Below the pieces are notes generated by a model, which had not been told where the DNA came from, did no database searches, and was given only the letters and a program-made list of their open reading frames with translations. This document shows positions 1 to 64,000 of a stretch of DNA of 64,000 nucleotides, piece by piece. Numbering within the stretch: the first letter of the stretch is position 1; each line of letters starts with the position of its first letter. The stretch spans positions 176,917 to 240,916 of the forward strand of contig NW_004457442.1 in the NCBI RefSeq assembly GCF_000313135.1. Reading direction: 5' to 3'. The DNA is from Acanthamoeba castellanii str. Neff. Lineage: Eukaryota; Discosea; Longamoebia; Acanthamoebidae. The position numbers and the translations under genes were made by a program.

Positions 1-40
1 TGAGGTATGAGACTACTGTGCATCACACCTGCACTCACTA

Positions 41-451
41 ATGGCGTTCACTCTGCAGGGTTTTGACCTTGCCGTCCTTCCTTCCTGCGACGCGCTACGC
101 CGCAAGTTCACCGTCGCTCAGCTACGGGCAATTGCCCAAGCTTTTGGGCTCATCGATCAGGCTACCTTCCACACACGCAAGCAGCCCTACCTCCAACTCC
201 TCTGGCCGCTCATCCAGCGGGAACAGCGCCTCTACACCCCTGCTGCTTCCTCCCCACCTCTACCCCCTATTCCCTCACCCCCTTCCTCTCCGCCTCCCTC
301 CGCTGCTCTATCAATAGCGCACAGGCTGGCAGCACTCCATGCTCACTTGAAGGAGCAGCGGAAGAGGCAGAGCTGCAACAGACAAGCTGTCCTCACGCAT
401 CAGCCACCTGTCCAGAGACAGTCTGCAACTCGTTCACACTCTCATAAATAA
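41..451 (+). CDS. Hypothetical protein, weakly SAP-like N-terminus
   Basis: Open frame of 136 residues starting at ATG 41. Residues 8-58 (from LPSCDALRRKF through FTVAQLRAIAQAFGL to RKQPYLQLLW) resemble the two-helix pattern of SAP DNA-binding motifs, with a leucine-rich first helix, a G turn and a basic second helix; this is pattern recognition only. The second half is Pro/Ser-rich and low complexity, then basic. AATAAA-like sequence follows the stop (about 446-452). I do not recognise the family. It lies beside another unknown ORF (1086-1946) on the same strand, and both could belong to one lineage-specific repeat or to one spliced gene, but no phase-consistent join was found. Confidence 0.35.
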   Translation: MAFTLQGFDLAVLPSCDALRRKFTVAQLRAIAQAFGLIDQATFHTRKQPYLQLLWPLIQREQRLYTPAASSPPLPPIPSPPSSPPPSAALSIAHRLAALHAHLKEQRKRQSCNRQAVLTHQPPVQRQSATRSHSHK

Positions 452-639
452 ACTGCCAACTTGCTATCAAGTATGTAGTGTATAGGCTGTCGTAGGAGAG
501 GGAGGCGAAGACGTAGGGCGAGGCCTCGCAGCAGCCGTTGGCGAGCAAGAATCATGCTCCGGAAACGGCGGACCGAAGTTGGCCGGGGAAGATGAGGCTC
601 GTGTGACCACAAGAGTTGCACGGCCCACCTGTACCCTGC

Positions 640-1104
640 ATGACTAGTCGGGCGACAGCCTTTGGGTTGGTGAGCGCCCATCTAACTCTTCTAAAAGATG
701 GCGCGTACCAGCCACTGGGCCAGCGGATGAGTTCGGCACCACCGGACTTTGGCGCGGCGAGCGTCCAGATCGAACACGGCCGCACGAAAGCGCCCATCGC
801 GTGCGGTCACGGATAGCCCCACGCCACCGCGTACACGCTCTCCTCGTGCGCATCGTAGCTCTTGATCAGATACTCCTCCCTCCCTCTGCACCGCCCACAT
901 GTGAGCATGTCGTGTCGTGTGCGGTGGCGCGTGTAGTGTCGTGTGGTGTGGTGTGTACCAAAACTTGACGTAGCAGTCGTCACCGCCGGTGGGGATGAGG
1001 TAGAGCTTGTTCGGGTTGTAGTCCAGTGCTCGCACACCGACCTGATGTCTGTAAAAAGTCTGCAACCAACAGACACAAATAAACTGTGCTGGCCACGTTT
1101 CCAC
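640..1104 (-). pseudogene. EIPR1/TSSC1-like WD40 gene remnant
   Basis: Minus-strand frames contain VRALDYNPNKLYL, GGDDCYVKFW and then, across a GT..AG-like gap (about 953 to 880), IKSYDAHEESVYAVAWG. These match the order of WD repeats near the C-terminus of EIPR1/TSSC1, the EARP/GARP-interacting WD40 protein of endosomal retrieval. A WD repeat expected between the two pieces is missing. The obvious splice join creates a TGA, and the frame stops shortly after VAWG, continuing only in another frame. I infer a truncated, frameshifted copy. A real but unusually spliced short gene is less likely. Confidence 0.45.
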
Positions 1105-1946
1105 GGTTCCATGGTTGCTTCTCCTCCTTTTCTTCCTCTTCTCCTCCTGATCACCGCCAGTTGAAAGAACCCAACGCGTCTCTCGACTTGCTCTTTCGCT
1201 CCTGCTCCTCCCTCATCGCTCTACCCCGCATGCACAACCTTCGCGCACCACAGGAGCGGCATCGCTCCTGCATGCTCTCGGGCTTCACTGTCAGTGACGC
1301 TCGCGGCCTACCCCCTCCTCCACCGGTCCCGGAACCCCCGTCCATCCTCATTGCCGACCTCTGCCATGAGCGAGAGGTACTGGCAACCGACCTTCGAGCA
1401 GCACGCCTGCACCTCAAGCAGGCGCACGAGGCCCTCGGGCGCAGCATCGGCGCCTCAATCCTCGCCGAGATACGCCCCACCTACTCTCTCACACCACCCG
1501 ATCTTCACTTCGCCTGTGGTCAGCACTTCTTTGACACCTTCACCAAAGGCTGGACGACCTACTCTCCAGCACGCCTTCGCTGTGGATATGATTCGTACCG
1601 CCTCTGCACCTCTCTGCCGCTCTTTCTCACGCAGCTGCCGGGCTGGGATCTCAGTCGTCAGTTCTCTGACGACTGCGATAACCCAATCACCTACCGGCTG
1701 ACCGCCTCTCCAGCACATCCTATCTACGCTCTTTACTCTCCTCTGTTCGCCCGTATGTCTCTCAGCTTCCACTACCTCCCTGACCCTCTCCCTCCCCTCT
1801 TCATCCCCCGCTATCGCTCCGGTTCAACTCGCAAGCGCCTGCTTTTCTACTCTGCGCACGCTCCTCGCCCCAAGCGGCAACGGAGGCAGCAGCTCCTTCC
1901 TCCCCTCACACCCTCACCACTAGACACACTGCCCACACCACAATAA
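1086..1946 (+). CDS. Hypothetical protein, 286 residues or less
   Basis: Long open frame. The true start is uncertain: the first in-frame ATG is at 1086, but a later ATG such as 1230 may be used. The product has a Pro-rich stretch (about residues 75-85), a basic and leucine-rich middle with alternating hydrophobics, and a basic KRLLF...PKRQRRQ tail that could be a nuclear localisation signal. CAATAAAAA directly after the stop looks like a polyadenylation signal. No family recognised. It overlaps the 5' end of the degraded WD40 remnant on the other strand, which suggests insertion or rearrangement here. Confidence 0.4.
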   Translation: MLATFPRFHGCFSSFSSSSPPDHRQLKEPNASLDLLFRSCSSLIALPRMHNLRAPQERHRSCMLSGFTVSDARGLPPPPPVPEPPSILIADLCHEREVLATDLRAARLHLKQAHEALGRSIGASILAEIRPTYSLTPPDLHFACGQHFFDTFTKGWTTYSPARLRCGYDSYRLCTSLPLFLTQLPGWDLSRQFSDDCDNPITYRLTASPAHPIYALYSPLFARMSLSFHYLPDPLPPLFIPRYRSGSTRKRLLFYSAHAPRPKRQRRQQLLPPLTPSPLDTLPTPQ

Positions 1947-2182
1947 AAAGAACGTGTCCCGCACGCTCTAGTGCCTTGTCCACATTTTGTCCACCCATTT
2001 TTGTGTCTGCAGTTGTGCTCACTACGAGACATGGACCAGGGAGATCTCGGGGCGTACCGTTTACAAACTGCGGTGGCTTGGCACAGGGCACGCACATCGT
2101 GCCGGGCCAAGTGGCAAAAGATGGCCAGCAGTACTTCGTCGGGCAGCACCTGGCCCACCACCTTGCTCTCGCTGCCCCTCAT
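1906..2182 (-). CDS. F-box protein fragment
   Basis: The minus frame contains an N-terminal F-box core, LPDEVLLAIFCHLARHDV, followed by LCQATAVCKRY, close to the usual start of an F-box protein (SKP1-binding adaptor of SCF ubiquitin ligases). A start near 2164-2182 fits. A GTACG donor after VCKR and a CTGCAG acceptor about 50 bp on would continue the frame, but the following residues are Cys/Gly-rich and end within about 50 codons, where the unrelated ORF at 1086-1946 begins on the other strand. No substrate-recognition domain can be seen, so this is probably a truncated gene. Confidence 0.45.
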
Positions 2183-2380
2183 TTATTTTTTATCTATTGT
2201 TTTCAATCATTTTGAAATCGCTGGCCGGAAAATACCGGGCAGGAGAAGTCGGGTAAAATCGTGGCAAGGGCGTGGACAAACACGCAAGTCTGAGCTGGAG
2301 TGGCTGGGCAGATTGCGTGGCGAGAGATTTTTCTAGATAACAAAGAGATCGTAGAGGTCACACACGCGAGTAAGAGAGAA

Positions 2381-3390
2381 ATGATGGAATCCCGCTTTAG
2401 TGCCCCCATGCCTGCCGAGTACGGCCCGCGCACGCAACACGGCCGAGGATGGTCTCCCTACACCGACAATGGAGGGTAAGTACACATTTGCTGAAATTGA
2501 TCAACCGCACGCCAGATCGTCAACATCACAGTCCAAATAAAGCGCAGTGGCTGGATGTGAAGCTAATCGTGGGAATGCACACATTCAGCACCACCCTCGC
2601 CCTCCACGGTAAGGACTTTTGCGTGGTGGCCGCCGACACTCGCCTCAGCACGGGCTACTCCATCCATTCCAGGGAGGCGCGCAAGGTCCTCAAATTGTAC
2701 GTCCCCCCACCACACGATCCCAATCGCTACGATCAATGAGGCCTCGATGCGATCGCTCGCTCACTGGCATCCACGCCACCACCAGGACGGACAAGTGCGT
2801 CATCGCCACGGCGGGCATGCAAGCTGACCAGCTTGCGCTTCACAAGCTGCTGCAGACCCGCCTGCAGTGGTACGAGCACCAGCACAGGAAGCCCATGAGC
2901 ACTCCCGCCATCGCGCAGATGCTCGCCACCATCCTCTACAGCAAGCGCTTCTTCCCCTTCTACACCTTCAACGTGCTCGGCGGCGTCGACGACAACGGTG
3001 CCATTTCCCTATTTCTCCCTACGCGTCTGTGCCATCGCAATGACACTCACTGTGTGTGTCGTGCCGTGCCGTGTGCCGTGTCGGGTGTCATCAGGTGTTG
3101 GATGTGTGTACAGCTACGATGCCGTGGGTTCGTTCGAGCGTGTCAAGTACTCTTCGTCGGGTACCGGCAACCAGCTCGTGCAGCCTCTGCTCGACAACCA
3201 GATCGGATGGAAGGACCAGAGGGCGACCAAGACCAAGCCCGAGCTGAACGTGGAGGAGACGGTGGACTTTGTGCGGGACATCTTCACCTCGGCCGGCGAG
3301 AGGGACATCTACACGGGCGACTACGTGCTCATCGCCGTCATCGACAAGGACGGCGTCAAGGAGATGAAGTTTGATCTCAAGCAGGATTAA
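2381..3390 (+). CDS. PSMB1: 20S proteasome subunit beta type-1 (beta6)
   Basis: Structural, non-catalytic beta subunit of the 20S core particle. Four exons with consistent phase: 2381-2475, 2589-2696, 2786-2997 and 3095-3390, giving 236 residues. Recognisable pieces are [74 protein letters not shown] and [11 protein letters not shown], in the order and spacing of eukaryotic PSMB1. The active-site Thr at the mature N-terminus is absent, as expected for beta6. ATG 2381 is immediately followed by a second ATG at 2384, either of which could serve. Length is normal for the family (about 240). Confidence 0.95.
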
Positions 3391-3896
3391 GTTGACCTGT
3401 TCTTCCCTCTGTCTCTCCACCCAAACACCTATCAGCCAATTTAAAGATGTCGTTGACGAAGAACAACATGTTTATACAAATACAACTCCTGTTCTTCTAC
3501 ACTGCCTCATGCAGGTGGCACCCAACAAAGAATAATGTTGGTTGGGCAAGCTTCCCGTTCCCAGTTCGAGAAAGAAGAAGAGACATGAAGCAACCAAGAA
3601 GAAGAAGAACGTGTTGTATTGGAATGCGCGCTCTGCTCATCTTTATGAGGTGGACCACCCAAAATCTATCTGTAGTGTACACCTGAACCTTGTTGTGATC
3701 TTTCTCCTTTCTCTCTTCTTCAGCCTCCCGCCCCAGTAGGCTGGCTTCTTGCTGCTCTTGCTGCTGCTGTTGGTGTGGTTGTAGTGCTCTTCTCGGTCGA
3801 TTACGACGTCGTCGTTCCGCCGCCGGCCGCGACCATCCGCCTTCTTTCTTCGTCGTTGTTGATTCCTTCTTCTTCTCCTTCACTTCTTTTCTTAGC

Positions 3897-5136
3897 TCAC
3901 CTCTCCTCCGTCGAGGGAGCCGGAGAGGAAGACGGCGACGAAGAGATGACGGTCGGGTTGGCGGCAGTGGCGGGCGCGGGAGCGGCAGCGGACGAGTCCT
4001 GCTCCTTCTTGGGGCCGTCGTGGAGGCCGATGTCGCCCAGCTGCTGCTGCATCTCGGCGTACTTCTGCTGCGGGAAGGCCTGTTCGAGGGCCGACACGAC
4101 GAACGTGCGCAGGTACTTGAGCTGGTCCTTGACGAGCTGGTTCTCGGTGACGAGCACGTCGACCTTGGCCATGAGCGCGATGTTCTTGTTCGTCACCTCG
4201 GCCACCTTGTTCTCCAGGTCAGAGATGTACTGCTTCTGACGCTGTAGTGTGGAAGGAAGATAGAGATGTCAGAACACGCGGCTTCCGAAGAAAGAAGAAG
4301 GTCTTCTCTGTGCCGAACCTTACGGAAGAGCTGAGCGGCCTGCCTGTTCTTGACCAGGCGCTTCTGCCTCTTGTTGGTGGGCTCCTCGCCGCCGTAGTAG
4401 TCGTCTTCGCCCTGGTCGCCGCAGCCGCCGCTGGGCGGGGAGTCGACGTAGAGGGACTGCGACGACATGGAGAGCGAGGAGGAGGGGCGCATCGAGGCGC
4501 TGGTGGTGGGCTGGGGCGCGGGCGCCATCGGCATCAACGGGGCCTTGCCCTGCTGGGCCTGGGGCTGGGCCTGCTGCTGCTGCATGGGAAGCAGCTGCTG
4601 GACTTGGGCCTGCGCCTGCTGCTGCTGGGCCTGGGGCTGCCTGGCCTTGGCGGCAGCCTCGAGCTTCCTCTTGGCCGCCAGCTTGGGGTTCCTCCTCACG
4701 CCCGCACCCTGGCTCTGAGCCACTTGCATCAAAGGCGCCTGGGACTGCATGACTACAGTTTTTGTGTTCGGGGTAAGAATCGGTCGTCTACATTAGCCTA
4801 ACGATCATCCCCCGCTCCATCTAGAAAGCTAATTGGAAAGAAGTCGGAAAGAATTAAAATGATATGCGTACCATTGTCGCCCAAATGCTGGAGGGGGAGG
4901 CTAATGTCGATGGGGAAGTCAGGGTTGAGGAAGGGCGAGAAGAAATCCTCCGTGCCCAGACCAGCATCGAGGAACGACGTGGCCTCGAACGAATCGAGCG
5001 CGGAGAAGCCCTTGGGGGCGCCCACGCCTCGGGTCCCAGCCCCGAGCTGCTGGGGCGCGCCATACGAAAGGCCGGGGGCGGGCGAGTACGGGGCGGCGTT
5101 CATGAAATCGGCGGCAGATGGGATGTGGCGGTGCAT
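3897..5136 (-). CDS. bZIP transcription factor
   Basis: Three exons on the minus strand, 5136-4872, 4752-4319 and 4241-3897, give 347 residues. The first half is Pro/Ser/Gln-rich, with an acidic patch SPPSGGCGDQGEDDYYGGEE. The basic region NKRQKRLVKNRQAAQLFRK joins RQKQYISDL across the second intron. It is followed by heptads (L, V, I, V, V and L positions in LENKVAEV, NIALMAKV, VLVTENQL and VKDQLKYL) that form a zipper at about residues 237-280. The conserved N-x2-A-A-x2-F-R DNA-contact pattern is intact. The start is the ATG at 5136; the open frame extends upstream only from a GTG. Target genes cannot be inferred. A polyQ/Q-Ala rich stretch sits at about residues 125-160. Confidence 0.9.
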
Positions 5137-5335
5137 GATATGATATAGAGGAGGTGGCGGAGGCTGGGGCTCGCACACGGAGCTGTGTGGCTTATGAGTA
5201 GAGAAAGGAGAAGATAAGAAACATGGTCCTCGGCCTGGAAGTCATTCCCCCGCTGGCCCAGACTATCGAAATTTCGAAAACGTTTGTAGTTCTCGGCTAA
5301 GGCCCTGATTGGCGGGCGATAGCGAGTGGTGCGGG

Positions 5336-5881
5336 CTATTCCTTGATCCCACAAGAACTCGACATAGTCCAAGCCAAGTGAGTATGTGGATGCTTGGAGG
5401 TACTCGGACGAAGCTCTGGTGGGAAAATATGGTAAACTGCTCGATGCTGGTTGGCGCATTGTTGCACAACGGAGATGTGCGCCGATGGGAAGCGAATGTG
5501 CGGGCGAAAGGTTCTGGGTCGCCACCCAATGGCAAACCTCCCGTCTGCAATATCGACCACCAACAGAAGCGCCTGCTGGGATTCTCCCACGAACCCGCAC
5601 CTGGTGGTAGGGTTCACGCCTTCGCCATTGGTGGCCCATATTCTTATCGCCCGTTGCGTACATACCTCAGTTTACACACCAACCAGCAGTTCGTTGCACT
5701 CGGGGTACACCACCGGCCAGCGGCGCCCGAACACAGCTTTGATGCGGTGCTGGTGCGCTCGAGTAAGATCTCAAGTAGCCGAGTGAGGTCTGATGTTGCA
5801 GCCTCTTGTTGCTGGCCTTTAGATTCTCTGGTGGCTGTAGAGTACCACACCATCGGGATTGACCTCTTCACGATCGATCAT
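5336..5881 (-). pseudogene. Unresolved coding-like stretch
   Basis: One minus frame runs from ATG 5881 (start MIDREEVNPDGVVLYSHQ) through RIKAVFGRRWPVVYPECNELL and ALLLVVDIADGRFAIGWRPR to a stop at 5336. It is interrupted by three stops and offers no GT..AG introns that would remove all of them. Composition in the open pieces looks protein-like. I do not recognise a family. It could be a decayed gene, or a gene whose exons I have not solved; the plus-strand ORF at 5309-5956 is the alternative reading and looks less protein-like. Confidence 0.25.
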
Positions 5882-6049
5882 CACTGTCGCAGATCTGTGT
5901 CAGCGCTGGCCGGTCGAAGGTGCTGTGATTCTGGAGAGCAAGAGGGGGAGCGGTAGTAAGGCGAAAAGGACGATTGCTTGTGGACGCCTGGCCAGTGTTG
6001 CTTCTTTTGCCTGCTCTCACCTTTTTATTCTCACCCCCTGTGTTGTCAC

Positions 6050-6290
6050 TTATGACAAACCAGCTTGCTGACGCACAATGATCTGGATGGAGACAACAGT
6101 GTTTTTACGTAGCCCATCGTTCGTCACTGTTGAACCATGGCCACGCCAGGTGAAGTCGTGTGTTGCCATCAACACCTCCCCGTTGTAACAAGCACTTTGG
6201 ACCTTGCCGTGGTAGTTGCCCGCCAACACCAAATAAAGCCAATCCAAGTTTTTAGTTCCTTGTTTGAATTTCACTTCACCAACGGCCGCA
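6050..6290 (-). CDS. Unresolved minus-strand ORF, possible terminal exon
   Basis: The minus frame from about 6290 down to the stop at 6050 reads NLDWLYLVLAGNYHGKVQSA, then MATHDFTWRGHGSTVTNDG and a basic end. The balanced composition suggests real coding sequence, perhaps the last exon of a gene whose 5' part has been lost or lies under the ankyrin/F-box/Rab gene start at 6326 on the other strand. No family recognised. Together with the broken frame at 5336-5881 it may represent one decayed locus between 5.2 and 6.3 kb. Confidence 0.25.
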
Positions 6291-6325
6291 TGTGTAGGAG
6301 AGCAGCAAACAAGGAGACGCAAGTG

Positions 6326-9300
6326 ATGGAAGCGACGAGCGAGGCGAAGCTGCTTGAGGCCGTGCGGGCGGGTAATGTGCAGCACGTGCAAGAGCTGATC
6401 AAGTCGCACCCCGACGCAGTCAAAGCCGCCGACCCCCACGGCTGGTGCCCTCTTCCCCCCAGCAATCAATAAATCAATAAAAAAATAGAATCATTATAAT
6501 AATTGAAATTTGATGTTTTTTGTAATTATGAAATAAAAATTGGATTAATAAAGAAATAAAAATAAACAACAGGACGGCGTTGATGGTGGCCGTGGAGGGG
6601 CGGAACGAAGCGATGGTGAAGCTCTTGCTGGCCGCCGGTGCCGATCCGCACGGTGTGACGGAGAGCGACCGGATGAACGCCCTCCACGTACTCGCCGAAC
6701 AGGACCATCGCAACCCCGCTTGGCAAGACGTACCGCCACCCCGAACCCGCTCGCACGCACGCACATCACCGCATGCACCACCGCACACGACACGACACGC
6801 CACGCACTCAGTTGTGATGGTTCGTGCGCAACGTCAGACGAAGGGAGGAAAAGAGGGCGAGGACGCCTCGGTTGCGTATTCGCCCATCTTCGAGATGCTG
6901 GTCAAGGCCGGCGCCGATCCCAATGCAACCAACGCCATGGGCGAGGTGCGCCGCATTTGTCAGTCCTCGTGATGAGCGGCTCGAACTCACCCTGAGCGCG
7001 CTGTGTATCGTGTGCCTGGTACGTGTGTTGTCACGTGTGTCGTGGCGTGTGGTGTCACGTGTGTCGTGTTGTGTGCGAATGTGGACACAGGGGGTGCTGC
7101 ACCTGTTGTGCCTGCGTGGTCACACGGAGGCCGTGCGTTGGCTGCTTTCGCGTAAGTTGTTCAGCGACATCAACGCGACCAACGCGCACGGCGACACCGC
7201 CCTGCACTACGGTACACACCTTCTCTCCTCCGCCTCCCCCTCCCCGGCTGAGCCCGAAGAAGGACCCGTTCGCTGTCTGGCCTGACCCAAATGGAAATGG
7301 CACGGTACGGTCGGTAGCATCGAGGAAGGGCCACAGACAGATCGTAGACCTCTTGCTGGCCCACGGCGCGTCTCCCGCGCACCAAAGCGAGTTTGGAACC
7401 CCGCCCCAGGTACATGACCGACCCTCTTTGCCACCAAGCACAACGGTGGCCCTCACAACACAACACCACTCGACAGGTGGCCGGCGAGTTTCAGCAGAAG
7501 GACGTGGCGTCCCTCCTGAGCGGGCTGGCGCGCGATCAAGACGCCGTCGGCATCTGGTCTCTGCCTCCTGTACGCCCTCCTCCTCCTTGTCCTTCACTCG
7601 GGAGGCGGCAATCTCACTCGCGCGATCGGGCGCCACACACAGGAGGTCCTGGTGCACCTCCTGTCGTACCTGGGCACCGCAGAGGACCTGTGCGCCGTTT
7701 CCATGGTACGCCGTTTCCTTTCCATCGAAAGGCCTTCTTCGATCGAAGACCTGGTGCTCACCGTCACGTGACCCCACAACAACAACAACAACATCGCCGC
7801 ACGCAGGCATGCCGGGCGTTTGCGGTGGTGGGCAGGGACGAAAGCCTGTGGCGTCCGCTTGGCCACCCCTCCTGGGAACAGCACCACGCCCGCACGTACG
7901 TCATAGCACACACGCCCCACCCTTGTGTCGGCATATATTTTGTCTGAATGTGGATGGACGGCAGGGAGGAGGGCTGGAAGGGGGCCTACATGACCTGGCT
8001 CCGCGCTGCTGCCAAGCGATACAGGTACCCAAACCACCACCTGAACCCCACGAGCGCCCAACACGTCGGGTTGGGCGTTTCTAGCGCGCGACTTGACACG
8101 ACCATTGCAATGCCCGCTTTTGCGCGACACAGGAACAAGAACGCAAGTCGGTTCGTGCATGCGCCGGTGGCCCAGGAGGGTCAGCCAGCTCCGACCTACA
8201 GCTGCATCGTCAAGATCCTGCTGGCGGGCGATCAGTACGTGCAGTCGTGTGCGTGTGCGTGTGCGTGTGCGTGTGCGTGTGCTGACACGGAACGCTTTTT
8301 GTGGTGTCCAGCGGAGTGGGCAAATCGAGCCTTCTGCTGCGCTACGCGGACAACACGTTCTCCGATCAGCACATCTCCACCATCGGAGTCGACTTCAAGA
8401 TCCACATGTGCGACGTCAGCGGCGAGCTCATCAAGGTACCGCCCCCCCCCCCCAAGCTCCCGACGTCTCTTCGCTCTTCGCTCTTCATTTCCTGTCTCAC
8501 GCTCTTCCTCGTCGATGCGTCGGTCTGCAGGCCCAAATCTGGGTACGGCCTCTCCCTCTCTGTGCCATGCAAACCTGCGATTCCGCTCACTGACTTATGC
8601 GGAATGAATGGAATGTGCAGGACACGGCCGGACCCGAACGTTTCAGGACGATCACTGCGTCCTACTACCGGGGCGCCAACGCCATAGCCATCCCCTACGA
8701 CATCACCGACAGGGGGTCCTTCGAGGGCGTGTTCCGGTGGTGGGAGGAGAAGCAAAAGTGCGCCGACTCCCCTAACCTCTCGCCTGGGTGACCGCCCTTC
8801 TCACACTCACTTTGCGTGTGCGATCACAGGTACGCGCACGAAAATGCCGCGGTGATGCTGGTCGGCTGCAAGCGCGACCTCGCGGACCAGAGGGTGGTCA
8901 CCGAGGAAGAGGGACGGTACGACTCGGCCTTCGTCATCATCATCATTCCAATCATTTCTGTTAGTATCACTATCACTGTCATTCTTATGTTTGCGTGCGC
9001 GGGCTACTCATCAAAACGCGCACGACGCACGACGCACACACGACCGACAGGCTCAGGGCGGCGGAGCTGGGCGTGCTGTTCGCCGAATGCTCGGCCAAGA
9101 CGGGCGAGGGCGTGCGAAATGCGTTCGACCTGCTGGTGGAGCACGTCGCCGGCGGCTGGCGCACCGTGGGCGGAATGGAGACGCCCGCCTACGTCCCCGC
9201 CGAGGCCACGTTCGCCCTCTACTGCGGTCCCGCCGGCGCCGGCGCCGACGCCAGTCCGCTCCAGAAGGCCAAGAAGGAGGCCAAGTGCTGTCTTCAGTAG
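6326..9300 (+). CDS. Ankyrin / F-box / Rab-type GTPase fusion protein
   Basis: Fifteen exons with continuous phase: 6326-6444, 6573-6729, 6838-6945, 7091-7211, 7318-7409, 7477-7569, 7643-7705, 7807-7895, 7965-8024, 8133-8234, 8312-8435, 8531-8542, 8621-8757, 8830-8916 and 9051-9300. Predicted product 537 residues. Residues 1-200 hold ankyrin repeats ([55 protein letters not shown]). Residues 231-300 hold an F-box ([23 protein letters not shown]). Residues 315-537 hold a Rab1/8-like G domain with GDHGVGKSS (P-loop), [24 protein letters not shown] and ECSAK, ending in CCLQ, a prenylation box. The catalytic Gln of DTAGQ is Pro (residue 385) and the NKxD Asn is Cys (439), so hydrolysis and nucleotide binding may be altered. 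I infer a membrane-anchored SCF adaptor or a pseudo-GTPase. Two separate adjacent genes are possible, but the exon 9/10 phase joins them. Confidence 0.8.
8531..8542 (+). other. 12-nt micro-exon in the Rab domain
   Basis: GCCCAAATCTGG (A-Q-I-W) lies between a TGCAG acceptor and a GTACG donor and is needed to restore KAQIWDTAG, the invariant switch II strand of Rab proteins. It is phase 0 on both sides. Confidence 0.75.
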
Positions 9301-9342
9301 CAGTTGAGTCCGCTTGTGTGATACAACATATAAATCTACAAT

Positions 9343-10946
9343 CTAGGTCAGTGAGAAGGTGGTGTCATCGTCGTCGGTGGTGGAGTTGGTGATCTCGGCC
9401 TCTAGCGTGAGGAGCTGTCGTCTGAACCCGGGATTGACTCGAACGATGTCCCGCAGGGTGGTGACTGTCACACCGCCAAGGAAACGGAAAGAACAGATCA
9501 GCCAAACACATCAACGGACACAAAGACGCACGCACCACACGCATCACCGCAAACGCACGAAGAAACAAAAAGGAAAACGAAACGGAAAGAAAAGGGACAG
9601 AAAAGAATGGCGTGCGAGAGGGGAACGAGAAAGGGAGATACCGTGAGAATAGGCGGTCTCGAAGTCCCATCGGTTGGTGAGCATGAGGTAGGCGGTCACG
9701 ATGGTGGCCGAGCGGGAGCGCCCCTGCGCGCAATGCACCAGCACATTACCGCCTGACAACGTATGTATGTCGTGTACAAACCGGCCAACGAAGAAGTGGT
9801 GTGAGTGGTGCGCCATGGCCTGATAACGAGTGACTCCAAAGTAGAGATGTATGGAGGGACAAACCACCGCTTCGTGCTCTGTCGATGAACTCGCGCGTCT
9901 GGTAGAAGAACCGAAAAATGTCTTCCGTCACCTCGTCCATCACGCAGCACCTGTCGTTGCATTGGCTAGGATGAGCCTCTGTTTCGTGTTGTACCAAACC
10001 GTGTAGAACCCCCCCCCCCAAAGCCAAGTCTAACCTGTGATAAGCGATCCCAAGCGCCTCGTCGAACTCGAACTCGTTGAGCACTTCGTTGGTCACGTTG
10101 ACGATGTGTCTGTGCGATAGAGAAGAAGTGCGTTGGCAAGAGCCTTCTTCGACGACACTACTACCTCGTGTCACACGAGGCGCTGTGGAAGAAAGAGAGA
10201 GAGAGAGAGAGAGAGGGTACGTGATCTTGAGGTCTTGTAGGACCTGCCGGTTGGTGGTGGTGATCTGCGAGCCGAGGAAGAGGCCCGACGGCGAGGGCAG
10301 GATCTGGGACGGGTAGACCAAGAAGGCATCCGCCCCGCCGCCGACCCGCAGGAACGGGTACTGCTTGGCGAACGCGTCAGCTCCGCCTGGTGCGAGTAGA
10401 GAAAAGTGATTGTCAGGCTTGAGCTACTGCCTTGCTGGACATGAAGCTGGCAGAAGTAGAAGATGGTCGAGCAGGAGCTGTACCCTCCAGAATGAGTATC
10501 TCCTTGAGGTACTTCTGCTTGTGAAAGATGGCCAGACGCGGGTCGGTCGGCGTAATGCGGTCCGAGGGGAGGTGGGTGTAGGCCAGCAGCTTGTCCCTGC
10601 GCTCGTAGCCGAAGTCGTCGACAAAGCTCGACGTGCCCTCAGGCAGGTGCTGAGCGCCCATCAGCCTGCCGCGAGCAAACTGCTCTGCCGTCCCCAGGTC
10701 TACCACCACGAACTCTGTTGATGACCATGGTCATGGTTATTCACTGCTGCGATCGATGAACAGCCTAATTGAATTTGTACCTCCTTTCACGAGCAGGCTG
10801 TAGAAATGCATGGGCGACACGCATGCTACCTTGACTGAGGCCTCGTGTGCGTCCTTTTGCTGTTCCATCTCTTCTGACAACTGAAATGGACTGCTAGTGC
10901 CGCTGCCCCATCTTCGTGCAATCTTGTCGTCACTTTTTCTGCTCAT
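9343..10946 (-). CDS. Rhodanese-like / dual-specificity protein phosphatase
   Basis: Seven exons: 10946-10781, 10714-10484, 10386-10221, 10109-10035, 9950-9868, 9752-9642 and 9464-9343, giving 317 residues. The N-terminal part (about residues 55-135: EFVVVDLGTAEQFARGRL, GAQHLPEG) looks like a rhodanese/CH2 fold in which the active Cys is not evident. Residues 160-300 are a DSP catalytic domain: GLFLGSQIT, HIVNVTNEV, and the P-loop VLVHCAQGRSRSATIV with nucleophile C248 and R254. This arrangement resembles MAP-kinase phosphatases, so a phospho-Tyr/Thr substrate is likely; the exact substrate is unknown. It is divergently arranged with HSCB across 257 bp. Confidence 0.85.
10194..10216. repeat. 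(GA)n microsatellite in phosphatase intron
   Basis: Uninterrupted GA dinucleotides lie in the third intron of the phosphatase gene, next to the donor side. Confidence 0.8.
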
Positions 10947-11203
10947 ATCTCAAATTCCATTTGCAGTCGACAGCGGAACGCACGTGAAACCTCATCTCCC
11001 ACATTCTCGTCGCCAAGGCCAACCTTCCAGCCAATCGTTACATTCCTTTCATCCAAGTTGCTGTCACTTCGTCTCTGAAATTTTGCAGAACATGAGGGAT
11101 ACGACCAAGAAATTTCGAAATTTCTTTTCTTTTCTTCCCTTTAGCGCAAGCGTCATCTTGAATTGAGCCGACAAGTGCGCGGGAGGGGTGATTGATAGAC
11201 ATC
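10947..11203. promoter_or_regulatory. Divergent intergenic region, phosphatase/HSCB
   Basis: These 257 bp separate the start codons of the minus-strand phosphatase and the plus-strand HSCB gene, so both promoters must lie here. I see no clear TATA box. An AT-rich run of AGAAATTT-type sequence is centred near 11110-11135. Confidence 0.45.
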
Positions 11204-12474
11204 ATGCAACGCATTCGAACCTCCAAAATGGCCGCTACGGCCTCCTCTCCTTCTTTTTCTTCTCTTCTTCCCTCATCTTTGCCGATTTTGTCCCCGGCCC
11301 AGATGCCGCCTTGCTGCCTCATGCGGGCCATCGGTGGCTCTGGTGCTGGCCGAAGTGCGCCTTGCTTAATGGGCAGTCGCGAGATTGGTCACTGGGCTCC
11401 TCTCAATCGCGCCCAATGCTACTCTGCCCTCACATCCAAACCCTCTCCCCTATTTTCATCTTCTTCGATCCTCTCCTCCACCTCACGGCGATTCATTCGC
11501 GTACGCACTGCCTCAGAGGCTGACACCGCCTCTTCAACTCAGCATCAGCCACCGTCAATCGAAGAAGACCAAGCCTCCAATTGCGCCGACTGCGGGCACA
11601 GCACCCAGCAACATCAGCATCAGCATCAACACACTACCGCGCCTGGCTGTGGGTCGGACAAGTTCGGCTCGCATCCCAAGTGCTGGTCATGCGACAACTT
11701 CGTGAAGGGTATCCCTCTGTTCTGCACCTGCTGCCAGAAGGTGCAACCGCCCTCCAACTACGACTTCTTCGAGCTCATGGGCATGTACGTACTCTCTCTC
11801 TCTCTCCCTTCGCTGGCCACTCTCAATTGACTGTAGCCCACTCACTTTGCTCGCCCAGGCCGAAGCGGTTCGCCGTAGATGCCGGCAAGCTGGAGAAGCA
11901 CTACTGGGCGCTTCAGCGCAAGCTACATCCTGACAACTTCCACACCGCCACCACTGTACGTGACCACCACTTCACCTTCTCTCCACTTCACCATTCTCAC
12001 CCCAGCTCTGGCGTTCGCCGTTTGTTGTTGTTGTTGTAGAGGGAACGCAACTATTCGGAGGGCGTGTCGTCCATCATCAACGAGGCCTACCACACGCTCA
12101 AGCACCCCAACAGACGGGCCAAGTATCTTGTACGTGCTCTCCAGGACCACATGTGCGTACATTGACCTAACCACCCTACCCGCTGTGCGCAGATGCAGTT
12201 GAAGGGAGTGCCGCTCGACGAGACGACGGGCACGATCACCGATCCCGACCTGCTGATGGAGGTGATGGAGATCCGCATGCGGCTGGAAGATGCCGACGAC
12301 GCCGAGCTCCGTGCACTCGAGCGCGAGAACAAGCAGAGGCTCGACCGCTGCTACGAGGAGGTCGGACACGCCCTCGACGCCTCCGACATGGACAAGTGCC
12401 GAGACGTGGCGGTGCGTCTACAGTACTTCGTCAAGATCGAGGAGGAAATCAAAAGGAGGAAGAAGGTCGAGTAG
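11204..12474 (+). CDS. HSCB: Mitochondrial Fe-S co-chaperone HscB/Jac1
   Basis: Four exons (11204-11784, 11859-11955, 12040-12129, 12193-12474) encode 349 residues. This is the J-protein that delivers the ISCU scaffold to the mitochondrial Hsp70 during iron-sulfur cluster transfer. A long Ser/Arg-rich, acid-poor N-terminus (about residues 1-110) looks like a mitochondrial targeting region. A zinc-ribbon-like cluster CWSC...FCTCC (C160, C163, C174, C177) precedes YDFFELMG, as in animal HSC20. The J domain has KLHPDNF (HPD at 217-219), and the C-terminal HscB helical domain has LLMEVMEIRMRLEDADD. The open frame begins upstream at a TTG; ATG 11204 is the first plausible start. Confidence 0.92.
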
Positions 12475-12607
12475 GCAAAAGAAATAAAATATGTTTTGTG
12501 TTTGTGTTTAACGAAACGAAATGTTTCTTCGAATTGTGAATATTCATTTTTTTTCTTTTGCGCTCGAAAATCGAGAGGATTAATCCATTTTTTGTTGACA
12601 AGGCAGA

Positions 12608-15600
12608 ATGAGTGGCCCAGGCGTGGGTGTGGAGTCTGTCTCATCGAGCGAATGGGAGGCAATAGCTGCAATGATGGACTGCGTGGAGAGCACTCCCGCA
12701 GCTCCCAATCAACGCCCCTCCTCCAACTTTCATTCATTTCGACCAGCCTCATCTCTGCCAGCAACATCTGCACCTCCATCTTCAGCCACCTCGCCTTCTT
12801 TTGCGGCATCAGCGACGAGCGGGAACAGACCGCACGCCAGTCGATTCCAGATTCCAACCGGCCCCAGCACGCAGGTGCCCCCTCCTGCGCACGGTGCTCG
12901 AGGTACTACTGCCTCTCGGGGCGAGCGGCCCGCGCCCCCTGCAGCCGCCTCTTTGACTCCACAACCCGCCTTTGGGCGCCCGCCTCCCGCCGCGAGCGGG
13001 CCTCAGCTTCAGTTCACATCTTCGTCTGCGCCGCCTGGACCGTCGACGTCGGCGTCGCCCTACGCCCGCGGGGCACCACCGACCCGTGCCCCGCACGTAC
13101 CCACAACCACCACCGCGCCGCCAGCCAAGCCCAAGCCACAATTCGAGAACCCTTACCAGAAGCAGCAGGAGGAGAAGGACAAGTCGTACAGCTTCTCCTA
13201 CACGCCGGGAACGCCGGCGGCCGGCGGCCGATCGACGTTCAACCGATTCAACAAGAACCCCTCCATATTCAACGCGACCGAGACCGCCCCTTTCGACGAC
13301 GATCAGCCACCTAACGGGTATGACGGCGACGACGACGACTTCCAGGCGTCCTCGCTCCCTCCTCAACCCGCGCAGGGTCGTGGTCCTTCCTCTTCTTCTT
13401 CTTCCTCATCGTCGGGCTTCACCTATCCGTCGCCTTCATCAACCCCAAACGCTGCTCGCGGTGGTCCACCACAGCAACAGCAGCAGCACCATGGAAACAG
13501 CAGCCAGCAGTCGGCGGCCATGCGAGGCGCGGGCGGGCGCCCTCCGCCGGCGGTGGCCTTCCCCCAGCCCCGCCCGCCGACCTTCTACGGTAACGCGCCG
13601 CCGGTGCCCATCGACGTCCAGCTGGTCGACAGGGAGCGGTTCGGTGCTGCCGAACCGAACAAGCGCGACAAGTGGCTGTCCGACTTCTATGCCAGCGTGC
13701 CCGGCAGCACCTTTGGTTCGTTTCGCCAACGCTTGGGCGCAACACTCTCACTCGCCGCGCTGAGCTTCTCACTCTCTCCTGTCTTTTGCGGTGGGTGTGG
13801 TGAGCAGATGCCTGCACCAAGATGTGGACGTTCCCCCTGTCGTGCTACACGTCCTTTACCAAGGCGATCGAGGACTCGCGCGGGGTCACGCTCAATGGAC
13901 CCCTGCCTCCATGGATCATGCGCCTCTTCGTGTACAAGGAGAAAAAGCCCCTCAACATGAGCGGTACCCTCTTCGCTGCGAGCGTTCCACTCATTCTTCA
14001 CGCTATGCCACAATCTCACCTGCTTCTCTATTGCAGTGCAACTGGACAAGATACCGGTGGGCCTGCTGAATGCGCTCTACCCGTTCCAAAGGGAGGGCGT
14101 CATGTTTGCCCTGCAGCGGAACGGCCGGGCTCTTATTGCGTATGTCTGCTTCTCGCTTCTCCGGATTGGCTGCGTACGTGGTCTGGCACTCAACTCTCGC
14201 ACTCTCTCCAGAGACGAAATGGGGTTGGGCAAGACGCTGCAGGCGATTGCGATCGCTGCCTACTACAAAGAGGATTGGCCTGTGCTCGTGGTGGCCCCAT
14301 CATCGGTACTCCACGTCATTCACCATCAGAACTGCAACAAACCGAGCCAGTAAATGGCATCAATCACTTATTTATTGGTGGCCGTGTGTTCGTGTTGCTG
14401 TTCCGCGCGCGTGTGTGCGCCAGGTGCGGGTCCAATGGGCAGATAATTTCGAGAAGTGGATACCCGGACTTCGACCCGACCAAATCAAGGTGATCATGAA
14501 GACCAAGGACAATCCCGACGGTCTAGTCAACATCATCTCCTACGATCTAGGTGCGCACTTTTTCTGATCTGCACGCGCGGGCTGAAGGTTTTCGTGTCTC
14601 ACGAGCCTCGAACACTTTGCGCTGTCGCTGGCCACACAGTGGTGCGACAAACCAACATCGCGCAGAAGAAGTTCCGTGTCATCATCGCCGATGAGAGTCA
14701 CACAATCAAGAGCTGGAAGGCCAAGCGCACGTCCCACCTTCAGCCCCTACTCAAGGATGCGCGCCGATGCATCCTCTTGACCGGGGTAACGAACCTCCCT
14801 CCTTTTGCTCTTCTTCGGTTAGGATGCAGGTTGAGCTGACTGGCCCTTGAACTCTCTTTCTCTTGCAGACACCAGCGCTCAGCCGGCCCGAAGAGTTGTT
14901 CACGCAGCTCCACGCTCTGGACTCGCAAGTCTTTGTGGTAATGTTTTTTGTGCTGCTAATCTGTCAATCCTCGGACTAACCGTAGTCTACTTCTTCGACA
15001 CAGCGCATGACTGACTTTGGAGTTCGCTACTGTGCCGGGCACCAAACACGGTTCTGCTGGGATTACTCGGGCTCTTCGAATCTCAAGTGCGTAGAGCCAC
15101 TTCTGCAAGTCAATGATGAGTCAAGTGCAATTCACCAACATTTCGTTTCCTCTCTCTCCGTCAGGGAGTTGAATCTGCTGCTGCAAGAGACGGTGATGAT
15201 ACGGCGGCTCAAGTGCGACGTGTTGGGCCAACTGCCAGCCAAAAAGAGAATGCAGGTGTTCCTCGGGATCATCGACAAGCACAAGAAGATCATCGGCAAC
15301 ATCAACGACAAGATCAAGGAGCACAAGAAGATGTTTCACATCGCGCACAGCACTGACGCAGCCAAGGTACTCACCTTTTGGGTTGTTTTTTCTTGAACCC
15401 ACGTTCCCTTGGCCGTGGGTGACCAACCATTGCCATTTTCCTTCTTCTAGTCGGCGCGCTTTGAGGCGTGGCGACTCATCAAGGAGCTGTACCACAACAC
15501 GGGAACGGCCAAGCTGCCAGCCGTCACCGAGTACATCAAGGAGATGCTCAAAACGAAGAACAAGATCATAGTGTGCGTACACACAATCATCACCACCAGC

Positions 15601-17566
15601 CCACTGGCGTTGACTTACCCTGCATCATGCCTTACTCCAGGTTTGCGTATCATCACGACGTCATGGACGGCATCGGTCTGCTGCTGGAGCGAGAAGGGGT
15701 CGAGTACGTCCGGATTGATGGCATGACTCCTCCGTACGCCCGCCCTCGCCGCCTTCTCGCCGCCTCTGTGTAGTACTCACCAGGGCTTGTTCAATTGTTC
15801 AACAGACAACACCGGCAAGAGTTGGTGGACTACTACCAGAACCAGCCCAATTGCAGAGCCGCCGTGTTGGGGTACGTCCACCGACTAATGGCATTGACGC
15901 CGGTGGCGATGTTGACGTTGTTTTCTTTATCCGGACGTAGCTTGACATCGGCTGGTGTGGGACTTACGATGACGAAGGCCGAGGCTGTCATCATGACCGA
16001 ACTCTACTGGAATCCCGGCGTACGCTCTCCCTTTACCTTGACAGACAGACATGACATGGATCGCAGGCGAGTGGTGAACTTAATATGTTCGGTCCGAACC
16101 GTGTGATCTTCCACCATCATCTAGATCCTGCGCCAGGCCGAGGACAGAGCCCACAGAATTGGCGTGGAGCACGAGGTGGAAGTGTTCTACCTGGTCGCTC
16201 GCGGCACTCTGGACGAAAGCATATGGTACGAAGGCCCCTTTTTTGCGCTCCAACCAGCGCTCCAAGTCGTGGTAGTTGTTGTCGGCTGACCGCTGGCTCT
16301 CCTGGCAGGGAAATGATTCGGCACAAGTTGGACGTGCTGGGCAACACGCTCAACGGCGAACAGGAGGTCCTCGAAGCCGAGGAGGTCGAGGGCAAGGCGC
16401 CGGACGGCAGCACCATCGACGTCTTTATGGAGAAGATCCTCCAAAAGGTGGAGACGTTTGAGGAGAGGGAGAAGGCCTACCAGGAGCGAAGGCAGCAGCA
16501 GCAGCGCGATGCCGAGATGATGAACCAGATCATCCGCGAGGACCAGCAGCAGGCGGCGCGGCTGGCGGAGGAGGCGGCGCCCGAGCCCGGCGTTGGCTTC
16601 CAGCCGGCGACGATCTACTTCGACGCGGCCGACTCGACGCTGGAGGCGGTCGATGAGGAGCTGGACGAGGTCATGGCCCGCGTCAAGGGCAAGACCGGAC
16701 GCGGCGTCACACTGGGCCGTGGCGGCAAGGTCACCAAGCCGCCGACCCCGGCTGCAGCCAAGAGAAAGGGCACGACAGCGGCCAAGCAGCACGGCACGAG
16801 CGCGAAGCGGAAGCTGGACGAAGTGGAAGAGGACGAGGCAGAGCCGCCCTTGGCCGACGATGGCGTCTGGGCGGACGACGACGATGACTTCGAAGACGAG
16901 CCAGCGCCTGCCACTCTACCGCCCTGGAGGTACCACACACCAGAGTGACGGTACACGACACCAGATGTAAGGCTGACGTTTTGTTTTGTCATCAGCGCAA
17001 AGCGAGCTCCCAGTGTCGATGAGAGGAGCTACGACAACGGCGACGATGACGACTTCGTGTCAACGCCCTACGGCGGGAGCAAGATCTCCCTTCGAGCCAC
17101 GCCATCGTCTTCCTCATCATCGTCAAGGACACGTCGCACTTCGGCGGTCGCTTCGTCTTCTTCCTCTGCTTCTGCTTCATCAACACCTGCCGGGGCGCCG
17201 CGCAAGAGGCCTCGAGTCGTCCTCGATGACGAAGATGCCGACGAAGACGATTTTGCGGCTCCGACCACCGCACCTGCAGCATTCGTGGACCACGAGGGAA
17301 TGGAAGAAGAAGAAGCCGAGCCGTACCACGATCGTGCTGGCGCCTTCGAGGAGGAGGGAGACCACGACACGCCAACAACCAACGCCCGGGCTGCAGCCCA
17401 GACCTCGCAGCCGCGGGGGCCTCGACAGCTGCCCGGATCGTTCGCGCGCCCGTTGGGCTCGTCATCGACTGCCGCGGCACCCGACGGTGGTGGGCCGATG
17501 CCGCGCGCCGGCCAACTGGGTCGCTTCTCCTTCGCTGGCGGCCGTCGTCTCGCCAACCGCGACTGA
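12608..17566 (+). CDS. SMARCAL1: SMARCAL1/HARP-family SNF2 annealing helicase
   Basis: Sixteen phase-consistent exons: 12608-13715, 13808-13963, 14037-14139, 14212-14305, 14424-14550, 14640-14785, 14869-14937, 15004-15086, 15165-15366, 15451-15572, 15641-15733, 15806-15871, 15941-16019, 16125-16225, 16309-16929 and 16996-17566. The product is 1246 residues. SNF2-type ATPases of this class rewind RPA-coated DNA and remodel stalled forks. A disordered N-terminus (1-330) is followed by a HARP-like domain (about 335-415: [28 protein letters not shown]). The helicase core has [11 protein letters not shown] (Walker A, 457-467), [25 protein letters not shown] (DESH box 547-550), [27 protein letters not shown] and [14 protein letters not shown] [11 protein letters not shown]. 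The C-terminus is long, acidic and Ser-rich. No RPA-binding motif is obvious at the N-terminus. Confidence 0.92.
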
Positions 17567-17637
17567 TTGTATTTTCTTTTTTATTTTAAACAAGGAAAAT
17601 CAAAAAGAAAAACAATAAATTGCAAGGGTCGTTGAAG

Positions 17638-19316
17638 ATGAGCGACAGCGGCGAGCAGGGCTCGCTCAAGCAGCGCAGCTCCAGCAAGAAAACGAAGAAG
17701 GGAGCAGAGGAGGCAAGCACAACTTCTTCCGTTGCATCTCCCGATGAGGCTACGAGCAAGTCGTCCCCTGCCGCTGATAAATCCAAGGCTTCTGCGGCTT
17801 CAATCAAGAGTTCGGAGAAGAAGAAGGCCAGTTCATCTTCATCTTCGAGCAGGAAACCGGCCACGAGCGGAGGCGGAGGAGTGAACCCTTGTGTGGCGTT
17901 GGTGCTGGTGGTCATGCTGGTGGGCGCGGCCTACCTGGTGTGGGAGGCCAGCTTCGAAGGCGACTCGGGCCTCCCGCTCACCGGCCACGCGAGGTCGATC
18001 GGTGGTGGACGCCTGGTCTCGTCCCTCAGGCACTGGCCCGCCGTCGTCAGCAACCACCACAGCGAAGGCACGCACGACACCACCACACACATGGCTGACA
18101 CGCACCGCCCACTAACAGGCCTGTGCGTAGGATTGTACGTGCCGATCCACGACGGCGTGCAAGACTTAAACGTGTTCGTGCGGACGGCTGGCTACTACAC
18201 CCGCGAGGAAGAAGTCGTCCTGCTTCTCACATCTCGTACGCGAGCGCCGCCTCCCAGTTCCTGCGCCAACATACCACAACGCGGTGGCCACGGGCGCGAC
18301 GCTAATGTTGTGTAATGGTGGCACAGTGCCTGTGTCGAGCTTCTCCTTCCGTTCTGTGCTGGGCCTGTTCGACAAGGAGACCGGCATCTACGCCGTCGCC
18401 TTTGACTTCCCCGGTACAGACAGGCCTCACGTCGCAGCATCCCACACCTCGCGCCATTTCATTGCCTCACCATCAGCGTGCGCGATGGTGCAGGACTGGG
18501 TCTGAGCGATAAGCCGCACGACGCGCTCTACGACGTCGACTACTTGGCTGGTATGAGCTCCCGCCATACCACTAATCGTGTGACAACTCATTCGTCACCC
18601 AAATCATATATTCATTGGCGCCAATCCTGCAGAGCGCGTCAAGGACGTCATCGCCTCGATGAATCTGGGCAAGGTCCACCTGGTCCTGCAGGACTACGCA
18701 GGTACGCCCACCACTCAGCGCACCCGTGTGCGTTTCTGTCGTTGCATTTTAATTGAACGCCTTTGTCCGGGCCTTGACCACCCACAGGCACTGTGGGCCT
18801 GCGCTTCGCCGAGCGCTACCAGCACCTCGTGCGCAGCGTGACGTTGCTCGATCCCGGTCTCGAGGTCGCAGCGCCGCAGCTGGCCTTCCCCGTGTCGCTT
18901 CTCGCCGCCGACGGCGACGCCGCCACCGCCCGGCTGGCGCTGCCCGTTCTCACCTCGTCCCTGCCCGTGCTATCGCACCTCAACCGGTACCTGTGGCGCT
19001 CGGCGCTCGGCGACAACTTCTCCCAGGCCGACTCGCTCGCCTTCTCGTTCCTGGCGCGCTACGCCGGCGGCAAGCACAGCCTGCTCCGCATCGGCGCCGA
19101 GCGGGCCAAGGCGCGCGACGCCCTGCTGGCCGACCCCAAGGCCCGACAGGCTGCGGCGGCGAGTCTCAAGCAGCTGCTGGCCAGCGCCGACAACAACCAA
19201 TCCGGCATTCCGCTCCAGTGCATCTTCACCGAGGTATGATGCTCTCGCTGTGTGTCGTGCTGTGTGACACAGACACCTACATGTCGTTGTGTGCGCTGAC
19301 AACACACCCACACACC

Positions 19317-19355
<39 letters not shown>

Positions 19356-19846
19356 TCAGAACAACAACTATTACTCCAACGCGGAAGACCAGAGGCAGTT
19401 CGTGACGGCCACCTTCCAACCAAGCCACCAAGAGGTGAAGCGCTCCGGGTTCCTGGTGCAGGCCGACCAGCCCGCCGAGCTCGTGTCGCACGTCGTCAAG
19501 TTCGTGCGCGGGCTGCCCAAGTCGGTGGACAAGCTCAACAACAAGCAGGCCAACCTCCAGGCCCAGCGCGAGGCCGAGGAGGTGCTGGCGCGTCTCGAGG
19601 CCGGCGATCCTTCGCTCCACGTCCACGCTCATGGTCACGGCGGCGGTACGGCGAGCCCCCAGGCCCAGCGCAGCAGGTCAATGGTGCGCAGTCTCTCGTG
19701 TGGCGAAGCCTCACATGGTGGTGGTGGTGGTGGCGTACGCAGGCATGGGTGCTGCGGCTGGCCACTCTCATGGCCATTCGCATTCGCACTCGCATTCGCA
19801 TTCCCACGGGCACGACCACGATCACGACCATGATCATGATCACTAG
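17638..19846 (+). CDS. Membrane-anchored alpha/beta hydrolase with His-rich tail
   Basis: Eight exons (17638-18001, 18131-18235, 18327-18413, 18494-18550, 18633-18701, 18788-19233, 19360-19690, 19743-19846) give about 520 residues. The Ser/Lys-rich N-ter (1-80) is followed by one hydrophobic helix (VALVLVVMLVGAAYLVW). Then comes an alpha/beta hydrolase fold related to the MEST/epoxide-hydrolase group: VVLLL, SSFSFRSVLGLF, FDFPGLGLSDKPHD, and HLVLQDYAGTVGLRFA, where D takes the nucleophile-elbow place. The HG oxyanion pair is replaced by TS, so activity is uncertain. The last exon encodes alternating His-Ser/His-Gly and His-Asp residues to the stop, a probable metal-binding tail. The donor of exon 7 (GTCTCT) was chosen for phase and is the least certain junction. 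Confidence 0.78.
19324..19353. repeat. (CA)n microsatellite in hydrolase intron
   Basis: A CA-dinucleotide run directly precedes the acceptor of hydrolase exon 7, taking the place of the usual pyrimidine tract. Confidence 0.8.
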
Positions 19847-20346
19847 TTGTGGAGTGTGTAATGAGGACGAGCTTAATTCTTGGGTTCTCTGGCCTTGCGC
19901 CGAACTCTTTCCAGTGAACAAGCCCCCAAGCAAAAAAGAGGGGATAAAAAGTAGTTGTTCAGGTTGGAGTGCGACGAAGTGCGAGATCCTTCATGGCGGG
20001 TCCCCATGAACGAAGGTGAGAGTGGTGACCTCTTGACCATCCATCATACATATATGGACCGCTCACCGTTTTGAGTGCTCTTTTGATGACGAAGGAGGTT
20101 GCAATTGACCTTTGCAAGGGAGCACGGTTCTGAGACGCTGTGCATTTCCTGATGCTGGCCACCCCCAAAATGCACGAAGACAAAACACGAAGAAGTTTGG
20201 TAAGAAAAAGCCGATCGGTGAGGAGCATCAGCGCACTCCCTTGAGGGAGCTGGCAAACTGGCTGCAGCCGCAGGGCCACATGCAAAATACCAAGGAAAAG
20301 GCCGAATGAACCAGCCCAGCGGAAGGCCAGATTGGCGTGCCAGAGT

Positions 20347-20416
20347 CATGTTTAGTGTCTATGACCCCTTCTCTCCCCAATAGGTATGACAGAAGGGGAC
20401 ATAGGCACTAAACATG
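20347..20416. repeat. 24-bp inverted repeat, pre-miRNA-like hairpin
   Basis: Arms 20347-20370 and 20393-20416 are complementary at 22 of 24 positions, with one further G-U wobble and one mismatch, around a 22-nt loop. The arms begin and end with CATG. Stem length and loop size resemble a microRNA precursor, but a small inverted-repeat element is equally possible. Confidence 0.7.
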
Positions 20417-20576
20417 AAATGGTGTACTGCTCATCCCAACTCAACCTCCCTTTTGTTCATCATGGCCAGCCAGCACCGCACGTCAGATGAGAGGTCCTGA
20501 CAGCGGTTTTGTTGGGACTGAGGAGCTGTTGTCCCGATTCTTGAGTTCGTCATCGTGCCATCTCATGGCCGAACTC

Positions 20577-20661
20577 AGCTCCGTCACAGCGGGCTGAGCT
20601 TGCACGGCCCAGTTCGCGTAATTGGCGAAATCTGACAATAAATGCCGGCTGTGACGGAGCT
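20577..20661. repeat. 14-bp perfect inverted repeat
   Basis: AGCTCCGTCACAGC at 20577-20590 is exactly repeated in inverse orientation at 20648-20661, with 57 bp between. It could be the ends of a tiny non-autonomous element or a structured 3' region. Confidence 0.6.
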
Positions 20662-20959
20662 AACGCCCACAGAGAGCAAAGGCGCAGATTTCGTATCCAA
20701 AATTGCGGCCACGGCCGAGCAAAAACTGGCGCCTCTCAAGGATGCCGACTAATCACAAAGCCAGTTTCGGTTGCCTTTTTTTGGGGGCTCATTTATTTTA
20801 GTGGCGTGAAGCAGAGCAATGCGCTCCGGCTAGCTCAACAGGTCATCAAGCAGCCCTCTTCCCCCTCCCCCCACAATCTCCCCTTCCCGCTCGAGGGTGA
20901 GCAGGATCTCCACTATGGCGTGGTCACTGGTCCCGGCGACTTCCTCGACCCCAGCAACA

Positions 20960-22078
20960 TCACCACTCCATGTCGTACTGCCAGAATCTGCAGGCACCAC
21001 CTCCGGTGCACCACTTGCGCTTGCCCTCGGCGTGCAGCTGGTAATCGACGCGCTCGAAGAACATAGGCTGCAGCCCGCGCAGAGACTCTTTGACCCACTT
21101 GTAGATGGGGTCGCCTTCCTGCGCCTTCTTCCTCCTCCACTCTTCCCTTGCCCTTTTCTTCTCTTTCGCCCTTTCGCTGTCTTCTTCATCGTCCTCATCA
21201 TCATCATCATCATAGTAGCTGTCTCCCCTTCTTGGCCGGTCACAGCGGCCCTTCTTGCTGTCCTCCGATCCTGCAGCAAAAGCCTGGATCTCGCCCTTCT
21301 TGTCGAACCTCAGCACCAGTTTGCCTTTGCCTGATTGCCATGGCATTCCAACCACGGAAAAGCAGTCAGCACCGGCCATGCAACGCTGAGGGGAGGCGTG
21401 CGCTTGCCTTTGAGGCAGTTGAGGCTGGTGTACTCGCCGGCGCGGCCACACCCGACGCCGTGGCCCTCCCACGTGGCCCGCCCGTCGGCCGCCACCTTGA
21501 CGGTGAGCTCGCCGTCGCTCTCGCCCAACGGCAAGCCGTCGCTGAAATCGTACTCGCCCGTCCACTTGCGCATCGCCCCCGTGTAGGCCTCAAAGTCGTC
21601 CTTCACTCCGTCCTGAAGCCCCCCCCCCGCGCAACACGACCGACAAAATTTAGCTTGCGGGGCCGAGTGGAGTGCTGTAGGTCTCACTTACGAGGTGGTG
21701 TTGCAGCTGCTGGGCCTGCTGGCCGGTCTTGTTGCGTCTGCGCGGGGAGGCGAAGAGGCGGGTGTAGGCGCGGCTCCACAGGGCGCGGTGGCTGCGCAGG
21801 AGGGCGTTGAGGCGGCGGTTGGCCAGGAGGAACGCGCGCAGCGAGTCGGTCGGCCCGCAGAGGTCCATGATGAGCAGGAGCACGTCGTCGCCCACCGCCT
21901 CGAGACCCAATGATGTAGTTTGATTCGCCGTTGTCTCTTCTTCTGCCGCTGCTGCCGCCGGGGGGCCGGCCTCGGCTCGCGATCGTTTGAGCGCAGGCAG
22001 TGCGGTTTTCTCCTTCTCGCCACCAGTGCCCTCCTTCTTGCCCACCGAGTCACCTTCCGGCCTTGCTCTCTTCTTCAT
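20960..22078 (-). CDS. F-box protein with GC-AG intron
   Basis: Exons 22078-21692, 21612-21408 and 21330-20960 give 320 residues. A basic/acidic N-terminus (KKRARPEG..., KRSRAEAG) precedes the F-box at about residues 60-105 (VGDDVLLLIMDLCGPTDS, HRALWSRAYTRLF). The middle domain (GAMRKWTGEYDFSDGLPLGE, ATWEGHGVGCGRAGEY) and the KLVLRFDKKGE strand look like a beta-rich substrate module. An acidic/basic linker (about 245-275) and a conserved-looking Cys/Trp-rich end (KRKWCTGGGACRFWQYDM) follow. The second intron uses a GC donor (AAAG|GCAAGC), the only choice that keeps phase. Role inferred: SCF ubiquitin ligase adaptor; substrate unknown. Confidence 0.82.
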
Positions 22079-22113
22079 CTTTTTAATTTGTTAGGGGGTT
22101 TATTGACTTCTGC

Positions 22114-23673
22114 TCAGTAGACGAATATATTCGGGATGCCAGTCCTGGCCCAACGATCGAAGTAGGCCGTGTTCACCAGCTCGCCAGACTTGGCTGACAC
22201 CGTCACCAGGGCCACTCGTCCAGCAGCACCATCACCAACCACTGTTGACACCACGCATTGAGGTCAGTACCGACCGGAGCGAGGGGACCCCTCGCAACAG
22301 CCGAGTGCCGAGTGGTGCGTACCTGCGTAGAACTGGGCCGACTCGGAGTCGAGTGCGCAGAGCGAGTTGATGACGAAGAGGAGGGTCGGGTTGGTCCACT
22401 TGTTGAGGACCTCGAGCGCGCCCGACGTCGTGTCCAGCGTGCCGAACGACAGGAATTGTTGCTGGCGGTAATCGCGCGGGTGGAAGAGCGCGTACACTGT
22501 GCCGCTCAGCTGGTCCTTGACCTGACCAGCGCACACGATCCGCAGGTCAATTTCAATCACCACACAAGCCTAACCCGCACACGCACACGCACGTGTCCCA
22601 CCGCACGCGCACGCGCGCACACGCCACCACGCAAAAATAAAACTGGTGGGGATGGCCGAACCATGGCGCAGGGCCACAAGTCAGGGAACGTGATGATGGT
22701 GAATTGGTGGGTGTCCAGGTTGAACCTGAGCAGGGAGTACACGTTGTCGAATGACCCAGGAGTGAGGGGCTGCTCCACGGACAGGACCAGCTCACGGTTC
22801 TTCTCATCAATCACGGACGGCGAGCCCAGACCCGCTGATGATGATAGAGATTAGAAACATGTGTGTCAATCAGCCTCAGTCATTTAAATGATGGGTAAAA
22901 GACAAGGTACTCTGGTAAGCGGGCTTGTAGCCAGTAGGCAGAGTCACGTTGCTGACGTTGCCCGAGACGAGGTCGACAGACACCAGGAAAATTATGCGAA
23001 GGTCACCTGGAGAAAACAACACAACCAAAGCAAGGTTGGAGACTATGATCACCACAACATGACGTGGGCTGAATGTGGACCGGATGCGCACGTACGGACG
23101 AAAGAGACAACGAGCCACACGGTGTCCGCGACGGAGTCATACTGAATGGAGTAGACAGTGTCACCAGGCGTGGGGATGGTCTTCAGCACGGTCACCTTGT
23201 CCGGAACCGACAAATCAAACACGCCCAGCTTCATCTTGCTTTCCTAATGATGATTGAACAAAACAAAAGCGGTTTAGACTTGGTATGCTGTGGGGTGGGT
23301 GCGTTGTTGACGGAACAAGGCGAGCACCGAGAATGGGCCATAGAGGGGCACGAAGAGCCGTTGGGAGCGGAGGTCCACGGCGGGCGAGACACCTTTGGGG
23401 TGCCCCATCTCGTTGGACTCGAACAGGACAGCACCGGCCACAGCTGGACATATCATAGGCGATGATAGAGACTTTAGATATACGTTTTTATAACTCCGAA
23501 CCACTATGCAGGGGCGGAGTACCGGTGGTGGGGTAGAGCCTAGTGATGTTGAGATCGGACCACACCGCGTTGACAGTGACGGAAGGCGAGCCGGCCGGAC
23601 TGAAGACGCCGACTGCGCAGGCGCAGAAGCAGCACAAGACAAGAAAAGCCGTTGTTGCTGTCCCGAGGGTCAT
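22114..23673 (-). CDS. Secreted protein of unknown function
   Basis: ATG 23673 is followed by a signal peptide (TLGTATTAFLVLCCFCACAVG). The remaining exons, on about seven segments down to the TGA at 22114, encode beta-propeller-like strands: AGAVLFESNEMG, GDTVYSIQYDSVADTVWLVVS, LRIIFLVSVDLVSGNVSNVT, DEKNRELVLSVE, NVYSLLRFNLDTH, LVNTAYFDRWARTG. The spacing of the repeated hydrophobic strands suggests a secreted propeller or YncE-like fold, but no family was recognised. The last intron joins QFYA to VVGDGAAGRVALVTVSAKSG in phase 1. Exon ends other than the last are approximate. Confidence 0.7.
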
Positions 23674-24100
23674 CTTGGTGTTAACGCTTACAGAGTACGG
23701 ACAAAATGCCAAACAACCGAGTACGGACAAAAACAGTTGGTTTGCCCGACAACAGGACTCGCCCGACTCTTTCTTGAGGACATGCGCAAGAAAAATATGT
23801 GAATGGCGCAGGCTCATTCGCTGTTCTTCTCACTTGCCCATGTCAGAGGGTGCTGTGATGGTGCCGGACCTACTCACATCTCATTCTGCCAACCCTTCGT
23901 AGAATGCCCAACAAACGAATCGGATTCGCCAACATGCGAAAAGCCGGGTGCGCAGACCAGGGTTTTCACGCGCAGGAGCTAGTGGCCAATCGCAGATTTC
24001 CTGGGATGTATCAGACCAGTAGCGTTTTTCTGTTCTTGGAAGGTTGGAGACTTCCACTTATTTGTCGGGGGCCAGCGTACGAAAGTCCTGCCCAATGTTA
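23674..24100. other. Upstream region of secreted-protein gene
   Basis: GC-moderate sequence that still contains CpG, with no convincing gene. It ends where base composition changes abruptly to the CpG-poor element at about 24.1 kb. Confidence 0.5.
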
Positions 24101-24276
24101 AAAGCGAAAATAGTAATTCTGACCAGAAATCTGAAATTGAATTTCACCAATACCTTTATTTATCACATAGCTGAAAAAGCACCACATTCAGGTTGGTGCA
24201 ATTTCACTGAGAGAAAAACCACATATAGAGGGTCATGACTAGTGCAAAGCCTAGTTTTTCCCTAGTATCTGCCTAT

Positions 24277-24331
24277 AACTTGCAGTCATTTGAAATGAGA
24301 GGTCCAGTCATTTTGAAAAGTGATTTTGTTT
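24277..24331 (-). repeat. Left subterminal repeat of the element
   Basis: The reverse complement of this segment matches 32566-32618 along about 50 bp with a few differences. The shared parts include AAAATCACTTTTCAAAAT and CATTTCAAATGA. A shorter copy lies at 32319-32347. Confidence 0.7.
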
Positions 24332-24984
24332 CTGAGTTTAAGCTAATAAAAATGGTTTTGATAACACAAAAATGGTTTTATTTTCACAATAACATGACAA
24401 AATTGGATGCATCTTGAGATATGGCAGAACAAAATTCCATCATAATGAGAGATGTGATACTGTAACTGGGCCAGCAGTCAAAGTCAAATTAGTTTGGTGT
24501 GGTTGGCATAATGTGAGGATTAGTGGGGTAGCCAGTGTTCTTTATTTTATTGGCATGGTGGTGATTGTCATTGAGCACACGCCTAGAGGAGGAAGTTTTT
24601 TTTGATGAATTGGGAAGTGAACAAAGGAGTTTATTTTAAAAGTTGGAAAGATTGGAAAGACAGAGTTTAGTATTCACTCCTATCCACATCAGAACCAGAG
24701 TGGAAAGGGGAAAGTGACCCAAGGTCAGGCAATTGGTCAATGTCAGAGTTGTGGCTTCTGTCCCTGCTCCAGCTCCTGCTCCAGCTCCTGCTCTTGTGGT
24801 GCTTGTGTCATGATCCATGGCTGCGCTTGTGGCAGTTGTTGTGGGCACTGCTGCATCTGTGGGCATGGGTGTCAGTATCCTCATGATCTTGATGCTTTCT
24901 CTTGTGTGATGGTTCTGAGTGAGGGGTTGTGGAGAGCTGGGACTGCTGTTGATTTTGAGAGTCAGTGATGTATTTCATTGCATA

Positions 24985-27900
24985 CACATATGCAACGAAA
25001 AAAGGGCATGGGTGAATGAAAACCTGTGTAGGGGTGCTAGGAGCTGATGCTGTGGAAGAATGGGGTGAAGGTCAAGAAGAAGTGGAGGTACTGGATGAGG
25101 TGAGTTGATGCGCCACTGTCCAGGCTGCTGTAGTCCAGGATGTGATGTTGGATGGGTTGGAGTGAATGAGGATGCTGTCAATAGCACTTGTGATGATGTT
25201 GGTCTTGGTTTCATTTGGTTGCACCAAAGCTCCATTGATGTGGTAGCTGAAGTTGAGATGGAAGCAGGCATGGAGTGGAGTAGCACAAAGTGGAGTGTAG
25301 TTGAGAATGCTTCATGGTTCAGTGCTTGAGGCGTAGGCAGTGAGGACAAGCTGATAGAAGACATGACCTATTGTTGGTAGGAAAGCAGGTTAGAAGAGCA
25401 TGTGCCACCAAGTTACATGAGCAAAATACATACTCAGTTGATGCACTTGAGGAGCAATGTGGACCACTTCAGGTTCCACCTCTTGATGAGGGAGGGCTTC
25501 TTGTAGGCCATGAGCTTGGGAATCTTGGTGATGTCCTGGACCAGCAGCGACTCTGGATTGAAGGTATAGGACTTGTTTGCTCAACTGATGAAGATGGTGT
25601 AGAGGCCTGCATGAGCATTGTGTACATGTATGTGATGAGTTGTCAGCATATTTCTAAAAAGGAGTAAGCTGTGGAAGGGGTAATGAAGAGCAATAAGTCA
25701 TTGTGTATGTGTATGTGATGCAATGTACCATTGTGTTGGACCCCACTGGCACTCTTGGAGTGGATGTTGGGGATGCTCCCTGAGATGAGACGCAGAAGCT
25801 GCCAGGGGCTATTCTTGTCAGCAAGGAGGTTGAGAAGAGCCACCATTTCCAGCACATTGGTTGTCAGGACGGCAGCAAAGCAGTCTGTGTGGTGAGACAG
25901 GTTAGTAATCAAACACATGAGCCTTGATTCAGAGAGCAGTCATACCATGTTGATTTGGATTGGTGTAACCCATCATCTGGTTCAGCCTGTGCTGATCCCA
26001 GTGGCAAGTGGATGCATCAATGTCACACAGGACAATGTCAACTAGCTTGGGATTTGTGTGAGTGACCCAGAGCTGTTTGATGCACTTGCAGAGGAGCTTC
26101 TGGTTGGATCTGGTTTTGTCATGTGTTTGTGCTGGTTCAAAAGGTTCTTCTGCCAAGTCAGTGGATTTCCTCTTGCCTTTAGCCTTTGCTCTATGTTTCT
26201 CCTTTTCTTCAGCTTTCTCCTTCTCCTCTTTCTCCTTTTGAATCCTCTCTTGCAACTCTTGGATAACGTCTTCAATTTTGATGTGTGGATTGCTGAGGAT
26301 CAGAAGAAGTTGCTCCTGGTCACAGGCAATGTGATGATCCTAATGTAAAGCAAGCAATTAGATTGGCATATGTTGACTGCAATTCATCATGTACATGTAC
26401 ACAATAAAAATAATGGAGCATATATTGACTACAATTCATTGTGTATGCGTATGCAATGAAAGAACTATGCAAAAGGAGAACATACCCACTCTCCAGTAGC
26501 CACCTTGTTCTTGAGGTGGATGAAGTCCCTATCCATGAGGTGTGTAGCCACCTTTCTCGCCTTGCTCAGGAACTTGACATGTCTCTGGCAGGCAATGAGG
26601 AGCTCCTTGAAGGCTGGAAGGGAGTACAGTCAGCACAATGGGATAGTTATAAGAAATACTGGTGGGGAGCATACCGTTCTTGCTGATATTGTACTTGTTG
26701 CCCACTTGGATCTGCTTGTGCTGTTCAGTTGAGATGTGCTTGAGGACATGAAGCAGAATTGGATTGGAAATCGAGTGAAGATAGAGGGGTGTGATTGGCA
26801 TGGGTTCTTTGGATTCAGCATACAAATTCTTGAGGTATGTGGCACTCTTGGGCCAACTGTTGATGTTGAGGAACTTCTTCATGATGCTGGTGTAGTTGTG
26901 CAGATTTTCTTGTAGCTTCCTCTGTTCTGCCTCATTGAGCTTCTGAGCCTCAGGCTGCATGAAATAGTGGAGTTAGAAAGTGTTTGGAAGTTTGTAATTG
27001 TCTGTTGCATATGTGTACACAATGAAATGTACCATTGAGCTGATGAGCTTCTTCCAGTTGATGGCTTGCTTGCCTTGAGTAGTGGTCCAGAACTTGTTGG
27101 TGCGTAGGGTGTCACAGTACTGGAAGAAGTCCTCCCACTCTGGCCCCACACAAGGATGTGAATGTCATCTTCTGAGACCTTGTTCTGGAAATGGAGAAAG
27201 GGTATTTGTTGGACCAGCGACATCAAAGTGAGTCAGAAAAAGAAAAATGTACATTGACAATGTCACAACACCACTTGAAAGACTTCCCAGGGAAAAGCTG
27301 CTGTGCAGTCTGAACACAATGATTGCCATCAATGATGCAGTACTCAGGCATCCCATCTTTGAGGATGCACTGAGAGGGAGGCAGCTCTTGAACAAGCAGA
27401 CGCTCCATCGTCAGAACGCCCATCTCATTCATTGATATTGAGAGAACTCTGCGTCCTCTAGTGGTCACCAACTGATGAGTGCCACTCTTTGTCATTTGGT
27501 TGATGTTGATTGTTGCAGTGTTCATCTTCACATGATCCACACAGAGGACACCATAACACTTGAGGAGGGCCTCCTCTGGAGGCATGGAGAGCTCCTCTTC
27601 TGTGGGCTAGGAGGAGATGAATTAGCAAACATTCTATCACATATGTGATAGAATGTCCTGCAGTTGTGGTGCATAATTGGCTTCACAAACAGCATGAAAA
27701 GCATACCTCCTTCAGGAGCTTCAACAGCTCCTCATCAGTCGCCATGGCAGTTGGCAGGGTTACTTGCTCCTCACTGGCAGATGTTGTTTGGGCTGTCACA
27801 TCAACCTGAAGAAAGTACAGGATTAGTGAGATTTATAAAGGACTACATTTCATTCGAAATCAAGCATTACCTCTGGTGCTCTGAGCAAATCCTGTGACAT

Positions 27901-28709
27901 CTCTGTGGTGGAGCTGGCTCCAGTGGTGCTATTTTTTTCAGCTTCTTGCTCTTGAGTCTCAGGTCTGCTGAGCATCAAGAACAATCTTCATTGATGAGAA
28001 TATATCAGTTGTTCTATTGTGTATGTGTATGTGATAAATTATCTATATAAAATGGTGGTTATAATTGATTATAAGAGTCAATATTGTTGAATAGAATGGA
28101 AATATGGAGTGTAATGAAACAACTGTTATTATGATGAGACAACACCACAAAATGAAAGGATGGCATAAATTAGTTGTATTGTATATTTAAAATGATATTT
28201 CATTGTGTATGTGTATGTGATGAAATTGTGTCTTTATATGCTAATAAGATTTCATTGTGTATGTGTATGTGATGGGATGGTGTGTACTGATTCAGTTGGT
28301 TTTGCCTTGTTCTTCTCTGCCTCTGCCACACTTGTGAAGTAATTCTGAAGTGGAAGACACATGATTTGATTAAATCACACTACTTTCATTAAACAAACTG
28401 TGCTATTAACTTACTGTGCACATGTTTTGAAGTTTGCTGAGGCTCTTCTTCTTGAGGTTGCTCTCCTTCTGCTTCTTCCACTCTGGTTGCTTGACCATCC
28501 ACTTGGCAAGCTCAGCTGTGTTGTGGCAGGTTGTTACCATGGATGGAATGCTGCTTGTGGACTGGGTAAGGTTGTTGCTCATGTTGTTGTTGTGTAGGTT
28601 GGAAAAGAATAATGACCATTGTACCATGTTCAGCCTTAAAAGGACTACGCTCAACCAATGAGATTTTTTGCAGACATTTCTTAAAAAGTGTTAGGCTCAA
28701 GGCCACCAA
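24985..28709 (-). pseudogene. Element gene A: ParB/sulfiredoxin-like motif, coiled coil
   Basis: About a dozen minus-strand exons read in consistent phase over much of their length. In order they contain: WMVKQPEWKKQKESN near 28.5 kb; MPPEEALLKCYGVLCVDHVK; YCIIDGNHCVQTAQQLFPG at about 27.3 kb; NLHNYTSIMKKFLNINSWP; ELLIACQRHVKFLSKARKVA; a charged coiled coil of about 40 residues at 26.2 kb; KLVDIVLCDIDASTCHWDQH; and VLEMVALLNLLADKNS. The IDGNH stretch resembles the ParB/sulfiredoxin nucleotide-binding motif (DGNHR), with Arg changed to Cys by a C-to-T change. Near 25.6 kb an in-frame TGA interrupts TIFIS/ANKSYTFNPESL. I infer a decayed element gene of unknown role, possibly a DNA-binding partner of gene B. 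Confidence 0.55.
27630..27655. repeat. 26-bp perfect palindrome
   Basis: The 13-base half-site CATTCTATCACAT is followed immediately by its exact reverse complement. It lies in the intron downstream of exon PTEEEL of element gene A and is related to the ATCACAT part of the 20-bp motif. Confidence 0.8.
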
Positions 28710-28855
28710 TGGTGACAGCCTGCTCTGAAATTTTGCTGTCCTTCATGGGTGAGATGTCATTGGCTGCTGGTTAGATGGTAGACTGGTTTGTGTTGACACT
28801 AACTTCAATTCTTATCCTACCCTCTCACCCCACCACATCTCTCAACTGCTCACCC
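28710..28855. promoter_or_regulatory. Presumed shared promoter of the element genes
   Basis: About 146 bp separate the presumed 5' ends of the two divergent element genes. It includes GATGTCATTGGCTGCTGG and a pyrimidine-rich stretch before ATG 28856. No clear promoter motif is visible; the assignment rests only on gene orientation. Confidence 0.35.
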
Positions 28856-31600
28856 ATGGAAGCATCAGACAGTGATACCTGGTTTGTCCCATACTTCTTT
28901 TTGATTTTTCCTGTAATTCTTGACCTTCTTTATCAAAATTTTGATGTACCAAGTGAAATTCTATTTATCATGACAATATGTATGCTGTAGTTTTAATTCC
29001 TATTTTATCATCACATACACATACACAATGATTTAACTACATTTACATCATTTTCATTTCTCCACTTGCATGCACAAAATCATTGTGTACATGTATGTGA
29101 TAACTATCCTGTCTGAAATCATCTCTTTTTTCTTACAGGCATTTCGACCCTTTTTTTGAAAACAGATATGACATCCCTGACACACACTTGGGGAGTGATT
29201 CTGAGGATCAAAGTGATCTCACCACAACACCAGTACTTGAGATTCATTTATCCCTCATTCTGGATGTGTGCAGCAATGATACTGGTCAGCTGGCTACATC
29301 CAGCCAGCAGATCATGGAATCAGTGGACCGCTGTACACCACAGCCAGCAGCAAAAGTGCTTTCAACAGTTGAGGCATTGGACTTTAATCAGATCATCACA
29401 AGTCCCTGCTGTTCTGCGCTCTGTCTGCGCAAGTTTGATGTATCACAGATATGAGCATGCCACATCTGATATCTCAGCATGACCCAGGCAGCTTCATGCC
29501 AATGGCTGAGGACATTGATGGAGAACCAACCACTCCACCATCAACTCTACCATTTACATCATCAGGTATTGTCCATACTACAGCACATTGGAGATAGCTT
29601 CCTCACTATGCTGGTAGTGTGTTTGCAGGCAGGCGTTCATGCTTGCTTACAGAATCTCCAAGAACAAAATGTCCAACTTCTCCATCATGGATACTCTTCT
29701 AACTGGAAGGACTTCCATGGACACTACAGCTCAGGCCAGCACATGGATAACCATGTACACCAACATGGTATTACTTCCCTTATCTATCACATACACATAC
29801 ACAATAGAATATCCTCATTATTATGCTCACAACTACCATAAATCACCAGTGTTTTTATTGCATATGCATACACAATACTCATCACCTGTTTTGCTCACCT
29901 TCTCCCATACTCCAGTATGGCTGTCATGCTCCCAACTCTACCTCCATCTACATGCCAATGATCATGACCAAGGATCACCTCTACCAGAAATACTCAGATG
30001 CCCTGAACGCCCATCACTTCACCCAGGCAAAGCTGTTGAGTCTCACTCACTTCTGTAAAATGTTCAAAGGTGAACACATGCACATCAAGTTCCCTCAGTT
30101 CTGCGTCCTCAGGCAGTGCAATATCTGTGCCTCAACAAATGACACCCTCACCAACCAGATAATGAGCACAAGAGAGCAGGCAGCTGAAGCAGCAGAAGCT
30201 GGATCACCTCAAGCTTGTTGAGGTGGAGAGGAAAGCTTATCACCTCCACCAACAGGAGGCTGTTGCTGATCCTGGTGTGACGTTGTTGATCATCATGGAC
30301 AGTTTGACTGATGTCATTCTACCTCTCCTAGTGCCTCTGCCCTCAGCCTGGAAATACCTTCACCTCTACAAGCTTGGCATTCATGGATTTATCAACCATG
30401 GCCTTCACCACCACTCCCTGTACCTACACCAGGGCCAGTTTGGCTGTGGTCCCAACTTTGCAGTGTCTCTGCTGCACCATCACCTCACCCTTCACTTAGC
30501 TATTCCTGCAGCAGGACTTCATCCATTGACTCTCTACCTACAGTTTGACAACTGCAGCTGGGAGAACAAGAACAAGTACATGCTGGCCTACTGCCACTGG
30601 CTGGTGTTCAACAAGGTGTTTTGATCAATCACCATATCCTTCCTGCCTGTGGGACACACCCATGAGGATATTGACCAGATGTTCTCAACCTTTGTGATTG
30701 GCATGAAGTATAATCCCTGGGTCCTGACCATTGAGGCTTTCAAGGTCTGCAGGACTGGTATTCTGCACCCCACCTTTGCCCTGAGCCTATATTCCTTCTT
30801 GAGTGCTGGGCTATCAAATCCTGGCTGGATCCCTATATCTGTGGTGTTCAGGGAACCTCCAGGCCTCATGTCTTCTGCTTCTCCTGTCATGAAGAAGATG
30901 TGCAGATGTTCACTAAGGACTACCATTCCTCTGCCTCTCCATGGATGGGTCCCTATTCCTTCCTCAACCTCTGTCCCTCTGACTCTCCCCTTCCTCTTCT
31001 CCTGGCTCAGCTCGACACCACCATCCTCAAGGATACCCTCTCTGCCCTCACTGAGCTCAACAATGCCCAGGCCATGAAGAAATCCTACCAGGATCTTGTC
31101 TCTCTCTTCAATAGGCCACCTCCAGAGCAGCTCACCAGTGACCCATTTGGCTGGGTTTATGGGTACAAACATGCTCAGAATGACCTTCTCTCTGACCTGG
31201 AGCCATTGGATCAGCCCATCAATGTGTCCATCAGTCTCACTGGAAGTGCTACACTTGAGCTGACATCAGTGAAGCCAGATGATGGAGCCATTGTGGCAAT
31301 TGCTGGTGAGAAAGGAGCTGTGTGGCTTGGTGTGGTCAGTTAGACTGGCTGGATGAAGCAACAGATGGGTCCTACCACTTGAATGCTGACCCACCCACCT
31401 CTGTCTCCTACAATTCCCTCATGTGTGCAGATGTTTCACTGGATCTCAACAACCAGATGAGACCTGCCCTCCAGTCACAGCTTCTTAGCATGCAGAAAGA
31501 CTGGCCTGATCTGGACGAAGACTCCAGTCACCTTAGCCCAACTCACACTGAAGAACTGCCTGATCATGAGCCACTCAGGAGGGGAAAAAGAAGGAAGTAA
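28856..31600 (+). pseudogene. Element gene B: DUF7869-like protein, disrupted
   Basis: ATG 28856 starts a short first exon. After an intron bearing two inverted copies of the 20-bp motif come HFDPFFENRYDIPDTHLGSD, CCSALCLRKFD, VCLQAFMLAYRISKNKMS, CNICASTND, LKLVEVERKAYH, LLIIMDSLTD, LYLQFDNCSWENKNKYMLAY and ISFLPVGHTHEDIDQMFS. This order, above all the DN..ENKN..GHTHEDID signature, matches DUF7869 family proteins as I remember them. The frame is broken near 30195, by TGA at 30622-30624 (probably from CGA) and again near 30897 and 31340. The final frame ends in LRRGKRRK at 31600. The conserved Asp/Glu/His/Asp residues could be metal ligands of a nuclease or transposase, which is inference only. 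Confidence 0.65.
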
Positions 31601-33060
31601 GTTGTTGGTGTTGTGTAGTGCATGCAGCACCTGAGGTTTGTTACAGCACCCTGCATATGGCACATTGGGCTGACTGGGCGAACCTCTTGATGTACCTTTT
31701 GAACCTCCATGACAAGTGCTCACTCCAACCCATCTCAAAAGTTTTATTGCATACACATACATGACAACAAAAACTGTAAAACTGGATGCTTACTCTATCA
31801 CATACACATACACAATGTCTACACATTTGAACTACCATTTCTTTGTTTATCACAGACATGTTGGCACAAAGTATAATCTGACTCTACCTTGTTTTGTGTC
31901 AGTGCTACTTGGAACAACCTCAAAATGCACCTTGCTTTTGCTTTCACCCCCTCCATCAATTCCATAATCAGTGGCCAACATGGTGCCCTAACTTCCAGTT
32001 CATGTACAACCTCCCACCATATTCAGTCAGTTGCACTCACAGACAGAACTTCATTCTTCACAGTTGTGCTGAATTAGAGCACTATTCCTGAAGTTAAAAT
32101 TCCACTCCATTTCATGCTGCTAAATTCACTTTTAACTCCACAAATTCCAAGTCTTTATGAAATCATTTTCATCTCAAGTCTCTCAATATCACTTATATGC
32201 AGCAGTCTAGCATGTCAAAATCACACATGCAGATCCAAATCTTCCAAACTGCCCTATAAATCAAAAATGTCAAATCTCACACAATTTTAGCACAACAAAA
32301 ATTCCACAGTCATTTGTGACCTCTCATTTCAAATGACCACAAGTTCTATTGCCTTTCCATCATGTTGCATCTTGTACTCAGACTGGAGTTTTATTGGCTC
32401 TTTCCCTGTGTATGAGCTTCCAGACATCTCCATTAACACCTTCATGGCACCAAATGCCATGTGGGTGACATGCTGGTCCTGACAGAGGTGGTCAGTGTAG
32501 CAGGATGCCATGGTGTGGGTGCAGATGATGTATTGCTCCTACCATTTATATAGGCCTATACTGACAAACAAAATCACTTTTCAAAATTACAACCTCTTAT
32601 TTCAAATGAGCACAAGTTCTGTTTGAGTCATCAGCACCATCACCTCAACCAGCACCTGACATTGGTCTTCATCATCTATGTTATTTTATACTTGTTGCCT
32701 GCCAGTCAACTGGGACTGGTTCTTCATCCCATGACTTGTTGTCCTCTTCATGGTTGAGGCTGTAGGGAACATAAAGGCAGAATAACATAATCACAGGGTC
32801 CTTCCAGAATACTATTGAAAAGGCCACAGCAAAATTTGCCTTGCCAAGGCCTCAAAAGGCATATCCCAGACATCAACCTCCCTCTTTGGAATGGAGAGGC
32901 TGGCCAAGTTGGACAGCCAGCTCCCAGACGTCCTGATGGATCTTTGCAAGCTGCAGCAGTGTGCCCCCTTGTTGGACTGCTTGTGGAGATCCTTGCGCAC
33001 AATAGCAACTCACCTGGATATGCCCCTTTAGTAGTCACTCTGGTCCTCCACTTATGAATA
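31601..33060. other. Right non-coding arm of the element
   Basis: AT-rich, CpG-poor sequence without a convincing gene. It contains two 20-bp motif copies (31746, 31797), two direct copies of the subterminal repeat (32319-32347 and 32566-32618) and the 12-bp palindrome TATAGGCCTATA at about 32549. Confidence 0.6.
32566..32618 (+). repeat. Right subterminal repeat of the element
   Basis: Inverted counterpart of 24277-24331 at the other end of the CpG-poor region, with a partial direct copy 220 bp further inside at 32319-32347. Confidence 0.7.
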
Positions 33061-33091
33061 TGGCCATACTGCCCTACAGTTGGAGGTTGAT

Positions 33092-33188
33092 GGATACGAC
33101 TTCCCATCCGAACAGCGAAGTTAAGCTGCGCCAGGCGGTGTTAGTACTGGGGTGGGCGACCACCCGGGAATCCCCCGTGCCGTATCCT
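33092..33188 (+). rRNA. 5S rRNA pseudogene, 5' third rearranged
   Basis: From CTTCCCATCCGAACAGCG (33100) to the terminal GCCGTATCC the sequence is nearly identical to the intact 5S gene at 57801-57919, including the T-run after it. The 5' end differs: GGATACG A is joined directly to CTTCCC, deleting about 22 nt. A detached GGCCATACTGC block, which is normally internal, sits upstream at 33062-33072. The transcript could not fold normally at helix I/II. The break coincides with the right edge of the CpG-poor element. Confidence 0.85.
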
Positions 33189-33303
33189 TTTGCTCATATC
33201 TTCTGGTACGCTGAGGCAGGTTCCCTTTTTGCTTGATGCTGGTTAGGGACCCCTGGTGTGTGGTGTGCGTGTGTTGGCAGGTAGGTTTAGGTGTTTATGT
33301 GAG

Positions 33304-34173
33304 TCACCACGGCCAATACTCGCGGGCCGTTCGCTTCCACTTGTCCACTTGCCGTCGCGCGTCAGTCTCGAATCGGGCCAGTGCTCGGTCGACGTCTTTC
33401 CACCGGTGCATCGGGCCGTAGGTCGTGTACGCCAGCCAACCGGCCCCAACCGCGCAGCCGGCCCACACCAAACGCCGCAAGCGCGCCACCCACATTGCTC
33501 GCTCCTCCCAAGTCTGTCACCATACAAGACACGAGGTCAGATTGGAGTGTACAATCAAGAAAGGCAATGAGAGATGCAGGGCATATATAGGGTGCACAGA
33601 CCCTCAGTTCACTTCCGTTGATGGTCTTGATGCCGATCGTGATTGCCCGCGGGCCGTAGTACCCGGTCGTCACGAAGAGGCCCCGAGAGGGTGAGATCTT
33701 GTTGAGATTCAAAACCTGTAGTAACAAGAGTGGTCAGCACTCCTCTACAATAACGTTAAGCAGCACTAGCACGCCGCGCACCTCCTTGAACTTGGCGACA
33801 TGCTCAAGGTCTATTCGTGGCATGTTTTTACACTCGACGTAGCGTCGAAAGAATAGGCCGTACGACAGATCGATCTCGCTGCAGCCAGCCAGAACATGAA
33901 TACAAGATGAAATTGTGGGGAGATGAAATTAAATCTCGAACAATAATTTGATGGCGCGTTGGAGGTGGGAAGGAAGCAAGGTTACCTGGTGTTTCCGTAT
34001 CGATCACGCATAATAATGTTGCGTCGTACGTTCCATTTGCCAAGCCGTTTGAGGATGCGCGCCACCCTATCCTCCAATGCCGCCCCATTAATTACGGCTT
34101 GACTCGGACCCGGTCGTGGCGGTTGTGGTGGGCTGTTCGGCCGCACGCCTGATCGTTGCGGCCTCGCTTGCAT
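33304..34173 (-). CDS. PD-(D/E)XK (Mrr/RRG7-like) nuclease with C-terminal helix
   Basis: Exons 34173-33986, 33878-33782, 33715-33602 and 33513-33304 encode 202 residues. Catalytic pattern: E34 in AALEDRVARIL, D66 in SEIDL, and E78/K80 in YVECKN, followed by HVAKFKEVLNL and GLFVTTGYYGPRAI. This order is typical of restriction-endonuclease-like Mrr and fungal RRG7 proteins. The N-terminus is basic and Pro-rich with no acidic residue in the first 33, compatible with mitochondrial import. The last exon adds a hydrophobic segment (LVWAGCAVGAGWLAYTTYG) that may span a membrane. I infer an organelle-associated nuclease; substrate unknown. Confidence 0.75.
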
Positions 34174-34280
34174 AGATGCAGATTAGATCAGATCTCTCGC
34201 TCAGCCTGCCCTGGCTTCCAAGAAAGCAATTTCATTTCTTTTTCTTTTTCTTTACAAAAGAACGAAGGTGTTGGGGGAGT

Positions 34281-34348
34281 GCCGGTAGTCGAGTGGCTTA
34301 CTTCGCATTCTTAATATTAAGGTAGTGGGATCAACACCCACCCCGGCC
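34281..34348 (+). tRNA. tRNA-like sequence, probably degenerate
   Basis: GCCGGTAGTCGAGTGGCTTA looks like an acceptor strand plus D arm. GTGGGATCAACACCCAC forms a 5-bp T stem with a 7-nt loop lacking the TTC start, and CCCCGGCC can pair with GCCGG for 5 bp only. The anticodon stem does not pair well, so no isotype is assigned. Likely a pseudo-tRNA. Confidence 0.4.
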
Positions 34349-34360
34349 TCCACTAAGAAG

Positions 34361-34386
34361 GGCTGGGTAGCTCAATCGGTAGAGCG
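34361..34386 (+). tRNA. tRNA 5' half without a matching 3' half
   Basis: The segment contains TAGCTCAATCGGTAGAGCG, a canonical D arm preceded by a 7-nt acceptor strand. The anticodon arm is not recognisable after it, and no T arm follows at normal distance. It is a fragment unless a long intron is present. Confidence 0.4.
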
Positions 34387-34966
34387 TAATAGCACAATAG
34401 CTGCTGATCATGTCACTCCCCTTTTTGGACAAGGGACAACCTCCTGGCTCTGGCTACCCTTCACTTCCAACCCGGGTGGAGCTAACTTGATACCTTTAAT
34501 GCTGCAGCATCCATCACCTTCAATGAACGCTCCATAATCATTTTAGTGTACCTTGTTGGGCTGACATGCCTCGAGCAGGGAGAGCTTTGATGCGCATAAT
34601 CAAGTTCTTCCAGATGGAGACAGAGTGGATGTGCTCGCTGGACGGGACGGCCTACGTGTGGCGTTTAACCAAACGCAACTTCCGCCAGTCCAGCCGGCCA
34701 CTCTGGCCAGCGTGCTGCTCTGTCGTGCGCCATCCCAGCCTGTTCGTCTTTCACCGGGTGGCACTGCACGTTGGTGGAGATGGACAGAAAGTGTGAAGGT
34801 GAGCCTACCAGCGGCAGGTTGCTGACGCTGGGTGACGTCGCCAGCGCGGAACTCGTCTAGTCTTTTCGCCTTCCCTGTGGGCAGCCAATGGCCAATGCCG
34901 TCGCTGTGGAGTGACCTCTTTTCTTCACCCAACACCCTGGCAGAAGGCGCACGCGGCTGTGCAAAG
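34387..34966. other. Non-coding upstream of alpha-mannosidase
   Basis: No convincing gene. Short open frames occur on both strands, including one reading LDGTAYVWRLTKRNF at about 34.64 kb, which could be a remnant. The promoter of the mannosidase gene should lie in the last few hundred bases. Confidence 0.4.
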
Positions 34967-37900
34967 ATGAAGGCTGTGAGCATCTTTATCTTCGTGGTTG
35001 CGTTCTGTGCTATCACTGGTTGCGCGAGCGCCGAAGTTACCAATCTTCACGTGGTCCCGCACACCCACGATGTACGCTTCACTTCCCCATTCTTTCATCA
35101 ATGTTTTTGGATGCCTTTTCCAATAATAATGGCTATCAATTTACGCTCGATCTTACGATGAGTTACTTACTGCGACCACCCAATCGATGCTTGTGGGCAC
35201 TACTCATAATTTTAATACCACACAAATTACGTATTACAATTTTTTGTAATATTACGCGTAGCACTAACTTTAAGAGGGCGGCAGGACGTGGGGTGGCTGA
35301 AAACGGTGGACGAGTACTACTACGGTGCCAACAACACCATTCAGCACGCCGGTGTGCAGTACATTCTCGACTCCGTCATCGCTGCGCTCCTCCAGAACCC
35401 CGAGAGAAAGTACTACGTCCTTAGTTCCACGTCCCCCAATGAGGGGACTCTACTGACGAGTGATTGTACCGGGCAGGTTTATCTACGTAGAGATCGCCTT
35501 CTTCGAGAGGTGGTGGAACGAGCAGTCGGAAGACATGAAGACCATCGTGCGCAGCCTCGTTGGTGCGCGCCGTCTGGAGTTCATCAATGGCGGCTGGTGC
35601 ATGAACGACGAAGCCGGCACCCTCTATCCCGGTACTCTCCATCGCCCAGAAGGACCCACACGATCACCCTCACTCACTCACCACTCCTGCCCGACGTGCG
35701 TGCCTTCATTACCGTGTGGCAGCTGTCATCGATCAAATGACGGAGGGTCACCTCTTCCTGGAGAGGGAGTTTGGGGTGAGGCCGACCATTGGATGGCACA
35801 TTGGTATGTGGCCGATAATGGCTCGCCGAGCAGACTTTTTTCATACAATTAACCCAAATGCTTGCTCTACTCCACTCCAGATCCGTTCGGACACGCGTCC
35901 ACTCAGGCATCGCTCTTTGCTCAGATGGGCTTCAACGGTACGTCTCCCCCGAGTGAGTCCTGGCTGCTCGTAAAGCCTGCTGGTCTCGGAGACGCTGAGG
36001 GTGTTCGGTTGCGCATGTATGTCAGCCTTCTTCTTCTCGAGAATCGACTACCAGGACTACGCTCTCCGCAACAAGACCAAGGAGATGGAAATCGTCTGGC
36101 GGGGCTCCGAGTCGCTCGGCCAGGAGACCGAGATCTTCACCTCGGTCATGTATGGTTCGTGGTCGCCGTCCATTCCTTACTCTCCGCTTTTTTTTTCCTC
36201 TCCCCCCTGCGCTCTCATGTTGAGCTCACCCCGAGGCGACACTATCTTTCCGTGCAGATGGCTACGGTCCTCCGGACGGGTTCTGCTTCGAGTGCGACAA
36301 CGTCCCGCCGATCCAGGACGACCCGCGTCTGTTCGGCGTCAACATCAAGGAGCGCGCTGACAAGCTGGCGGCCGAAATCAAGACCAGACAACTGGCGTAC
36401 GCTCTCTCGCCCGTGTTTTGCGCGACGAGTGATTTGCATTGACCCTAAAGTCGGTAATGGTACGTATGTGGCCTACTAGTTACCGTACCAACAACATTAT
36501 GCTTGCGTTTGGCTCGGACTTCCAGTTCGAGAACGCCAACATCAACTTTAAGAACATGGACAAGCTGATGCGCTACATCAACGCCCATCCCGAGTATGAA
36601 CTTAACATGTTCTACAGCACTCCCTCCATCTACATCGAGGTATAATTATCGATATATCGATGTGTGCATGTGTTATCTGGTAAAACGGTGCTCATGATGT
36701 CTTGCATGTGTCATCACGAAACAGTACGTGCACAAGGCCGCCGAGGAGAAGAATATCGCGTGGACTGTCAAGACGGACGACTTCTTCCCCTACGCCGACT
36801 GCCCTCACTGCTTCTGGACCGGCTACTTCACTTCGCGCCCTGCCCTCAAGGGTCTCCCTGCATCCCTTGTGGTAGCACTTTATTCTCTACAAAATGGCTG
36901 ACGCTCGTTGTGTGGCACCACCGCAGGATACGTGCGCACCCGCTCGAACCTTCTGCACGCGACGGAGAAGCTCATCACCACGGCTCGTGGAGACGTTGAT
37001 GGCGCTGCCAGCCACGACAACATCGCCAAATACGAAGTGCTTGCTCAGGTACGCTGCGGAGCAATGGTGTCTCTTAGTGACGCGGGGCGCTCACTGCATA
37101 GTTTTCATCGTTTCAATGATAGGCCATGGGCGTCGCACAGCACCACGACGCCGTTGCTGGCACTGAGAAGCAGCACGTCGCTGATGGTACGCGCCAGCCA
37201 AATTGCTCGTTCTACGAATGACTGATGATCCCACACACACACACTCCAGATTACGCGGAGCGTCTGTCGATTGGCAGCGATAACGCGCAGGAAGTGGTTT
37301 CGGAGGTGGTGGGCAAGCTGCTGGCGCGCCAGTCGTCGCCGTCTCTCCCCTCGTTCTCCTACTGCCCGCACCTCAACATGAGCGTATGCCCCGCTACGGC
37401 GCAGCTGGCCAACAACAAGGCCGTGCCCGTGGTGGCCTACAACCCCCTGGCCTGGACCCGCACCTTCAACTTCCGCATCCCCGTGCCCGTGCCCGACGTC
37501 GCCGGTACGCGTTGGTGGTACCTACCGACCTTTGTGTCGACGCTATGGCTGACCCATGGGTCACGCAGTGGTGGTGAGCACCAAGGTGGCGATCGCCACG
37601 CAGACGGTGCGCAGCGGGGACGCCTCGGGGCTTCCCTTCATCCTGGAGTTCTCGCTCGACCTGCCTCCCATGGGCTACCTGTCCTTCGTGCTCCAGCGCG
37701 GCTCGTCCGCCAACGACCGCAAGCTGGCCCTCAACGACGAGGCCGAACCCGCCACGTACTCTCAGTTCTCGCCCATGATGCCCTCTGTCGGTCATTGGCC
37801 TGATGCTTGATGCTGAACGGTGGTGGGGTGCGCAGTGGCGGTGCCGTGGCTCACAAGCAGCTGCTGTCGAGCGGCGACAGGGCCGGTCGCGTGTTGGAGA

Positions 37901-39670
37901 ACAAGTACCTCCGGGCCACCTTCTCCTCAGTCACCAACCGTCTGGAGCTGGTCGAGAACCTGCTGACCGGCCAAAAGGTCGTCATCGACCAGGGCCTCCT
38001 GTGGTTCGTTGAACATCTTTGGCTTTGGCTTTGCCAAGTGAGGCAAGATCACCGTACTTATGAGCCACCGTGCTTACTGCAGGTACAACTCGAGCACGGG
38101 GAACAACAAGCTCTCGATCCAGCCGAGCGGCGCGTACATCTTCCGCCCCAACGAGACCTACGCCTTCAACATGACCAAGGACAACGTCCCCTCGATTCAA
38201 TTCCTCACCGGTCCCCTCTCCTCGGGTACCCGTTCCCCTGTTACTACCGATCGCCCACTTTGGTTTTTTTTCCACGTTTTTGGTTTGGTTGTCTGTCGTA
38301 TCTAATGTCTGTGCGTGCAGAGGTGCGCCAGGTGTTCAACTCGTGGGCCACGCAGACGGTGCGCCTGTACGCCGATCAGCCCTTCCTCGAGTTCGAGTAC
38401 ACCATTGGACCCATCGACATCTCCGACAACCGCGGCAAGGAGGTATGGAACACTGGCCTTGTTTTGGTGTGTGTGCGTAACGGTATTCTAAGCATGTGTA
38501 CCGCTCATTACGGCCCACAGGTCATCACGCGCTACGCGACGCGCGGGTTCAGCACGGATTCCACGTGGTACACGGACTCGCAGGGTCAGGAGATGCAGAA
38601 GAGGCGCTACAACTACCGCCCCACGTGGCCGCTCAACGTGACCGAGCCCGTGGCCGGCAACTACTACCCCATGAACTCGGCCGCCTTCCTTCGCAGCGGC
38701 AACGCTCAGATCACGTACGACTGCAGCTGCACCGGGCTTCGCCTTCGCCTTCACCTGGACTGTTGATTGAGCGACGTGTGTGCTCTCCTTTTTGTCAATA
38801 GGGTTGTCAACGATCGCAGCCAGGCTTGTGGAAGCGTTGCCGATGGTGAGCTTGAGGTACTCGAAACTGATTCTGAGAAAACAAACATCGTGTTGGGTGC
38901 TAACAGAGGGTTGACGCTACTGCGAATGATCACAGGTGATGCTGCACAGGCGTCTGCTTCACGACGATTACCGCGGCGTGGGTGAGCCCCTCAACGAGAC
39001 CGAAGCCGTGCGTACGGTCCACCGCCTGTCGTTCACGTCCGTCCAAGAGGCCGGCCGCGCCCTGCGCACTACGGCCTACCACATCAACAACCCTCCCGTC
39101 CTTCTCTTTGCCAACTTTGCCGTACGCTCCCGGTTCCCTCTGTGTTCGAGTCGAGGCCTCCAGTGACTGACCGGGTGGGGGCGGCAGGGTAACGCCAATG
39201 CCTGGTTCGGGTCGTACAACGCCACCTACCTGCCCCTGGTCTCGGCCCTCCCGTCCAACGTGCACCTGCTCAACCTCCGCACGCTGCCCCTCACCGGCGA
39301 GGTGCTGCTGCGTGTGGCCCACATCTACGCCGTGGGCGAGGACTCGGCGCTGTCCAAGCCGGCGCAGGTGGACCTGTCGTCGCTGTTCAAGCACCTGAGG
39401 GTCACCAAGATCTCCGAGATGAACCTGTCGGCCAACCAGCTCAAGAGCCAGGTCAAGCGCTTCAAGTGGAAGACTGCCTCTTCTTCTTCCGCCATTACTC
39501 AGGTACCGAGCCCTCTCCTGCAATAGCCCCCCCCCCATCACGTGAACGCTCATCATGAACTGGGCGCGCAGGATGAGGAGCCGAGGAAGGAGGTGAGCGC
39601 CGATCTGCCCCTCGTGGATCTGCGTCCGATGGAGATCCGCACCTTCATCGTTCGCCTCGAGAAACAGTGA
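34967..39670 (+). CDS. MAN2B1: Lysosomal alpha-mannosidase (GH38)
   Basis: About twenty exons from ATG 34967 to TGA 39668-39670. The signal peptide is [20 protein letters not shown]38 motifs follow in order: VVPHTHD joined across an intron to DVGWLKT (zinc ligands), [37 protein letters not shown] (catalytic nucleophile Asp), [46 protein letters not shown] (zinc His), [20 protein letters not shown], and the C-terminal RLEKQ. It trims alpha-linked mannose from glycoproteins in lysosomes. The end is 73 bp from the convergent AIG1-family gene. Individual exon ends were not all fixed. Confidence 0.93.
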
Positions 39671-39743
39671 ATCGTCAGTGGCTCTGCACAGTCTGAAAAG
39701 AAAGGAACATTCTTTGCATTGGCCGTGTAGCGAAGGTACACAT

Positions 39744-40448
39744 TCACTCGGGCTTTCGGGGTGGGGCGTAGTGGAGGTGGAGTCGAGCCGAGCGCAGAAG
39801 GTGCGAGACGAGAAGGGCGGCGACAACGGCGATGGTGGCAAAGCCCAGGAAGGTGGAGAAGGTGAAGCCGGACATGAAGGGGTAGGGCCACCGGCCGCTC
39901 TTGGCGTAGAGCGCGGCGGTCAGGTGCAGGTAGGCGATGACGCCGCCCACAAGCACGCTCAGCTCGAGCAAGAGCGAGACGGGCGGATGGTGGCGAAAGA
40001 AGGCGCGAGGCCGACGGTGGAGGGCAAGGAACTCCAGAGCGAGCACGACCATGGGCAGCGTGTGTTGGATGTGGTTGAGGAGAGCCGGGAAGGCGAAGGC
40101 GCGAGGGAAGATGAGCTCCCGGTCGTAGAAGAAGAGGCCCCAGAAGATGGTGGTGACGATCACGGCGAAGAAGCATGCCAGCGCGAAGAGCAGTTCGTGC
40201 AGCTGCAGGGTGAAGGCCCAGAGCTTGCTCGCCTGCTCTTTCGCGCGTTGGCTCGCACGAAGGAGCCGTACGTCGACCACCAGCGCAACGCAGAGGAAGG
40301 CGCCCAACGTCGCCAGCCCCCACATGGTGAACATCAGCACGAGCCAGGGCGCCAGCATGCCGAGCTGCCTCAGCCACACCACGGAGTACGCCACAACCGC
40401 CAGGCTCACCGCGTGAAACCCGAGACGCAGCCATCCCGTCGCCGCCAT
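39744..40448 (-). CDS. AIG1: FAR-17a/AIG1-family membrane protein
   Basis: Single exon of 234 residues with about six hydrophobic segments (SLAVVAYSVVWL, LVLMFTMWGLATLGAFLCVA, LLFALACFFAVIVTTIFWG, LLELSVLVGGVIAYLHL, FLGFATIAVVAALLVSHL). Family marks are FTMWGL (position of the reactive Thr in human AIG1/ADTRP), LNHIQHTLPMVVLALEF (conserved His) and GRWPYPFM. Human relatives hydrolyse fatty-acid esters of hydroxy fatty acids; that function is inferred here from the family. A charged, Arg-rich C-terminus faces the cytosol in the usual model. Confidence 0.82.
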   Translation of the reverse strand: MAATGWLRLGFHAVSLAVVAYSVVWLRQLGMLAPWLVLMFTMWGLATLGAFLCVALVVDVRLLRASQRAKEQASKLWAFTLQLHELLFALACFFAVIVTTIFWGLFFYDRELIFPRAFAFPALLNHIQHTLPMVVLALEFLALHRRPRAFFRHHPPVSLLLELSVLVGGVIAYLHLTAALYAKSGRWPYPFMSGFTFSTFLGFATIAVVAALLVSHLLRSARLHLHYAPPRKPE

Positions 40449-40708
40449 GATGTTGTCTGTTGCTTACGCAGTGGTTTTGTGGTGGTTTATTGCTCGCACG
40501 TTGTGGGCTGCCGCGTGGCAGGTGCCGCCTTGGAGCTGGAAAATGAAATGTTAGATACGAGAAAATAAAAGGAAATTGAAATGGGGAAGTTTCTGGGAAG
40601 GAAAGTGAGCAAACAACGGCAAGGGGCTACAAGACGGCGGCGGCTTGACACTCGCTGCCACCACTTGCTGCCACCAAGAAGACACGCACAAGAGAAGAAG
40701 ACGTCGTC

Positions 40709-42513
40709 ATGAGCCACAACAAATCCCGAAAAAACTACCTGGGTCCGGTGGGCTTTACTTCCATATGGTACGACACGTACGCGGTGACGGATGAAGGTTG
40801 GATGCTGACGCATCAAGAGCAGGGAAGCAGTGAAGGCAGGTAATGCCGAGCGCGTGAAGATGCACCTGAGTGGGCGCAACTCCATCAACCTCAACGGCGT
40901 GCAAAACGGTTCGTGCCCTTTCATTTTATTTCATTTTTATTTTTTCAATTAATAAATAAAATATTATAATGTAAACAAACCTATTTTACTATTGTTATTG
41001 CGGTAAACAAATCCATGATTTAAATTCATCAATTTTAATTTCAGGTTGTACGCCGCTGTACCTGGCGGCGCAGAACAACAAGCCAGCGATGATCCGTCTG
41101 CTGGCCAAGGAGAGCGTCAATCCCAACATCCACTGCCAGGGCTACTCGCCTCTTGGGATTGCAGCCATGAACGGTAGGGCCCAAGCTCTCCGGTTTGGTG
41201 CGGTGTAAAATGCATTGATTTTAACGGTTCCTGGTCCTAGGCTTTACCGAATGCGTGAAGGAGCTGCTGGAGTTGCGAGCCAATCCGAACTCGGTACACT
41301 CACTTGACGTCACGCCCGGTCCATCATGTCTTATTTTGTTCCATTCTCGTTGATGTGGGGCGCAGACCGACTTGCCTCTGCATGCGGCAGCCTACAGCGG
41401 CTTTGCCTCGGTGGCCGAGGTACCGACCGACCAACCGCTTGTCTGCGCAAGCAACGAAATCGACACAGCACAGGCCATAAGTGGTAACTCACCCGTGGTG
41501 TCGTTGTGTAATGCTCTTGGTGGCCGCGGTTCTCCGCAGGTCCTGCTTCAGAATGGCGCCTCGCTCGACAAAAAGGACGACGAAGGCCGGACACCTTTGA
41601 TGCTCGCATTGATCCACGGACACGAAAAGGTCTCGTTCGTTTCCGCATCGCTCGAGACTTTGTGTGTATTGGCCTCGAGTAGTCCTTCCATATTGACCCC
41701 GTCGTTGCGCTGCTGCTGCTGCGTGCTCGTGCACAGGTGGCAGAGCTCATATTGCAGAAGGGCCTCAAACAGGGGATGCCCAGTGTCAATGATAAGACGA
41801 ATCTCCCGCCGACGAGTGTCTACAATACTCAGGACTATGCCTACTCCAACCCCAACTGCGGGCGTGCGGTTCGTTTGCCTGGGCCACTGCGTGCTGCTTC
41901 TCCCCGGCTTGCTTGGCTTTCTTACGCTCGGGCCTTTTTTTTTGGCCTCTCATGTCGGCGAGCAGGCTCTGCACTTTGCCGCAGAATTCGAAGGCGGGCG
42001 TCACTTGGTGGAGCTCCTCCTCTCGCCCTCGCTCGCCGTCGATGTGAACGTGACCGATCGCTTTGGCCGCACTCCGGTACGAGTCATCACTTCCTTCGTT
42101 CTCAACGTGGCTGGCCGTGGCACTAACTCAAACCCGAACAGTTGCACCTGGCGCTGGCAACGAATCACGGGACGGAGATCGCCAAGCGCCTCTTGAAGGA
42201 GCCGGCCATTGATGTGACTCTCACCGACGAGAAGATGCGCTTGCCTCTACATATTGCGTGCACCAAGGGAGGGCACGAGGTAAAAAAAAGGCCATCTCAT
42301 TTCTCTCGCTTTCATTCTTTTTTTCCTCTCTCATTTCACACAGTCCTGGGCGCTAACTTGGCTTTTTGGTGTGCAACAGGTCGTGTCTGCGTTGGTCGAC
42401 TTGGCGCCACATCTGATCAACGCCAAGGACGAACATGGAGCGACTCCTCTTCATCGTGCCATCAAGTACGCCACACCTTCTTGGGTTTTGGCCAGGCTAA
42501 ACTCATGTTTGAG

Positions 42514-42579
<66 letters not shown>

Positions 42580-45500
42580 CAACAGTAACGGGCACGACAA
42601 CATCGCGTTGCATTTGATCAAGCGCAATGCGGACATCAAGGCTCGCAACGTCCGCGACCAGACGCCGTTCGACGGCCTGCCCAAGGGCGACCGACTGCAG
42701 ATGCTCGAGGAGTGCTACCAGTCCTTCCAGGAGGGGCTGCTCAACACGCTCAACGACGAGAAGCTGAGCGACGTCGCCATCCACCTCGAGGGCGGCTCGC
42801 GGGTCATCCTATGCTCCAGGCTGGTTCTGTTCGCCCGCTCTGCCTACTGGCGCAAAGTGCTGCTCGAGAAGGAAGCAGAGGCAGAGGCGGCTGCAGCCGC
42901 CGCCAACACCAGCGAAGGCGGCCGCCTGGAGATCGTGGTCAATGAGGGCCGCTACGAGGTGTTCCACGCCATGCTCTACTACCTCTACACGGACAACATC
43001 CAATTCCCGCAGCTGGCCGCGCTGGCCGCCGCCCCGCACCCGGGCCTCAAGCCCGCCGACGCGGAGGCCAGGCGCGCGCAGGAACGAAACAACTTCCTCT
43101 CCGACGTGTTGGTCATGGCCGAGCGCTACGGCGAGACCAGGCTGCACGAGCTCTGCAGCCAGGCCATCGACTCGGACACACTCAGGTCGCTCGAGCGAAG
43201 GTATGGCCGTCTTCTGGGCTTGTGCATACTTCTCGCAGTCTGCACATGTCTGACGCAGATGTGTGCGCCGCGACGTGCAGGCGGAAGCGTGTCGATGCTG
43301 CGCGGCGGCTGCTTGTGAGCCACTTCTCTTCGGACATGAAGAAGATGCTCAACAACAAGCGATACAGCGATGTCATCTTCTCCATAGAGGGCAAGATCGT
43401 CTACGCCCACAAAGTCATCCTCTGTTCCAGGTTTGTTATTACCGTCACGAACCGTTGCTTCTTTTTGATCACTAAACAAAACCTAACTACTCTCGTCTTG
43501 TTGTGTTGGCTGACAGGAACGAGTTCTTCAAGGCCATGCTGCTGGGTCCGTGGGCGAAGGAGAAGTGTACAGAAGAGGACCCCATCCTCATCACCGACAC
43601 ACCTTACCACATTTTCTACTCGGTATACCCACGTACCCCGACTTCCACGCCCACACCCTCGCGCACTAACGAGCGCAAGGCAGGTGGTCGAGTTCAGCTA
43701 CACGGGCGACTGTCCCCAGATCGAGCCCGACACGGTGGTGGACCTCTACCAGGCCTCGCATCAGTACATGCTCCTCGAACTCCGAAAACGGTACCACACC
43801 CCCAATCTCAGTGTTGCAGAAGCGTTGCTTCCCAGCTCTGATTTGACGGTGTTCCACCTTGTGCGCAGGTGCGAGAACATCATCGAGGAGGCAGTGGGTG
43901 TTGACAACGCCGTGCCCATCTACGAGGTACACACAATGATGATGACGATGACGATGGCGATGACGCTCAATTTCTCTTCTGATCAACTTCATCTCACTAA
44001 CACTCTCTTTCACGTCGTAGCTGGGGCACATCTACGAGGACGTCAAGATGAAAGAGAAGGCGCTGGCCTTCATCACACAGGACGCTGACACGTTCCAGTT
44101 GGTATGCGAAGGGCTTCAACACGCCTTTGCATGCACACTCCTTCAGCTGACGCTTATTGTGGGGGGGGGTGTTGTACTATGCCACACAGATCAGTGCCAA
44201 CTCGGCCTTTAGCGACCTGCCCGAGCACTTGCTGGTGGATATCTACCGGGAATTGCTGGTGCGAATCGGAGGCTTCAGCGCAAGCACGACAGACGCTCTC
44301 GTCACGCAAGAGAACAAGTACGACCTACTGATGAACTATTGGTTTCATGATGACCTCTTGATTTCATCATCCATCACCCTAATCTTTGTCACACCTCAAC
44401 TCGATCAGGCAAGGCGACACACCGCTCCACCTTGCATGCAGCATACCGGGCATGGTCGTCGCCGTCCGGTGGCTTCTGCAAAACGGTGCCAAGTACGCAT
44501 TCCGGCGCTTCCTTTTTTTAATATAATTTGTATCTAATTTCATTTAAAATGAGGACCTTGAGAATTTATTGGTTTGTAGTTATTTAGAAATTTATTTATT
44601 GACTTTTATTGTTTTCAGCCCGAACCAAAAGGGGCGAAGAGGCTACCCGCTGCACATCGCAACGCGGGGAGGGGACATCAGCACCGTCCGCGCGCTGCTG
44701 GACCAGCCGGGCTTGTTGGTCAACATCGCCGACCCGGCCACTGGCGAGACGGCCCTGCACATAGCTTGCGGTGCGGGGCATGAGAACATCGCCTTCCTCC
44801 TCATCGGTACGCAGCTTCCCCCATGCACGCGTGTTTGGAGCTAAATTCACCACATGGTGCGCTAACTCCTTTCGGCTTCGATCGACAAACAGAGCGAAAC
44901 GGTGATGTCAACGCCCACGACAAGCGGCGCCGTACGCCGCTTGAACTCATCGCGGAGACCAACCACACCTTCGCCACCGATTTCAAGGGTACTGTTGTGT
45001 AACGCGGCACTGGTCCTTTTTTTTTCACTCTGACTCACTCACGGCGTTGCAGAGCACCGCGAGCTCTCCAAGATCAAGTTTGGCCAGGCGCTCAACGACC
45101 CCGCCTTCTCCGACATCGTCATCACCAACGGCGATGCCCGATACTACTGCCATCAGGTGAGTGAGCCCTCCCCCCCCAAATCGCCCAGGACCCTTATTAC
45201 GACTTTTTTCCTCTGACCCCAATCAACTTGACCCTGGCAGGCGATTTTGTGCGCGCGGTGTCCGGCATTTGAACAGGCCATCGAGGATTCAAGCCGATCA
45301 GAGGACATCACACTGGCAGGAGGTCATGGTAAGCGGTCATTAGCAACTCATCGGGTAACTCGCTGTGTGTGGACTTTTTTGTTGACTGGCCAGCAATCTG
45401 TATGTAGTGCGCAAAGTACCGGTGGTGGAGATCGAGGGAGTGCAGGAACAGACCATCGCCGCCTTCCTTCGCTACGTCTACACCGACGAAGTCGAAATCG

Positions 45501-46497
45501 ATCTCGGTACACACACCCTCCTTCAAGGGAAGAGAGCTTTTTATTTGTGTTTACTTCACAACTCACCACCAATTGTCTGTTCTCAGACAACGTGTACGAG
45601 ATGATGGGTCTGTCGATGATGTACCCCGTCACGGGCCTCCTCGCGCTCTGCGAAAGGGCCAACGATGTACTTTTCCCCTCCTTTGCACAAATAGCCGCCA
45701 CCAAGTGGCTCACCGATCTCCCTTGCGTGTGTATGCGCGAGCAGCCCACGACTGCGCCGCCGCCGGAGGCGTCGACCATGGCCGTCGATTTCGTGTCGCT
45801 GTTCAACCAGGAGAAGTTCGCCGACGTGCGGTTCATTTTCGATCCACCAACCTTCGTCGATACCGGCGGAGGCGACGACCCAGATGGTGACTTGGACGAG
45901 GAGTGGAAGCAGCACATGCCCTCGTTCACGCCGGCAGAGCTGCGGGAGGAGCCGAAGATCGACGACGACCACGACGGAGAGGACGAAGTGGTGGTCATCC
46001 ACGCGCACCGTGCCATCATCGCCACCCGGTCGCCGCTCCTGCTGACCCACTTCCCGGAGCTAAAGTCGGAAACGACGCAAAGAACGAAGGACGGAAAGAA
46101 CGAAGCGGTGGTCGAGATCGACATGCGGAGATGGACCATGCCTCAGCAGCGTGGCAAGTCCGTGGTGGGAAAGAACGAAGCTTCGACGAAGAACGGAAAA
46201 AGCGATGGCGGCAGTAGCAGCGACGAGCAGCACAACTACTACGCTTCGTTCTTCGTCTTCCTCCGGTTCCTCTACTCGGGCGTGATGAGCCTCCCCGCCA
46301 CCGTCGCCGCCGGTGATCGCTCGCCCGACGCAGCGACGACGGTGCGATCAAACGACGAAGAGGCCGAGCTGTACCGCGAGATCCTCGGGCTGGGCGAGCT
46401 GTTGGGCGTCAAGGCGCTCGTGCGGCAGGTGCAGCCCAAGGTTGACGAGGAAGAGCGAAGGCGCAAGAAGGCCCACCTCCTCACCTCTGCCTTCTAA
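40709..46497 (+). CDS. Large ankyrin / four-BTB-domain protein
   Basis: Start ATG 40709. A GTACG donor at 40768 joins TSIW to EAVKAGNAERV in phase. About 25 exons and roughly 1,300 residues follow. Ankyrin block 1 (40.8-42.7 kb: TPLYLAAQNNKPAMIRLL, LPLHAAAYSGFASVAE, LHLALATNHGTEIAKRLL, TPLHRAIK) leads into BTB1 (42.75-43.2 kb: SDVAIHLEGGSRVILCSR) and BTB2 (43.3-43.9 kb: YSDVIFSIEGKIVYAHKV) with a BACK-like helix region. Ankyrin block 2 (44.4-45.0 kb: GDTPLHLACSIPG, YPLHIATRGGDISTVRAL) precedes BTB3 (45.05-45.66 kb: FSDIVITNGDARYYCHQ) and BTB4 (45.8-46.5 kb: FADVRFIFDPP). BTB proteins often recruit Cullin 3, so a ubiquitin-ligase adaptor is likely. A split into two genes near 44.3 kb cannot be excluded, but AA|G joins ENK to QGDTPLHLA cleanly. 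Confidence 0.8.
42516..42578. repeat. (TG)n microsatellite in ankyrin/BTB intron
   Basis: About 31 uninterrupted TG units fill most of one intron just before its acceptor. Confidence 0.85.
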
Positions 46498-46658
46498 CCT
46501 TGGTTGTGGCTCTACTTGTTTGGGCACTCTTGGAAAACAACACCTCCACGACCCAAGTCTCTGCTTTCGTTGAATGGGACTTCTATTTACATCTAGGTTA
46601 CAGTGATACCTGCACACCATGTGATGGTGGGGCAAGCAAATTATGTGCAGTAAACGAC

Positions 46659-47884
46659 TTAGTGGCCAAGGGCCTTCTGCTTGATGGAGTTGATGACGCC
46701 CTTCTTCTTGGCGGGCTCGCTCTCGCCCTTCTTGGTGGTCTTGCCGCTCTCGAGGTCGCCATCATCGTGGCTCAGCTCGTCGCTGCTGTCGCCCGAGCCT
46801 CTCCTGATGTCCAGCAGCGGAATCATGTTCTGCTCATCTTGCTTCGCCTGTCGCAGAGAATTGAGCGTGCGTGAGTCGTGTGCTTGTGTCAAGTGGTGTA
46901 GTGGTGTGAATGATGAGCACAATCATGCTTGGCGGGCAGACGTACCACTTTCTTCTTGGGCTGAACGAAGACGCCAACGGGCAGCATGGTGCGGCCCCAC
47001 GTGGAGTTGATCACCACCGCCGCGCTTCCATACCAGGCGATGATCGCCGTCAAGATTCCAAACGCGCCGCCGGCCTTGGTCACATTTGGGGCCTCACTGT
47101 TGTGTGCGGTGTGGTGTGTGCAGGTGGTGCGTGTGAGACGAAGGCGTGTTGGAAAGCTGCAGTGGTGGCGGGCTGACGTACGCAAAGTCGCCGATGCAGA
47201 GGAGCAGGAAGGTGATGCTGAGCACGACGAAGAGCACGGCCAGTACGAGCGACACCCGGAAGGAGGCGGCGGTCATGTAGAGGGTGAAGATGAGCCACAT
47301 CAGCAGGAAGAGGCCTGACGCCTCGTGGACCTTGTCCGCAGGCAGGGAGGGCACGATGAAGTAGACGTAGCCCGCGTAGCTGCACCAGAACGCGCCGTAG
47401 CTGCAGAACGCAGTCGCGCCGAACGTGTTCGAAATTCTGTACTCGTAGAGACCTGAGCTCAACAGCGTTAGAGAGATGAACACTGACGGCCGGAAGAATG
47501 AAGCGTTGATGATGACGAAGACGAAGGGTGGGTACCGGCGATGAATTGGGCGATGCCGCCGTAGAAGAGGGCGACAGCGACGACGAGGCCGCTGGTGTCG
47601 GTCAAGATGCCGGCGTTGTAGATGGAGAGAGTCATCGTGGTCAGTGCGAAAGCGCCCAGGCCCAGCGGACCAGGATTGCCCAGACCTTCCACCAAGAGAA
47701 CGAACGCGACAAGAACGAAAGCGACAGGAAGAGAGAGTGAGAGGTTAGCAAGGTGGTCGGGCAAAGATGTGAGAAAAGGATGCAATGTACCCGACTTGGG
47801 GACCTTGGGGACCTGCACGGCTCGAAGCAGCTGGGAGAGCTCACCAAGGCTGATGGTGACTTTGTGTTCTTCGTCGACGGACAT
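46659..47884 (-). CDS. GPR1/FUN34/SatP-family acetate transporter
   Basis: Start ATG 47884 ([19 protein letters not shown]). The next exon contains the family signature [23 protein letters not shown], then GGIAQFIAG joined across an intron to [22 protein letters not shown], both diagnostic for acetate/succinate channels of this family. Six hydrophobic helices are visible (the last in [19 protein letters not shown]). The C-terminal tail is charged ([31 protein letters not shown]), probably cytosolic and phosphorylatable. TAA ends the frame at 46659. Role inferred: acetate/ammonium-related transport across the plasma or vacuolar membrane. Confidence 0.87.
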
Positions 47885-49102
47885 GACGCTGGTGTGGGAT
47901 GAAAGTCGCTGTTGTCGTGGATGATGACGCTCTTGGAAAAGAAGCGGTTGCCTCGCGTCGTTCTGAAGATGGCGAGATCCATCGCCAAACAGTTTTAGTT
48001 CCCTCATCTTTACTTGGTTCTTCTTGTTTTCTGCTTCTTGTCTTTCGCGAAAGACGAGGTTGCGTCCACCCACTCGACAAGAAGCGAACAACGAACATGA
48101 AGAAGAACAACAAACGAAGTCGTGGTGGTTGTGGACAGTTGGGCTCTACCTAGTACAGGGCCTCGCGATAGCGGGGGATGAAGGGGTGGTAGCACGGCCT
48201 CCTTGAGCCCCTGTGTGGTGACGGTGGGGTGAGCCCAGACGGTCCGAAGGTGGCGGTAGTGCAACAGGCGGTGGCCAGTGGTGTGGAGCGGAGGGAGCAG
48301 GGGTAGTTGTTTTGAACAAGACGGCGGTCCGGCGCACCCTTTGGACTTTTTATTCTACCCAGAGGCGCAAGTCACGATTGGCGTAACTCGCACGAGCCAA
48401 TGACGCGTTCGCTCCTGAAGAATCGGCCACACTGAAATCAGACATTTTTACGCCAATCGGAACCCGCCGCAGATTTATCCATTTCCTATCCTCGGTTCTG
48501 TTGGCTGGCCGGTAATCAAGCTAAAAACTCGCTGATAATTCGTCCGGCATGCTTGGAATAGCCTTAACTTTTTTGTAAAGACCGGCTCTGGTTGGTCGGC
48601 TCTCTTGTTTGGCGGGGGGTCGCGCAGCTTTGCTCTTGGATAGTTCTTCTCTCCGGCCACCCGCAGATTCGCAACGCCCGCCGAGTGTCAGGGTCATCCC
48701 CCAACATCGAACATGTTTACTCCGAGGTCGCGTTTGAGGCCTGCCTTGCCACTTGGATTTCGTCTGGCTCTTGCCCGCGTCAATCTTGAGGAAGTGGCTT
48801 GCCCAGGGACTTTGTCGGCACTGGAACCCTTTGTCCCAAGGCCGATGGTGGGGGTGGTAGTTGCGTTGACCTACATCACGCCCAACCTCTACTTCCCTCC
48901 CAAGGTGACGGTAAACCGCCTCCACGAAAGTCCCAGGTCCGCGCACCGTGGTCGCGTTCGACCAAACCAATCCACAACACACGACACACAACACACGACA
49001 CACAACACACAACACACGACACATGCCACACACGACACACGACACATGCCACACGATACACGATACAACTTCATGCGAAAGCAGGGTGTTGTATTAAGTG
49101 TG
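47885..49102. other. Intergenic region with repeat tract
   Basis: No convincing gene. Open frames of up to 177 codons on the minus strand (48521-49054) have low-complexity starts encoded by the repeat and no recognisable domain; a lost exon here is possible. An ACACGAC/ACACAAC tract lies at 48976-49070. The acetate transporter promoter should lie just above 47885. Confidence 0.45.
48976..49070. repeat. ACACGAC/ACACAAC satellite-like tract
   Basis: Head-to-tail 7-8 bp units of CACACGACA and CACACAACA with occasional CATGCC. Similar tracts recur in introns at 52213-52262, 55142-55166 and 61387-61465. Confidence 0.75.
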
Positions 49103-51176
49103 CTACTCGCTGTGTTGGTCATACCATTTGGCCTCCTTCTCCAGCAGCGTTACGAGACCCCGGGCGATGTCGGTCTTCACCGAGCCATGGAGCCGCGGAA
49201 GTGCCGCTCGCCACAGGCGTACGAAGTTGGGTCTGAAGCGCGGTTCGGCCCACCGCAGGAACCGCACCAGATCGGCCCGTTCCCCGACCAGGATCGGGTG
49301 TTCATCGGGGAGGTTGACCATGATGTGGAGGTTGGAGCAGACACCGAAGACCGCCCTGGTAAAATCGCCCCTCTTGAGCGCCAGCCATTCCTTGACCTGG
49401 AAGTAGTAGGTGAGCCGGTCCTCAGAGTCCTCGGGGAAGTGCAGGCTCTTGGGGACCCCCAGCGCGGAGAGAAGGCCGTTGGTGGACATGCGGCCGAGGG
49501 AATATCCTGGCTCAGTCAGCATCTGCGCGGCCTGTAGGCCGAGACGCACAATGGCGGCGATGTCGTGCTCCTTCTCACACTCGTCGTGGATGGTGAGGGC
49601 CAGCAGCTGCTGCACAGCATGTTCATCCTCGGCATCACCTTCAACCACCTTGGGCTCGATGGTTTGCTGCTGGCCGAAGAGGAACTGTTCCAAGTCCATC
49701 TCGGCGGGACCAGCCTATGCAAACGCAGCATGTCTTAGATGTGGAGCAAGTAGTGTGTACACGGAATAGGCGCAGCAGCTTACCAAGACAAGCAAGGAAT
49801 CAAGTTCAGGGTTTTCTTCTCCTCCTTCGTAGGCGTTGCTATCGTATGTCCTGGTAGCCTCAAGGCTGTGTGAACTTGGCGCAAGGCCGATCTCCTGCAT
49901 CTGAAAAGCCATTAGCGTCTGTGCTTTTGCTGGTTTGGTTTGGTTTGATTTGATTTGGTACCCCAGGCTGGGAAGTGTTCACTGGAACTGACACGCTCTC
50001 AACCTCCCCTTCAGATGCTGGAGCTGTCAAGTGAGGAGCTATGCCTCGGTCAGCTCTTTCACTCCGCTTGACAAGATGAGGGTAGGGAATGAAAGGCCAA
50101 TGTACCTGCATCACTTGGCAGTGGGTGGCAGCCTGGAGAAGGGTCGGCAGCCTGGAGAAGGGAGCTGATGGTGGTGATGTAGGCATCAAAGCAGGCCTGG
50201 GCCTGGGCCAGGTCACCTTTGACTGCAGCATCTCGTGCATGAGACAGAGTCACCGTGGCCTGCATGAAGTCGCCAATGCGGTCCCACAACAGGCTGTGCT
50301 CCTGCAGGCCAAGCTCAATCTGCACTGTTTTGTGAGCAAGAGAGCAATTGCACCGCCGCACACGCACACGCACACGCACACGCACACCACACGCACACGC
50401 ACACGCACACGCACACGCACACGCACACGCACACGCACAGCTCTACGTACAAAGGTCTCTGCACCAAGGGGTGGCACTGTGGAATAGCTGTCAGGTGGTG
50501 CCTCACAAGGCCATGTGACCAGAGAGGACGGTCCAAATACCTGCAAACTGGGCTACTGGTCCTTGTCTGTGCGGCTGAAGCAGCACTGTGGATACTGGCG
50601 CAGAGGTACACTGCTTCTTCCTGGTCACCTGGCGTAGCAGAGACATGTTGTTCGCCTCTTGCAACTCACAGTAAAGAGGGGAAAGGAGGGCGTACTTTCT
50701 CCACCTGCTTTCGCTTCTTGCCAGACATCTTTTCGTCATCAGTGACCTCCCACAGGGCAAGCGCAGTCTCGTGCGCACGTGTGGACTGATGTTGCGCCGC
50801 CTCAGAGGCCGCCAGCTGCTTCTCGCAGGCGACACACCAGGCCATGCCATCAATGACAAATGTGCCACTTGAAATCACTGCTCTCTCCGCTTTGCTCTTG
50901 TGCACACCGGAGCTGGTGTGGCCGCGAAAGCCTTGCGTGGAGTCAAAGTACTCGCCCAGTCGCTTGGGGTCATCGGAGCAGATGGCGCAGGTGGCTCCTT
51001 TGAGGCCGTTCTTCACAAATCCGAAATGGTGCGCGTAAATCGTTCCTGTCCCCCCCCCAATACAAAGAGCCAAATAAATCTCAGTAACTCGTAACTATAG
51101 CACTGAACTGAGACATGAGCATACCGCCTGGGACGACGCTGGGCAGTGGCTCGGAGGCAATGGTGGGGTCTTGCAT
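49103..51176 (-). CDS. Zinc-finger-like protein of unknown function
   Basis: ATG 51176 (MQDPTIASEPLPSVVPGG) joins in phase 1 to TIYAHHFGFVKNG and a Cys2-His2-like unit: CAIC..., H, then H five residues on (GHTSSGVHKSK). A second unit is WCVACEKQL...HQSTRAH. KKRKQ could be a nuclear signal. Later exons carry NNMSLLRQVTRKK, a helical region (LLWDRIGDFMQATVTL, CFDAYITTISSLLQ), an acidic linker and a final helical exon (MDLEQFLFGQQQ, DIAAIVRLGLQAAQML, LHIMVNLPDEHP) ending at TAG 49103. The two finger units suggest nucleic-acid binding. One intron contains the (CACACG)n repeat at 50359-50438. Some exon ends are approximate. Confidence 0.6.
50359..50438. repeat. (CACACG)n hexanucleotide repeat
   Basis: About 13 units with one short interruption, inside an intron of the zinc-finger-like gene. 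Confidence 0.85.
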
Positions 51177-51354
51177 GTTGCTGCAGTCTATTTCGCCTTT
51201 CACCACTGCAAGTTCGGTGGAAGTGTCGATGGCGCAATAATTTGCTATTGGCTTCAATTGCGTAATCCAAAAATTTGCCGAAATTTAGAAACTTGGCGTT
51301 GGGAGAAGGCAAAAAACCTGGGGGGGCTGGTCAACACGCAAACACAAAAGAAAG
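51177..51354. promoter_or_regulatory. Short divergent promoter region
   Basis: Only 178 bp separate the start codons of the zinc-finger-like gene (minus) and the SDR gene (plus), so a bidirectional promoter is likely. A near-palindromic AATTTGCCGAAATTTAG lies at about 51271-51290. Confidence 0.45.
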
Positions 51355-52847
51355 ATGGAAGGCATCAGCGATGACGCACCGCAGCACCAGCATGAAGCAG
51401 AAAGCTCTGCATTGAGAGGTAAGGTGTGCATTATCACGGGCGCCAATACCGGCATCGGCAAGGAGACCGCCCTCGCCATGGCTGCACTCGGTAAGCGTGC
51501 CTTCTTCACAATTATTTCAATCTCAAAGCAGGCTCTGAAATCTTTTGTTCTTCTCCGTGATATATCCCTCCAACTTAATGAACATATAAATAATATTGAA
51601 CATAGTACTATTTGTGAAGGTGTCCATGTGGTGATGGCATGCAGAAACATGGAGAGGGCCGAGGCGGCGATCAGCGACGTGCGGAAAGAGATCGAGGAGA
51701 CGCTGGAGAAGCGGCACAAAAAGGGCGGAGACCACCCAAAGGAGTGGACCACGTTCGGCATCCCGCAGGTGCAGAGCGTGGACGACGTGTCGCTCGAGGC
51801 CATGGCCCTCGACCTGTCCGATCTCGCGTCCGTGCGCTCCTTCGTCAACGCCTTCCAGGCCAAGCACCAGCACCTTCACTACCTCATTCTCAACGCCGGT
51901 CTCGTTCACCCTCATCTTGTCCAACATGACATGTTTCAGTGGCCTGATGGTCTGACATTGTTTGTCTGTTTGTGCGGCCGCAGGAGTGGTGACTACGGAG
52001 AAGCGGAGATCGGCGCAGGGCCACGAACTCATGTTCGCCACCAACCACCTTGGCCACTTCTTCCTCACCACCCTGCTGCTTGATACGCTCGCTGCGTCTT
52101 CGCCGGCTCGGATCGTGGTTGTGTCCTCCGAAGCCCACAAGTTCTGCGGACCCCTCAACGAAGATCTGAAGCTGGTTTCTGACCCTCCTGAGTTTGGCCT
52201 CAAGGTACAATACGCAACACACACACGACACACACGACACACACGACACACACGACACACACGATCAGTTCGCGTTTTGTTTGCCGTCATTGTGTGCTCA
52301 CAATAACCTGCAGAGCGCAATGTCACTCTACGGCGTCAGTAAGCTCTGCAATTTGCTCTTCACGCTCCACCTGAACAAGCTGCTGAAGGAGAAGGAAAGC
52401 CACGTCTCCATCAACGCTGTTCACCCTGGCACAGTGGTACATACACCTCCAACTGTCCAGCGTTGCGTGTGCACCACTCACCCCGCACGATTTCCTTGCG
52501 GTGCAATCAACAGAACACAGAGCTGGGAAGAGAGACGCCCTGGTACCTGTCCTGGATCGTCAAGCCCATCTCTCAGCTCTTCTTCCGCAGCCCTGAAGAG
52601 GGCGCAAGGTGAGTTTCTCTTCCCAACCGGCCTGCGTGTGGATCTGATCACGCCACTCACTCGGGCATTGCCCCAACAATGTGTTCGCAGGACGTCGGTC
52701 TACTGCGCCGTGTCGCCCGAAGTCGAAGGGGTGGGCGGCAAGTACTTCAGCAACGAGAGGGAGGAAAAGCCCAAGCCCTACGCTGTCGATGAGGCGACCG
52801 CTGCCGCGCTCTGGGCCTACAGCGAGGAGCTCGTCAAGGACTTCTGA
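51355..52847 (+). CDS. Short-chain dehydrogenase (retinol dehydrogenase-like)
   Basis: Classical SDR in about six exons from ATG 51355. Cofactor motif TGANTGIG (residues about 29-36), then AMDLSD-like [13 protein letters not shown], the LILNAG structural motif, catalytic Ser in IVVVSSEAH, and YGVSK (Tyr/Lys). [11 protein letters not shown] and the C-terminal [14 protein letters not shown] fit the retinol-dehydrogenase/WWOX branch. [13 protein letters not shown], with Arg after the second strand, favours NADP(H). Substrate unknown, probably a lipid aldehyde or retinoid-like alcohol. The fourth intron contains an ACACGAC repeat (52213-52262). Confidence 0.87.
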
Positions 52848-53037
52848 GCCAAATTATTTATTTATTCTTTTTGTGTCGACAGACGAAAGAAGAAAGGCAG
52901 ATCAACACAATCGCCATTCAACTTGAATCGGATCGGGACGTACGAACCTATTTTTTGCCTCGACGCGCTTCGCGGACACGGATAGATTGGAAGATTGAGG
53001 ATATTGAGTGAGCGTTATTCAATTGCAGAAGGGCGGG
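52848..53037. other. Short intergenic region
   Basis: 190 bp between the SDR stop and the DCAF7 start, AT-richer and without a gene. Confidence 0.6.
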
Positions 53038-54721
53038 ATGTTGCAGCAAGATGACGCACGCAAGAAAGAGATCTACACGTATCAGGCCCCATGGCTCATC
53101 TACGGCATGAACTGGTCCGTGCGGCCGGACAAGAAATTCAGACTTGCCCTCGGCTCCTTCCTTGAAGATTATACCAACAAAGGTGCCGCACTTCATTCCA
53201 TCTAAATCCCCCCCCACATTCATCGCATTTTGCTATTCTTCTGGTTGCTCTGTCTTCTTGCAGAGGTTTATACTTACAATCATCATCTACCGTCGCCCAC
53301 CTCCTGCTACCCCTTCACTTTGTGCCAACCGTGTGGTGTTGCCACGTCGCGTGCAGTGTCCATTGTACAGCTCAACGAGGACACTGGAGAGTTCGTGCAG
53401 ACCGGTGAGTTCAAGGTACGGCCCGCCTGGCCTTGTGGCCCTCAGCCGCTCTCTCGCATTGCCGCTCACACGCACGCACATGCAGCACCCATACCCGGCG
53501 ACAAAGATCATGTGGATCCCGGATAGGGTGGGCGACAAGCCCGATCTCCTGGGCACCACCGGCGACTACATGCGCCTCTGGCAGGTCGGGGAGAGCGGCG
53601 ATGTCAGCTTGAAGTGCCTTCTCAACAACGTAACCTCCGCAGCATCAACAGCTTACGACTGCTTCTGCCCATTGCTCACGCATACGCACACGCACACAAC
53701 TGCGCACATTACCACATTACAGAACAAGAACTCGGAGTTCTGCGCTCCCCTCACGTCGTTCGATTGGAACACGACGAATCCCAACATCCTCGGCACATCC
53801 TCCATCGACACGACGTGTACCATTTGGGATATCGAGGTTCGTCTCTTTTGCAGCGGTGTGCCGCAACTGTGTTAGTTTGTCGTTGAAGCTCAGAGGTCTC
53901 ACCTGAGTTGATGCCCTTCTTCTTCTTCTTCTTCTTCTTCCGACCCACAGAGGCAATCGGCCATCACACAGCTCATTGCTCACGACAAGGAGGTGTACGA
54001 CATCGCCTTCGCCAGAGGAACGGATCTCTTCGCGTCAGTGGGCGCCGACGGCTCCGTTCGCATGTTTGATCTCAGGTACACCTCCCGCTGAATCTGTCCT
54101 TCTCGACCTACTGTGCCCACCTTCCCTGATCATGGGTTGCCTGTGTTGCGTGCCCTAGGAATCTGGAACACTCCACGATCATCTACGAGAGCCCCGAGCA
54201 GTCGTCTCTGCTTAGGCTCTGCTGGAATCGTCAGGACGACTACTATTTGTCCACAATCTCGATGGACAGCAACAAGGTCATCATCCTGGACATCCGCGTG
54301 CCCTCCCTGCCGGCGGCCGAGCTCACCGGCCACAGCTCGTGTATCAACTCTCTGGCCTGGTACAGCGCTGCCCCACCAACCACAAGCACCGCATGGCGGT
54401 TCATACTCACGGCGGCGATTGGTGTGGCTAGGGCGCCGCATTCGTCGTGTCATTTGGCCACGGCCGGCGACGACTCCTCGGCGCTGATCTGGGACCTCTC
54501 CTCCATGCCCAAGCCCATCGAAGGTACAAAACGGCTATTGCCTCACAGACGCATCGTGAACAAGGCTAATCAACCAATAATTGTTTGCTTTTGGTTGTTG
54601 ATCAGACCCCATTCTGGCGTACAATGCCGAGGCCGAGGTGAATCAGCTGCAGTGGTCGCTGGGCCAGCCCGACTGGATCTCCATCGCCTTTGCCTCCAAA
54701 ATGCAGATCCTCCGCGTCTGA
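53038..54721 (+). CDS. DCAF7: WD40 protein DCAF7/WDR68
   Basis: The start is ATG 53038 ([19 protein letters not shown]). The chain follows human DCAF7 almost block by block: [119 protein letters not shown], and the end [17 protein letters not shown] to ILRV. Eight or so exons; the stop is TGA 54719-54721. DCAF7 is a scaffold for DYRK/HIPK kinases and a CRL4 adaptor. It is highly conserved in plants and animals (TTG1/HAN11). Confidence 0.95.
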
Positions 54722-54936
54722 GCTCGAGCGACACACTTGAACACAACCCAGCACGCACGAGAGCGGAGAACGAACGAACGCCGACGACGACGAACGCTGA
54801 CGAACAATAAGCTCAAGCTTTTGACAAGAACCGAACAGTAGAGAGAGCCGGTTGGAGCACAACCTTATTTATTAAAAGGATTGTACAGGGCAGTGATGAT
54901 GCAACAACAACGAGCAGAAGAGGAAGATAGTCACGA

Positions 54937-55965
54937 TCACTCGCGCTTCTTGGCCTTCTTGGGAGCGGCGGTCTCCTCGAAGCGAACGCCGTTCTTGGCC
55001 TTCTGCTGCTTGTTGCGGTGCTCGTGGTACTTGACGTCGGTGCCGAACACGCGGTCCCACACGATGAACGTCGAGGCGTAGTTGCCGGTGAACGCCATGT
55101 GGTGGAAGTCGTGGTACTCAGCTCCTATGATCGACACATCGTGACACGACACGACACGACACACACGCATGAGCTGGTGGCGTGTAGACTACAAGAGGAG
55201 AAGAGAGAGGTACCGCCCCAGAAGGGGATGAAGCGGTTGGGCGACCAGGGGTAGTCGTAGCCGGCGTGGGCCTCAACGGTCTGGAAGAGGCGGAGGAAGA
55301 GCCAGGCCCACACGGTGAAGAGGTGGGTGGCGAAGAGGAACGGGCCGAGCATGGTGCCAAGACCGAGGAAGATGGTCTCCACCGGGTGGGCGTACTCGGC
55401 GGCGAGGCCGAAGGGCGCGGCGTGGTGATGATGGATCTTGTGGATGTAGGGGTAGATGGGACCCCAGTGCAAGAATCTGGCGGAATAAAAGAGCGAAGAA
55501 AGCGACAGGGTGAATAGGAGCTAAAAAAAAGAACGAAGAAGAAAGATTGAGATGAAAACGGCCGTACCGGTGAATCCAATAAAAATAAAAATCTTCGATG
55601 ATGAGGAAGAGGACGCAAGATCCGACGATGGTCCACCACGAGGGGATTAGTTCGGCCTCGGTTCGGATGCCAAGCAGTTCGAAGATTGGGTGAGAGACAA
55701 GGATGAGGGGCAGCTGGATGACGATGTGGCTGAAGAAGAGCTGCTTGAGGCACCGCTTGTAGAGAGGCCAGTCGTTGGGCTTGTGGGGCTGGACCTTGTA
55801 CTTCTGGTGCGAGGGGATGAGGTCGGAGATGAGGTAGGGGATGTGGAACAGGAAATAGAGCGACTCGTGCAGCACGAAGCTGCCCACGCCCGCCACCACC
55901 CACTCAGGGTAGCCCGACTCCTCGAACATGGCTCGCCAGCCGTTCACCACCCACGCGCTCTCCAT
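54937..55965 (-). CDS. MSMO1: C-4 methylsterol monooxygenase
   Basis: Exons 55965-55568, 55476-55214 and 55124-54937 give 282 residues. The histidine boxes of the sterol desaturase/hydroxylase superfamily are present: FYFYWIHRFLHW (HRxxH type), KIHHHHAAP and EYHDFHHMAFTGNY, with YPYIHK and AEYAHP as in ERG25/SMO proteins. Four hydrophobic helices and a lysine-rich KKAKKRE C-terminus (ER retrieval-like) fit an ER enzyme that removes sterol C-4 methyl groups using NADH-cytochrome b5. Length is normal for the family. Confidence 0.92.
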
Positions 55966-56346
55966 CTTCTTCTTCTTCTTCCGGGGCCGAAGGTGACGAA
56001 AGCAAAAAGAAGCTGTACAACTCGAGCCCACGCCACACACCCAATTTAACTCCTATTAGTTACACATTTCCGCAGTAACGCCCAACCACATCGCCGCACC
56101 CCTTGGAGCGTGTAGCACAGCCAGCACTAGCCATGACCAGTGATCATGTTGATGCTGACCCTGGTGGAGTGCTGGTGATGAACGGCGAGGCGCACAGTGC
56201 ACGCCATTGGCCTGCATGTGGCTTGAGTCTCTACGAATTCCATGGCTGGTGAACCCTCTCCACTACAGGGAACCGATTTCAGTTGTGGCGAATGTTGGAC
56301 TGCCTGAACAGTGTTCAGCAGCACAGAAGGTCATAGCAGGTAGAGG
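55966..56346. promoter_or_regulatory. Divergent region, MSMO1/GOLGA7
   Basis: The 381 bp between two divergent start codons should hold both promoters. No gene and no clear core promoter motif seen. Confidence 0.4.
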
Positions 56347-57343
56347 ATGGACGGAGCGCCATCGACATCGTTAGAAGATGAGCAATCAGAGATTTCGGTT
56401 GAGAATGAAGAGAGATTGAAGGAGGCGCATGATGACAGAGCTCCATCACCGTCAGAAGTGGTGATAGTGCAGGAAGAGGAGGAGTATGCCCAACATGGAA
56501 CCACAGCTCTCGACGAAGAACGCGAAGCCAAAGAGAAGGAGAGCAACAGCGCCCGACGTGGGATAAAGCCGGACAGCGAAAAAGAGACAATAATAACCAG
56601 CAAAATAAAGTCTAAAAAGAAAAAGAAACCCAACAAACAGAGGCGCGACAAGGCCGACACCCAGACGATCCGATTGAGAACGAAGCCGCCCCGCTCCGTA
56701 GGCGAAGAGCAAAAATCTCAGAGGGACGAGAAGCGGAATCGCGAGGGGGCGAAGAGCGAGCTGGATAGCAAGATGGAATTGGGCGAATTGAGCTTGCAAG
56801 GGGGCGCCGATACCAGCGACATTGGCTCCGAGCCGCAGGTGCGTTCTTGCGTCCAATGCCTTTCCAACCATCGCTAGAGAACGAGCAATAATCATCCTTC
56901 TTAACATGGTAGGGAGAGGTGATTGTGGAACGAGATTACAGCCTGGGCACCATCCCGCGCTTCGAATCACACTTCCCTCAGCAGCTGCAGGGGCGGGTAC
57001 AGGCCGCACTGCGTTCATTCTTTTTATATTTCTATATTTCTATATTTTATTTATTTTTATTTATTGATTTGTGTTATGTTTTTCGCCGCTGCAGGTGTCG
57101 CACGAGGAATTCGAGCACACGCTGTCCACCATCAACGGCTTCTTCTTCGATTCGGAAAACCTGACGGCCGCCCAGTGCCTCGAAAGGTATATGGACCTTC
57201 CGCTGGTGTCTCGCTTGTGCCGTGCACGGTTGTGTGCTTGCAACTCACCAGAACTGTGCACGTGCAGTCTGTTTGGCTGCCTCACGTTTTACACCTACTA
57301 CCTCTGTTGCGACGCCAAGTACACAAAAGTACCCACCGCTCTT

Positions 57344-57397
<54 letters not shown>

Positions 57398-57705
57398 GCC
57401 ACACTTGGCTCGTCGTTGATTGCTGTACCCGCGCAGAACATGAAGCGACTCTCGGCGTTCTTAGAAAGCGAAAACAATCGGGTCTACAAGCCTGCAGGCT
57501 TCCTCGTACTCAACCCGCTTTCCAACGGCCTTCTCTACGTACGTCGTTACATTCATTCATTCATTCATTCTACACGCCGTCGTGCGCTGTCCATGATGAG
57601 TGCGGTGCGGTGCTCATTTCCCAACAGCTGCAGATTTTGGACTTTAGAAGAGTTGCGGACCGAGGCGGCGTGACACGATCGGCAGAGAACAGCAAAGACG
57701 TCTAG
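56347..57705 (+). CDS. GOLGA7: GOLGA7/Erf4-domain palmitoyltransferase subunit
   Basis: Six exons (56347-56838, 56913-56996, 57095-57186, 57268-57328, 57437-57538, 57628-57705) encode 302 residues. A charged N-terminal extension of about 165 residues (with KSKKKKKPNKQRRDK) is not part of the family core. The Erf4 domain follows: VIVERDYSLGTIPRFESHFP, FEHTLSTINGFFFDSENL, LFGCLTFYTYYLCCDAKY, and VYKPAGFLVLNPLSNGLLY, aligning with human GOLGA7. Such proteins pair with a DHHC palmitoyltransferase (Erf2/ZDHHC9) that modifies Ras. Adjacent Cys residues in YYLCC may themselves be palmitoylated. Confidence 0.9.
57344..57398. repeat. (GCAC)n repeat in GOLGA7 intron
   Basis: About 13 tandem GCAC units in the fourth intron. 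Confidence 0.8.
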
Positions 57706-57800
57706 CTACCTTGTCCCTTGTCTCCCTCCTTTTTGTACAAAAATACTACTACATAACCAGCCTTGACGCGACGGGATCGTCAGAGAGCTTGAAGGTTTGT

Positions 57801-57919
57801 GGATACGGCCATACTGCGCAGAAAGCACCGCTTCCCATCCGAACAGCGAAGTTAAGCTGCGCCAGGCGGTGTTAGTACTGGGGTGGCCGACCACCCGGGA
57901 ATCCCCCGTGCCGTATCCT
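57801..57919 (+). rRNA. 5S ribosomal RNA, intact
   Basis: 119 nt from GGATACGGCCATACTGCG to GTGCCGTATCC. The ends are complementary (helix I), the internal control region AGCGAAGTTAAGCTGCGCCA is present and a T-run for RNA polymerase III termination follows at 57919-57922. The sequence matches Acanthamoeba 5S as I remember it. It is a solitary gene between two protein genes, not part of a visible tandem array. Confidence 0.95.
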
Positions 57920-58203
57920 TTTGTGATCACGCAGCACTCGCTTTTTTGATTCTGTTGATATTCAACATGCACGCCGACATCCTCCCCCGCTTGCCACGCT
58001 TGTGCCGAAGCACAAGATCGCCACCAACTGCAATTTAGTCAAAAGGGTCTTAAACTTCGCGAATAGATCCTTGGACCGCTTTTACAAGACCACGTCATTT
58101 GAGCAAACTGATTTTACACTCTCTGTTGAAGAAGCAGCAGCATCATGAACATATATATTGTTGTGGAAGGCCCATAAAAAAACAGTTTAGGTGCGGGAAG
58201 CGA

Positions 58204-58824
58204 TCAGTAAATGACCTGAGGCTCGATCATGAAGCACACGAGGTTCTCGATCCAGTCGATGTAGCCCGCCTCGTTGAACTTGCGCACCACCACAAGTTCG
58301 TTCTGCGAGTTGGGCACGCGGTAAAACGACTGGTGGCGCGTGAGCGTGTTGTCGGCCTTGCGCATGTAAGGCAGGTCGCGGTGCACAAAGCGCATGTTGC
58401 GCCCGAAGGCGATCGACTGGGTGATGTTGCCGTCGTCCTCGGGCCAGTCGAACTCGAGGCAGGAGCCCTCCTCGGCGCGGCCCGGCAGCGCGTTGCCGTA
58501 CTCGCGGATGACCAGCGGCGGGAGGGTGGGTCCGAAGGCGAAGCTGGTGGTGACCCAGCAGCCGCACGAGGGCTCGTAGAGCGTGGACTGGTTGAACCAG
58601 GGCAGGTCGATGGTGGCCATCACGTGGCCGGTCGACGGGTCGAAGTAGGTGAAGGAGCCCGAGCAGTTGAAAGTGCCCAGGTTGGAGGCCTTGATGGGCT
58701 CGAGCCTGGCCAGGCCTGCTGCGGTGAAGGGCAGCTCCTGGCACGTGGTGTCGAAGAAGGCACTCGCGGGCGCCGCGAGCACAAAGGCCAGGCAGCACAA
58801 CATGAGCAGCTGGAAGAGTTGCAT
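58204..58824 (-). CDS. Secreted protein of unknown function
   Basis: Single exon, 206 residues. Signal peptide MQLFQLLMLCCLAFVLAAPASA. The mature part has an N-terminal Cys (TTCQE), FNCSGSFTYFD, a CGC pair (EPSCGCW), CLEFDW and a near-terminal CFM, so two or three disulfides are likely. Aromatic-rich beta strands (TSFAFGPTLPPLVI, SFYRVPNSQNELVVVRKF) suggest a small beta-barrel or lipocalin-like fold, which is speculative. Family not recognised. Confidence 0.75.
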   Translation of the reverse strand: MQLFQLLMLCCLAFVLAAPASAFFDTTCQELPFTAAGLARLEPIKASNLGTFNCSGSFTYFDPSTGHVMATIDLPWFNQSTLYEPSCGCWVTTSFAFGPTLPPLVIREYGNALPGRAEEGSCLEFDWPEDDGNITQSIAFGRNMRFVHRDLPYMRKADNTLTRHQSFYRVPNSQNELVVVRKFNEAGYIDWIENLVCFMIEPQVIY

Positions 58825-59177
58825 GCTTGGGTGGTTGGTTGGTTGGTTGTTGGTTGTTGGTGCGAGTATTGGTGAAGAGATGAGTGACGAGAGCAGGGCA
58901 ATGGAGCGCTTTTAGGTCGGGTTTGGTGGATCGAGATTGGTCCAATCCGTATTGTCATTTTACTCTGCTTTTGTGATTTTCGATCGAACTGGTTTCGGCG
59001 GTTTTTGATTTCGGCCGAAGCTCCGCTCTGTGTCGACATGCGCGCTGTGGCTATCAGGTACCTGTTCCCACTGACCACAAGGGTGAGGATCTTTGCTTCG
59101 AATCAAGTTGGAACGCAACTTCCCCGTGTGGTGTAGCCGAGCTTTGTTGTGAAAATACGCGAACACGCCGCTGCTAT

Positions 59178-62100
59178 CTAGAGGAGCAGGTAGTCCTTGT
59201 CGCTGTTGCGGAGGGTCTGGAAGTCGAGGCCGTTGAAGGCCGCCAGGTACTTGAGCCTCTGGCGCAGCTGATCGCCCAGGAAGCACTTGAGGATGTTGTT
59301 GGCCAGTTCGGTCTGGTGGCGCGACAGAGTGCGCTTCGAGCCCACGCTCCTGTTCTTGATGATGCCAAAGTAGGCGGGGTCCAGGTAGTCGATGCCATAG
59401 ATGAGCCTGAGATAGTCCCTGCCGCGCACCTTGACCATCGGCAGAACGGGCTTGCCAGTCGCATCCCACTGCACCAGCGACGGTGCGATCTTGACCACCC
59501 ATCCTACACAGCACAACAGATTCAGCTTCGTGTCGCGTGTGCGTGCATGCGCGTGCGGTGGTGCGTGTGCGGTGGTGTGTGGGTCTCACCTTCCCCGCCG
59601 TTAAGGCAGTAGTCTTCCCAAGCCTTGATGGCTTCCTGCTTGCTCTCCTGCGAGTCGAGGTCGATGTAGCGGTACTCGACGGGCTTCAGGTGCTCAGTGC
59701 TCAGTCTGTTGATCAGCTTGTACCGCTCCGTGTCCTGCAGCAGCGCCCCCCCCCCAGCCGACCACACCGGCCGCTTTGTGCGTCAGTCACCCACCTCGAA
59801 GTGCACCTCTTATGCAGGGTTGAAGAAGCCACCAACGCACCGAGAGATAGTGGCCCAGGTACTGCGGCGTGAACGCGGCTCTCTTGGGGTCGGTCCCGTT
59901 GTAGCTCTTCCCCGCTGCCAGCACCTGAAAGACTCTGAACTCGGGCGGCGTGTCCTGGGTGAAGTCCGACAGAGCATCGAGGAACCGCCTGAGCGGATCA
60001 CCCGGAGGGCAGGTGAGCAGGCGCCCATCAAAAAGTGGGGGGAAGGAGAAGAGGTACTTGGCGTTGGCGTATTCGTGGGAGTCCTCGCCATGGACAAACT
60101 TACGGGCGGCCAACGCGCACTCGCCGGGCGCTTGGAACTGGCCTCGCACGAGGGTCGTTGCCTTCAGCACCCACGGCAGGACCTGGGCAAGTGCGACCAC
60201 CGGGTTGAGGCTACAATCCTCCTGCAGCATCGAGACACTCATTTGCGCGGTGTGTGTACCTCTCCGTCGAGGATGACAAAGTCGAAGCCCTCCCTCTCCA
60301 TCGCTGCGGAGAGTTCCGAGTGCCACTCCCACGGAATCGTGCTGGCGTCGTCAAAGAACGGCGCTCCTGAGCAACGAGTATGAGTGATACAATACAACAA
60401 TATCAACAAAGTGGTTACGGACCTGATCTCGAAATGACGGAGATGAGGGGCAAGTCGCCGGGGCACACGCTCGGGTGCCGGAAGGCGAGGACGTGGCCCC
60501 GCGATCCCATGTACTTGTTCTCCGCCACCAGGCGCGTGATGCCTACCCCAGATTCGTCAAGATTAGTCAACGTTGCTATCTCTTCGATGGAAAAGTGGGG
60601 GGGTGGAGGGGGTACCGAAGGTCTGGTAGTAGTCGAACGCCGACTGGGGGTGCTCCAGGTAGTCGGGCGCGGCAGAGGAGTGCATCACGGGCGCGATGGT
60701 GGGCGCCACGTAGAAGGGCACCTCGGAATTCTCCAGCAGCGGCCGCGCAGTGTATCCCTCCTGTGTAGCCACACATTCCAAGAATGAATGGAATGCGTAC
60801 AATGCAAACCACACAATACTGTTGAGGGCCAAAGAGATGGGGCCGCACGATGAGAATCTTAGCTTCGACGTAGGTCTGGGTCTCGGGCATGTAGAGAGGC
60901 TCCACCATTCCCAGCAAGTCCCTGATGGGATCCACCCACCAATTTATGGGTTATTAACCGGTGGGTCCTTGCGTGTGTGAAGCCAACGTACTTGAGAATG
61001 ACGTGGGCCTGCGGAGTGGCCAGCGGAGGCTCATCCTTGTTGGTCAGCTCGGCCGTCACGATGAAGCTGGCCTGTTCGGGCTTGCCTGATTTCACAGAGT
61101 TCAGTCGATGCGCGGCTCAGCTGGCTGAATGGAGAGGAGGGATCGTTGTGGTGGTTGGTTGGGTGGGGCGCACCTGGCTCCAGGTCCTGCTCGGCGATGG
61201 CGTAGCCGGCTCGGGTGAGAGGGTCCAAGATCTCGGCCCTCCACTGCTGCTTGTTGTACTCGATGCGGTGGTCGTCATGGCGGAAGCCCCCCGGCGCCAG
61301 GCCCGGAATGTTCACATTGTAGTCGATGTTGGGCGTGGTGATGATCTATCTCGACATCTTGTAAGCAACAAGGGATTGTAGAGTATGCCGTGTGTCGTGT
61401 GTCGTGTGTCGTGTGTCGTGTGTCGTGTGTCGTGTGTCGTGTGTCGTGTGTCGTGTGTCGTGTGTCCCATGTTTGTCGTGTGTCGTGTGCAGATCTTGTT
61501 TTGAGGTTTGGCGCGCACCAAGCGCGTAGGACGGATGAGCAGAGCTATGAGGTCGATCACGCGCTTGCGGTGCGGCTCCTCCATGTGCTCGATCACCTCG
61601 GTGAACACCAGGGTGTCGGGACGTAGCTTCACCTGGTGCTTGTTGTCGCCTACAAAGCCGTCATTATCACAACCGCAAGAGTGCAGTCGTAGATGGAGAG
61701 TTCGTGGTGCCGTACCAATGGGCGGGTAGAGCAGATTGCAGAGCACGGTCTGGATGGCCCGGTTCTTGCGGAACACCCGCCAGCTGAACACAGTCGCGTT
61801 GGCATCGCACGACACGATCGTGGCCTTGGGCAGCGCGTAGTGCATCTTCTCAGACAACTGGCCCTGGGCGCATCCATAGTCTGTTCTCCCAATTCAGCGG
61901 CGTCACAATTCATGTTTGTGTGCGGTTGTGCGTGTGTGCGGGCGACGGTTGTACCAACGATGTAGGGTGTGTCGCTACGGCCGTAGATGGAATGGAGCCA
62001 GCCGAGAATGAAAGCGTGACGCTTGTCGTGCAGGCGCATCTCGGCCGCCTCCCGCTCCTGCACCTCCTTCGGCAGCCTCTTGTTCTTCCTCTTTAGCGCA

Positions 62101-63372
62101 GCTTGCTTGGCCTCGACCACACCCACTTCGGGCTCCGCCTCCTCCTCACCATCCTCATCCTCGATGTCCTCATCGACCACCTCATCCACCGCTTCTTCAT
62201 CCCCCTCCTTCTCTGCTCTCTTCTCCTTCTTCTCCTCCTTTGGCTCTGCCTTCGCGTCAGCAGTGTCGAGCACCGCTTTCTTCCCCTTCTTGTCCTGCCT
62301 GGCAGTGTTCGGCTTCTTGTCAGCGCCGCCTTGCTTGCCGTACTCGGCCAAGATCAGGCGACGCATCGTTCCGCTCAGCGAGTGAGACCAATCCTTGGCA
62401 TAGTCCTTCACCGCCTGGTACATTTGTCGTGTGTCGTGTCGTGTCGTGTGTGTCGTGTTAAATCTCATAATGAAGATCGTAGTGGCAAATTCTGATGGGT
62501 CGAACGAACCTCCTTGCGCGCTGCGTGCTGGTAGTTGACATCCATGCGGCGAGTGAGCTGATAGCTGGCCACGTAGACCTTCTGGATGAACTCTGCCACC
62601 TTCATGTTCTCCGCCTCCATCACGTACATCCTGCGTTGTGCGACCGCACACGCACATACGACATACGACACACGACAGTGCACATACACCAGTGAGTTGA
62701 AAGGAAAAGCTACCCACCAGGCCGTCGAGGTCGTACCGCTCTCCGATGCAGGCCTGGTGCGGGCCGGAGAAGTGCGCCCTCGCCCCGGGCAGCTCGGCGA
62801 GCGGGTAGACCTTGCTGAAGCCCAGCTCGCGCAGCACGCCGCGCAGGCGAGCGACGGTCACGCGCGCCCACGGCCCGAGCACCGCACGCACGCGCAGCGG
62901 GGTGTCCTTGACACGGTCGGCCTCCGGCGGGAACTTGGATTGGAGCACGGACTTGAACACGTCCTTGAGCCCGAGCAGCGTGAAGGGGCTCACGCACGAG
63001 AGCTGCGACATGACGTAGCTCCCGATGCTCTCCTTCTTGATGAGCTGCATGAACTGCACCGGGTCCGTGCGCACCTTGACGGCGTAGGACACCATCAAGG
63101 TCGTTCCTTCTTCGCCGGCGGAGCCCAGAATCACGGCATCAGTCCCGCTGTAGGCAGCACACGTGCAGTGTGTTACCGGAAGGTGTTCTTCTACAGCAAG
63201 AAGATCTTATTTAGTTCTTTAAAAAAAAAGTAAAGTAATACCTCTTAAGCCACTGGCCTTCGACGGAACGGCCACAGCGCAGTTGGTTCGCGTAGGTGCT
63301 CGCTGGATTTTTGGAAAGGAGCCACCCCAGGTCACCTACCTCCACACCATCCACCGCCAGTTCAAAGTACAT
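59178..63372 (-). CDS. Hen1 RNA methyltransferase / Pnkp-type RNA ligase fusion
   Basis: Fifteen phase-consistent exons: 63372-63242, 63147-62737, 62630-62510, 62414-61955, 61880-61716, 61649-61519, 61345-61174, 61085-60992, 60921-60849, 60760-60616, 60542-60423, 60366-60260, 60182-59841, 59734-59590 and 59503-59178. Product 980 residues. Residues 1-235 are like the bacterial Hen1 N-domain (VGDLGWLLSKNP). An acidic/KEKE insert follows (about 250-330). The 2'-O-methyltransferase has VDYGCAQGQ (374-382), FTEVIEH (445-451) and FRHDDHRIE (494-502), the metal-binding Glu/His set. From about 590 comes the bacterial Pnkp ligase domain: YVAPTIAP, DYLEHPQSAFDYY, NKYMGSR (Lys 644, nucleophile), ILDGEVLPW, GGEGWVVKI and KVRGRDYLRLIYG (897-909). 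Pnkp kinase and phosphatase domains are absent. Inferred role: mark and reseal broken RNA 3' ends. Confidence 0.88.
61387..61465. repeat. (TGTCGTG)n tract in Hen1/ligase intron
   Basis: Near-perfect 8-bp GTGTCGTG units fill the intron that splits the methyltransferase domain; a related tract lies in another intron at 62427-62458. Confidence 0.8.
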
Positions 63373-63566
63373 TCCAGTGTCTCGTGCTTGTGGCCAATGT
63401 CGTTTTCTGGATTTAGGCCTTTTTGGTTTGGGCCTCTTCGGTGAAACCTGGCGTTTCCTGCTATTTTCCAGGATTCACCTGGCCAATAATTCAAAAAAAT
63501 AACAATTAAGTGCAGCAAGTTTGGTTCTTGCCGGGAGAGGAGCAGTAGGGCAACGGGAATACGTCG

Positions 63567-63611
63567 TTAGCTTAGGGTGCTAAAGACCTCGGTTCGATTC
63601 CGGGCGGTGTC
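63567..63611 (+). tRNA. tRNA-Pro(AGG) 3' half
   Basis: TTAGCTTAGGGTGCTAA forms an anticodon arm (5-bp stem, loop TTAGGGT, anticodon AGG). CTCGGTTCGATTCCGGG forms a proper T arm, and CGGTGTC would be the 3' acceptor strand. The 5' acceptor strand and D arm expected upstream are not recognisable, so this is a truncated gene or one with a heavily diverged 5' half. Confidence 0.5.
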
Positions 63612-63625
63612 TGTACCTGTGACGG

Positions 63626-63670
63626 GCGCTGTGGTGCAGTGGTAGCATATTATCGGTTCCCTGCCGCAAT
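63626..63670 (+). tRNA. tRNA-Gly(CCC) 5' half
   Basis: GCGCTGTGGTGCAGTGGTAG supplies an acceptor strand and a canonical D arm. CGGTTCCCTGCCG can form an anticodon arm with loop TTCCCTG (anticodon CCC). No T arm or 3' acceptor follows; a (TC)n run comes next. Probably a truncated gene. Confidence 0.45.
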
Positions 63671-63770
63671 CTCCTCTCTCTCTCTCTCTTTTGGCAATAC
63701 GTGCACGTTGCAACATGCGTGCGAGAGTCAAGAAGAGCAGGTCGTTTAGTCGTCAGGTGCCAGGCTTATG

Positions 63771-64000
63771 TCAGCCGCTTCGTCGCAGACTGTCCCGCGC
63801 TGCGGTGTCAGGGGCTCGCGAGGGCGAGGTTGTGAGGTCGAACGACCCACTGGCGGGCGGTTGTTCCGGGCTGTCGCCACCGCTGCCGCCGCCGGCAGGG
63901 TCGGCCCCGTTGTTGCCCATGCGCAGCCAGCTGCCCTTGGGTGCGCGCTTCTTACGCTCGGCGCCGATAAGCCGCGTAGCGACGCCCACTCGAAGTGCCT
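63771..64000 (-). CDS. 3' end of a gene extending past the window
   Basis: The minus frame enters from the window edge and ends at TGA 63771-63773. It reads ...RLIGAERKKRAPKGSWLRMG, a Gly/Ser-rich linker and SGSFDLTTSPSRAPDT. The composition fits a disordered C-terminal tail. No family can be assigned from this piece. Confidence 0.5.
   Translation of the reverse strand, partial: ALRVGVATRLIGAERKKRAPKGSWLRMGNNGADPAGGGSGGDSPEQPPASGSFDLTTSPSRAPDTAARDSLRRSG

What the first reader, a model, noticed from the sequence alone, without database searches (positions are those of the whole stretch)
59178..63372. Eukaryotic single-chain Hen1/RNA-ligase: a fused bacterial-type RNA repair system
Seen: fifteen exons join without phase conflict into 980 residues carrying a Hen1-like N-domain, a Hen1 methyltransferase with its Glu/His metal set, and a ligase with Lys-containing NKYMGSR, ILDGEVLPW, GGEGWVVKI and KVRGRDYLRLIYG. 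Known: in bacteria Hen1 and Pnkp are separate operon-encoded proteins that form a complex. Hen1 methylates the 2'-OH of the 3' end before sealing so the repaired site resists re-cleavage, and the Hen1 N-terminal half is needed to activate the Pnkp ligase. Inference: the amoeba gene fixes that contact covalently, with the activator and ligase in one chain. Introns argue against contamination. I know of no described eukaryotic version.
Basis: partly seen in the sequence, partly recalled or inferred. Interest (0 to 1): 0.93.

Follow-up and report, generated by a model that had tools for sequence, protein, structure and literature searches.

The report
Amoeba single-chain RNA sealing-and-marking enzyme
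An amoeba gene encodes one protein that seems to join two bacterial RNA-repair enzymes, one that seals broken RNA and one that marks the mend so it resists being cut again, and a similar fused protein turns up in a large bacterial virus, which suggests a ready-made repair tool that moved between very different forms of life.

Summary
The gene is real. It lies in what is very probably an Acanthamoeba genome (an actophorin exon is identical to PDB 1ahq at 84 of 84 residues). It has 16 exons and 957 residues, not 15 and 980. An intronless database protein, P0001, equals residues 62-957 exactly and spans both halves, so this is one chain. Parts: a Hen1 N-terminal ligase-activating domain, a Hen1 2'-O-methyltransferase and a Pnkp-type RNA ligase, with the key catalytic residues kept. 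It has no kinase or phosphatase.

One large correction: the amoeba did not make the fusion. Full-length fused proteins also occur in two large viral contigs (one shown to be a tailed phage), a Candidatus Falkowbacteria MAG and three unplaced contigs. In trees of both catalytic domains the 7 fused proteins form one clade (99/94, 100/100), apart from ordinary Hen1+Pnkp genes. The fusion probably arose once and reached the amoeba later; 15 GT-AG introns and GC3 0.85 suggest long ago.

Most likely it is a seal-and-mark RNA repair enzyme with a built-in activator that borrows end-healing from another protein. Activity and role are untested. Earlier description could not be excluded: one key review is not held.

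The parts
59178..63372 (-). whole gene (coding span, ATG to stop, 16 exons, 957 aa); exons 63372-63242, 63147-62737, 62630-62510, 62414-61955, 61880-61716, 61649-61519, 61345-61174, 61085-60992, 60921-60849, 60760-60616, 60542-60423, 60366-60260, 60182-60058, 59988-59841, 59734-59590, 59503-59178
   Evidence: 15 of 15 introns GT-AG, one open frame; residues 62-957 identical to P0001 at 896 of 896 positions
62331..63372 (-). Hen1 N-terminal (ligase-activating) domain, about residues 1-249, exons 1-4
62043..62324 (-). Lys/Glu/Asp-rich linker within exon 4, about residues 252-345, longer than in any relative compared
   Evidence: spacing from N-domain to methyltransferase is 121 aa here against 52-58 in the 6 other fused proteins and 35-67 in 20 Hen1 rows; mostly pLDDT under 50
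61174..62015 (-). Hen1 2'-O-methyltransferase domain, about residues 355-531, exons 4-7
60849..61085 (-). stretch between methyltransferase and ligase (exons 8-9)
   Evidence: exon 9 end fixed by P0001
59178..60760 (-). Pnkp-type RNA ligase domain, residues 587-957, exons 10-16
60514..60516 (-). codon of the motif I lysine (K644 in KYMGSR), predicted AMP-accepting residue
   Evidence: aligned with KHMGSR of the C. thermocellum Pnkp ligase; Lys in 27 of 27 ligase rows

Best explanation
The gene encodes a single-chain RNA sealing-and-marking enzyme. The ligase takes AMP from ATP on Lys644, moves it to the 5'-phosphate of a broken RNA and seals it to the 3'-OH of the other piece. Before sealing, the Hen1 methyltransferase puts a methyl group on the 2'-OH of that 3' end, so that the mended junction resists being cut again by 2'-OH-dependent ribonucleases. 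The Hen1 N-domain packs on the ligase insertion module and holds the ligase open, so activation happens within the chain instead of between two proteins. Kinase and phosphatase steps must come from another protein, plausibly the ordinary PNKP of the host. The fusion arose once, probably in bacteria or their phages, and was acquired by an ancestor of Acanthamoeba, where it gained introns. Shown here: the gene, its splicing, domain membership, conserved catalytic residues, predicted fold and one clade of fused proteins. Inferred: enzyme activities, activation in cis, the healing partner, direction and age of the transfer, and a role against ribotoxins or other RNA-cleaving attack from bacteria or viruses.
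Against: No activity, localisation or expression level was measured. The healing partner is a guess: no bacterial-type Pnkp was found (family search; one search gave nothing but had no positive control), and only the 3'-phosphatase part of a host PNKP was matched by Pfam. Pfam Hen1_N and Hen1_L do not reach their cut-offs in the 3 fused proteins scanned, and do not show at all in P0001 (P0001 lacks the first 61 residues); an HMMER profile of the fused N-domains finds no Hen1 chain in the PDB. AlphaFold2 may know 4e6n, and 4e6n_A holds some 30 more residues than 3ty8, so the better fit is weak evidence for an open ligase. The amoeba row is a long branch (2.3-2.75 changes per column), and its sister group is unresolved (85/53 with the viral proteins when all parts are joined).
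Confidence: 0.65

Rival explanations
1. It is a housekeeping RNA ligase of the amoeba, for example for tRNA splicing or another RNA-processing step, not a repair enzyme against attack.
For: No RtcB match in the genome (the search reads exon by exon and could miss a gene cut up by introns; it rang in 9 of 14 control genomes). A bacterial-type 5'-3' ligase could fill that place.
Against: The genome has other candidate ligases: 5 PF09511 matches (two on C152, one each on C207, C225, C124), 3 of them over the cut-off, one of these with a stop inside. A methyl mark at the junction would not normally be wanted in spliced tRNA (inference).
Confidence: 0.15
2. It belongs to the small-RNA pathway: a methyltransferase that protects small RNAs, with the ligase as an accessory.
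Against: In the methyltransferase tree the fused proteins are one clade that excludes the one plant HEN1 included (99/94). A separate HEN1-like match lies at C234:42160-42522 (8.0e-9). The ligase and its activator are kept.
Confidence: 0.07
3. An old acquired gene that is decaying or has been put to a non-enzymatic use.
For: Long branch; low-complexity insert in exon 4.
Against: Catalytic residues kept, an intronless database protein exists, similar fragments at 67% and 54% identity, 15 of 15 introns GT-AG.
Confidence: 0.06
4. Two separate genes, or bacterial contamination of the assembly.
Against: P0001 spans the junction; 15 introns; contig reaching at least 1,585,607 bases; GC3 of 0.85, with one neighbour gene at 0.93.
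Confidence: 0.02

Closest known systems
[quoted passage not shown]
   Same: Hen1 N-domain, Hen1 methyltransferase and Pnkp ligase with insertion module, same motifs; best sequence and fold match
   Different: There: two proteins from one operon (PMC4411300), the ligase joined to kinase and phosphatase. Here: Hen1 joined to the ligase, no kinase or phosphatase, in a eukaryotic genome
Bacterial Pnkp1-Rnl-Hen1 complex (Capnocytophaga gingivalis, PMC4411300)
   Same: Ligase freed from kinase-phosphatase; Rnl and Hen1 pair on their own; same reaction order proposed
   Different: There three proteins; the ligase here is much nearer to the Pnkp ligase (7.9e-29 against 3e-7)
Separate Hen1 and PNKP genes of jumbo phage XacN1 (PMC5852040) and a putative Pnkp1-Rnl-Hen1 set of Borg elements (PMC11208441)
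   Same: RNA repair of this type carried by large mobile elements
   Different: Separate genes; the passages seen mention no fusion
Single-chain relatives found here: L007, L008 (large IMG/VR contigs), L048 (Ca. Falkowbacteria MAG), P0002, P0003, P0005
   Same: Same order of three domains in one open frame, 833-907 aa
   Different: Intronless as held; no long acidic/basic linker; L008 has a polynucleotide-kinase-like gene about 3 kb upstream
Bacteriophage T4 Pnkp + Rnl1 (as described in PMC4411300 and PMC3400036, passages)
   Same: Seals RNA cut by a ribonuclease of the host
   Different: Different ligase family, no methyl mark

Membership tests
[quoted passage not shown]
   TIGR04074 6.7e-23 over residues 332-527; Glu, Glu, His of EVIEH and the last His of RHDDH in 27 of 27 Hen1 rows
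[quoted passage not shown]
   No kinase or phosphatase match in the 996-aa model; genome search with TIGR04075 finds only this ligase and one weak match in the family's region 183-264
[quoted passage not shown]
   One frame, P0001 spans both
[quoted passage not shown]
   80.9 and 152.3 bits
[quoted passage not shown]
   needs enzyme assays
Pnkp1-Rnl-Hen1 complex | Ligase of the Rnl type | tested here: not met
Eukaryotic HEN1/HENMT1 | Methyltransferase groups with eukaryotic HEN1 | tested here: not met
   Fused methyltransferases are one clade without plant HEN1 P0012, 99/94 (one eukaryotic HEN1 row only)
Single-chain Hen1-ligase clade (defined here) | Hen1-N, methyltransferase and Pnkp ligase in one frame; each catalytic domain in one clade | tested here: met
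   7 of 7 fused rows together: ligase 99 and 100/100, methyltransferase 99/94, joined 100/100
T4 Rnl1 family | RNA_lig_T4_1 (PF09511) match | tested here: not met
   not among the Pfam matches of the protein at E 0.001

The most novel reading that the evidence does not exclude
A single-polypeptide 'seal and immunise' RNA repair enzyme forms a mobile family that has crossed between large tailed phages, CPR bacteria and a eukaryote. In Acanthamoeba it is a working defence that mends tRNA or rRNA cut by RNA-cleaving weapons of its bacterial prey, bacterial guests or giant viruses, and marks the mend so that it resists a second cut: RNA repair with memory in a eukaryote, working with the cell's own PNKP in place of the bacterial kinase-phosphatase.
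Probability: 0.35. Interest if true: 0.88.

Novelty: new variant of a known kind. Interest (0 to 1): 0.76.

Why it matters
It offers a testable case of RNA repair with a protective methyl mark in a eukaryote, and a natural single-chain design in which the activation of the ligase by Hen1 can be studied with one protein. The shared ancestry with phage and CPR proteins suggests that RNA-repair tools are traded across the arms race between cells, phages and predators. It also raises a direct question about what cuts amoeba RNA.

Tried and rejected
Rejected: two separate genes (P0001 spans them); contamination (introns, contig length, GC3, actophorin identity); a giant virus of eukaryotes as the carrier of L008 (baseplate wedge 2.7e-36, tail sheath 2.2e-12 and terminase 2.2e-6 matches make record G002 a contractile-tailed phage). 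For L007's record only UvsX, clamp loader, anaerobic ribonucleotide reductase, T4-type RNA ligase and a weak terminase match (2.7e-5) were seen, so 'phage' is probable there, not proven.

Led nowhere or spoke against: Terminase_6N and Phage_sheath_1 Pfam searches of the viral records gave nothing over the cut-off (0 of 9; 0 of 6; one weak match each, in G005 and G004), and a Pfam scan of 10 proteins from those records gave no structural family. A genome-contig scan with L008's protein found no relative, and neither did a viral scan with P0002. INPHARED holds only a weak partial match to L008's protein, in XacN1 (16% covered, 29.8%). Pfam Hen1_N/Hen1_L are under cut-off in the fused proteins. 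The fused N-domain profile finds no Hen1 in the PDB. The kinase gene of L008 has no match in G000, G001 or G004, and an HD domain I thought I saw in it is not confirmed by Pfam.

Position of the amoeba protein inside the fused clade: with the three phage-like rows at 97/87 in the ligase tree, unresolved in the methyltransferase tree, 85/53 when joined. Holding it together with P0002 is weakly rejected (p-AU 0.0425) and with P0002+P0005 rejected (0.0114); both groups were named after an earlier tree had been seen.

That is not a census. For the trees I left out viral loci that repeat others (L009, L011, L014, L026, L027, L038, L039, L040, L043, L045, L046), P0001 in favour of the full 957-aa model, and domain pieces too short (ligase 250 or methyltransferase 130 residues or less); the careful trees use a hand-picked part of the bacterial loci: 26 of 79 non-fused ones, 26 of them plus L010, three other viral rows and five database proteins, 17. 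In alignment A4 the 20 Hen1-only rows run partly into ligase columns, which may have harmed the structure model a little.

Literature: ten searches of the held library. Among the titles and abstract beginnings listed (at most 25 per search, of up to 615 papers holding the terms) I saw no paper on a fused Hen1-ligase or on this gene. Beyond listings I saw parts 1-3 of 6 and passages of PMC4411300, and passages of PMC7824862, PMC9503650, PMC5852040, PMC11208441, PMC3400036 and PMC6777427. Burroughs & Aravind 2016 (10.1093/nar/gkw722) is not held; as I recall its abstract, it reports transfer of RNA-repair systems between prokaryotes and microbial eukaryotes, and it may already list this protein.

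Full report
What is there. On the minus strand at 63372-59178 lies one spliced gene. My first model from splice sites alone had 15 exons and 996 residues. A database protein, P0001 (896 aa, 11 member sequences, contig of 4459 nt), differs from it in two places. After moving the end of exon 9 to 60849 and removing an intron at 60057-59989 the model has 16 exons and 957 residues, of which 62-957 equal P0001 at 896 of 896 positions. 15 of 15 introns are GT-AG. P0001 has no introns, so I infer that it comes from RNA reads. Exon 1 lies outside P0001; it is supported by P0016, a metagenome fragment 67% identical over its match that begins MYFELAVEG, and by the starts of the other fused proteins. P0019 (54%) reads by eye as exons 4-5. 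These two look like the same gene in other amoebae (inference). Only this one copy was found in the genome with P0002 as query.

Whose genome. The window lies in an assembly of 38.4 Mb in 250 contigs. An actophorin exon from it is identical at 84 of 84 residues to PDB 1ahq, actophorin, which I recall as the Acanthamoeba protein. The contig reaches at least base 1,585,607. The gene's GC3 is 0.85, one neighbour gene's 0.93. It is a resident nuclear gene.

Relatives. Single-chain proteins of the same order were found in L007 (870 aa, 77.9-kb IMG/VR contig), L008 (833 aa, 223.9-kb contig; L009 carries an identical protein), P0002 (907), P0003 (837), P0005 (864) and L048 (848 aa, Candidatus Falkowbacteria MAG, where RtcB, archease and a serine recombinase lie near it). 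Binning of that MAG was not checked. Record G002 behind L008 is a contractile-tailed phage by baseplate, sheath and terminase matches, with 10 predicted tRNA genes in one piece and a polynucleotide-kinase-like gene about 3 kb upstream of the fused gene. Of the 80 best bacterial loci kept from 533 confirmed, 1 is fused, 78 have separate frames and 1 shows the ligase alone. L010, a viral record, carries separate Hen1, kinase-phosphatase and ligase genes. Separate Hen1 and PNKP genes in jumbo phage XacN1 are published (PMC5852040, passage).

Trees. In a 92-row ligase tree the 7 fused rows are one side of a branch (SH-aLRT 99); in a careful 33-row tree 100/100; in a 42-row methyltransferase tree 99/94; with Hen1 and ligase joined, 24 rows, 100/100. 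Both catalytic halves therefore tell the same story: most simply one fusion, inherited or passed on as a unit. The amoeba protein is a long branch. It falls with the phage-like proteins in the ligase tree (97/87), is unresolved in the methyltransferase tree, and has only 85/53 with them when joined. I do not claim a phage donor, only that the fusion came ready-made.

Verdict. Priority is uncertain because one recalled review could not be read.

Noticed in passing
window 57801-57919 (+) and 33056-33188 (+): Two 5S rRNA matches over the gathering score, one strong (107 bits), one weaker (56.9 bits), the first about 1.26 kb below the stop of this gene.
   Followed up: no
window 61389-61489: A 7-base tandem repeat (CGTGTGT, 14.9 copies) fills much of intron 6 of this gene.
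   Followed up: no
window 58205-58824 (-): A short gene with a signal-peptide-like start, 353 bases below this gene's stop.
   Followed up: no
L048 5684-7126 (-), 7255-7665 (-), 245-1810 (+): The fused gene of the Falkowbacteria MAG sits near RtcB, archease and a serine recombinase: an RNA-repair cluster next to a mobility gene.
   Followed up: partly
L010 1349-2707, 3965-5338, 7929-9020: A viral record carries Hen1, a kinase-phosphatase without ligase, and a separate ligase: three parts as in Pnkp1-Rnl-Hen1, but with a calcineurin-like rather than T4-like phosphatase match.
   Followed up: partly
G000 (whole genome): No RtcB match in this genome, while 3 T4 Rnl1-type ligase matches are over the cut-off; which enzyme splices its tRNAs is open.
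   Followed up: no
L134 4863-7262 (-): In the phage record an 800-aa frame that begins like adenylosuccinate synthetase seems to hold an insert, near 10 predicted tRNA genes (by eye).
   Followed up: no
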